Shown here piece after piece: positions 1 through 41,002 of a DNA stretch of 41,002 nt; the first letter of the stretch is position 1; each line of letters opens with the position of its first letter. A program made the translations under genes and the position numbers. Below the pieces are notes generated by a model. That model ran no database searches. It saw only the letters and a program-made list of their open reading frames with translations, and was not told the origin of the DNA. Source of the stretch: Planococcus sp. A6 (GTDB lineage Bacteria; Bacillota; Bacilli; Bacillales_A; Planococcaceae); the NCBI RefSeq assembly GCF_028823615.1, contig NZ_JAPEHT010000013.1, positions 1 to 41,002 on the forward strand, given 5' to 3'.

Positions 1-95
1 TCGTCGCTGCGCTCCTGCAGGGTCTCAATTGTCTCGCTGATCCTCCCGGAGTCGCCGATTTCCGCTCCATCTCTAGTTTTAGAGGGGCAGTAAAT
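1..95. repeat. Intergenic repeat block A, copy 1 (cut by window edge)
   Basis: Positions 19-55 are identical over 37 bases to 6205-6241, and the similarity continues on both sides. After the core, both copies carry a CTCTA/TAGAG mini-hairpin with different 4-base loops. The segment is noncoding. The left edge lies outside the window. Block A is followed by block B here and at the other two sites. Confidence 0.8.
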
Positions 96-329
96 GCCAT
101 ATTTCACTGAGTGATAAGCGTTACTAGTAGAAAGAGCTTTTTGAATTTCTGCTTACTTATATAGAAGAAAGTAGTTTTGATAAATTACAACTTAAGTTTA
201 GAAAACCTTAATTCACCGTTAGTACAAGTCACCGCGACTCAGCGTAAAGCGCTGGGAGCAGTCTCGCATTCTTCGCGTCACCACAAAATAAAAACAATGA
301 AATCCAATTAATCTATCCATTTCACATTG

Positions 330-430
330 AATTGACCCGAGCGCCGGCGCGTCCAAGGGCTAGGCGAAGTGACGAGACCGGTGCTTTTCCGGGCTCATCA
401 CGAAAGCCATGCCCAAAGCGCCAAGCGCTG
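330..430. repeat. Intergenic repeat block B, copy 1, with conserved-geometry hairpin
   Basis: This is a diverged copy of the element at 3556-3790 and 6329-6545. The centre folds as follows: outer stem GTGACGAG (369-376) with CTCATCAC (394-401, one C/A mismatch), then an unpaired A377/G393, then inner stem CCGG (378-381) with CCGG (389-392), and a 7-base loop. The other two copies keep the same layout with different paired bases. A shared tail (GAAAGC, then CCCAAAGCG) follows. The function is unknown; it could be a structured RNA or a DNA hairpin element. Confidence 0.6.
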
Positions 431-540
431 TATTACGAAAGGAAATCCTTTAAATGCTTAAATTTGTTTATTACTAGTGCAACTCATTCAATAACTAATA
501 AAAGAAACACAATACATATCTATAGAAGGAGGCTGTCCAT

Positions 541-1506
541 ATGAAGAAGATTCTATCGATCGATGGCGGGGGCATACGGGGGATTTTGCCGGCGATGATG
601 CTGTGTGAACTGGAGCGGCGTACGGGTAAACCGGTCTCTGAACAATTCGATATCTTCGTTGGCACGTCGACCGGGGCGATCTTGGCGCTCGGACTCTTGG
701 TCCCTGACGGCAAGAAGCCGCGCTATACGGCAAACGACATCCTCAAGCTCTACGAAACGGAAGCCGAGCGCATGTTCCGGAAATCGTTTCTCCACCGTTC
801 ATTCGGACTCGTGGGGCGTTTTCTTCATACGCAATACAGCCACCGCGAATTCGAACAAGTGCTCAAGCATTACTTCAACGACTTGAAATTATCCGACCTG
901 CTGCAGCCAGCCGTCATTCCGACTTATGACATCCACGGACGGCATGCGCATTTCTTCAAAAGCACCGTCATCAATTTGAACGAACGCCAGCCTGACAGCG
1001 AAATCCGCCATATTATCCGGGCTGCGACGGCGGCACCGAGTTACTTCGCGCCGGCGAAGATCCCGGATTATCCCAAAGCGGCGTTCATTGATGGCGGCGT
1101 GTTCGCCAATGACCCGGGGATGAGCGCTTATACGGAAGGGCTCGAACTTTACGGAGACGAAGAGGAAGACTTTCTGCTCGTATCGCTCGGTACCGGGGAA
1201 GCGCAGCGCGAAGTGGAAGTGACCGGCTGGCGGGCCTTTTTCCATTACGGCTGGGCACGGTCCTTATTGAAAGTCATGATGGACGGCAGTTCCGACTCCG
1301 TCGACCATCAGCTGCGCCATTTGTTGAAAGACGAGGGAATCGACCAACGCTATTACCGCTTCCAGGAAAAGCTGCCCGCGGACGATTCCGGGATCGAGCA
1401 ACTCGACCGCGTGACGCCGGAAAACCTCGCTCGGCTGCGGCAAGTCGCGAAGCGCATGATCGACAGCCAAAGCGCTGAACTCGATAAATTGTGCCGCTTG
1501 TTATGA
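541..1506 (+). CDS. Patatin-like phospholipase family protein
   Basis: This 321-residue protein has the full patatin signature: oxyanion-hole motif DGGGIRG at residues 8-14, nucleophile elbow GTSTG at 41-45 (Ser43), and the catalytic-dyad Asp in DGG at 184-186. The family hydrolyses acyl esters of phospholipids or related lipids with a Ser-Asp dyad. No signal peptide or membrane segment is seen, so it is probably cytosolic or peripheral to the membrane. The ATG is preceded by GAAGGAGGC at a good distance. The gene stands alone between repeat block B and an acyltransferase gene 93 bp downstream. Some patatins (CapV) are CBASS effectors, but no CD-NTase or partner gene is nearby, so a housekeeping or lipid-turnover role is the simpler reading. 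The exact substrate cannot be told from sequence. Confidence 0.9.
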   Translation: MKKILSIDGGGIRGILPAMMLCELERRTGKPVSEQFDIFVGTSTGAILALGLLVPDGKKPRYTANDILKLYETEAERMFRKSFLHRSFGLVGRFLHTQYSHREFEQVLKHYFNDLKLSDLLQPAVIPTYDIHGRHAHFFKSTVINLNERQPDSEIRHIIRAATAAPSYFAPAKIPDYPKAAFIDGGVFANDPGMSAYTEGLELYGDEEEDFLLVSLGTGEAQREVEVTGWRAFFHYGWARSLLKVMMDGSSDSVDHQLRHLLKDEGIDQRYYRFQEKLPADDSGIEQLDRVTPENLARLRQVAKRMIDSQSAELDKLCRLL

Positions 1507-1599
1507 GTTGTCATCGAAGTGTAATGCGTTTGTCGTGGTAATTGCAGCGGTGGCTCGGTTAAAATAAGCGAGGAATCATAGTGAAAAGAGGTCAACCCA

Positions 1600-2625
1600 A
1601 TGGCACGAAGATACGGCTATATGGACTGGATGCGGGTGTTTGCGATCATTACGGTCGTCGGCGTCCACGTCGCATCGAAAATTATCAATAATTACACCAC
1701 CGGCGATTGGGAATGGCATTACGCAAACGCGATCGATAGCGCACTCCGTTGGTGCGTGCCGATCTTCTTCATGCTGAGCGGCGCATTGTTACTTACGCGC
1801 GACTCAAAAGAACAGATTGGTGAATTTCTCCGGAAGCGGCTCGGCAAAGTCCTATTGCCGCTCGTGTTCTGGAGCGCCATCTACATGGCCTATAATATTT
1901 TTCAGCTCGGTGAGGAATATACGCCAGGGCAAATGCTCGGTGCATTCATTTCAGACGATATTTATTTCCATCTTTGGTTTCTCTATATCATCACGGGGCT
2001 GTATTTGATGGCGCCGTTTTTACGCATTCTCGTAAAGCATATGGACAAGACGATGTTCCATTATTTCTTCGCGTTCTGGTTCTTGTTCTCGGCCGCGGTA
2101 CCGATTTTCACGCGGGCGACGGGTTACGAAGTCGCTTTCGCCGGGCAGATGTTCGCGCCGTATATCGGTTATTTCCTACTAGGTGCGTACCTGGTCATGT
2201 ACCCATTGCCGAAGCGCTGGCTACCGACACTTGGGGTGCTCGCGATTATTGGCTATGCGGTTACGCTGTACGGAACGGTGTCGGCCAATGTGGGGCGTGA
2301 AGCGGGCGATTTCGATGACTTCTTCTACGAGCATTATTACCCTCACGCGATCTTTGTTTCGCTCTTCGTTTTCGTTGCGTTCCAGCAGCTCGGTAAGAAC
2401 TTGAAATCGACGCCGCTCATTACGCGCATCAGCACGGCAACGTTTGGGGTCTACATCATTCACCCGCTGATCCAGACCTATTTGAACCGCTTGTTTAATT
2501 TCAACGAAACGACCATCAATGTGTGGATTGGCGTGCCCTTATCGTGGATCGTCATCTTCATCTTGTCGTATGTTGTCATCCGACTGATGCAGAAGACACC
2601 GGTAGTGAGAAGGCTAGTGCCATAG
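1600..2625 (+). CDS. Acyltransferase 3 family integral membrane protein
   Basis: This 341-residue polytopic membrane protein has about ten hydrophobic segments. The N-terminus carries the family hallmark: DWMR followed by a hydrophobic helix ending in VGVHV, with the conserved His at residue 23. Acyltransferase-3 (OafA/WecH/YrhL-like) proteins move acetyl or other acyl groups across the membrane onto surface sugars or peptidoglycan. No SGNH domain is fused to the C-terminus; the protein ends in a short basic tail. It lies 93 bp after the patatin gene in the same direction, and I see no terminator between them, so they may be co-transcribed. It could modify the capsule made further downstream, but that link is inference only. 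GC content matches its neighbours. Confidence 0.88.
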   Translation: MARRYGYMDWMRVFAIITVVGVHVASKIINNYTTGDWEWHYANAIDSALRWCVPIFFMLSGALLLTRDSKEQIGEFLRKRLGKVLLPLVFWSAIYMAYNIFQLGEEYTPGQMLGAFISDDIYFHLWFLYIITGLYLMAPFLRILVKHMDKTMFHYFFAFWFLFSAAVPIFTRATGYEVAFAGQMFAPYIGYFLLGAYLVMYPLPKRWLPTLGVLAIIGYAVTLYGTVSANVGREAGDFDDFFYEHYYPHAIFVSLFVFVAFQQLGKNLKSTPLITRISTATFGVYIIHPLIQTYLNRLFNFNETTINVWIGVPLSWIVIFILSYVVIRLMQKTPVVRRLVP

Positions 2626-2816
2626 GGAATCTAAGCACTTATGTCTATATAACTCTATACACAAGAGGCCACTGATTATTGTGGCAGTGTGTGGACGGGA
2701 TTAATGATTAAAAATTTGATGGATTTGATAGAATAACTCGTATTAAACGGAATACCATGATAAGCTGTATTTAATTGTAAATAAAGGCGGGTTTGTGGGT
2801 ATAAAGGGGTGATAGT

Positions 2817-3227
2817 ATCAAGAGGTCGATTTGGCTAGGCGTAATGATAGCGATGGCGATTGTGCTATCGGCATGTACACATAATGAAGTCATACGGGTC
2901 GGCGTGCCATTTACCGATGGCTTGACCGAAGGGGTTCATTTCCAGAAAGACATCAGTGACCGAGCTTCCATTGTGTCACTCAGAACGATTCTGCAAAACG
3001 AAACCGAGCTCGAGTCGCTCGACCGGTTGTCGGTTGAACCGCAGGCTGTCTTCACCATTGACCGCCCAGACGATGGCGTCCAGGAAATCCGTCGTTTTGT
3101 CTGGTACCGCGATAATGGCCGGGCCATCATGTCCAATGAACGCAACGTTTTGTCCCATAAAGAAAACCAAGAATTTTTCAGGCTGACGGCAGAACAGACG
3201 CAAGACCTGAAAAAGATTCTTCAATAG
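2817..3227 (+). CDS. Small predicted lipoprotein, apparent ATC start codon
   Basis: From the first ATG in frame (2844) the protein begins MIAMAIVLSAC, a lipobox (LSAC) with no positively charged n-region. Reading back in frame to the ATC at 2817 gives a textbook lipoprotein signal: (M)KRSIWLGV, hydrophobic core, LSAC. AAAGGGGTG (2803-2811) sits five bases before that ATC. No ATG, GTG or TTG occurs in frame between the upstream stop (2802-2804) and 2844. Either the gene uses a rare AUC start or its ATG has mutated. The mature part (about 117 residues) is soluble and matches no family I recognise. A hairpin terminator follows. The lipoprotein call is firm; the start is inferred. Confidence 0.7.
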   Translation: MKRSIWLGVMIAMAIVLSACTHNEVIRVGVPFTDGLTEGVHFQKDISDRASIVSLRTILQNETELESLDRLSVEPQAVFTIDRPDDGVQEIRRFVWYRDNGRAIMSNERNVLSHKENQEFFRLTAEQTQDLKKILQ

Positions 3228-3252
3228 GATGTACAAATAGCATAAAGGTGAC

Positions 3253-3279
3253 AAAGCTCTGTTGTTTACAGGGCTTTTT
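3253..3279 (+). terminator. Rho-independent terminator after the lipoprotein gene
   Basis: AAAGCTCTG (3253-3261) pairs with CAGGGCTTT (3269-3277) with one T/G wobble and a 7-base loop, followed by a T-rich tract. It starts 25 bp past the stop codon. Confidence 0.8.
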
Positions 3280-3288
3280 GTTTTGGTT

Positions 3289-3375
3289 TATATAGGAATG
3301 GATAGTGGGGGAGATTGCGCTTCGGGCGGACGCTTTCTGAGGGGGCCGGCTTCAGCCGCTTCCAGCTCGCTCGGG
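3289..3375. repeat. Intergenic repeat block A, copy 2 (partial)
   Basis: As at 6114, this copy begins right after a terminator T-tract with TATATAGGAA and then GATAGTGGGGGAGATT. It shares GACGCTTTC and the AGCCGCTTC/GCTCGC stretch with copy 3, then diverges before the 37-base core. It is noncoding. Confidence 0.65.
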
Positions 3376-3393
3376 AAGTAGTAGTAAATCCCA

Positions 3394-3460
3394 CTGCTCC
3401 CACATCTGCGAGCAGATGCGTCGCAAATGAACAAGCTCAAGTATCTTTCGCTTGTTCATT
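3394..3460. other. Cluster of intergenic inverted repeats
   Basis: ATCTGC (3404-3409) and GCAGAT (3412-3417) form a tight palindrome. CTGCTC (3394-3399) could instead pair with GAGCAG (3410-3415), giving two mutually exclusive hairpins. A separate stem of 11 base pairs joins 3426-3436 to 3450-3460 (core GAACAAGC/GCTTGTTC). There is no T-tract after it, so it does not look like a plain terminator. Confidence 0.5.
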
Positions 3461-3555
3461 AGTCGCCGCCCTACGTTACATCTTTATAAATAGATCATAT
3501 GTTATAAGTGTCATATTCTTTAATAGGTGTTTAGAAAAAATATTCCACTGGATTT

Positions 3556-3790
3556 AATACCTGCAGTAAAATGAGCAAGCTTTCGAAATTCATCCTATCG
3601 ATTGAGCTTCGATACGGTCATGTGATAATTAGAGGACCAATCCCACTTCACTAACTTTTCTCAATGAAATCTCTACACAGTTCCGCACCAAGGGGTGAAG
3701 CGAAGCAATAAGACAAGCGTTCTTCTTGGCTTATTGTGAAAGCTCAACCCCAAGCGGACACTGCGGCTCTTTCAAGAGATGCCCCAAATC
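3556..3790. repeat. Intergenic repeat block B, copy 2, with conserved-geometry hairpin
   Basis: This copy shares a left part (AAGCTTTCGAA, then CATCC) and a right part (GTTCCGC, AGTGAAGCGAAGCAATAAGA-like sequence, AAGCGG tail) with 6329-6545. Its hairpin is: CAATAAG (3706-3712) with CTTATTG (3730-3736), unpaired A3713/G3729, CAAG (3714-3717) with CTTG (3725-3728), and a 7-base loop. The rest of 3228-4054 contains no convincing gene. Confidence 0.75.
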
Positions 3791-3975
3791 AAATCTCTCT
3801 CATTTATCTATCGATATAGGGTTATAAGCAAACACTAAGCGATTTACCTAGCCGATGCCCATCTCATCTCACACAACTAATCAATTAGCTATAACTCCTG
3901 CGTGACTATTTGTTCTCCAGAAACCCATCAATACGATTTCCTCAAGTAAAGCTTATTACAATAGACACAATTTTG

Positions 3976-3989
3976 TGTAAACGCATTCT
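3976..3989 (+). promoter_or_regulatory. Possible cre site (CcpA operator) upstream of the nucleotidase
   Basis: TGTAAACGCATTCT matches the Bacillus cre consensus TGWAANCGNTNWCA at all but two positions. It overlaps a 14-base inverted repeat (ACACAATTTTGTGT, 3965-3978) and lies just before a TATAAT (about 4009), so binding there could control transcription of the gene at 4055. This rests on a motif match only. Confidence 0.3.
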
Positions 3990-4054
3990 ATTCCGAAACC
4001 CGAAGTAGTATAATAACTTTGCTTAACCATTATGAATGATGAGGAGATGGAAGA

Positions 4055-6070
4055 ATGAGCAAGAAACTATCCTTGACGCTCGCCGCTTCGGTGCTCGCGC
4101 TAGGCAGTTTGACAACAGGAGCACCGGCGATTGCAGCGGTAGATAGCAATTCGCAAGCGCAAGAGAACCCTGGAAAAGGCAAGGGGCAAAGCTTTAAAGA
4201 ATACATCCAGGAATGGAAGAACAGCGGCAAAAAAGGAAAGCTCAAAGAAGTCGAATTACAGATTCTCGGCACCTCGGATTTACATACAAACTTCGTTAAC
4301 TACGATTACTACCGCGACGCGAAGTCCAATGCATTGTCGCTCGCGAAAACAGGCGTCTTGATCGAAGATGCGCGCGAAGAAAATGACAACACATTGTTGT
4401 TCGATAACGGCGACTTGATCCAAGGCACTCCATTCGGCGGCTATAAAGTGAACGTCGACCCGCTCGAAGACAACGAATTGCATCCAGCATTCGCAGCACT
4501 CGAGTCGCTCGATTTCGATGCGTCGACACTCGGCAACCACGAGTTCAACTTCGGCCTTGATTATCTTGATAACGCATTAGAGGAAGCGCCGTTCCCGGTA
4601 CTCAATGCCAATGTCTATGACGCAGAAACCGGCGAGAACCGTTTCACGCCGTACACGATCATGGATAAAGAAGTGACGGACCGTAAAGGCAAAAAACACA
4701 CGATTCAAGTCGGCGTCATTGGCGTCGTGGCACCGGGCATCATGGAATGGGACCGCGCGCATCTTGAAGGCGAGGTTATCGCCAAAGATGCTGTCGAAAC
4801 GGTCGAGAAATTCATTCCGGAAGTCGAGAAAGCAGGAGCGGACGTCGTCGTCGTTCTTTCCCATTCCGGCATGGGCGATGAAGTCCATACGGTCGGCGAA
4901 GAAAACGTGACGTATCAATTAACGGAAGTGGACGGCGTCGATGCCATCATCACCGGCCATAACCACGACGTATTCCCAGGATCTTATAGCGAATTGGCGA
5001 ATGTCGACCAGGAAAACGGCACGATCAACGGCACGCCAGTCGTCATGCCTGGTAAATTCGGAAGCCATCTCGGCATCATCGATTTGACGCTTGAGCCGCG
5101 CGGCAAGAAATGGCGCATCACGAATGGTGAAGCGGAACTGCGTGCCATCGATTCAACGACAGATGAAGTCTCTGAGCAAGTCATCGAAGCCGTGAAAGAA
5201 ACGCACGAAGGCACGGTGGAATACATCCGCAGCCCTGTCGGCGAAACGACGGCTCCGATCAACAGCTATTTCTCACTCGTACAAGATGACCCATCTGTGC
5301 AGATCGTCAACAATGCACAACTTTGGTACGCCGAGCAGCAACTCGCTGGAACGGCAAATGCAGATCTTCCGTTACTTTCCGCAGCAGCACCGTTTAAAGC
5401 AGGCGGGCGCAATGGCGGCGATTACTACACGAATATTGAAACCGGCGAAATCGCCATCAAGAACGTCGCAGACCTTTACGTCTACGACAACACTGTCTTC
5501 GTCTTGAAACTGACAGGCGCAGACCTCAAGGAATGGCTCGAAATGTCAGCCGGTCAGTTCAAGCAAATCGACCCGAACGCAGCGGGCGAGCAAACATTCA
5601 TCAACGACAATTACCGCACGTATAACTTCGATGTCATCGATGGCGTCACATACGACATCGATATCACAGAGCCAGCGAAATACGACGGCGAAGGCGCTGT
5701 TGTCAATGAAGGCGCAGAACGCATCGAGAACCTTCAATACGAAGGTGCAGCGATCGACCCGAACCAGGAATTTTTAGTTGTGACGAACAACTACCGTGCG
5801 AGCGGCAACTTCCCGGGTGTCCGCAATGCAACAGAATCCATCGACTTTGCGTATGAGAACCGCCAAGCGATCCAGGATTACATCGTGGAAGTCGGCACAA
5901 TCGATCCTTCTGCAGACGGCAACTGGCAGTTCGCGCCGGTAGCAGGCGACCCGAACCTCGTGTTCGAAACGTCGAACTCGGCACAAAGCTTGGCAGAGAA
6001 AGAGCCAGCGATCCAGTATATTGAAGCCACACAAAACGGCTTCGCCAAATACGGCTACACGATCCAGTAA
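4055..6070 (+). CDS. Secreted 2',3'-cyclic-nucleotide 2'-phosphodiesterase/3'-nucleotidase (CpdB/YfkN type)
   Basis: This 671-residue protein has a Sec signal peptide (basic start, hydrophobic core, likely cut near APAIAA at residues 24-28) and a two-domain 5'-nucleotidase fold. The metallophosphatase domain shows the two-metal motifs DLH (75-77), NGD (118-120), GNHE (160-163), SH (269-270) and GHNH (301-304). The NYDYY stretch right after DLHTNF is typical of CpdB-type rather than UshA-type enzymes. The C-terminal substrate domain (about 385-630) contains the AGGRNGGDY loop. The family releases phosphate and nucleosides from extracellular cyclic and mono-nucleotides. No LPXTG or membrane anchor is seen at the C-terminus, so it is probably released or wall-associated through the basic region after the signal. 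It is a single gene with its own terminator. A possible cre site suggests carbon control. Confidence 0.92.
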   Translation: MSKKLSLTLAASVLALGSLTTGAPAIAAVDSNSQAQENPGKGKGQSFKEYIQEWKNSGKKGKLKEVELQILGTSDLHTNFVNYDYYRDAKSNALSLAKTGVLIEDAREENDNTLLFDNGDLIQGTPFGGYKVNVDPLEDNELHPAFAALESLDFDASTLGNHEFNFGLDYLDNALEEAPFPVLNANVYDAETGENRFTPYTIMDKEVTDRKGKKHTIQVGVIGVVAPGIMEWDRAHLEGEVIAKDAVETVEKFIPEVEKAGADVVVVLSHSGMGDEVHTVGEENVTYQLTEVDGVDAIITGHNHDVFPGSYSELANVDQENGTINGTPVVMPGKFGSHLGIIDLTLEPRGKKWRITNGEAELRAIDSTTDEVSEQVIEAVKETHEGTVEYIRSPVGETTAPINSYFSLVQDDPSVQIVNNAQLWYAEQQLAGTANADLPLLSAAAPFKAGGRNGGDYYTNIETGEIAIKNVADLYVYDNTVFVLKLTGADLKEWLEMSAGQFKQIDPNAAGEQTFINDNYRTYNFDVIDGVTYDIDITEPAKYDGEGAVVNEGAERIENLQYEGAAIDPNQEFLVVTNNYRASGNFPGVRNATESIDFAYENRQAIQDYIVEVGTIDPSADGNWQFAPVAGDPNLVFETSNSAQSLAEKEPAIQYIEATQNGFAKYGYTIQ

Positions 6071-6077
6071 ACAGAAA

Positions 6078-6113
6078 AACAGACCCGAGAGATTTTCTCT
6101 TGGGTCTGTTTTT
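6078..6113 (+). terminator. Strong Rho-independent terminator after the nucleotidase
   Basis: A 13-bp stem (6080-6092 with 6096-6108, core CAGACCCGAGAGA) has a 3-base loop and a TTTTT tract. It starts 8 bp after the stop codon. Confidence 0.93.
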
Positions 6114-6266
6114 ATATAGGAAGAGATAGTGGGGGAGATTTCGCTGCAAGCCGACGCTTTCCGGAGGGCTCGCATTGAGCCGCTTCGATCGCTGCGCGCT
6201 CTGTAGGGTCTCAATTGTCTCGCTGATCCTCCCGGAGTCGCGGCTTTCCGCTTCATCTCTAATAGT
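6114..6266. repeat. Intergenic repeat block A, copy 3 (fullest copy)
   Basis: This copy begins directly after the terminator T-tract (TATATAGGAA, then GATAGTGGGGGAGATT as in copy 2) and carries the 37-base core identical to 19-55 at 6205-6241. It ends with the CTCTA/TAGAG mini-hairpin. It is GC-rich and noncoding, with no transposase or long terminal inverted repeats. Confidence 0.8.
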
Positions 6267-6328
6267 AGAGTGGTATTGAAGGTCATCACATTTCGGAATG
6301 AACGAGTAGAAATAATAAATTGAATATG

Positions 6329-6545
6329 TAGTATCTACAGCAAAATAGGCAAGCTTTCGAAGTCATTCCAACCGCTAAGTGTCGATCCAGTCATGTGCTG
6401 TGTATTGAAGCGCTCACCTCTGCATAAACCAGTCACGATGGAATCTCAAAGCAGTTCCGCGCCACGAGTGAAGCGAAGCAATAAGACAGGAGGTTTTTCT
6501 GGCTTATTGCGAGAGCTTAACCCTAAGCGGCGACTGCAACTAAAA
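6329..6545. repeat. Intergenic repeat block B, copy 3, with conserved-geometry hairpin
   Basis: This copy is similar along its length to 3556-3790. Its hairpin is: GCAATAAG (6478-6485) with CTTATTGC (6503-6510), unpaired A6486/G6502, CAGG (6487-6490) with TCTG (6498-6501, one G/T wobble), and a 7-base loop. The AAGCGG tail follows. Confidence 0.75.
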
Positions 6546-6619
6546 CGAGATGATTCACCCAACCTGTTCTCTTTTCTCTATCAAGAATAGGTAGTAAGGA
6601 TAAAGGTGTCACAAATCTC

Positions 6620-6871
6620 CTAGCGAGGCATATGCCCCTCAACTTTCAACTTCCGAAAAGCCGCAATCCCGAAGAACAGATAGATCACAAGCACTGTCGC
6701 AGCAAGCGGTACGGAGATATTGGATAAGCTGAACAGCTGATAGACAAACCAGAGAAGAGATAGCGCACCCACAAATAGTCCTGCGCGTTTGTTTTTCCGG
6801 TAGATGTTCATGAAAATAATGGAAGCCAGTGCCCCCATAATGAGCGCCGCGCCTACGAAAAGAATATACAT
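6620..6871 (-). CDS. Small integral membrane protein of unknown function
   Basis: This 83-residue protein has about three hydrophobic segments (roughly 1-20, 30-47 and 54-70) with a basic loop RKNKR after the first, and a short charged C-terminus. I do not recognise a family. The ATG at 6871 has no good ribosome binding site close by; the nearest purine run is GGGAG, then GAGG, about 24-33 bases upstream. In frame, an ATC six codons upstream would sit better relative to GGGAG and would add IELSII, but no ATG, GTG or TTG exists there. It is flanked by repeat block B on one side and the long spacer before 7305 on the other, so it is probably a single-gene unit. Confidence 0.6.
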   Translation of the reverse strand: MYILFVGAALIMGALASIIFMNIYRKNKRAGLFVGALSLLWFVYQLFSLSNISVPLAATVLVIYLFFGIAAFRKLKVEGHMPR

Positions 6872-7184
6872 AATGATTGATAACTCGATATGCCTCGTCT
6901 CCCTTCAGTCCGTCCATCCTAACATACCCAGTTTTGAGTTTCTTCTATAATAAAGAGTTCAAACCATAACCAACTCCCTCATACTATATATTCAAAAAGA
7001 CTGTCAAAAGTTCGACAACAATAACATTTTAAGAACAGAGTGACGGTGTAAACCTATAAAAATGTATTTATCGCTTCAAAATTGGATAATATCTTGAAAT
7101 AGTTAAAACTAAAGTCACTTAAAATTTACCGAAAGTATTCCATAATACCTAAATGTTCTGTATACTTAAACCACTATTTGAAAT

Positions 7185-7200
7185 ACAAGTTTTAACTTGT
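7185..7200. promoter_or_regulatory. 16-base palindrome upstream of the SDR gene
   Basis: ACAAGTTTTAACTTGT is a perfect inverted repeat with 7-base arms and a TT centre, about 105 bp before the start at 7305, in an otherwise AT-rich 430-bp spacer (6872-7304) with no gene. It could be an operator for the SDR/glycosyltransferase pair. The following TTTTTAAC also allows a weak terminator reading. Confidence 0.35.
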
Positions 7201-7304
7201 TTTTAACTTCTAGCCGGTAAATTATAGAAAACGGCAAAAGAGGTGGGGGCATCATGGGAATGGTTTCGAAAATCCAACCGAACGGAAAGGAGGAGCAATC
7301 AAAC

Positions 7305-8327
7305 ATGAGAACGATTTTGGTAACAGGGGCGCACGGCTTTCTAGGATCGCGCTTTATCCATGAGCTATTGATCAAATACCCGGCTTATCAAGTAGTAGCA
7401 ATCGATCAGGACGCGGGCAATGTCCCGGAACTGTTGCGGCCTTTGTTTGCGAGCAATCGCTATGCGTTTCATCAAGTCGATATCCGCAATAGCGATGCGG
7501 TCGCACAGCTATTCGAATATTATGAGATTAGCGATGTTGCCCATTTCGCGGCAAAAACGCATGTCGGCGAATCGATGCGAAATCCGGGCATTTTCGCGGA
7601 AACCAATGTGCTAGGCACGTTCCATGTGCTCGATGCCGCGCGCAAGCAATGGATGGATGGCCCGTTTGAAATGAAACCACGGTACGTAGGCTCGCGCTTT
7701 TTGCATATCTCGACCGATCAAGTATATGGGCCGAGAGCGGACGGATTCGCGGACGAAACTTTGAAATACGATCCGATCAGCCCCTATGCGGCGAGCAAAG
7801 CGAGTTCGGATTTGATGGTCACAGGATTCCACGAAAGCTACGGGATCGATACCGTTATCTTGCAGGCATCGAATGTCTTCGGTCCGCATCAGCAAGACGA
7901 TAAGCTCATTCCGATCATTTTGCAAAAAGCCCTGTCCGGCAGCATCATCCCCGTCTATTCAGGTGGCGAAGATGTCCACGACTGGCTTTATATCGATGAT
8001 TTCTGGCGCGCCGCAGATACCGTGTTCCATCTGGGCGATGCGGGCGAGACGTATCTTGCGGGAGGCGAAGCGCCACTTAAGACGCTCGAAATCGTGGAAT
8101 GGATCTGTGCATCGCTCGACCGTCATTTCCCGGGAAATGATAGCTATCAGCATTACATCCGCTTTGTAGAACAGGCAGGCGGGGCCAAGGCGCCTCACCG
8201 GTTCGCCGTTTCAGCCGACAAACTGAAACAGCAGCTCGATTTCGTCCCCGAAACTCATTTCGATCAAGGCATCAAAGAAACCATCGACTGGACGCTGTCG
8301 AAAAAGCGGCTCTGGGAAGTTGTATAA
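7305..8327 (+). CDS. NAD-dependent epimerase/dehydratase (extended SDR, RmlB-like)
   Basis: I start at 7305 because AAAGGAGGAG (7286-7295) lies at the right distance and the Rossmann motif follows at once (GAHGFLG, residues 8-14). An ATG 17 codons upstream (7254) also has a G-rich site and cannot be excluded. The protein has 340 residues. The SDR catalytic Tyr/Lys are in YAASK (Tyr161, Lys165), after STDQVYG at about 136-142. In dTDP-glucose 4,6-dehydratases that motif normally reads STDEVYG with an acidic pair; here the Glu is Gln, so the enzyme may be an epimerase or act on a different sugar. A glycosyltransferase starts 37 bp downstream, so the pair probably supplies and attaches one sugar. 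Confidence 0.82.
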   Translation: MRTILVTGAHGFLGSRFIHELLIKYPAYQVVAIDQDAGNVPELLRPLFASNRYAFHQVDIRNSDAVAQLFEYYEISDVAHFAAKTHVGESMRNPGIFAETNVLGTFHVLDAARKQWMDGPFEMKPRYVGSRFLHISTDQVYGPRADGFADETLKYDPISPYAASKASSDLMVTGFHESYGIDTVILQASNVFGPHQQDDKLIPIILQKALSGSIIPVYSGGEDVHDWLYIDDFWRAADTVFHLGDAGETYLAGGEAPLKTLEIVEWICASLDRHFPGNDSYQHYIRFVEQAGGAKAPHRFAVSADKLKQQLDFVPETHFDQGIKETIDWTLSKKRLWEVV

Positions 8328-8364
8328 CACGTAAACCAAACGACAGTTGCCACGAGGTGTCCCA

Positions 8365-9525
8365 ATGATCCCATTTGAAACGATTCATAATGAAGAAAGC
8401 TATCACAAGGCGAGCGGCGAGGTCCGGAAAATCGCCCTCGTCCATAAACATATGAAAGCGGGTGGCGTGGAAGCGCTCATCATCCGCATGTCGCGCTGGC
8501 TGGTAGACAACGGCTATGAAGTAAGCGTCTTTCTCTACAGCAGTGGCGGCCCACTTCTTAAACACCTCCAGCAGATCGATGGGCTCGAGCTCATCGTCCG
8601 CGACAACGGCAAAGAACCGCCGCTCGATTTGTCCGTATTGAACCAGCTCGTGCGGTCCGATAAATACGACCTGGTTTATTCGTTCAGTCCGTCCGGCTTG
8701 TTATTGTCGTATGCGTTGCCTGCACACGTCCGCTTATCCGGCGTCTATCAACCGGAACTGTATAAGCTCGAACGCAATAAAAAAATCATCCGCGCGCTGA
8801 AGGCGATTGATAAAGGGTTCCATCAAAAACTGGTGTTCATGAATCCGACCATAAGGCGCTATACGGCCAGGGCGCTGGAGATCGAAGTGCCGGAACAATT
8901 CATGCCGCCGCCTGTGGAACAAGGTGCTAAAGACCAGCAGTTCGGCAGCCCGCATTCAAGGCGCATCGTCTCGGTCGGGGCGATCCAAGCCTTCACGACG
9001 CATTACGCACAAGTGATCGAGTTGATGGAAGAGCTCATCCAGATCGATCCCGAATTCACGTACCATATTTATGGGGAAGGGCCAGACGAAGCGCGTCTCC
9101 GGAAAAGCATCGCCGAATCCGAAGCAAGGGAACACATCTTCCTGCATTCGATGCCAAAAGGCGGGCGCATGGAAGATGTGCTGAAAGACAGTTTCTGCTT
9201 TATCGGATCGGGTGCGGTGATGATCCAGGCGTGCGGAGCGGGCGTTCCGGGCATCACATCACGCGCCAATGACGCTGAAGCGCTATCGGAAGGCTACTTC
9301 CATGAACTGCCGCCTTATGAAGTGGGAGAATCTTACTGGGAAGCGCCGGAGACCTATGAAATCGGCGAACTGGTAAAAAATCTGCTCGTCTCGGAAAACG
9401 CCTACCGGAAAATCGTAGAACGCTGCAAGCAGAAAGCGCGTAAATTCGAGATTGATGCCGTGATGAAGGAGTTTCTCGAGCTAGCGAACGGAAAATTGCA
9501 GCAGGTGAAACAAAGTGAGGGCTAA
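8365..9525 (+). CDS. Glycosyltransferase, GT-B fold, GT4-like
   Basis: The start is ATG at 8365, six bases after GAGGTG; a TTG at 8347 would read through that site and is unlikely. The 386-residue protein begins with a short tail, then KIALVHKHMKAGGVEALI, which is the N-domain glycine-rich loop of GT4-type enzymes. It has a linker VVSVGAIQ-like strand near residue 200 and a YGEGPDE motif that contacts the nucleotide diphosphate. The last catalytic region (GSGAVMIQACGAGVPGI) is a variant of the usual EX7E. No membrane segments are present, so it is cytosolic. It is co-directional with the SDR gene 37 bp upstream and probably in the same operon. Donor and acceptor are unknown. Confidence 0.8.
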   Translation: MIPFETIHNEESYHKASGEVRKIALVHKHMKAGGVEALIIRMSRWLVDNGYEVSVFLYSSGGPLLKHLQQIDGLELIVRDNGKEPPLDLSVLNQLVRSDKYDLVYSFSPSGLLLSYALPAHVRLSGVYQPELYKLERNKKIIRALKAIDKGFHQKLVFMNPTIRRYTARALEIEVPEQFMPPPVEQGAKDQQFGSPHSRRIVSVGAIQAFTTHYAQVIELMEELIQIDPEFTYHIYGEGPDEARLRKSIAESEAREHIFLHSMPKGGRMEDVLKDSFCFIGSGAVMIQACGAGVPGITSRANDAEALSEGYFHELPPYEVGESYWEAPETYEIGELVKNLLVSENAYRKIVERCKQKARKFEIDAVMKEFLELANGKLQQVKQSEG

Positions 9526-9724
9526 TAGTGCTAAAGAGAATTCGTCTGAAAGTTCGCTCAAAAAAGCGTTATTCAAGACGGATTGATGAAAATGGAAAAT
9601 ATTTATCGGTTATTTGTATCATTTGGTCTAGGAATTGGGTAAAATCTGCTGTATACTAAGAATTAAATAATACAGGAAGGGACTCCAGTCACTCCCTGAA
9701 TAAGCAGAAAGCAGGTGGAGCATA

Positions 9725-9919
9725 ATGGAATTTGCTGAATACCAACACCGCTTAGAGAAAAAACACGGGAAATCGATCGAGCAAATCATACGGACCATCT
9801 ACATCGATGAAGATTACGGCCCGGCCACTGGCGCCCAGGAACTTGGGATCCCACGACAAGTGTTTATGCATTTCGTCTATGAATTTGATTTAAAGTCCGA
9901 CAAGTTGCAGCGCCTGTGA
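9725..9919 (+). CDS. Small HTH-like protein, paralog 1
   Basis: This 64-residue acidic/basic mixed protein with no signal or membrane segment is preceded by a GCAGGTGGAG ribosome site. A core GPATGAQELGIPRQVFMHFV (about 35-54) has the helix-turn-helix rhythm (small-residue helix, Gly turn, Ile, then a basic helix). It aligns closely with the protein at 10238, which lies 319 bp downstream, so the two arose by duplication. No family is recognised; DNA binding is inference. The last codons, the stop and the terminator are tandemly duplicated downstream (9896-10008). Confidence 0.7.
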   Translation: MEFAEYQHRLEKKHGKSIEQIIRTIYIDEDYGPATGAQELGIPRQVFMHFVYEFDLKSDKLQRL

Positions 9920-10008
9920 TTATACAAACCGCCCATTTTCAGATGGAGCGGATCCGACAAGTTGCAGCGCCTGTGATTATACAAACCGCCCATTTTCAGA
10001 TGGAGCGG
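9896..10008. repeat. 57-bp tandem duplication over stop codon and terminator
   Basis: Positions 9896-9951 and 9953-10008 are the same 56 bases at a 57-bp period, with no mismatch seen. The unit covers the last seven codons of the 9725 gene, its TGA and the terminator hairpin. Only the second unit keeps the T-tract; the first is cut at GAGCGG. Confidence 0.95.
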
Positions 10009-10014
10009 TTTTTT
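9983..10014 (+). terminator. Terminator after HTH-like paralog 1
   Basis: AAACCGC (9983-9989) plus the following CCAT pairs with ATGG plus GCGGTTT (10005-10011) with a single bulged A, then a TTTTTT run. The first tandem copy of the hairpin (about 9926-9951) lacks the T run. Confidence 0.8.
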
Positions 10015-10237
10015 CTTTGCGGAAATTTTGTTAAGAATATACCAAATGATAGAGGGGTAAAAATAGAAAGAGGATGAATGAACCGGTTTAAAAAATATTT
10101 TTTTTGATTTATTTGTATTAGTAGGTACAAATATTCAAAAAATGACTAGTCAAAAGGATATAAAAGGAATATAATAGGTACATCTTATGAAAACAAACCT
10201 TATCTAAATGCAATATACAGGAGGAGTGTCCGGGCGC

Positions 10238-10477
10238 ATGAAAGATTACGAACTAGTGAAGAAGCAGTTGGAGAGAGAGCATAAACAAACGATTGATGAT
10301 ATTATGTACGATTACTACATCGAGAAAGATTTGGGTCCAGCTGTCGGTGCAAAAGAACTAGGGATTCCGCGCCGGGCATTCGTCTACTTCGTCCAGCAAT
10401 GTGAGCTGCGTGCCGCAAAGTTCGACCTCATTAAAAAAAAAGTGCTGAACTCCGGTGAATTGATGGCTGCCCTTTGA
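10238..10477 (+). CDS. Small HTH-like protein, paralog 2
   Basis: I start at 10238, downstream of CAGGAGGAG (10218-10226), because this aligns with the start of paralog 1; the ATG at 10208 would read through that site. The 79-residue protein shares the core LGPAVGAKELGIPRRAFVYF with paralog 1 and has an added C-terminal tail of about 15 residues rich in Lys (DLIKKKVLNSGELMAAL). There is no signal peptide. A small basic HTH-like regulator or recombination-type accessory protein are both possible; I cannot name a family. The spacing between the two genes contains its own AT-rich leader with TATAAT near 10171, so they may be separately transcribed. Confidence 0.72.
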   Translation: MKDYELVKKQLEREHKQTIDDIMYDYYIEKDLGPAVGAKELGIPRRAFVYFVQQCELRAAKFDLIKKKVLNSGELMAAL

Positions 10478-10491
10478 GGGTGGCTATTTTT
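10466..10491 (+). terminator. Terminator overlapping the stop of paralog 2
   Basis: GCTGCCCT (10466-10473) pairs with AGGGTGGC (10477-10484) including two G/T wobbles, with a 3-base loop and a T5 run two bases later. The stop codon lies in the loop and 3' arm. Confidence 0.55.
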
Positions 10492-10570
10492 GTGGGTTGA
10501 GATTTGGTAACAAGCCAGATATTTAGTTTTGCAGAGAAGGGCTAGTGCTGTATCTCGTCCTAATAAAATT

Positions 10571-10600
10571 CAAAGCGGACACTCCAGCTCTTACGAGCTA
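10571..10600. repeat. Possible tail fragment of repeat block B
   Basis: AAGCGGACACT then GCTCTT matches the right tail of block B copy 2 (near 3752-3775). The diagnostic hairpin is absent, so this is at most a remnant. Confidence 0.3.
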
Positions 10601-10629
10601 GCTAAAGATAAAACCACTTACTATACACA

Positions 10630-10676
10630 AAAAGACAGCTGCACTAGCCGATTAGGCATTAGTGCAGCTGTCTTTT
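10630..10676 (-). terminator. Long-stem bidirectional terminator after the LCP gene
   Basis: A perfect 17-bp stem joins 10630-10646 to 10660-10676 (core GACAGCTGCACTA), with a 13-base loop and T runs on both strands. It lies 3 bp beyond the stop of the minus-strand LCP gene. Confidence 0.9.
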
Positions 10677-10679
10677 CTT

Positions 10680-11600
10680 TTATTCCGTTGCTTCTTCCAA
10701 TTCCAGATGCTCTTTCAAGGTCGACTGGATTTCCGCAAGTTCCGCGTCATCCATCATATAATACCAGATGCCGTTGATGGTTTCGCCGTAGCCGTCTTCA
10801 ACAATCATCTGATCAACATTGGTTACCGCGTCTTGGTAATTGCGCTGCACGTCGACCATTTCATCGAAGGTCATGTTCGTGCGGACGTTTTGACCGAGAG
10901 CGTCAAAGATGTCTTTGTAGTTCCAGAGGCTGTTAATGGAAGCGCCTTTTCTCATGATGCCTTGGATGACTTGTTTCTGACGGTCTTGGCGCCCGAAGTC
11001 ACCGCGCGGATCTTGTTTGCGCATTTGGACGTAGTCGAGAGCTTGTTCGCCGTTCAATTGGATTTCGCCTTCTGGGAAGTTATCGAACGCGAGTGAGTTA
11101 TTGACGGTAACGCCATCCACTGCATCGACGATATCTTCAAAGCCTTCCATATTCACTTGCACGACATAATCGATTGGGATATCAAGTAAATTCTCAGTTG
11201 TGTTCATCGACATTTCAATGCCGCCGAATGCATAAGCATGGTTGATTTTGTCTGTCGTGCCGCGCCCGATGATTTCGGTGTAAGTGTCACGCGGGATGGA
11301 GACCATTTTCGTCGACTGTGTTTCTGGGTTGACGGTCATAACGACCATTGTGTCCGAACGACCGCGATCATCTTCACGTTCGTCGACGCCGAGCAGTAAC
11401 ACAGAGAACGGATCTTGCTGGTCGAACTCGACGATTTCAGTGCGTTCGACAGACGGCTGTTCGCGTTCGACAGGTTCGTGCATCGTATCAAGTGTTGTCG
11501 TGAAGTTCGAGTAGACGCTATAGGCGTAGATGCCGCCAGCGATAAGAGCCAAAAGCAATGCGATAAGCACGTACTTGGGCCATTTTCTTTTCTTTTTCAT
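10680..11600 (-). CDS. LytR-CpsA-Psr (LCP) family cell-wall glycopolymer ligase
   Basis: This 306-residue type II membrane protein has a basic N-terminus (MKKKRK), one membrane helix at about 10-28, then the extracellular LCP domain from about 63 on. The conserved LCP residues are visible: LLGVDER at 69-75, the acidic RSDTM (Asp83), and SIPRDTY with Arg104 and Asp105, which in this family bind polyprenyl pyrophosphate and metal. LCP enzymes transfer undecaprenyl-linked teichoic acid or capsule to peptidoglycan. It is the second gene of a minus-strand pair, 12 bp after the SGNH-like gene, and divergent from the wzz/kinase operon. This is the classic position for the enzyme that anchors the polymer made by the locus. 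The RBS GGAGGAACGACATG fits the start. It ends at a strong hairpin terminator. Confidence 0.93.
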   Translation of the reverse strand: MKKKRKWPKYVLIALLLALIAGGIYAYSVYSNFTTTLDTMHEPVEREQPSVERTEIVEFDQQDPFSVLLLGVDEREDDRGRSDTMVVMTVNPETQSTKMVSIPRDTYTEIIGRGTTDKINHAYAFGGIEMSMNTTENLLDIPIDYVVQVNMEGFEDIVDAVDGVTVNNSLAFDNFPEGEIQLNGEQALDYVQMRKQDPRGDFGRQDRQKQVIQGIMRKGASINSLWNYKDIFDALGQNVRTNMTFDEMVDVQRNYQDAVTNVDQMIVEDGYGETINGIWYYMMDDAELAEIQSTLKEHLELEEATE

Positions 11601-11612
11601 GTCGTTCCTCCG

Positions 11613-12404
11613 TTAGTTCGCGATAAAATAATTTGCTAGTTCGGTTGCCCACGTTTCAGCGCCCTTATCATTAGGGACGGCATCTTCGGTCAAATGTTCC
11701 TTCAAAGCGATGTCGTCTGTGTCGGGCCATGCATCCCAGTGCTCAATGTACGGATGGCCGTAAAGGTTTGCGAATTCCTCGAGTGCCTGCACTTGCGCCA
11801 AATAGAACCCGGCGCCATAGATCGGCTGCGGTGCGTGAAGGACGAGAACCGCGTCCGGATTTTCTGCTTCCAGGCGAGTGGCGAAGTCACGGACATCTTT
11901 GCGCTCGTCTTCAATGGAAATGCGGTCGTTGTTCATAAGCGTCATCGGCTCAAGCAAGACTAGATCGTAGCCGGCGGATAAATCCACGCTCGGCAAATTG
12001 TAGGATGTTCCTTCTACTGGCTCAATCGTAACTTCAATGGAATCGCCATATGCTTCTTCTAATGAAGTCTTCAAGCGTTCCGCATAGCCCGGGTCGCCGG
12101 ATTCGAGTGCTTCAGATCCCGTAATCAATAATTGGAGCGTTTCGCCTTCTGTCCCTTTTTGAAGGAACAGTTCCTGGACTTGTTCATCCATATTGGCAAA
12201 GAGATCGGTGTTCACAGATTCGCCATTTTTTTTTTCACTTTGTGTGTTTTCGGTTTCGCTCGTGGTGTTTTTACTTTCGGTGCTCGCTTCAGCGTTTGTG
12301 CCGGTAGCGCCTTGCAATTTATCCTGCCAAGATAAGTAAGAAAAGACAAGGATTCCTAAGCAGGCAAGGACTGCAACGAGCCCTCCTAATTTATACAATT
12401 TCAT
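11613..12404 (-). CDS. SGNH/GDSL-hydrolase-like membrane-anchored protein
   Basis: This 263-residue protein has an N-terminal membrane anchor or uncleaved signal (about 4-25), then a low-complexity Ser/Thr/Glu/Asn linker (about 34-65), then an alpha/beta domain from about 88. The block I motif is ITGSEALE, replacing the usual GDS, and the C-terminal block reads PNDKGAETWA, where SGNH enzymes normally show DxxH. The catalytic set may therefore be degenerate. Proteins of this layout often sit next to capsule genes and may de-O-acylate surface sugars; that role is inferred. The linker is encoded through an A10 run (12227-12236 on the plus strand as T), a possible slippage site. It is the first gene of the minus-strand pair with the LCP gene and is divergent from wzz. 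Confidence 0.72.
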   Translation of the reverse strand: MKLYKLGGLVAVLACLGILVFSYLSWQDKLQGATGTNAEASTESKNTTSETENTQSEKKNGESVNTDLFANMDEQVQELFLQKGTEGETLQLLITGSEALESGDPGYAERLKTSLEEAYGDSIEVTIEPVEGTSYNLPSVDLSAGYDLVLLEPMTLMNNDRISIEDERKDVRDFATRLEAENPDAVLVLHAPQPIYGAGFYLAQVQALEEFANLYGHPYIEHWDAWPDTDDIALKEHLTEDAVPNDKGAETWATELANYFIAN

Positions 12405-12510
12405 ACTTTACTCCTTTCAAAAATAGCCATTAATATAAATTAAAGATAGCATAAATCCATCCTTGTTCCTATATAACTTTTTAAAATTGGAAGTCCAAAT
12501 GGTATATTCC

Positions 12511-12521
12511 TGTGATATACT
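12511..12521 (+). promoter_or_regulatory. Extended -10 promoter for the wzz/kinase operon
   Basis: TGTGATATACT contains TGATATACT, an extended -10 element, about 60 bp upstream of the wzz start in the divergent intergenic region. No good -35 is seen at the normal distance, which is tolerable for an extended -10. Confidence 0.4.
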
Positions 12522-12581
12522 GTCTTATGTTGTTTAAATTTGTCTATTATTTAAATTGAAATAGAAGGAGCCATTTACTAC

Positions 12582-13316
12582 ATGGAAGAGACTATTAGCT
12601 TACAGGATTTATTCAAGACATTAAAGAAGAATCTCGGAATTATTGCCCTGACGACGATCCTGGCCATCACGATTGCAGGAGCGATTTCGTTTCTGTATTT
12701 GACGCCGGTTTATGAGAACTCGACACAAATCCTTGTTAACCAAGAACAAACTGAAGCAGCGCAATTGACTAACCAAAACATTCAAACTGACTTGCAACTC
12801 ATCAATACATACTCGGTCATCATCAAAAGTCCAGCGATCCTCGATCAAGTCATCGAGCAGATGAACTTGGATACGAGCGCTGAAGCCTTAACTTCAAAAA
12901 TCACTGTCAATACAGCAGAAAACTCACAAGTCGTGAATGTTGTGGTGCGAGATGAAAATCCAGCACAAGCAGTGGAAATTGCTAATACAACAGCGGAAGT
13001 ATTTGAAAACGACGTTCGCGAATTGATGAACGTCGATAACGTGTCGATCTTATCTCCAGCCGTATTGAAAGAAAACCCAAGTCCTGTTGAACCGAAGCCG
13101 GTCTTGAATATGGCAATCGCTGCAGTGGTCGGTTTGATGCTCGGTGTCGGTATCGCATTCTTGCGTGAATACCTCGACACATCGATGAAAACAGAACAAG
13201 ACATTGAAGACATTCTCGGAGTGCCGCTATTAGGCGTGATTTCACCGATCAAAGAAAAAGCAGAACTTGAAACAACGACGAGCAATCGCAGAAAGGCGGC
13301 GGAATTGAATGGCTAA
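12582..13316 (+). CDS. Wzz/YwqC-type polysaccharide co-polymerase and kinase activator
   Basis: This 244-residue protein has the two-helix Wzz topology: a membrane segment at about 17-38, an extracellular coiled region, a Pro-rich stretch (PSPVEPKP near 170) and a second membrane segment at about 175-195. A cytosolic tail of about 50 residues follows. In Gram-positive systems this tail activates the separate BY-kinase encoded next, and the protein sets polymer chain length with Wzy. The start at 12582 follows AGAAGGAGCC. Its end overlaps the kinase start by 8 bp, so the two are translationally coupled. The pattern is YwqC/CapA/CpsC-like, and the length is normal. Confidence 0.92.
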   Translation: MEETISLQDLFKTLKKNLGIIALTTILAITIAGAISFLYLTPVYENSTQILVNQEQTEAAQLTNQNIQTDLQLINTYSVIIKSPAILDQVIEQMNLDTSAEALTSKITVNTAENSQVVNVVVRDENPAQAVEIANTTAEVFENDVRELMNVDNVSILSPAVLKENPSPVEPKPVLNMAIAAVVGLMLGVGIAFLREYLDTSMKTEQDIEDILGVPLLGVISPIKEKAELETTTSNRRKAAELNG

Positions 13317-14013
13317 GAAAAAACAGAGTTTGCAAGCAACTGCCCGTAAAGTCATCACGCACACAACGCCGCGTTCTTTTGTCTCTGAACAATTCCGTAC
13401 TTTGCGGACAAACGTCAACTTTGCATCACCCGATGTGGAACTGCGTTCAATCGTTGTCACTTCCGCTGCGCCAGGGGAAGGGAAGTCGACAACATCTGCA
13501 AACTTAGCGACAGTATTTGCGCAAGAAGGTAAGAATGTACTTCTTGTAGATGGCGATATGCGTAAACCAACGACTCATTACACATTCCATATGCCGAATA
13601 CGATTGGACTTTCCAACGTATTAACGCGTCAAGCAACAGTGGAAGACGCTATCCGTCCGACGACAATCGAACGTCTCGACTTGATGACATGTGGACCTAT
13701 TCCGCCGAATCCAGCAGAACTATTAGCATCCAATGCAATGGGTATGCTTATCTCTGATTTAAAAAAACGATACGACGTCGTTATTTTTGATGCGCCTCCT
13801 GTGTTATCTGTAACCGATGGTCAGGTACTGGCGAATAAATGCGACGGTGCCATTTTGGTCGTCAATTCTGGAAGCACGGAAAAGGAAATGGCCGCCAAAG
13901 CAAAAGAGGCAATCGAAGCGTCCAATAGCAAATTGATCGGCGCCGTATTGAACAATTTTGAGCTGGCAAAAGACAGCTATTATTACCAATACTACGGCAA
14001 TGCTGAAGAGTAA
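13309..14013 (+). CDS. BY-type tyrosine-protein kinase (YwqD/CpsD/CapB family)
   Basis: This 234-residue cytosolic P-loop kinase has Walker A APGEGKST (54-61), Walker A' LLVDGDMRKP (78-87) and Walker B VVIFDAPP (157-164). It ends with a tyrosine cluster SYYYQYYG (223-230), which is the autophosphorylation tail. These kinases cycle phosphorylation with the Wzz partner to control capsule assembly and can also phosphorylate sugar dehydrogenases such as UDP-glucose dehydrogenases; the locus encodes one at 18620. The start overlaps wzz by 8 bp. A hairpin terminator follows immediately, so read-through to the phosphatase may be limited. Confidence 0.95.
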   Translation: MAKKKQSLQATARKVITHTTPRSFVSEQFRTLRTNVNFASPDVELRSIVVTSAAPGEGKSTTSANLATVFAQEGKNVLLVDGDMRKPTTHYTFHMPNTIGLSNVLTRQATVEDAIRPTTIERLDLMTCGPIPPNPAELLASNAMGMLISDLKKRYDVVIFDAPPVLSVTDGQVLANKCDGAILVVNSGSTEKEMAAKAKEAIEASNSKLIGAVLNNFELAKDSYYYQYYGNAEE

Positions 14014-14045
14014 AAGGGGGATCTCCTCCTTTTGCTTTTTCTTTT
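14012..14045 (+). terminator. Terminator after the tyrosine kinase gene
   Basis: AAAAGGGGGA (14012-14021) pairs with TCCTCCTTTT (14024-14033) with one G/T pair, followed by GCTTTTTCTTTT. The stem overlaps the last base of the TAA stop. Confidence 0.75.
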
Positions 14046-14195
14046 AAATGCGATACCCAATTTTTTAAAGAAAGATTTAAAGCTAACCATAATTGTCAAA
14101 TCTATCAATTTCAAACAAATACATAGAGAACTCTTATAGAGAAATGAATACCTCGACCTGAGAAATGATTGCCGAGCAACAGGAGGGAACTAAAC

Positions 14196-14963
14196 ATGAT
14201 CGATACGCACTCACATATTTTACCGGCGCTGGATGATGGGGCAGAAACGATGGAACACACAAAGCGTCTATTAAACATGGCAGTCAATGAACAATTGACT
14301 GGAATCATCGCGACCCCGCATGGCCACCACCCAAATTTCAAGACAGATATTGCAGCGCTTCATATGCAATTAAAGACAGTAAAAGACTATGTAAAAGAAG
14401 CGCAATTACCGCTTGAAATATATAGTGGACAAGAATGCCGCTTATCCGATAAATTGCCAGAACGTCTTGCAAATGGTGAAGCTTTGACTTTAGCAGAATC
14501 GCGCTATGTGTTATTAGAGCTGCCTTCATCCGGAATTCCGGCTTATACAGTGCCGGTCATCCAACAACTGATAACATCTGGCTATATCCCAATCATTGCC
14601 CATGCAGAGCGCAATCAAGGCATCATTCAAAAGCCCGAACGCTTGAAGAAACTATTGATTCACGGTGCGATGGCGCAAGTCACGGCTGGTTCCCTCTCTG
14701 GAAGCTTCGGCAAAAGCATCCAAAAGACGGCACTTCAATTGATCGATGCGAATATGATCCATGTATATGGTTCGGATGTGCACAGTGAAGATGTACGACC
14801 GTTTCATTTCAATGCGGGCCTTGACGTGCTTGAGAAAAAGAACCGTCACCAGATGATTGACATTCTTCTCGAGAACAATGACCGCATCCTCATGGACCAA
14901 GACTTGTATGTTCTTGAGCCACAAGACATAGAAAAGGGCAAGTGGTGGAATATCTTTGCTTAA
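14196..14963 (+). CDS. PHP-type tyrosine-protein phosphatase (YwqE/CpsB/CapC family)
   Basis: I start at ATG 14196, eight bases after AGGAGGG; a TTG at 14169 lacks a site. The 255-residue enzyme starts MIDTHSHILPALDDG, the first metal-binding HxH of the PHP fold. Further metal ligands are ATPHGHH (about 49-55), AHAERN (about 133-138) and GSDVHS (about 192-197). It removes phosphate from the BY-kinase tyrosine cluster and so resets the assembly cycle. It follows the kinase by about 180 bp with a terminator in between and an AT-rich leader, so it may have its own promoter. Family length is normal. Confidence 0.95.
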   Translation: MIDTHSHILPALDDGAETMEHTKRLLNMAVNEQLTGIIATPHGHHPNFKTDIAALHMQLKTVKDYVKEAQLPLEIYSGQECRLSDKLPERLANGEALTLAESRYVLLELPSSGIPAYTVPVIQQLITSGYIPIIAHAERNQGIIQKPERLKKLLIHGAMAQVTAGSLSGSFGKSIQKTALQLIDANMIHVYGSDVHSEDVRPFHFNAGLDVLEKKNRHQMIDILLENNDRILMDQDLYVLEPQDIEKGKWWNIFA

Positions 14964-15088
14964 ATACTAATATTTTAGTATGAATTTTACATTTCTACTC
15001 TATCTTTACTGGAAAATGCATGTTAAAATTAGCAACAGATTTCCAGCACTTGTGTAATTAGTAATGCCTCGTGAAAGGATGGACCCAT

Positions 15089-16930
15089 ATGTCATTGAAA
15101 AATAGAATGTCTTTACTCATAGTAGTCGATTCCTTAATAGTATTTTTCTCCATCTTCGTCGGCTACTACATCCTTTACCCTTATGTAGATATCCTCGAAA
15201 ATCAATTTCTCTTAGCAAGTGCATTAACCATTTTCATCGCCCATCACGTGTTCGCCATGTACTTCGGCCTATATCGGAAAGTATGGGAATATGCTTCTAT
15301 TGGCGAGCTTTCTTCCATAGTAAAAGCTGTCACCTTATCGATAGTGGCGATTGCTCTTGTCCAATTCCTCTATCGAGGTGACATCCTCGTCCGTGCATTG
15401 GCCATTACATGGATGCTTCATGTACTAATGATTGGCGGCTCACGGCTTTCCTGGCGCATGATGCGCGGCAGAACCTTTAAGTTGAAATCCTCAGGTCGAG
15501 AGCTAAAGAGGACAATGATTGTAGGGGCAGGAAAAGCCGGTACACTCGTTGCAAGACAATTATTGAATAATCCAGATAATGGGTTTTTACCAGTGTTGTT
15601 CGTAGATGATGATAAGAATAAACATGGTTTAGATATTTACGATGTACGGGTCGTACACGGTGAGACTAAAAATATCGACGCTATTGTAAAAGACAATGCC
15701 GTTGAGAGGATAATTGTCGCCATTCCTTCGCTTAGCAAGCAAGAATCTGCAGAATTGATTAAGCATTGCATGGATACCGGCATCAAGACACAAACCATTC
15801 CTCTTATAGAAGATGTCATGACTGGTAAAGTATCCGTAACTGATATTCAAGATGTGAAAATTGAAGATCTTCTTGGACGTGATGAAGTGAAGCTTGATAT
15901 GAACAAAATAGCTGATCAATTGACTGGTAAAACAATTTTAGTCACTGGCGCAGGAGGTTCGATAGGTTCTGAAATCTGTCGACAAATCGCTCGCTTCGGT
16001 CCCAAACAACTTTTATTGCTTGGACATGGTGAAAACTCCATTTACTTAATTGATATGGAGTTACGCAAGTCTCTAGGAAACGAAACAGAAATTATACCTT
16101 TAATCGCAGATATCCAAGACCGTGAAAGAATCATATCGATTATGGATGAATATAAACCGGATGTGGTATATCATGCTGCAGCGCATAAGCATGTTCCTTT
16201 AATGGAAGGGAATCCGATGGAAGCAGTGAAAAATAATATTTATGGCACGAAGAATGTAGCAGAAGCATCCCATATGGCTGGGGTGAAAAACTTTGTCATG
16301 GTATCGACCGATAAAGCAGTCAATCCACCAAACGTAATGGGAGCCTCGAAGCGTTTTGCGGAAATGATAGTTCAAAACTTGGCGAAGCGAAGTGAAACGA
16401 CCTTTGTAGCAGTAAGATTTGGTAACGTACTTGGATCTCGAGGGTCGGTTATTCCGCTTTTTAAGAAACAAATTGCAGCGGGCGGGCCGGTAACCGTTAC
16501 TCATCCTGATATGACTCGTTATTTTATGACGATTCCAGAAGCATCCCGTTTAGTAATACAAGCTGGCACTTTAGCACGTGGTGGAGAAGTATTTGTTTTG
16601 GATATGGGAGAGCCAGTAAGAATCGTAGACTTGGCTAAAAATTTAATACGCTTGTCTGGCTACTCTGAAGAAGATATCGAAATTAATTTCTCTGGAATAC
16701 GTCCTGGGGAGAAGATGTATGAAGAATTACTTGATTCTGATGAGATTCAGGACAAGCAAGTATTCCCTAAAATTTTTATTGGAGTAGCAAATCCAGTTGC
16801 AGAACTTGAACTTAAGTATATTATGGAGAAGCTTCATGAGATGGAGGATATTGAGCTCAAAGAAGTATTAGTGGGATTAGCTAACCGAAAAAATGTTGAA
16901 ACTAAAAAACTAATTGTTAGTAGTAGCTAA
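15089..16930 (+). CDS. Long-form UDP-GlcNAc 4,6-dehydratase (WbpM/CapD/EpsC type)
   Basis: I choose ATG 15089 because AAAGGATGG lies just before it; a GTG at 15071 would include that site. The 613-residue protein has four N-terminal membrane helices (about 5-110), a first Rossmann domain (GAGKAG, 146-151) and a second, catalytic SDR domain (GAGGSIG, 287-293). The catalytic positions read Ser-Met-Lys rather than Ser-Tyr-Lys: STDKA at about 406-410, then NVMGASK with Met417 and Lys421. That is the hallmark of the long WbpM-like dehydratases. The product is UDP-4-keto-6-deoxy-GlcNAc, a precursor of QuiNAc, FucNAc or bacillosamine. It is the last gene before the drop in GC content and probably leads the sugar operon. 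Confidence 0.92.
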   Translation: MSLKNRMSLLIVVDSLIVFFSIFVGYYILYPYVDILENQFLLASALTIFIAHHVFAMYFGLYRKVWEYASIGELSSIVKAVTLSIVAIALVQFLYRGDILVRALAITWMLHVLMIGGSRLSWRMMRGRTFKLKSSGRELKRTMIVGAGKAGTLVARQLLNNPDNGFLPVLFVDDDKNKHGLDIYDVRVVHGETKNIDAIVKDNAVERIIVAIPSLSKQESAELIKHCMDTGIKTQTIPLIEDVMTGKVSVTDIQDVKIEDLLGRDEVKLDMNKIADQLTGKTILVTGAGGSIGSEICRQIARFGPKQLLLLGHGENSIYLIDMELRKSLGNETEIIPLIADIQDRERIISIMDEYKPDVVYHAAAHKHVPLMEGNPMEAVKNNIYGTKNVAEASHMAGVKNFVMVSTDKAVNPPNVMGASKRFAEMIVQNLAKRSETTFVAVRFGNVLGSRGSVIPLFKKQIAAGGPVTVTHPDMTRYFMTIPEASRLVIQAGTLARGGEVFVLDMGEPVRIVDLAKNLIRLSGYSEEDIEINFSGIRPGEKMYEELLDSDEIQDKQVFPKIFIGVANPVAELELKYIMEKLHEMEDIELKEVLVGLANRKNVETKKLIVSSS

Positions 16931-16955
16931 TTAAAATTGAAAAGGGGGGAGATGG

Positions 16956-17543
16956 ATGTTTCCATTTATAAAGCGCATTGTGGACTTTACAATTTCACTG
17001 TTAATTCTCTCGGGGTTATCAATTGTTTTTCTTTTTTTAAGTTTAATCATCAAGTTAGATTCCAAAGGGCCAGTGTTTTTTAAACAGAAGCGTATCGGTA
17101 AAAATAAGAAAGAATTTTATATTTTAAAATTCAGAACTATGAAGACAGATGCCCCAAAAGAAATGCCTACTCATCTATTAGATAAACCAGATGCTTACAT
17201 TACTCCAGTAGGAAACTTTCTTAGGAAGACAAGTCTTGATGAACTGCCTCAACTAATAAATATTATTAAAGGCGATATGAGTCTTATCGGACCACGCCCT
17301 GCTTTATGGAATCAATATGACCTCATTGAAGAGCGAGATAAGTACAAGGCAAATAATGTGCTTCCTGGCCTTACAGGATTAGCTCAGATTAGTGGGCGAG
17401 ACGAACTTCCGATTGAACTAAAAGCAAAAATTGATGGGGAATATGTAGAAAAGCAAAATCCGATACTTGATTCAGAAATTTTTGTAAAAACAGTTTTCAG
17501 TGTTTTAAAAAGTGAAGGGATCAAAGAAGGGAAAGGAGCATAA
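16956..17543 (+). CDS. Small phosphoglycosyl transferase (PglC-like initiating sugar transferase)
   Basis: This 195-residue protein is only the catalytic core of the bacterial sugar transferase family. It has one N-terminal hydrophobic re-entrant helix (about 8-33), FRTMKTDA (59-66), the catalytic Asp95-Glu96 in LDELPQL, and the GDMSLIGPRP motif. It moves a sugar-1-phosphate from a UDP-sugar to undecaprenyl phosphate on the inner membrane face and so starts the repeat unit. Small members often use UDP-diNAcBac, FucNAc or similar 6-deoxy amino sugars, which fits the dehydratase gene 25 bp upstream. GGGGGGAGATGG precedes the ATG. AT-rich codon use begins here. Confidence 0.93.
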   Translation: MFPFIKRIVDFTISLLILSGLSIVFLFLSLIIKLDSKGPVFFKQKRIGKNKKEFYILKFRTMKTDAPKEMPTHLLDKPDAYITPVGNFLRKTSLDELPQLINIIKGDMSLIGPRPALWNQYDLIEERDKYKANNVLPGLTGLAQISGRDELPIELKAKIDGEYVEKQNPILDSEIFVKTVFSVLKSEGIKEGKGA

Positions 17544-17606
17544 TATATTTTTACTTATTAATTAATATCTTAACCAAAAAAGATTTTAGAATAGAGGTAT
17601 ATTTAG

Positions 17607-18620
17607 ATGGGAAAAATTTTAATAACTGGAGCAGCGGGATTTATAGGATCTACTTTAAGTAAAAAGTTAGTTTTAGATGGATATAAAGTAATAGGGATTG
17701 ATAATTTAAACGACTATTACTCAGTAACTTTAAAAACAGATAGATTAGAACAGCTAAAGAATGAGAATTTTACTTTCTATAAAGCAGATTTAGAAAATAA
17801 TAAAGAGATTACTAATATCTTTTCAACAGAAAAACCAGACGTTGTTGTCAATCTCGCTGCGCAAGCAGGTGTAAGGTATAGTTTAGAAAACCCTAGAGCA
17901 TACATTGACTCGAATATAGTTGGTTATTTGAACATTCTAGAAGCATGTCGACACAGCGTCGTTAAACATTTAATTTATGCATCTTCAAGCTCTGTTTATG
18001 GTGCTAATACTTCACTACCATTCTCGGTGCATGATAATATTGATCATCCTTTAAGTCTTTATGCAGCTACCAAAAAAGCAAATGAACTGATGGCTCATAC
18101 ATACAGTAATCTCTATAATATTCCAACAACCGGCCTTAGGTTCTTTACTGTATATGGTCCATGGGGACGCCCGGATATGGCACTTTTTATGTTTACTAAA
18201 AATATCCTTGAAGGTAAGCCTATTGACGTGTTCAATAACGGAGAAATGATGCGTGATTTTACATATGTAGATGATATTGTAGAAGCTATTTCTCGCTTAA
18301 TCGATAAGCCTGCAAAGCCGAATCCTGAGTGGACAGGGGAAAGCCCAGATCCAGGAACAAGCTATGCTCCGTACCAAATCTATAACATAGGCAATAATAG
18401 TCCTGTGAAATTGTTAGACTTTATCGAAGCGATTGAAGAAAAAACTGGTAAAAAAGCAATAAAAAATTATATGCCGTTGCAAGCAGGGGATGTTCCTGCA
18501 ACTTATGCAAACGTTGAAGATTTGTTTAGAGATTTAGATTTTCAGCCACAAACAAATATTAAAGATGGTGTAGGTAAATTCGTCGAATGGTATGTCGACT
18601 ATTATGGAGTGAAATTATAA
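17607..18620 (+). CDS. UDP-uronate 4-epimerase (UDP-GlcA / UDP-GlcNAcA epimerase, CapI-like)
   Basis: This 337-residue extended SDR has GAAGFIG (8-14), the Ser triplet in YASSSSVYG (124-132) and catalytic YAATK (Tyr152, Lys156). The [18 protein letters not shown] signature and [10 protein letters not shown] block are typical of UDP-glucuronate 4-epimerases. The next gene, overlapping by one base, encodes the matching UDP-sugar 6-dehydrogenase, which resembles TviB. Together they could make UDP-GlcA/GalA or, by analogy with TviB/TviC, UDP-GlcNAcA/GalNAcA. Which pair is made cannot be decided from sequence. The RBS before 17607 is modest (AGAGGT). Confidence 0.9.
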
Positions 18621-19900
18621 TGGATAGAAAAATTGGTTTAGTAGGTTTGGGTTACGTTGGGCTTCCAGTTGCAGTAGCGTTCGGAAAAAAGCATCACATT
18701 ATCGGATTTGATATTAACGAAAACCGAATCGCTTCTTTACAATCTGGAACAGACTATACAAATGAAGTGACGGATGAAGAACTGCAAGCTGCGAATATTG
18801 AGTTCACCTCGAATGGCAGCAAACTTTCAGAAGCAAATTTTCTGATTGTCGCTGTTCCTACTCCTATAAATGAACACAATCAACCGGACTTAACCCCGCT
18901 TGTAAAAGCTTCTGAAACAGTCGGTAAGCATTTGTCGAAAGGAACTATTGTAGTATACGAATCAACGGTTTACCCCGGTGCGACTGAAGAAGTTTGTGTG
19001 CCTGTTCTCGAGAAATTCTCAGGGCTAGAATATGGTGTTGATTTCTTTGTAGGCTACTCACCGGAGCGAATCAATCCAGGCGATAAAGAACACACTTTTA
19101 CTACCATTACAAAAGTAGTTGCTGGTCAAAGTCCAGAAATTTTAGAAATTGTGGCTAGTACATATGCGAGTGTAGTAAAAGCTGGTGTCCATAAAGCAAG
19201 TTCAATAAAAGTAGCAGAAGCAGCTAAAGTTATTGAAAATACACAACGTGATGTAAACATTGCTCTAATGAATGAACTTGCATTAATCTTCGATCGTTTA
19301 AATATTGATACTTCTGAAGTATTAGCTGCTGCAGGTACAAAGTGGAACTTTCTTAAGTTCTCACCAGGTCTTGTTGGTGGACATTGCATCGGTGTAGACC
19401 CGTACTACTTAACTCATAAAGCACAAGCAGTAGGTTATCAACCAGAGGTGATTTTATCTGGCCGTCGTGTAAATGATAATTTAGGCAACTTTATTGCGAG
19501 TACTCTAGTGAAAAAACTTATTAAAAAAGGTGCTGGAGTTCGGGGCTCAAAAGTTACCGTACTAGGTCTGACTTTCAAAGAGAATGTTCCAGACCTTCGC
19601 AATTCAAAAGTGATCGATGTGATTCGTGAATTACAGGAATTTGATATCGATATTCAAGTAACAGATGCAGAAGCTAGTTCAAAAGAAGCCGTACAAGAAT
19701 ATGGCATTGAATTAGTTCCTTTTAATGAATTGGAAAAGTCTGATGCAGTTGTTTTTGCAGTTCCCCATAAAGAGTATGTAGAAATGGGGTGGGAGGGAGT
19801 AAGAGCTCTTCTAAAAGAAAAGGATGGAATAGTGGTAGATATTAAGAGCATTCTTTCACAAGAAGAGAAACCTGAAGAGTTAGAATTATGGAGATTATAG
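18620..19900 (+). CDS. UDP-sugar 6-dehydrogenase, TviB/WbpO type
   Basis: I start at ATG 18620, which shares its A with the TAA of the epimerase gene (coupled translation; GGAG 12 bases upstream). A start at 18587 would only add a tail out of line with the family. The 426-residue protein has the NAD-binding GLGYVGLP (about 8-15), the stretches VPTPI and YESTVYPG, SPERINPGD, KVIENTQRD, the catalytic Cys256 in GGHCIGVDPYY, and the C-terminal UDP-binding domain starting LTFKENVPDLRNSK. By memory it is closest in wording to TviB (UDP-GlcNAc to UDP-GlcNAcA), but UDP-Glc dehydrogenase activity is not excluded. Such enzymes can be targets of BY-kinases like the one at 13309. Confidence 0.93.
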   Translation: MDRKIGLVGLGYVGLPVAVAFGKKHHIIGFDINENRIASLQSGTDYTNEVTDEELQAANIEFTSNGSKLSEANFLIVAVPTPINEHNQPDLTPLVKASETVGKHLSKGTIVVYESTVYPGATEEVCVPVLEKFSGLEYGVDFFVGYSPERINPGDKEHTFTTITKVVAGQSPEILEIVASTYASVVKAGVHKASSIKVAEAAKVIENTQRDVNIALMNELALIFDRLNIDTSEVLAAAGTKWNFLKFSPGLVGGHCIGVDPYYLTHKAQAVGYQPEVILSGRRVNDNLGNFIASTLVKKLIKKGAGVRGSKVTVLGLTFKENVPDLRNSKVIDVIRELQEFDIDIQVTDAEASSKEAVQEYGIELVPFNELEKSDAVVFAVPHKEYVEMGWEGVRALLKEKDGIVVDIKSILSQEEKPEELELWRL

Positions 19901-19932
19901 AACGGTAAGATGGTGAGGAGAATTAAAACTTT

Positions 19933-20814
19933 ATGATTTTAGTAACAGGTTTTACCGGTAATACCGGATCATTAGTCTTGGAAAAACTATCAAAAATAAT
20001 AGATATGAAAGAAGTAGTTGGTGTTTCTAGGTTACCAGTTCATATGAATACGTATGATATAGAATTATTTGTTGGTGATTTAGATAACACAAATACCTTG
20101 AATGAGCTATTTGATAAATATCCTATCAAGTCAATAATCCATATCGCCAATATAAGATATTCTTCATCTCTATTAGCAAAAGCAAATGAATATGAAGTTG
20201 ATAAAGTAATTCTAATTCATACAACGGGTGTCTATTCTAAATTTAGAAGTTATAGTTCTTTGTATGAGAAGATTGAAAATGAAATATTGAACAATACTTA
20301 CTCGAACACAAATTATATAATCTTGCGTCCAACTATGATTTATGGAAATCATCGAGATCATAATATGCATAAGTTAATCAAGTTTATAAATAGAAGTCCT
20401 GTTTTCCCTGTTTTTGGGAAAGGTTCTACTTTAATGCAACCAATTCATGTAGAAGATTTAGCTAATACTATCGTGACGGCGTACCAATCAAGAAATTTGT
20501 ATAATGAAGACTTCGATTTATCAGGGGGAAGTGTAGTAACTTATAAAGAAGTAATTACTACTATAAAAGAAAATTTAGGTAAAAATACCAAGTTGGTCTA
20601 TATTCCAATTACGCTTGCAGTTTTCGGTGCAAACATACTAAAAAAAATTATGCCTCGACCTTTAATCTCGGTGGAACAAGTTAAACGTTTACAGGAAGAT
20701 AAAGCTTATTCAAATAAGAAAGCTAAGGAATTATTGAATTATAATCCAAGAACTTTTAATGAAGGAATAATTCAAGAAATAAATCTATTAAAAGAAAAAG
20801 GAATAATTCGATGA
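19933..20814 (+). CDS. Atypical NAD(P)-binding SDR, possible nucleotide-sugar reductase
   Basis: This 293-residue protein has a Rossmann start MILVTGFTGNTGS, where the usual GxxGxxG is altered, and no clear YxxxK: the candidate Tyr near residue 114 is followed by EKIE. The downstream LRPTMIYG and MQPIHVEDLA blocks place it among extended or atypical SDRs found in polysaccharide loci. A C4-reductase making QuiNAc or FucNAc from the WbpM-type product would fill a gap in the pathway, but that is inference. TGAGGAG precedes the start. It overlaps the next gene by 4 bp (ATGA). Confidence 0.72.
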   Translation: MILVTGFTGNTGSLVLEKLSKIIDMKEVVGVSRLPVHMNTYDIELFVGDLDNTNTLNELFDKYPIKSIIHIANIRYSSSLLAKANEYEVDKVILIHTTGVYSKFRSYSSLYEKIENEILNNTYSNTNYIILRPTMIYGNHRDHNMHKLIKFINRSPVFPVFGKGSTLMQPIHVEDLANTIVTAYQSRNLYNEDFDLSGGSVVTYKEVITTIKENLGKNTKLVYIPITLAVFGANILKKIMPRPLISVEQVKRLQEDKAYSNKKAKELLNYNPRTFNEGIIQEINLLKEKGIIR

Positions 20815-21962
20815 AAATATTACAGGTTACAGCTGTAGATTTCACAGTAAAAAAGTTCTTGTTACCTTTAGTTGATGAATTAGAAAATCAAAATTATAAG
20901 ATTCATATAGCTTGTAACGTGAATGAAATAGGTCAGGATTTAGAAAAGAATGGATATAAAATTAAACATATTCCTTTTACTAGAGATATGAACGTATTTA
21001 ATCATTTAAAGTCATTACTAGCTATGATTTCTTTAATAAGGAAAGAGAAATACGATATTATTCATTCACATACCCCAGTCGCTAGTTTAATTACAAGGCT
21101 GGCTGCTAAAATAACAAATGTACCTTTAAGTGTTTATACTGCCCATGGATTTTATTTTCACGAAAATATGAGCCCGCTTGCTTATAAAATTACTTATTTT
21201 TTAGAAAAGTTTTGGGGTAAATATTTAACTGATTTTATTTTTTTTCAAAGCAAAGAAGATTATGAACTAGCTCTAAAAAAACAGTTTAACAAGCCAGATA
21301 GGTTAGTTCATATAAATAATGGGGTTTCAGGTGAAAAATTTAATCCAATTAAACATGATGGGGATAATATCCGTAAAGAATTAAATCTTGAAAATAAAAG
21401 AGTTATATTATTTGTGGGAAGAATGGTGAAAGAAAAAGGAATTCAGGAGTTAAGTGAAGCTTTTGCAAGCCTTTCCGCTAAATATGACGATATAGCGCTC
21501 ATAATAGTAGGAGGAGCAGTTACTGGAGATCGAGATGGACTATCAATAAATGAAATAATTAATAGAATGCCATATTCTACTAAGAAAGATATTCATTTAT
21601 TAGGGCTGCGTGATGATATTCCAGAAATACTAGCAGCATCCGATATTTTCACTCTACCTTCTTATAGAGAAGGATTACCGCGTTCAATTATTGAAGCAAT
21701 GGCAATGGGAAAACCTATAGTAGCAACAAATATTCGTGGATGTAGAGAAGAGGTTTTCGAGGGTATTAATGGATATTTGTGTAAGAGTAGAGATAGTAAT
21801 TCACTGTTCATGGCATTAGAAAAAATATTAACAGATGAAAGTGCAATTAAAACCTTGGGTAGTAACTCAAGGAGAATTTTCTTAAAAGAATTCGATGAGA
21901 AAAAGGTATTGGAGCGTCAATTATCAGTCTTCGATGCATATAAAAACAGAAGTTATCAATGA
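20811..21962 (+). CDS. Glycosyltransferase family 4
   Basis: This 383-residue GT-B enzyme has an N-terminal domain with IIHSHTPVASLITRLAA and YTAHGFYF, the linker FVGRMVKEKGI at about 201-211, and the C-terminal EX7E-type donor site YREGLPRSIIEAMAMGKPIVAT. The HSHTPVA/HGFYFHE pattern resembles enzymes that add GalNAc or similar sugars early in the repeat unit (PglA-like), but the specificity is not provable here. It is cytosolic or peripheral to the membrane. The start overlaps the SDR gene by 4 bp, so the two are coupled. Confidence 0.9.
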   Translation: MKILQVTAVDFTVKKFLLPLVDELENQNYKIHIACNVNEIGQDLEKNGYKIKHIPFTRDMNVFNHLKSLLAMISLIRKEKYDIIHSHTPVASLITRLAAKITNVPLSVYTAHGFYFHENMSPLAYKITYFLEKFWGKYLTDFIFFQSKEDYELALKKQFNKPDRLVHINNGVSGEKFNPIKHDGDNIRKELNLENKRVILFVGRMVKEKGIQELSEAFASLSAKYDDIALIIVGGAVTGDRDGLSINEIINRMPYSTKKDIHLLGLRDDIPEILAASDIFTLPSYREGLPRSIIEAMAMGKPIVATNIRGCREEVFEGINGYLCKSRDSNSLFMALEKILTDESAIKTLGSNSRRIFLKEFDEKKVLERQLSVFDAYKNRSYQ

Positions 21963-22087
21963 GCTTCTGGCATTAAAAAGTCTTCATATTTTGAAATCAT
22001 AATATAGAAATCATCTAAATGAATGAGCGATTATTATATAAAACGTTTGGAATAATCGGAATTTCTATAAAGAAAAGGTGTAATTTA

Positions 22088-22993
22088 ATGGAGAAAAAAG
22101 TAAGTGTAATTATACCCACATTTGGTAGACCGGTACAATTAAATAGAGCTGTAACTTCAGTTTTAAATCAGACATACAAAAATATCGAAATAATAGTTGT
22201 TGATGATAATAATGAGGATTCTAATGACAGAAAACTAACAGAAGAAGTTATGTCGAATTTAAAATATGAAAGTTTAATTTATTTAAAGCATTCAAAAAAC
22301 TTGAATGGTTCTGCAGCAAGAAATACTGGTATTAAAGGCTCAAGTGGAGAATATTTGATGTTTTTAGACGACGACGATGAATTCTTTTCAAGAAAAGTAG
22401 AAATGCAACTTAATCTCTTAGAAAGTATAGGATCAGAATATGGTGCATGTTACAGTCAATACATTCGGAAACTAGATGGAAAAGTGATTATGGAAAGCGC
22501 AGAAAAAAGAGAAGGAAATTTGTTAACTGAAGAATTGAAAAGAAATTTATTTTTGCATGCTGGTTCTAATTTAATGGTAAGAAGAGAAGTAATAGAAGAG
22601 TTGAAAGGATTCGATGAGAGTTTTACTAGAAATCAAGATGTAGAGTTTGTTTGTAGACTATTACAAAAACATAAAATAGCTCACTGTCACTATCTTGGAT
22701 TAATAGTACATATGAAGAAGACCAAAAAAAATATTGACTTCGAAAAAATAACAAATGATTTCAAAACCAAATTTGGTGATCTAATAAAGACAGAAAGTTT
22801 GGAAAATCAAAAGATAATAAAAAATCATCATAACCTTCAGTTAACAAGATACTATATAATTTCTGAAAAGAGGTTTATTAAAGCGTTAAAGTTTGTTGTA
22901 AAGCAAAGAATGAATCCTTTCTTAATATGTAAGTATTTTTTTCATCTATTAAATCGTAAATTAAGAAAAAAAGCTTATGGATTTAATTATTAG
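22088..22993 (+). CDS. Glycosyltransferase family 2
   Basis: I start at ATG 22088, seven bases after AAAAGGTG, because GT2 enzymes begin almost directly with the VSVIIPTFGRP strand; the ATG at 22019 adds an unrelated tail. The 301-residue protein shows the GT-A features VVDDNNED (UDP-binding Asp pair), SAARNTGI and the DXD-type LDDDDEF metal site. The acceptor-side Asp/Glu region reads RNQDVEFVCRL. The C-terminus is basic and may touch the membrane. It is part of the repeat-unit assembly set; donor and linkage are unknown. Confidence 0.9.
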   Translation: MEKKVSVIIPTFGRPVQLNRAVTSVLNQTYKNIEIIVVDDNNEDSNDRKLTEEVMSNLKYESLIYLKHSKNLNGSAARNTGIKGSSGEYLMFLDDDDEFFSRKVEMQLNLLESIGSEYGACYSQYIRKLDGKVIMESAEKREGNLLTEELKRNLFLHAGSNLMVRREVIEELKGFDESFTRNQDVEFVCRLLQKHKIAHCHYLGLIVHMKKTKKNIDFEKITNDFKTKFGDLIKTESLENQKIIKNHHNLQLTRYYIISEKRFIKALKFVVKQRMNPFLICKYFFHLLNRKLRKKAYGFNY

Positions 22994-23029
22994 TAATAAT
23001 ACGTTACATAAGGCAAAGAGGAGAATGTC

Positions 23030-24256
23030 ATGAACTTAGACAAAGGAAAGATTATTACTTTGCTGTTAGGCTTTTATCTATTGCTATTACCCTGGGATAT
23101 TTTTTTGAAAGATGAATTACTTTTTCCTATTTCGCCTTCCTTTTTTCCATTAGGGATACTCTTTTTTGTCTTTATAGTCACGTTATTTCATTTTAATTCT
23201 TTTAAGTTTCCTCATCATCTGTCGATTTTAATGCTATTAATCTGTTACTCTACTTTAAGTTTACTTTGGAGCACTACAAAAGAACATAACGTAAACGAAC
23301 TAATTACTTTGATAAGTTACTATGTAACAGTTTTAGTTATTTATAATCTTATGAGTTCATATAAGATTTCGTACAAGTTCCTTTTGTGGGCGTATATAGC
23401 CGGAACAGTTAGTGTAGGTTTATTTTCCATTAGTTATTTTGACGTACCTTCTCGACGATTAACTATTTCGGAAGAATCTAACCCTACTATGTATGCGGCC
23501 TTTTTAGTTTGGGCAATTGTCTCATCCTCAGTTCTTTACAAGTATGAAACTACTAAATCGAAGATACTGTTATCCATCTCTGTAATCATAATGATAATCT
23601 TATTAATGATGACTCAAGGAAGAAACTCAATACTCGCATTGATGTTTTCTTTCGTATCAGCGTATATATACTTATTTATTAAGGAAAGATTGGGGAAAAG
23701 GTCGAAGGCAAGAAAAGTCTTTTTTTTAAATAGAGTAAAAAACCTTTTTTTACTTGTGATTATTACAAGCACCTCTCTCTATTTTTTAGTGAAGCTACAT
23801 CTCTTTGAGAGGTTAGATAATATAAGGAAAATGTCAGAAGTATTTAGTGGAAATCTTAACAGTGTTACTTCTGGGAGGACTGTGATATGGGAAAACTATA
23901 TTAACATACTAGATGCATCTATATTAGTGGGAAATGGAATTGGTGGAGCGACATTTAAGTATGCAGAAGTTTACAACATTGGATTAGCACCTCATAATAC
24001 TTATATTTTGTTATTAGTTGAATTAGGAGTCGTAGGATTAATTATATGGATCGTTTTTATAGCTGAAATGTTAAAAGTGGCTTTAAATAATAAGAAAGAA
24101 AAGTTCGCTTTACTATCATTAATATTAATTTTTATTTTCTTAGGGTTTGGTAATGATATTATCTACTATAAATATTGGTGGCAAGGTTTGTTGATTTTCT
24201 TAATAATTTATAATTTAAGTAAAGTTGACGAAAAAGATGTAAACGCAAATACTTAA
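23030..24256 (+). CDS. O-antigen/capsule polymerase (Wzy-like, O-antigen ligase family)
   Basis: This 408-residue protein has about ten to twelve membrane segments and a large extracellular loop before the last helices. The loop contains SVTSGRTVIWENYIN and NGIGGATF, then LAPHNTYILLLVELG, which is the hallmark of the Wzy_C/WaaL domain with its conserved Arg and His. It joins undecaprenyl-linked repeat units outside the membrane, with length set by the Wzz protein at 12582. AAAGAGGAGAATGTC precedes the ATG. As usual for polymerases it is one of the most AT-rich genes in the window. Confidence 0.88.
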   Translation: MNLDKGKIITLLLGFYLLLLPWDIFLKDELLFPISPSFFPLGILFFVFIVTLFHFNSFKFPHHLSILMLLICYSTLSLLWSTTKEHNVNELITLISYYVTVLVIYNLMSSYKISYKFLLWAYIAGTVSVGLFSISYFDVPSRRLTISEESNPTMYAAFLVWAIVSSSVLYKYETTKSKILLSISVIIMIILLMMTQGRNSILALMFSFVSAYIYLFIKERLGKRSKARKVFFLNRVKNLFLLVIITSTSLYFLVKLHLFERLDNIRKMSEVFSGNLNSVTSGRTVIWENYINILDASILVGNGIGGATFKYAEVYNIGLAPHNTYILLLVELGVVGLIIWIVFIAEMLKVALNNKKEKFALLSLILIFIFLGFGNDIIYYKYWWQGLLIFLIIYNLSKVDEKDVNANT

Positions 24257-24275
24257 AGAAAATGAAGGAGAAAAA

Positions 24276-25457
24276 ATGAAAGAAATTTTAGTTATTACTA
24301 ATTCTTATCCGAATGCTTCTAATATGAACAGTGGAATATTTGTTCATGAGCAGTTAAAAGTAGCTAAGGATTATGGCTATTCAATTACAGTTATTAATCC
24401 AGTTTTCGAATTTCCATTCTTAAGCCAGGGGGGCATGCCTTCCTACAAAAATTCAGATCATATCGACGGAATAGATATATATTATCCGAAATATGTATTG
24501 ATTCCAAAAAAAATGGGCTACAATTTTACAGTAAATTCTTATATTAAAGCTGTAATAAATTGTTACTATTCTGAGAATATAAATAAACCCGATCTAATAC
24601 ATAGCCATTGGGCAACACCTGCTGGAATTGCAGGTGTTGAATTAGCAAATATGCTTAGTATTCCTCTACTTACGACTCTGAGGGGCAGCGATATATATAC
24701 TTATCCTAACAAGAGCAAGAAAGCTAAAGAATACACTAATACGGTCTTGAAATCTTCTGAAAAAGTTTTTTGTGTAAGTGAAGCATTAAAAAATAAGGTA
24801 AAAGAAGATTATAATTTAGATGTAAATCTTGATGTTCTATATAATGGAATCGATATAGATAGCTTTGTAAAAAATGAGAAAAGTGTTCAAGCAATCAAAG
24901 ACACTTTAAAATTTAATGAAAAAGAAAAAATAATTTTGTTTGTTGGAAGATTGATTAAAGAAAAAGGTGTTTGGGAATTAGTAAAAAGTATTGAAGTATT
25001 GAGCAAGAATGAAAAAAATATTCGATTAATAATGATTGGTAATGGAAAAGAACAAAAATCACTAAAAAAGTATGTGGAAAAGAATGGATTAGGAAAATAT
25101 ATACATTTTCCAGGGAAGGTACCATATAAAGAATTGAAAGACTGGTATAATGCTTCAGAAATATTAGTCTTACCATCTTATAGTGAAGGATTACCCAATG
25201 TAGTGGTTGAAGCATTAGGGTGCGAGACAGCTGTTATAGCTACAGATGTGGGCGGGAATGGAGAAATTATAAATGAGAAAAACGGCATATTGATTCCGGT
25301 TAAAGATATTAAAAGTATAGTTTCTTCAGTAAGTTCCTTATTAAATAATGAGGAAATACGAATAAGTATGGGGATAGAAGGACGAAAATTCGTAGAAAAG
25401 AAATTTAACAGGGGCAAGAATGTGGAGAAATTAGTAGAAATATACGGAAAACTATAG
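24276..25457 (+). CDS. Glycosyltransferase family 4
   Basis: This 393-residue GT-B enzyme has the N-terminal SYPNASNMNSGIFVHEQL motif, DLIHSHWATPAGI and LRGSDIYTYP. Its linker is ILFVGRLIKEKGVWELV, and the donor site is YSEGLPNVVVEALGCETAVIAT (EX7E). The HSHWATP pattern is common in exopolysaccharide GT4 enzymes. It is the third GT of the AT-rich block, with GAAGGAGAA before the ATG and only 19 bp after the polymerase gene, so the two are in the same operon. Confidence 0.9.
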   Translation: MKEILVITNSYPNASNMNSGIFVHEQLKVAKDYGYSITVINPVFEFPFLSQGGMPSYKNSDHIDGIDIYYPKYVLIPKKMGYNFTVNSYIKAVINCYYSENINKPDLIHSHWATPAGIAGVELANMLSIPLLTTLRGSDIYTYPNKSKKAKEYTNTVLKSSEKVFCVSEALKNKVKEDYNLDVNLDVLYNGIDIDSFVKNEKSVQAIKDTLKFNEKEKIILFVGRLIKEKGVWELVKSIEVLSKNEKNIRLIMIGNGKEQKSLKKYVEKNGLGKYIHFPGKVPYKELKDWYNASEILVLPSYSEGLPNVVVEALGCETAVIATDVGGNGEIINEKNGILIPVKDIKSIVSSVSSLLNNEEIRISMGIEGRKFVEKKFNRGKNVEKLVEIYGKL

Positions 25458-25502
25458 ATGACTTAACGCTATATTAACCTAATCCAAAGGGAGCTAAAAT
25501 AA

Positions 25503-26603
25503 TTGGATAAAATATATGTTTTTTCTATTAATACCTTTTTTCACTATATGATTATGAAATTTTATACTACTTCTAATAATCTAAATAACGTTAAAGTTAT
25601 TTGCTACTCGAAAAATTCTAAATTAAAAGATATATTAAAAAAAGATAAAGATATTGAAGGATATATTTTTTTTGAAAAAAGTAAAAGTCAAAACAAGTTA
25701 TTGAAATTGCTTGAAAACAAAAATGTCATAATTTCAACTAGAAATTTTTTGGAGGAAAGTGACTTCAAAGAATTGTATGTTTTTAAAGATTATGATTTTG
25801 TAAACCAAACTTTAATTGAGTATGCTGAAAATATGGGGAAAGAGGTTACATTATTAGAGGATGGATTAGGATTATATACGAGTGTTTATAAAAAAGGGTT
25901 AATAGAAAAAGAAAATATTATTAAGAGAATATTATTTGAATATCCTAAAGAAAAAATCTTATCACTTGGAATCAATTCGAAAGTTGATACTATATTAGCA
26001 ACTTCACCAAATAGTTTGCCGCAGGAAGTTAAGAAAGATAAAAAAATAAAGGAACTAAACTTTAATGCCTTCAATTTAACTAGGATTAATAAAGTACTAA
26101 GTTATTTTGAGGAAGTTGAAAATTTTTCATTACCTGAAATAGATGATTCTAAAATTACGATTATGTACATTTCTCAACCCTTTTCCGAATTAGGTATTTT
26201 AACCATAGAAGAAGAGTCAGAGGTGCTAAATGAATTATATTATTTTTTTCAAGAAAATAAAAAATATAATTTTTTATTAAAACCCCATCCAGGTGAAAAA
26301 CAAAATAAATATGAAAAATTTGAAAAAAGTGAAAATGTTACTGTTTATAAAAAAAGTTATTTACCTGCAGAATTAGTACCTCTATCTATAAGAATTGATG
26401 CTGTACTTCATGTTTCTTCTTCGAGTTGTCATTATATTAATCATTGGTACAATATACAAGTTCTATCATTGTATAAATTATTTTTCCGGGAATCTAAGGA
26501 TGATAAACTTTTGGATAAGTTGAGAGAAATATACGAGGCTAAAATGGTGGGTACCTATGATGAGTTAGAAAGTAATCTGAAGATATTGAGAAAGACTATC
26601 TGA
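25503..26603 (+). CDS. Candidate sialyl/legionaminyl-transferase (GT52/GT38-like GT-B)
   Basis: This 366-residue protein starts at a TTG (25503) after AAAGGGAG; no ATG is better placed. It carries the two signature motifs of bacterial GT-B sialyltransferases: an acidic D/E-D-G motif (Glu119-Asp120-Gly121 in LLEDGLG) and the HP motif (KPHPGE, 260-265). A serine run also lies near the end (HVSSSS, 304-308). These residues act as general base and bind the CMP moiety in GT52, GT38 and GT80 enzymes. Because the same operon encodes CMP-nonulosonate synthesis, this is the best candidate to add that sugar to the repeat unit. The N-terminal domain is low in similarity to anything I can recall. It overlaps the flippase gene by one base. 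Confidence 0.72.
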   Translation: MDKIYVFSINTFFHYMIMKFYTTSNNLNNVKVICYSKNSKLKDILKKDKDIEGYIFFEKSKSQNKLLKLLENKNVIISTRNFLEESDFKELYVFKDYDFVNQTLIEYAENMGKEVTLLEDGLGLYTSVYKKGLIEKENIIKRILFEYPKEKILSLGINSKVDTILATSPNSLPQEVKKDKKIKELNFNAFNLTRINKVLSYFEEVENFSLPEIDDSKITIMYISQPFSELGILTIEEESEVLNELYYFFQENKKYNFLLKPHPGEKQNKYEKFEKSENVTVYKKSYLPAELVPLSIRIDAVLHVSSSSCHYINHWYNIQVLSLYKLFFRESKDDKLLDKLREIYEAKMVGTYDELESNLKILRKTI

Positions 26604-27856
26604 TGAGAAAAAGGATGAAAAAAAGTATATTTCTTAGGAATTCAATTTTGTATACTGTCGGATCGATGTTGACCCCGTTAATAGGTTTTATAATGCTGCC
26701 TATCTATACAAATTATTTAACGCCTTCAGAATACGGCACTTTAAGTACAATAACGACATTGGTAGGAATGTTCCAAGTTTTTTTATTGCTATCACTTCAT
26801 GGAGCAGTTACAAGGTTTTATTTCGAGTATGTGGAAAATTCTAAGGAACAGCGTGAGTATTTAGGGGCTATTTATTTATTTGTTATAATTTTTTCAACCA
26901 CACTTTCTTTTCTTTTAATTACATTAAAAAATCAAATTGGAAGTCTGTTATTTAGTATAATTCCAATTGATCCATATTTTATATTAATGGTTGCTCTATC
27001 TTGGAGCAATGCTTTATTAGCCTTACCGTTTGCTTTAATAAGAGCACAAGAACGAGCGGGAATGTTCGTTCTTGCGAATTTTTTGATCACGCTTTCTATC
27101 ATGGTACTTAATGTGTATATCATTGTAATTAAAGATTTAGGTATAGAAAAAGTATTGCTCTCTCAGTTTTTAATTACTTTTATAGCGGTACTTATATTAG
27201 TATCTAGCCAGTTTAAATATTTAAAGTTTAATTTAAATTATAATTTCATCAAATTAAGTTTGTTATTTAGCATACCCTTACTACCACATGTAGCAAGTGG
27301 TTGGATTATCAAATCCTCAGATAGAGTTATTTTAGAGAAGTTTGTATCTCTAACAGATATTGGTGTATATGCTGTTGCTGTGCAAGTTTCAATGGTTTTA
27401 ATCATTTTTTATCAGAGTATAAACAGTGCATTAGTGCCTAGGTATATTAAACTGATGAAGGATAACCAAGTGTTAGAAGCGGAAAAGATACTGAAAATAT
27501 TTAAAATTATTATATTTTGTACTGGTATATTAGCTATTCCTATATCAATGATTGCTACGAGATTACTAGTCGGTGAAGACTTTATTAATGCAGTCTGGTT
27601 ATTACCAGCACTTCTGATAGCAAACATGATAAAAGGTATTTATTATATCCCTGTTGCAAAATTATTCTATGATAGCCGAACTGGAGCTATTGCTACCAGC
27701 AGTACAATTGCTGCTATCACCAATATTGTAGTAAACTTTTCTTTAATTCCATATATAGGTATTATTGGTGCGGTTATTTCAACATTACTTTCAGAAATAA
27801 TTCGTACAATATTAATTTATATCGCTAGTAAGCAGAAAAAATATGATAGGAGTTAA
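26603..27856 (+). CDS. Wzx-type polysaccharide flippase (MATE/MVF superfamily)
   Basis: This 417-residue protein has about twelve membrane helices. It opens with SILYTVGSMLTPLIGFIMLPIYTNYLTPSEYG (the motif spans about 12-43; key are the paired Pro and the YTxxLTPxEYG end), the standard start of Wzx/RfbX flippases. It exports undecaprenyl-linked repeat units to the outer membrane face for Wzy. The ATG shares its A with the TGA of the preceding gene, and its own SD is weak, so translation probably depends on coupling. Confidence 0.92.
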   Translation: MRKRMKKSIFLRNSILYTVGSMLTPLIGFIMLPIYTNYLTPSEYGTLSTITTLVGMFQVFLLLSLHGAVTRFYFEYVENSKEQREYLGAIYLFVIIFSTTLSFLLITLKNQIGSLLFSIIPIDPYFILMVALSWSNALLALPFALIRAQERAGMFVLANFLITLSIMVLNVYIIVIKDLGIEKVLLSQFLITFIAVLILVSSQFKYLKFNLNYNFIKLSLLFSIPLLPHVASGWIIKSSDRVILEKFVSLTDIGVYAVAVQVSMVLIIFYQSINSALVPRYIKLMKDNQVLEAEKILKIFKIIIFCTGILAIPISMIATRLLVGEDFINAVWLLPALLIANMIKGIYYIPVAKLFYDSRTGAIATSSTIAAITNIVVNFSLIPYIGIIGAVISTLLSEIIRTILIYIASKQKKYDRS

Positions 27857-27860
27857 AAAA

Positions 27861-28838
27861 ATGAAAATTCTAGTTACAGGTGCAGATGGTTTTATTGGTA
27901 GTCATTTAACTGAAAAATTAATTGAGCAAGGCCATGAAGTAAAAGCTTTCGTTAATTATAACTCATTTAATACATGGGGCTGGTTAGACAGTATTCCCAA
28001 AAGCACTTTAAACGAAATCGAAATCTTTAGTGGAGATGTGCGTGATCCTAATGGGGTTAGAGAGGCTATGAAAGGGGTGGATGAAGTTCATCACTTAGCA
28101 GCTTTAATTGCAATTCCATTTAGTTACCATTCTCCAGATACATATGTAGACACTAATATAAAGGGGACATTAAATGTTCTGCAGGCTGCAAGAGAACTTG
28201 ATACGTCAAGGTTATTGGTTACCTCGACATCGGAAGTATACGGAACTGCTCAATATGTACCGATAGATGAACTACACCCTTATCAGGGACAATCGCCATA
28301 TTCAGCTACAAAAATAGGGGCAGATCGATTAGCAGAATCATTTTATCGTAGTTTTAATATGCCAATAACAATTGTAAGACCATTTAATACTTATGGGCCG
28401 CGACAGTCAGCTAGAGCAGTAATTCCTACAATTATTACGCAGCTTTTGAAGGGTAAAACTGAAATTGAACTTGGTTCATTGAGTCCTACAAGAGACTTTA
28501 ATTTTGTGAAAGATACAGTATCAGGATTCATAGAGATTGCAAAGGAATCCAATACAATTGGTGAAGAAATTAATATTGCGACACAACAGGAAATTTCAAT
28601 TGGTCAACTGGCAGAAGAATTAATTAGACAAATCAATCCTAAAGCTAATATTGTGTGTGATGAACAACGATTAAGACCTGAAAATAGTGAAGTTAATCGC
28701 TTATTAGGATCAAATGAAAAAATAAAAAAATTAACAAATTGGTCTCCAAATTATACATTTGAAGAAGGAATTGCCGAAACTATAGAATTCTTTAAAGAGA
28801 ATATCTCAAAATATAAAACAGATATATACAATATTTAA
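27861..28838 (+). CDS. legB: Legionaminic-type NAD-dependent 4,6-dehydratase (LegB)
   Basis: I start at 27861, after GATAGGAGT and 4 bp beyond the flippase stop; the ATG at 27843 is inside the flippase gene. The 325-residue SDR has GADGFIG near the N-terminus and the LegB-typical stretch AFVNYNSFNTWGWLD. It also has STSEVYG and catalytic YSATK, followed by RPFNTYGPRQSARAVIPT. LegB takes NDP-GlcNAc (GDP- in Campylobacter, UDP- in Legionella) to the 4-keto-6-deoxy form. It is the first step of the nonulosonic acid cassette; the aminotransferase follows 12 bp downstream. Confidence 0.92.
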   Translation: MKILVTGADGFIGSHLTEKLIEQGHEVKAFVNYNSFNTWGWLDSIPKSTLNEIEIFSGDVRDPNGVREAMKGVDEVHHLAALIAIPFSYHSPDTYVDTNIKGTLNVLQAARELDTSRLLVTSTSEVYGTAQYVPIDELHPYQGQSPYSATKIGADRLAESFYRSFNMPITIVRPFNTYGPRQSARAVIPTIITQLLKGKTEIELGSLSPTRDFNFVKDTVSGFIEIAKESNTIGEEINIATQQEISIGQLAEELIRQINPKANIVCDEQRLRPENSEVNRLLGSNEKIKKLTNWSPNYTFEEGIAETIEFFKENISKYKTDIYNI

Positions 28839-28850
28839 GGAGGGGTTAAA

Positions 28851-30014
28851 ATGAGTGAAAATTTTATTCCCCTATCTGTACCAAATCTAAATGGGAATGA
28901 ATTAAACTATATAACCCACGCCGTTAAGACGGAGTGGGTTTCAACAGGTGGTCCTTATATCGAAGAGTTTGAACAAAAAATAGCGGCATATGTAAATGCT
29001 AAAGGCGCTGTTTCTTGCCAAAGTGGTACCTCAGGTTTGCATATTGCGCTACAGGTATGTGGCGTCACAGAATTACATGAGGTAATCGTACCTACTCTTA
29101 CGTTTATAGCAGCAGTCAATCCAGTTAAATATTTAGGTGCGGACCCTGTATTTATGGATTGTGATGATACACTTTGTATGGATCCTGATAAATTGAAAGA
29201 ATTTTGCGAGAAAGAATGTGTATTTAAAGACAATAAACTAATTAATAAAATAACTTCAAAACATATCAAAGCTATTGTAGTCGTACATGTGTTTGGAAAT
29301 TTATGTGATATGGAGAAAATAAATGGTATTGCAAACAGTTATAACCTTACAGTAATCGAAGACGCTACAGAAGCGTTGGGCTCTTATTATCTGAATGGAC
29401 GTTATAAAGGGATGTATGCTGGAACAGTTGGGAATATTGGAGTTTTTTCTTTTAACGGCAACAAAATCATGACTACTGGTGGCGGAGGAATGATCGTTTC
29501 AAATGATGAAAAGCTTCTAACTCTCTCAAAGCATCTAACTACTCAAGCAAAAAGCGATGACCTTTATTATACACATGATGAAGTGGGTTATAATTATCGA
29601 ATGACTAATTTACAAGCAGCTTTGGGATTAGCTCAGCTTGAAAAGCTCGAAGAATTTATTAGTACTAAAACTATGAATTTCAAAATATACTTAGAAGGAA
29701 TTAGTCAAATTCAAAATTTGTCATTGTTACAACATCGAACAGATATACGATCAAACTACTGGTTTTATGCTATGGTCGTAAATAAAGATTATCCAATGAA
29801 CCGGCACCATTTAATTAAGTATTTAGCCGAAAAGAAAATTCAAGTACGACCAATCTGGGGATTAATTCATCAACAGAAGCCATATATTAATAACCAATCT
29901 TATAAAATTGAAAAAGCATATCATTATTTAGAAAGTGTGTTAAATATTCCCTGCAGTTCAAATTTATCTCAGAAAGAAATTCTCAGAGTATTGGAAAGTT
30001 TAGATTTTGAGTAA
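28851..30014 (+). CDS. legC: LegC-type sugar aminotransferase (DegT/DnrJ/EryC1/StrS family)
   Basis: This 387-residue PLP enzyme starts with IPLSVPNLNGNELNYI and has the STGGPYIEEFE block. The SGTSGLHIAL phosphate-binding loop lies at about 58-67, and EDATEALGS contains PLP-contact Asp171. The Schiff-base Lys205 is in FNGNKIMTTGGGG. It converts the 4-keto sugar from LegB into the 4-amino-6-deoxy sugar, using glutamate. TAAGGAGGGG precedes the ATG. Length and motif order are normal for LegC. Confidence 0.92.
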   Translation: MSENFIPLSVPNLNGNELNYITHAVKTEWVSTGGPYIEEFEQKIAAYVNAKGAVSCQSGTSGLHIALQVCGVTELHEVIVPTLTFIAAVNPVKYLGADPVFMDCDDTLCMDPDKLKEFCEKECVFKDNKLINKITSKHIKAIVVVHVFGNLCDMEKINGIANSYNLTVIEDATEALGSYYLNGRYKGMYAGTVGNIGVFSFNGNKIMTTGGGGMIVSNDEKLLTLSKHLTTQAKSDDLYYTHDEVGYNYRMTNLQAALGLAQLEKLEEFISTKTMNFKIYLEGISQIQNLSLLQHRTDIRSNYWFYAMVVNKDYPMNRHHLIKYLAEKKIQVRPIWGLIHQQKPYINNQSYKIEKAYHYLESVLNIPCSSNLSQKEILRVLESLDFE

Positions 30015-30042
30015 ATGGATACTCTAGAAGGAGAGAAAAATT

Positions 30043-31089
30043 ATGAATATAAAAGAATTTTTGATTGATGATAAAACTACCATGCTTAAAGCTATGGAAC
30101 AACTCGATCAAGTGGCAAAGAAGGTTCTTTTTGTAACAAGAAATAATTGCTTTGTGGGAGCTATTACTGATGGCGATATAAGACGATGGATTTTAAAAAA
30201 AGGAAGCCTCGATGCTAAGGTTTTGGACATAGCAAACTATAAACCCAAATTTGTATATCAAAAAGACCAAAACATTGCAAAAGAAATTATGAAGAAATAT
30301 GGTGTCGAAGCACTTCCAGTTTTAAATGATAGTGGTGAAATAATTTCTATTATTTTATGGAACAGCGAGGAGATAAATGAAAAAAAGAGATTGAATGTTC
30401 CTGTCGTTATTATGGCAGGAGGATTGGGTACAAGACTCTATCCTTATACTAAAATTTTACCCAAACCTCTAATTCCAATCGGAGAAATTCCGATAATAGA
30501 ACATATTATGAACCGTTTGTATGATAATGGAAGTGAGAAATTTCATTTAATTGTAAATCACAAAAAAAATATGATTAAAGCGTATTTCAACGAAAACAAT
30601 AATAAATATGAGGTTAATTATGAAGATGAAGAAATACCACTAGGTACGGGGGGAGGACTCAGTTTATTAAAAGGAAAAATTAATTCCACATTTATATTAA
30701 CTAACTGCGATATTCTTATAGAAGAAGATTATGAAAAGATATTTTCTTATCATAAAAAAGAAAAAAATTTAATCACGATGGTGTGCTCATTAAAAAATAT
30801 CAAAATTCCCTATGGTGTAGTTGAAATAAACGAATTAGGTGAAATTGATAAGATGAAAGAAAAACCTGAAATTTCTTTCTTTACTAATACTGGCATGTAT
30901 ATTGTAGAACCATCAATAATTGATGAAATGGAACACGATATGTACATAGGATTTCCAGATATAATAGAGGGTTATAAGAAAAAGGGATATAAAATAGGCG
31001 TATATCCAATAAGCGAACACGCATGGTTAGATATGGGGCAAATTGATGAGATGGAAAATATGAGAAAGAGACTCGAAAAAAATGAATAA
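30043..31089 (+). CDS. ptmE: CBS-domain sugar-1-phosphate nucleotidyltransferase (PtmE-like)
   Basis: This 348-residue two-part protein has a pair of CBS domains at about 1-110 (TDGDIRRWI is typical) and a nucleotidyltransferase domain from about 119. The latter has the signature MAGGLGTRLYPYTK (124-137), PKPLIPIGEIPI, and later LTNCDILI and GFPDIIEG. In Campylobacter, PtmE with this same architecture makes the GDP-amino-sugar that feeds LegB. Its presence argues for a GDP-linked rather than UDP-linked route here. The CBS pair may sense nucleotides. AGAAGGAGAG precedes the ATG, and it overlaps the acetyltransferase gene by 8 bp. Confidence 0.87.
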   Translation: MNIKEFLIDDKTTMLKAMEQLDQVAKKVLFVTRNNCFVGAITDGDIRRWILKKGSLDAKVLDIANYKPKFVYQKDQNIAKEIMKKYGVEALPVLNDSGEIISIILWNSEEINEKKRLNVPVVIMAGGLGTRLYPYTKILPKPLIPIGEIPIIEHIMNRLYDNGSEKFHLIVNHKKNMIKAYFNENNNKYEVNYEDEEIPLGTGGGLSLLKGKINSTFILTNCDILIEEDYEKIFSYHKKEKNLITMVCSLKNIKIPYGVVEINELGEIDKMKEKPEISFFTNTGMYIVEPSIIDEMEHDMYIGFPDIIEGYKKKGYKIGVYPISEHAWLDMGQIDEMENMRKRLEKNE

Positions 31090-31708
31090 AAAACTATTAC
31101 TGCTGGGTGCTGGGGGGCATTGTATTTCAGTGTTAGATAGTATTATGTCCTTGAATGAGTATACAGACATCCGTATAATTGACAGAAAAGAGTTATTAGG
31201 TCAACAAGTTTTGAAATATTCAATTTCAGGAACTGATGAAGATCTTCCGAAACTACGTGAAAAAGGCTATAATTCAGCTTGTGTTACAATTGGCGATAAT
31301 TTCCTAAGAGAAAAGCTTGTATGTTTACTTGAAGATTTAAATTTTAAATTACCTTCTTTTATTGATCCTTCAGCCATCGTAAGCCCATACAGTGAAATTG
31401 GTGAAGGAGTTTTTATAGGAAAGAATGCTGTAATAAATGCAGGTAGTTCTATAGGGAAAGGTAGTGTTATCAATACAGCCTCAATTATTGAGCATAATTG
31501 TACCGTTGAAGAATTCGTTCACATTGCTCCGGGATCTGTACTTTGTGGAGATGTTAGTGTTAAAAAAAATACCCACATCGGGGCGAACAGTGTTGTACGA
31601 GAACAAATTACTATCGGACCCGACAGTATAATTGGAATGGGAAGTGTTGTTGTGACAAATATTTCTTCAAAATCAATAGCTTATGGAAATCCTTGTAAGG
31701 AGAGATAG
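31082..31708 (+). CDS. legH: Sugar O/N-acetyltransferase, NeuD/PglD/LegH family
   Basis: This 208-residue protein has an N-terminal Rossmann-like nucleotide-sugar domain (LLLGAGGHCISVLD) and a C-terminal left-handed beta-helix of hexapeptide repeats. The catalytic His138 is in IIEHNC. This is the PglD/NeuD layout. In the legionaminic pathway LegH puts the acetyl group on the 4-amine made by LegC. The order LegC-PtmE-this gene supports that job; O-acetylation as in NeuD is the alternative. The GGGGHC Gly-rich loop is intact. Confidence 0.87.
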   Translation: MNKKLLLLGAGGHCISVLDSIMSLNEYTDIRIIDRKELLGQQVLKYSISGTDEDLPKLREKGYNSACVTIGDNFLREKLVCLLEDLNFKLPSFIDPSAIVSPYSEIGEGVFIGKNAVINAGSSIGKGSVINTASIIEHNCTVEEFVHIAPGSVLCGDVSVKKNTHIGANSVVREQITIGPDSIIGMGSVVVTNISSKSIAYGNPCKER

Positions 31709-31711
31709 AGA

Positions 31712-32707
31712 GTGAAAACATATATTATAGCTGAAGCTGGCGTAAATCATAATGGAAATATAGAACTTGCAAAGAAACTTGTAGATAAAGCTATAGAAGC
31801 AGGGGCGGACTGTATAAAATTCCAAACGTTTGTAGCAAAAAATATAGTCACTAGACAAGCAAAAACAGCAAATTATCAACAACTGAATATGAATAAAGTT
31901 GAGAGCCAATTTAATATGCTCAAAGGACTGGAGTTATCTTTCGAGGATTTTATTGATCTTAATGATTATTGTGAAAAGTTGGGGATTGAATTTCTGTCGA
32001 CTGGCTTTGATTTAGAAAGTATCAATTTTTTAGATAGTTTAAACATGAAGATATGGAAAATTCCTTCTGGGGATATTAATAATCTTCCATACTTAGTTAA
32101 AATTGCAGAGCTAAAAAAGCCTGTCATTCTTTCAACTGGAATGAGTAATATAGTAGAGATTGAAGCTGCGCTTGAGGTTCTCCGGAAGTATGGTACAGAA
32201 GATATAACAGTATTACACTGTACAACTGAGTATCCCGCTCCTTATAAGGATGTAAATTTAAATGCAATGAAAACAATCGAAAAAGAATTTAATCTTCCAG
32301 TTGGTTACTCAGACCATACCAATGGAATAGAGGTTGCAATAGCTGCTGTCGCTATGGGAGCAACTGTTATCGAAAAGCACTTTACTTTAGATCGACAGAT
32401 GGAAGGGCCAGATCATAAAGCTAGTCTCGAGCCTGAAGAATTCAAGGCAATGGTAAAAGCTATTAGGAATATTGAGCAAGCCTTAGGCAATTTTGAAAAA
32501 AAACCTACTCCTTCTGAGATGAAAAATATTGAAATTGCTCGTAAAAGTCTGGTAGCAAGTAGACGAATAGAGAAAGGGGAAAAATTTTCAGAGGAAAACT
32601 TGACTGTTAAACGCCCTGGTAAAGGTATTAGTCCAATGAATTGGTTCGAAATTATAGGGCAAACTTCAAAACAAAACTTTGAAGAAGATGAGTTGATTGA
32701 ATGGTGA
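31712..32707 (+). CDS. legI: Nonulosonate synthase, N,N'-diacetyllegionaminate/NeuB type
   Basis: This 331-residue protein starts at GTG 31712 after AAGGAGAGA. The TIM-barrel NeuB domain begins IIAEAGVNHNGN, then GADCIKFQTF, LSTGFD, KIPSGDINN, LSTGMSN, LHCTTEYPAP, YSDHTNGIEV and EKHFTLDR. The C-terminal antifreeze-like SAF domain is at about 275-331 (RKSLVASRRIEKGE). It condenses the 2-epimerised hexose with phosphoenolpyruvate to give the nine-carbon acid. Motif wording alone does not split LegI from NeuB; the neighbours LegB and LegC do. Confidence 0.93.
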   Translation: MKTYIIAEAGVNHNGNIELAKKLVDKAIEAGADCIKFQTFVAKNIVTRQAKTANYQQLNMNKVESQFNMLKGLELSFEDFIDLNDYCEKLGIEFLSTGFDLESINFLDSLNMKIWKIPSGDINNLPYLVKIAELKKPVILSTGMSNIVEIEAALEVLRKYGTEDITVLHCTTEYPAPYKDVNLNAMKTIEKEFNLPVGYSDHTNGIEVAIAAVAMGATVIEKHFTLDRQMEGPDHKASLEPEEFKAMVKAIRNIEQALGNFEKKPTPSEMKNIEIARKSLVASRRIEKGEKFSEENLTVKRPGKGISPMNWFEIIGQTSKQNFEEDELIEW

Positions 32708-33873
32708 ATACAATTTGTATACTAACTGCAACACGTGCTGAGTATAGTATTCTTAAACCAGTTATCGATAAATTAATGGATAAAAGTGAATTTAATATAA
32801 AAATTGCTGTTACAGGTGCTCATTTATCACCAGAATTTGGCCATACTTATCAAGAGATAGAGAAAGATAAGATTGAAATAGATACAAAAATCGACATGCT
32901 GGTAAGTGCAGATACTCCAGCAGCGATTACTAAATCAATGGGGTTAGCATTAATAAGTTTCGCCGATTACTTTCAACGTACTCAACCAGATCTTTTGGTT
33001 GTTCTTGGAGATAGATACGAAACTTTAGCTGTTTGTATAGCTGCAATGAATCAGCAAATCCCAATTGCTCACTTATATGGTGGTGAAACTACCGAAGGTG
33101 CAATAGACGAATCCATTCGACATGCCATTACCAAAATTAGTTATTTGCACTTCACAAGTACTGACACATATCGAAATAGAGTGATTCAATTAGGTGAGAA
33201 TCCTAATCGCGTCTTTACTGTAGGTGCTTTGGGAATAGAGAACATCTTAAATCAATCATTGTTAACAAAAGTTGAGCTGGAGTCTGCCATTAAGTTTAAG
33301 TTAGATAAACCATATGCAATGGTTACTTTTCATCCAGTTACCTTAGAGGCGAATCATTCAAAAGAACAGACCATGGCTCTACTCGCAGCTTGTGAAAAAC
33401 AAAAAGACATGAAATTTATTTTTACAAAAGCAAATGCTGATGCAAATGGTCGGATAATAAATCAGTTAATTGATGAATATTGCACTAAAAACAAAAATGC
33501 AATAGCTTATACGTCGTTAGGAATGAAGTCCTATTTAAGTGGATTGAAATATTCTAACATGGTTATTGGAAACTCGTCGAGCGGATTAATTGAAGCCCCT
33601 AGTTTTAATGTTCCCACAATTAACATAGGTGATCGACAAAAAGGGCGTTTGCAAGCTGAAAGCGTAATAAACTGTAAACCGGACACCAACTCAATCAGTA
33701 AAGCTATTAATACAGCAAAATCCTCGAGAGTTCAAGCGGAAATGAAATATATTATTAATCCATATGGCGATGGAAAAAGTTCTGAGAAAATTGTAAAAGT
33801 ACTTACAGAGTTTTTATTATCAAAAAAAATGAATTTACAAAAGCAATTTTATGATTGTGAGGTAAAGAAATGA
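32701..33873 (+). CDS. legG: Hydrolysing NDP-sugar 2-epimerase (LegG/NeuC)
   Basis: This 390-residue GT-B-like epimerase begins ICILTATRAEYSIL and has GDRYETLA, LYGGETTEGAIDESIRHAI (catalytic acidic residues), FTKANADANG and GNSSSGLIEAPS. It removes the nucleotide and inverts C2 to give the free mannose-type sugar used by the synthase. It overlaps legI by 7 bp and the cytidylyltransferase by 4 bp, so the three are translationally coupled. Confidence 0.93.
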   Translation: MVNTICILTATRAEYSILKPVIDKLMDKSEFNIKIAVTGAHLSPEFGHTYQEIEKDKIEIDTKIDMLVSADTPAAITKSMGLALISFADYFQRTQPDLLVVLGDRYETLAVCIAAMNQQIPIAHLYGGETTEGAIDESIRHAITKISYLHFTSTDTYRNRVIQLGENPNRVFTVGALGIENILNQSLLTKVELESAIKFKLDKPYAMVTFHPVTLEANHSKEQTMALLAACEKQKDMKFIFTKANADANGRIINQLIDEYCTKNKNAIAYTSLGMKSYLSGLKYSNMVIGNSSSGLIEAPSFNVPTINIGDRQKGRLQAESVINCKPDTNSISKAINTAKSSRVQAEMKYIINPYGDGKSSEKIVKVLTEFLLSKKMNLQKQFYDCEVKK

Positions 33874-34571
33874 AACATATAGCTGTGATCCCGGCTCGAA
33901 GCGGATCTAAAGGACTGGAAAATAAGAATATTAAACTTCTAAATGGTAAACCTTTAATGGCTTATACTATTGAAGCAGCTACAAATAGTGGTGTTTTTGA
34001 TAAAATCATTGTTTCCACAGATTCAGAAGAATACGCAGCAATAGCCCAAAAATATGGCGCTGAAATACCATATTTAAGAAGTATGAATCTATCAAAGGAT
34101 ACGACCTCTTCTTGGGATGTAGTTAATGATATTTTAAAATTTTACAAGCAGAAAGGTCAAAACTATGATACTGTTTGCTTACTGCAACCCACCTCACCTT
34201 TAAGAGATGCAGAGGATATAAAAGGCGCATATGCAATGCTAGAGACAAAAAAAGCTAAAACTATTATATCGGTATGTGAAACACAACATTCTCCATTATG
34301 GACAAATACTTTGCCAGAGAATCTTTCCTTAGAAAGCTTTATTTCCCAAGATTTAATCGATAAAAACAGACAATCTCTACCTAAATATTACCAGTTGAAC
34401 GGTGCTATCTATATTATTGAGACCAGTCAAATTAGTGATAACCACAATCTTTATAGTGAGTACAGCTATGCATATATTATGTCTCATACTAAATCAATTG
34501 ATATCGATAATCTGCTAGATTTCTTATTAGTCGAATTAATAGTAGAGAAAACAGATTTTTCAAAGGATTGA
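33870..34571 (+). CDS. legF: CMP-nonulosonate cytidylyltransferase (LegF/NeuA)
   Basis: This 233-residue enzyme has the CTP-binding start IPARSGSKGLENKNI, the sugar-binding STDSEEYA, LLQPTSPLRDAEDI, and the YQLNGAIYI block near 175. It activates the nine-carbon acid as the CMP sugar used by the transferase at 25503. Length matches short LegF/NeuA forms without an extra esterase domain. It is the last biosynthetic step of the cassette. Confidence 0.93.
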   Translation: MKHIAVIPARSGSKGLENKNIKLLNGKPLMAYTIEAATNSGVFDKIIVSTDSEEYAAIAQKYGAEIPYLRSMNLSKDTTSSWDVVNDILKFYKQKGQNYDTVCLLQPTSPLRDAEDIKGAYAMLETKKAKTIISVCETQHSPLWTNTLPENLSLESFISQDLIDKNRQSLPKYYQLNGAIYIIETSQISDNHNLYSEYSYAYIMSHTKSIDIDNLLDFLLVELIVEKTDFSKD

Positions 34572-34595
34572 ACTAATTATTTTAAGGAGTATTTT

Positions 34596-35102
34596 ATGAG
34601 AAAAAAGATGTGGAAACTCATTTTGTTTACCGTAGGATCATTATTTCCCACATCATATTATCCCTTAGGAGATGTGGGAAAAAAGTTTAGGTACTTCTGT
34701 GCCTCAAGAGTAGTGGAGGAGATAGGGGAAAATGTTAATATTGAAAGAGGTTCTATTATTCAAAATTCTTTAAAAATAGGGGATAATTCGGGTATAGGAG
34801 TTAAATGCGTTTTAGGGGACGTTGTGATCGGAAAAAATGTTATGATGGGCCCCGAATGTTTAATTTATTCAACAAATCATTATTTTGATAAGAAAAGTTT
34901 AAGCTTTCACGGTAAAACTGAATCAAAACCAGTTGTAATTGAGGATAATGTTTGGATTGGTGCTCGTGCAATTATATTACCAGGTGTGAATATTGGTAAA
35001 GGCGCGATTGTTGGTGCGGGCTCTATTGTAACCAAAAATGTACCCCCTTATAGTATAGCTGCAGGAAATCCAGCTAAAATAGTTAAAAAACTAATAGAGT
35101 AA
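34596..35102 (+). CDS. Hexapeptide-repeat acetyltransferase
   Basis: This 168-residue left-handed beta-helix protein has a hydrophobic N-terminal stretch (LILFTVGSLFPTSYYP) and the active-site-type LIYSTNHYFD. Its end, GAGSIVTKNVPPYSIAAGNPAKIV, is typical of maltose/xenobiotic and capsule O-acetyltransferases. It probably O-acetylates the polysaccharide or a precursor; the target is unknown. TTTAAGGAGT precedes the ATG. It is the last gene of the AT-rich operon, 24 bp after legF. Confidence 0.87.
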   Translation: MRKKMWKLILFTVGSLFPTSYYPLGDVGKKFRYFCASRVVEEIGENVNIERGSIIQNSLKIGDNSGIGVKCVLGDVVIGKNVMMGPECLIYSTNHYFDKKSLSFHGKTESKPVVIEDNVWIGARAIILPGVNIGKGAIVGAGSIVTKNVPPYSIAAGNPAKIVKKLIE

Positions 35103-35515
35103 TTATCTGATATTATCTGAAAAATCCGCGCCTTTGTGTCTTAGATAAATCAGTCTGTAACCAATAAATACATGCTAAAAAAGCCTGGTCCAATAATAAG
35201 GGAGCAGGTTTTTAGTGCAGTCATAATTGTGAGGTATTGAGTTACCCATAATTGTTCCGAACATAAGGGGTGTATAGGAACTACTGGAAGTGTAAAGTAC
35301 AACTAGGATCATTTTTTTGCTTGGATACCCTTGTCCAGTAAAAAGCTGCCATTCATATGACTGATGGCATCGCAGCATCAATATTTCCCGCACCTGTCAG
35401 TTGCACTGGGTGTATATACTGTTCAGCAAAGATTTCAAGTTTACTATGTTTCCATGATCTATTTGATGCATATCTTGAAAACACGGGAATACATTAAAAA
35501 ATCCAATACTCCGTA
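35103..35515. other. 413-bp spacer between capsule operon and IS remnants
   Basis: I see no convincing gene; short ORFs here lack ribosome sites and family motifs. Apart from one hairpin (35178-35213) it looks like decayed sequence left between the operon end and the IS3-type end at 35516. Confidence 0.5.
35178..35213 (+). terminator. Possible terminator of the capsule operon
   Basis: AAAAA plus CCTG (35178-35187, one bulged G) can pair with CAGG plus TTTTT (35205-35213) around a 17-base loop. The short GC part makes it weak. It lies about 75 bp after the last stop. Confidence 0.35.
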
Positions 35516-35826
35516 TGAATTGACCCAAAAAAGATAGACAAAAAATTCTAGAAGCTTGTTGCGCATGAGTCCGGTATTCAACCGGACTCATGTTTTTTTA
35601 ATTTAGATTTCAGTTGTTTCTGTTTGTAATAAACCATATAGCCATCCAGTTCCTGGTAAAAATACTTCGCGCTTTCAAATTCCTGCAGGTAGAGGAGCTT
35701 TATCTTTATCTTGAGAATGCCGAAGAAGTTCTCAATCATGGCGCTGTCGAGGCACTTGCCCTTACAGGAGATGTTTTGGGTTATGTGTCGATTCATCAAT
35801 GCGTCAATGCGTCAATGCTTTCTAGT
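35516..35826 (-). pseudogene. 3' fragment of an IS3-family (IS150-type) transposase
   Basis: The minus strand from 35799 encodes the end of an orfB integrase: SCKGKCLDSAMIENFFGILK, then YMVYYKQKQLKSKLK. The last part, MSPVEYRTHAQQAS, continues in another frame from about 35578, so there is a frameshift. The outer end shows an IS150-type terminal repeat (TGAATTGACCC at 35516-35526, then AAAAAAGATAGAC). The 5' two thirds of the gene and the other end are missing, replaced by the IS21-type element whose end begins at 35827. A short near-tandem repeat (TCAATGCG, about 35792-35818) marks the junction. Confidence 0.8.
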
Positions 35827-35882
35827 TGTCAACGCCGGTTTAATTTCCCCCATCATAGCCGGAATAAAATTCCCCACTTGAG

Positions 35883-36647
35883 CTACTTTGCCGGTGGGGG
35901 AGCCGGATAAATCCCGGCTTTTTTCTTTTCCTTCAGGCGATAAGAATCACCTTTGATGTTAAAGGTCACCGAATGGTGAAGCAGACGGTCGAAAATGGTT
36001 GTGGCTAGGACATCATCTCCGAAGACCTTTCCCCATTCGATAAATGATTTGTTTGAGGTTAAGATCATCGCGCCGTGCTCATATCTCTTCGAGATGACTT
36101 GGAAAAAAATATTCGCTGAGAACTCGTCAAACGGAAAGTAGCCGACTTCGTCCAACACGATCAAATCCGGTCGTGTCCATTTCTTGATAAGACGGGAGAC
36201 CGTCCCTTTGGCCTCGGCCTTGTGACACTCCGCAACCAAATCGGCTGCGGTAAGGAAGAGGACACTATAGCCTTGGGTGAGAGCTTCCAATGCAAAAGCG
36301 ATTGCCAGATGCTTCTTGCCGACACCTGGCGGTCCCAGGAGAAGTCGATTTTCGTCATTCGCAATGTACCGACAGGTCAGTGTTTTGTTGATACGTTGCT
36401 CGTTAAGACTCGGTTGGAATGCCAAATCAAAATCATGGATGGTTTTGGTGTAAGGGAGTTTCGCCCGGTGAATTCTTCGGCTCAACTCGGCGGATTCTAG
36501 GTGTTCCCATTCTCCGGAAACGACCGTGTGTAAAAAGTCGAAATATGATACATTATGGGTAGAAGCGTTCTCGACCAAATCATCGAGCTGACTGGCCGTA
36601 TGCGACCAGTTCAGCTGATGAAGCCGTTCTTCCAGAAGGGATTTCAT
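35883..36647 (-). CDS. IstB-like ATP-binding protein of the outer IS21 element
   Basis: This 254-residue AAA+ helper of IS21 transposition shows LLLGPPGVGKKHLAIA, then Walker B LIVLDEVGYFPFD and LTSNKSFIEWGKVF, and the C-terminal DRLLHHSVTFNIKGDSYRLK. The Walker A motif has Lys where Ser/Thr should follow the invariant Lys (GKK instead of GKT; AAG where ACG is expected). This should weaken Mg-ATP binding. The istA remnant overlaps its start by 4 bp as in intact elements. The frame is open, but the protein is probably inactive. Confidence 0.85.
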   Translation of the reverse strand: MKSLLEERLHQLNWSHTASQLDDLVENASTHNVSYFDFLHTVVSGEWEHLESAELSRRIHRAKLPYTKTIHDFDLAFQPSLNEQRINKTLTCRYIANDENRLLLGPPGVGKKHLAIAFALEALTQGYSVLFLTAADLVAECHKAEAKGTVSRLIKKWTRPDLIVLDEVGYFPFDEFSANIFFQVISKRYEHGAMILTSNKSFIEWGKVFGDDVLATTIFDRLLHHSVTFNIKGDSYRLKEKKKAGIYPAPPPAK

Positions 36648-36941
36648 TCGAAATCACCTCCTTCAAAGGCGGCGTAAGCTGCGAGGGAACGTGCTTCAAC
36701 GTAAGGAGTGAAAATGCTTGAATCCTGGGTCGCCAAACCGATGGGATTCTGTTGTTTTCGCTCTTTTTCTTTTGCCTCCTGTATCCCCTCGTAATGTTCA
36801 AAGCGGACATGAGTACGTGTTTCACCCGAAAGAATCGGGTGTTGCGCAATGCATTCCACTTCATCAAAAATCTCCAATTGCTTCTCCAGCTTCACCTTGA
36901 TTTTCACTTGATGACCGGCATATGTAACCGTCAATACCAAT
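36644..36941 (-). pseudogene. C-terminal fragment of the outer istA
   Basis: This fragment encodes about 98 residues of the IstA C-terminus (TYAGHQVKIKV, then HVRFEHYEG). It is cut at 36942 by the inner element. It is fused in frame only to a few codons of the inner IS end, so it is not a functional start. Confidence 0.8.
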
Positions 36942-36975
36942 TGAACATATTTTGCTCATTTACGCTGGACACTTT

Positions 36976-37728
36976 TTACTCTTTAAAAATTTTCTGTTGA
37001 TGTTTCAATCGATGGCTCTCATTGTTCATATGGATGACTTCTACTCGGTGTAATAGACGATCCAAAATTGCCGTCATCATTCCCTCATTTCCTACAATCT
37101 CCGTCCACTCCTCAGGACTTCGGTTAGATGTCAAAATCAACGAACACTGCTCATAAAGTTGATGAATCAGTTGGAAGAAAAGGGTAGCTTCTCGCTGATC
37201 CATAGCCATGTACATGATGTCATCAATAATGACAAGATCGGAAGCGCGCAAGCGCTTCAATTGGATTTTCGATTTATTTACATACTCTTCGGTCTTGAGT
37301 AACTGAATTAACTCTCCCATCGTGATGAAATATACTTGAAACCCTCTGTTGATGGCTTCGATACCAAGTCCTACCGATAGTAGTGTCTTTCCTGCACCTG
37401 GCGGTCCAAGCAGGATGAGATTGTAGTTTTGTTCAAGCCACTCATATTCAAGCAACTGTTTTAATTGCCGTTCGGTGATAGCTTCCTGTTCTTCAATCCG
37501 AAAGAGATCGAGTGGCCGATGGTACGGGAACCTTGCCCAGTTCAGTCGTTTCTCAATGCTTTTCTTTTCTCGCTTTTCAAGTTCGGAAGCTGTCAATTGT
37601 TCTAAAAACTCTAAGTAGGTCCATGATTTCTGTTCCGCCTTCCGGAGAAGGTCCGGAAGGGCCGTGGCCGTCTCAGCCAACCTCAATTGGCGAAAGGACT
37701 GCTGAATATCTGTAACACTCTTACTCAA
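36976..37728 (-). CDS. istB: IstB-like ATP-binding protein of the inner IS21 element
   Basis: This 250-residue AAA+ transposition helper has intact Walker A (LLGPPGAGKTLLS), Walker B (LVIIDDIMYMA), a sensor-type LTSNRSPEEW and the C-terminal ILDRLLHRVEVIHM. It binds ATP and target DNA and directs IstA. It overlaps istA by 8 bp and ends close to the inner left end. It is quite diverged from the IstB of the outer element, so the two IS21 elements belong to different subgroups. Confidence 0.9.
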   Translation of the reverse strand: MSKSVTDIQQSFRQLRLAETATALPDLLRKAEQKSWTYLEFLEQLTASELEKREKKSIEKRLNWARFPYHRPLDLFRIEEQEAITERQLKQLLEYEWLEQNYNLILLGPPGAGKTLLSVGLGIEAINRGFQVYFITMGELIQLLKTEEYVNKSKIQLKRLRASDLVIIDDIMYMAMDQREATLFFQLIHQLYEQCSLILTSNRSPEEWTEIVGNEGMMTAILDRLLHRVEVIHMNNESHRLKHQQKIFKE

Positions 37729-39256
37729 TACGTTTCCCTCCCATCAATTGGAGGTATTCATCCATGTCCCGGGTCTGTACGGCTATATCGACCTTGAGTT
37801 TCCTGTTCTCCTCAAGTTTCATTGGCTGGTCTGACTTCGTCCGACGAAGAAAGTCGACGACATCTCGAAAGGCATTTGCGCTAAAAAGATTTTCATTTAT
37901 ACACTTTTCAAGCGCCAAATGAGCCCATTCGGCATTCTCTTGCGTCACTTTCTTGATCAGCGCAAACTGGTCTCGCCGATACCGCCCATAGTCTGCACTG
38001 ATCTTTTCTATGTAGTCTTTCGCCTTGTCATGGGCAAGGAGTGTGATCAATTCCTGTTTCATCCCTTCGAGCGACGTGGAACGCTCACGGGAATGGTTTC
38101 TATTTTTAATCAGACGACCTTTCTCTAGGGAAATGGTGTGATCAGCGATCACCTCACCTGTAGACGGATCGCAGATTTTGAGTAAGTTATCCGCCATGTG
38201 TAAACGGACATTTGCTAGTTTCGTATAGGTGCCGAGTGGTACAGAATACCGATTAGAACGGAAATGCACCGTATTGTCCTTACGGACATTCCTTGTTATA
38301 CTTTCTGTATAGTTGCTTTCGAAAGAAAGTGGGTCAGAGATCTTGCGTAAGTGTTGCTTTTCCAGGAGGAACACTTCGTAAGGTCTCTTTTTTGTCGTGT
38401 TATGAACCTTGTAATTTCCGGTTCGCTCCAGCCAGTTCAGGCTGCGGTCGTTCCAATCCTCCAGCGTCGAATACACGCGATTTTTTGCGAAGTTGTTCTT
38501 GACGTATTTTACAACATTCTCGATTTTTCCTTTGGATTCCGGATCTGCCTTCCTACACAAATACACGCGGAACTTTCTTTGTTGGATATATTGTTGGAAC
38601 GCTGCAGTTAAGATCAGGTCTCCTGCATTTTCACTGACAGCGATGAGATTGTCTTGGTCATAGACGATTTCTTCTGCTATACCGCCATAGTACTTAAACG
38701 CCAGCTCATGGCAACGTATCGTATCCGCTGTCGTAAATGGTCGATTGAACCACCAAGTATATTTCTGACGAGAATGTGCTAGCACAAAGGCGATAAAGTA
38801 AAGGCGGACTTCTTTTCCGTGTGTATCCTTTTGAATCGTCTGGCCCCAATCTACCTGCAGTTGTTTTCCTGGCGGCAGTTCATCGACTGACTCGTATTCA
38901 CGTGGCTCTTCTTTCTTTTCAATCTGATACAGCTCTCTTACCTCATTGACATAACGGCGCACTGTACTCTCTCCAACATTGATATCGGGAAACTTTTCTT
39001 GCAGCCAATCATATACTTGAGCTCCGCTTAGGGAAGGGAATTCCTTCAACCAATTCACGATCCAATCCCGGTAGGGATCCAACTTCTTCTTTCGGTCACC
39101 TGGTTCAAATTCTTCTACTGCCTCTTCAAACGTCATCTCCAGATATTTTTACACCGTGGTGCGTGAAATCTTTAATCTTTTGGCGATCTGTGCCACCCTC
39201 AATCTTTGCTTTTTCAATTGATGAACTTCTAGATATACCATTAACTTTTCCTCCAT
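37721..39256 (-). pseudogene. istA: IS21 transposase istA with premature stop at codon 36
   Basis: The natural start is ATG 39256 after GGAGGAAC. The first 35 codons encode the N-terminal HTH (VAQIAKRLKISRTTV), then a TAA (plus-strand TTA at 39149-39151) interrupts the frame. The frame continues open for 511 codons in total, including the DDE core: VDWGQT (first Asp), VYDQDN, and SKGKIENVVKYVK (Glu). Only a restart at 39136 could give a 471-residue protein lacking the DNA-binding domain. It is probably inactive, or helped by read-through. Confidence 0.85.
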
Positions 39257-39346
39257 GATGTTCCTCCTACAAGCTGATAAAATCAGTTTATAGGAAAGAA
39301 TTGATTGGGCGAAAAGTGTTCAATCGAAATGAGCAAAAACTGTTCA

Positions 39347-40211
39347 CTTTATTCTAGCGGTTACAGCATATCGAAACGGAACGGAATACTTATTCCCCAA
39401 GTAGGAGACGAAACAATCGCGACTGACTTCAGGCATTTCCCAATGCGTGGTCGGGAACAACTCCTTCGTTCCCCAAGCCTGTAGAAAAGATTGTTCCTTT
39501 TGCCAGCGCTGAACCGGCGGTTCCTGGGTCGTTTCATTCTTTTTCTTGTTTGCGGTCTGATCCAGCCATTTGCGCATGTCCTGGTTCAACGCTTCAAGTG
39601 TCGGTTCATGCCGGCGTTGAAAGAAGTTACGTCTCATGTAATCGACCGTTCGTTCGACTTTCCCTTTCGTTTGGGGGCGATAGGGTTTGCACGCTTTGGG
39701 TGTGACACCGTAGTAAGCGAGAAAGTCTTCAAAATTTTGATTGAAGCGAATTTCTGCCGGTGTATGCCGGATAACAACCGTTTTCATATTGTCATAGAGA
39801 ACTTGATTCGGAATACCGTTGAAATAGGCAAAGGCATTCATGTGGCATTTCATTAAGGTTTCCAATTTCGTATCAGTTGTAAATTCGATGTACTTCATTC
39901 GGGAATACCCCAATACCATCAAAAACGCATAGATTTTTTGAAGGCGGCCATCGACTTCGTATAACCCGACTTCTGCCCAATGAATCCATTTGTGCCTGTT
40001 GGCCAGGTGGCGTCTCAAAGTGTCGGGGCGCCTGTTTCTTCGTTTGTTCCCAGTGCGGCTGCACAAAATCTTTTAAGATCGTACTTTTTCCCTTAAACCC
40101 TTATGCCTGGATCTCCTCGAAAAGCACAACACAATTGGTGGTTCCTTCTCGAATCCGTTGAAGTAGGTAGGGCATATACGCATCTAATTTGCTTGTCCGT
40201 TTCGTTCGCAT
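39347..40211 (-). pseudogene. N-terminal part of the outer istA, with stop and frameshift
   Basis: The reading starts at ATG 40211 (MRTKRTSKLDAYMPYLLQRI), meets an in-frame TAA (plus-strand TTA, 40101-40103) after EEIQA, then continues KGKSTILKDFVQPHWEQTKK. Near 39978-39986 a 4-base insertion shifts the frame inside the first catalytic motif (QMD-WAEVGLYEV). The DDE core then continues (LYDNMKT, PQTKGKVERTVDYM) up to KYSVPFRYAVTARIK at the junction with the inner element. At least three lesions make it dead. Confidence 0.88.
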
Positions 40212-40217
40212 TATGCC

Positions 40218-40756
40218 GCATTAATGTTTGTTAAAGATGATTTTAATCATGACAATCTCTCCAGTTCCAGTAGATATGTTCAGTATCGGGGTCCGAAATT
40301 AGAAAGACAACCAAATGGTAAAAACTTTTTGAAGTATCTACCATTTAAGGCTCAGTTCAAGGTTTGGGCGGCGGTCTCTTTAAAAATACTCATTGAAATA
40401 ATATTGGAAAACAAAATAAATTAACTGACAAATACTACATTTTTTAAAAAAAGATTTCACAGTATATATAAATTTAATGTTTTACTTATTTGACAAAAAT
40501 AACACAATGATAAATATAGCTAAAAAATCCTTCACTTCTATATTTTCTTCGTATATGATAATTATAGGCTAGAAAATACAAAATACGCGTGAAAAAATAC
40601 TCTTTTTATGGAATAAAAATTATGTTAATAGCAATAAAAAATTGTTTTTTATTTACAATTTAATTATTAATAATATTGTATTTCCTATAATTTATACATT
40701 AATCTGTAAGTGTGTTTTGATTTTTAAGTACTGAGTAATTTAGGAGGAAATTATGT
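40218..40756. other. AT-rich noncoding spacer of about 540 bp
   Basis: An open frame at 40224-40424 (66 codons, ending LKILIEIILENKIN) has no ribosome site; it might be the 3' end of a gene truncated by the IS, but no family is recognised. The rest is very AT-rich, with a 9-bp A/T hairpin (40633-40641 with 40645-40653) and TATAAT-like boxes near 40689. Confidence 0.5.
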
Positions 40757-41002
40757 ATGAAAATATTTCTTTACATTTTAATATTTACCCTTGCTTTTTC
40801 TTTAAATATTAATAATAAAATATACGCAATAGAAGATGTAACTGCCCCAGTCTTATCAGGTATAAATGTCAATCAAGAAACGGTGTCTGTGGGGAACGTT
40901 ATACAGGTTGAAGTCGAAGGATCAGATAAAGAGTCTGGGCTGGCGCCTAATTCTTTTATCAACTTTGTGCATCCGGTAACAAGAAAGTGGATACACATAA
41001 GC
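40757..41002 (+). CDS. 5' end of a secreted protein gene, truncated by window edge
   Basis: ATG 40757 follows TAGGAGGAA; an ATG at 40753 in another frame closes quickly. The 82 visible codons encode a Sec signal (MKIFLYILIFTLAFS, likely cut after KIYA near residue 25), then EDVTAPVLSGINVNQETVSV and EVEGSDKESGLA. These read like the start of an Ig-like or bacterial surface repeat domain (T-A-P-x-L start, D-x-x-S-G-L calcium or turn motif). It is probably an exported surface or polysaccharide-related protein; the full domain set is outside the window. Confidence 0.8.
   Translation, partial: MKIFLYILIFTLAFSLNINNKIYAIEDVTAPVLSGINVNQETVSVGNVIQVEVEGSDKESGLAPNSFINFVHPVTRKWIHIS

Follow-up and report, generated by a model that had tools for sequence, protein, structure and literature searches.

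A large family of intergenic structured repeats with a preserved fold in Planococcus and its relatives

Several described families of bacterial repeats are close to the element reported here, which we call b. REP and BIME sequences, as presented in an excerpt of PMC8266576, are multi-copy extragenic imperfect palindromes with conserved mismatches, recognised on a single strand and found in tandem or alternating arrays. The pneumococcal BOX element is, according to an excerpt of PMC3049150, an intergenic modular composite containing a unit in variable tandem number, and a preference for the leading strand and for convergent genes is reported there. The bcr1 repeat, termed specific to the Bacillus cereus group in an excerpt of PMC2267715, is likewise structured, measures about 150-170 bp and has mobile features. 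Several of these characters have counterparts in b, and the likeness of bcr1 to b is one of description. bcr1 is not known to occur as tandem arrays.

Like REP and BIME sequences, b is an extragenic, multi-copy imperfect palindrome. It differs from REP in the size of its rod (about 90 nt, against 20-50 nt for a REP palindrome) and in its 5′ end, where REP's GTAG or GGAG was found in none of 96 rows over the first 18 alignment columns. By eye, b had no tnpA-REP gene as a neighbour, and about 40-114 matches per genome were obtained when many candidates were scored, as opposed to about 600 REP sequences in E. coli. The modules of BOX are different ones, and in b the repeated unit is itself a large hairpin; BOX has two fixed end modules, whereas no fixed 3′ module was seen in the b mosaics. 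The behaviour of b is BIME- or BOX-like, yet it departs from REP in size and in lacking GTAG, and its place among BOX elements is tentative.

The window is the whole stretch of 41,002 nucleotides that was analysed, from Planococcus sp. A6, and makes up an entire contig (C44) of its assembly. Three hairpins with 7-nt loops were verified in it, at 369-401, 3706-3736 and 6478-6510, with the stems given for them in the original prediction. Two details needed correction, since the outer stem of copy 1 forms 7 of 8 pairs with one C·A mismatch and is not fully paired, and one pair in the inner stem of copy 3 is G·U. The hairpins are also only the tip of a longer rod, which further helices extend outward. 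The opposed A and G that had been called constant are nearly so: A·G was present in 85 of 96 Planococcus rows, and among 78 distinct rows from other genera the 5′ A was found in 76 and the 3′ G in 77. A 21-nt motif of copies 2 and 3, with no match in copy 1, occurred twice at three or fewer mismatches and not once in 100 shuffles, which excludes chance for the hairpins. Each of the three b copies is preceded upstream by another hairpin module, a. The features located in the window, with scores from R1, the covariance model of b, are as follows.

1..100, plus strand: 3′ part of a module a, truncated where the contig ends (85% identity between 15-100 and 6201-6286)
326..435, plus strand: b copy 1, tip at 369-401 (R1 match, 89.9 bits)
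3287..3500, plus strand: module a preceding b copy 2 (80% identity between 3287-3362 and 6111-6186)
3663..3773, plus strand: b copy 2, tip at 3706-3736 (R1 match, 104.4 bits)
6111..6286, plus strand: module a preceding b copy 3, with approximate ends (own-genome matches)
6437..6546, plus strand: b copy 3, tip at 6478-6510 (R1 match, 98.7 bits)
10573..10597, plus strand: probable vestige of a b copy, from its 3′ end (25 nt at 84% identity with 3752-3776)

The module a at 3287..3500 differs in its apical part, has a 3′ end placed approximately by alignment, and was missed by a probe for the 3′ arm (score 9). The one at 6111..6286 has own-genome matches on contigs C221, C250, C35 and C199 and on others. 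The place corresponding to the probable remnant carries a full b in P. maritimus (L267), where a module a was also seen by eye. Elsewhere in the window, 9896-10008 holds two identical 56-nt copies with a spacing of 57 nt.

The consensus fold, taken from an alignment of 15 own-genome copies, is an imperfect rod of about 90 nt within a unit of about 110 nt (110 model positions). It has 25 consensus pairs, 11 of which show a double change that keeps pairing among these copies. Its pairs are interrupted by the nearly constant A·G mismatch and by internal loops rich in purines, one of these loops being mostly GAN facing purines. An unpaired 5′ motif, AA[CT]G[AG]AAT, was conserved in 68 of the 96 Planococcus rows and absent from that place in 77 rows from other genera. 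Folding copies 1-3 as RNA gave z-scores of -4.2, -3.9 and -3.2 on the plus strand and equal ones on the minus strand (-4.3, -3.2 and -3.6), and this lack of preference counts against a plus-strand reading. Folding as DNA was better on the plus strand, with -3.2, -3.6 and -2.7 versus -2.3, -2.0 and -1.9 on the minus strand. A coding role for b was rejected, as reading frames vary among copies by eye.

A blastn search with window 6100-6600 found 38 places in the own genome, mainly of the two modules a and b, and R1 gave 43 own-genome matches at E<=0.01, 41 of them at E<=8.5e-22 and two weak. Six contigs of the own assembly (C30, C67, C117, C130, C203 and C213) terminate inside an a-type match or no more than 50 nt from one, so that copies of a, and b copies near them, are probably undercounted. 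With up to 150 candidates scored per genome, a complete relative (G009) had 92 b matches, and 96, 114 and 103 were counted in G208, G209 and G224. The wide searches used stricter filters and the best 64, 14, 14 and 9 candidates per genome, which makes their per-genome counts lower bounds and a non-match weak evidence of absence. R1 matched 36 of 60 genomes in a sample of relatives (36/36 in the own genus, 0/24 in other families) and 94 of 261 across the family, including all 46 of the genus. A second model, R2, built from copies in other genera, matched 104 of the 261 family genomes, in 6 of 19 genera, and 20 of 398 genomes sampled across the class, all in the own family. Among the genomes searched, b was found confined to one bacterial family, Planococcaceae.

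With window 3640-3790 as the one query, no phage record matched and one of 72,556 plasmid records did, giving no convincing plasmid home. This record, a linear "plasmid" of 7 kb from Planococcus sp. MB-3u-03 (L302, NZ_CP025126.1), has two b-like places; its five listed genes look chromosomal, and it is perhaps a chromosomal fragment. Rfam gave no match at gathering score across the window, and at E<=5, for window 6050-6650 only, six matches, all below gathering score and none over b copy 3. No paper on b was among the matches listed from the open-licence PMC literature, and it may have been published elsewhere.

The composite appears to be a mosaic, often of a long hairpin module a, a linker and then one to four b copies with linkers (numbers from G009). 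Clusters held 1-4 copies, all in one direction within a cluster (44 clusters in G009 and three in the window), whereas in another genus, g41, arrays alternated (+-+-+-+-+) as BIMEs do, throughout L262 and over most of L260, the gaps being about 87 and 98 nt. Spacing in tandem was mostly about 216 or 247 nt, and no consensus structure was seen in the linkers, apart from those of the 247 type, which have a weak local stem. After removal of ORFs shorter than 150 aa that overlapped b, 42 of 44 loci in G009 and all three in the window overlapped no kept ORF; the two remaining clusters overlapped kept ORFs of 155 and 205 aa. The upstream and downstream neighbours, scored relative to b at 47 loci as raw counts from ORF proxies without a genome baseline, were same/same at 16, same/opposite at 13, opposite/opposite at 12 and opposite/same at 5, and one locus had no upstream gene.

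Module a was found upstream in 24 of the 47 loci by the 3′-arm probe (shuffled maximum 13, 235 shuffles), although L232, counted among these, seems to consist of just the arm. On its own it matched 15 of 299 genomes of the class, all in the same family, with the best two candidates scored per genome. Three genomes (G154, G202 and G207) matched a but not b, so a is an independent repeat. Among the whole-composite matches listed, which span 451-885 bp, loci were 73-83% identical. When the best match of 150 bp or more was taken for each array, identity between loci was 72-88%, setting aside two values of 100% from overlapping extracts, and such figures do not demonstrate recent mobility. By eye, module a has interchangeable apical parts (L091, L174-L186, L264 and L265). 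The part of it containing GCTCCCACATCTGC also replaces the tip of b in P. citreus (L264), where the copy at orthologous locus c3 has an inserted module in place of the tip, a nested mosaic replacement.

Selection on structure had been proposed from the three window copies, and both the covariation in larger alignments and the constraint at orthologous loci support it. The two main alignments, A5 (95 distinct rows from G009 and the window) and A6 (78 distinct rows from other genera), were both fitted to the model and hence lean toward its pairing. In A5, 96.1% of cells paired and covariation was 0.340, against 0.146 in shuffled alignments and at most 0.062 with slid partners; two of five measures were matched by 2 of 500 shuffles and the remaining measures by none. 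In A6 the corresponding values were 91.4%, 0.255, 0.107 and at most 0.077. Double changes were seen in 15 of 25 pairs (A5) and 17 of 25 (A6). One outer pair was unpaired in 75 of the 78 rows of A6 and one inner pair in 31, and the loss of the outermost pairs in other genera counts against our best reading. By its own terms, the original prediction would fall if a covariance-model search of the family revealed no excess covariation, or if the region aligned to a known MITE with terminal repeats. That search was run and covariation exceeded both the shuffled and the slid controls; target duplications and terminal inverted repeats, which were sought by eye at imprecise boundaries, were not seen.

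Orthologous copies were compared at four loci, c1, c2, c3 and gatB (6, 6, 5 and 13 sequences), with L264 omitted from c3, its copy being interrupted, and L187 omitted from gatB. The gatB locus was taken from 30 of the 46 genus genomes, and 27 were parsed. Its 14 nearest loci (L174-L187) all had b matches; of the two others searched with the model, L202 had none and L203 had three b copies in the opposite direction. No clean empty site was found, some distant members of the genus lacking the element at gatB by eye with flanks too diverged. At c2, upstream of the 5′-nucleotidase gene of the window, one b was present in the window, L264, L267 and L268, two in L265 and L266, and a weaker reversed b in L269 and L270 (46 and 43 bits). 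In pairwise comparisons, which are not independent, double changes kept the pair in 104 cases and broke it in 3, and single changes kept it in 149 and broke it in 94. Two-sided changes amounted to 2.4-4.8%, against 0.3-1.0% expected if the sides were independent. Divergence of the b core was 0.097, 0.073, 0.109 and 0.120 at the four loci, and that of the flanks, some of which are perhaps not homologous at c2, was 0.165-0.463 upstream and 0.274-0.559 downstream, so that b diverged 1.7-6.3 times less. With this lower divergence and the compensatory changes, resident copies look constrained, although gene conversion may account for part of the slow change.

The same comparisons bear on two explanations that dispense with a maintained fold. 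Decay in situ of dead miniature transposons would fit the dispersed intergenic positions and the 73-83% identity of the listed composites, but most cells still pair even in A6 (allowing for the fitting to the model), and compensation and slow change at orthologous loci make such decay extremely improbable. Covariation might also arise by DNA template switching inside palindromes rather than by selection. The mechanism is published (PMC8794818, seen in excerpt), and double Watson-Crick changes are frequent in comparison with wobble ones (95 versus 74). However, template switching would tend to remove the A·G mismatch and the internal loops, which persist across genera, and b changes more slowly than its flanks; we regard this origin as very improbable. 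Mobilisation of b as a REP-like repeat by the single-copy Y1 (RAYT-like) transposase of many Planococcus genomes is improbable too, if somewhat less so. One Y1_Tnp gene is present in each of G000, G009, G019 and G021. Genomes with five or fewer b matches were 5 of 17 without Y1_Tnp and 1 of 29 with it (Fisher p 0.02), the single exception, G006, having a broken gene, and the 5′ AA[CT]G[AG]AAT of the Planococcus copies could also be cited in favour. The association was lost with a cut at 13 matches (5/17 versus 5/29, p 0.46), though, and 12 of the 17 genus genomes without Y1_Tnp have at least 14 b matches; G208, with its 96, has no Y1_Tnp. The REP-type GTAG or GGAG is absent, and the 5′ motif is not at its place in other genera. 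By eye, the Y1_Tnp genes at L138-L141 (G009, G019, G021 and G000:C211) are flanked by several repeats of about 21 bp, GTCCCTGTGCACCACACAATT-like and in both orientations, with no b seen there; these are probably a separate REP-like system. Because of these flanking repeats and the b-rich genomes that lack the gene, a RAYT partner for b is disfavoured, though the enrichment of the lowest-copy genomes among those without Y1_Tnp keeps it a minor candidate.

As to which molecule folds, G·U cells outnumbered A·C cells by 44:30 in A5, 43:15 in A6 and 46:18 in a further alignment, A7. Recent single changes gave 74:46 (nominal p 0.007, from non-independent rows, some common to A5 and A7), and the excess was gone among variants seen once (6:5 and 3:6). 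Internal spacers in G009 had C>G on the element strand in 48 of 48 cases, 36 in one and 12 in the other assumed replication orientation; this bias was not general in g41. In G009, 32 of 44 clusters lay on the leading strand, with the origin assumed near coordinate 1. The purine mismatches, the 48 biased spacers and the modest excess of G·U suggest strand polarity. With the conserved mismatch and purine loops, this makes a single-stranded fold recognised by a protein the simplest account. Our best reading, to which we would give an even chance, is a BIME- or BOX-like hairpin repeat of mosaic build, with recognition of its single-stranded fold. The working form would be the plus strand folded as a single strand, and a protein may bind it through the A·G mismatch and purine loops, as in REP/BIME or BOX. 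If the form is ssDNA, dispersal and array expansion would take place as DNA, with retention by the host.

An action of b as RNA, with arrays transcribed from their own promoter or by read-through, is a serious competitor that we consider possible. The hairpins might then bind an RNA protein, guide processing or serve as sRNA arrays. Purine internal loops and A·G would be at home in RNA, and the composition of the linkers (A/C-rich in G009, with little or no consensus structure) and the excess of G·U over A·C would suit it. Double changes (n=105) comprised 64 of transition type, which G·U could bridge, 25 of transversion type and 16 flips. The C>G bias of the linkers could equally mean RNA and counts against a preference for ssDNA. 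On the other side, a simple weight matrix gave no sigma-A-like promoter signal, either in spacers (z 0.23 and -0.53) or at 21 loci whose first linkers were scanned (mean z -0.40), the 12 loci with both neighbours opposite are antisense to both, arrays in g41 alternate, and G·U makes up just about 2% of cells. These points, together with the strand difference in DNA folding, favour DNA, and we lean slightly towards ssDNA hairpin recognition over a purely RNA function, while holding the former at somewhat less than even. The alternatives originally offered, an RNA element or a DNA hairpin substrate, are supported in part, and either may apply: some strand polarity argues for a single-stranded fold, but no promoter signal was found and orientation alternates in a related genus.

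What is established is that the intergenic repeats called b form a large structured family in Planococcus and relatives, and that evolution has preserved their fold. More tentatively, and with real doubt on our part, many members of Planococcaceae could possess a so far unrecognised system for regulation or chromosome organisation on the scale of the genome. It would consist of strand-specific RNA (or ssDNA) hairpin arrays, with tens of copies to about 100 in each genome, and every resident copy would be selected as a rod that binds a protein and has a fixed A·G and loops rich in purines. Interspersed bacterial repeats are commonly viewed as short, decaying parasites; in contrast, orthologous loci here appear to retain their individual copies of a rod of about 90 nt with conserved non-canonical motifs. 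With its many paralogues and orthologues, the b family is a natural system for probing the binding partner and whether RNA or ssDNA is the form that is bound.
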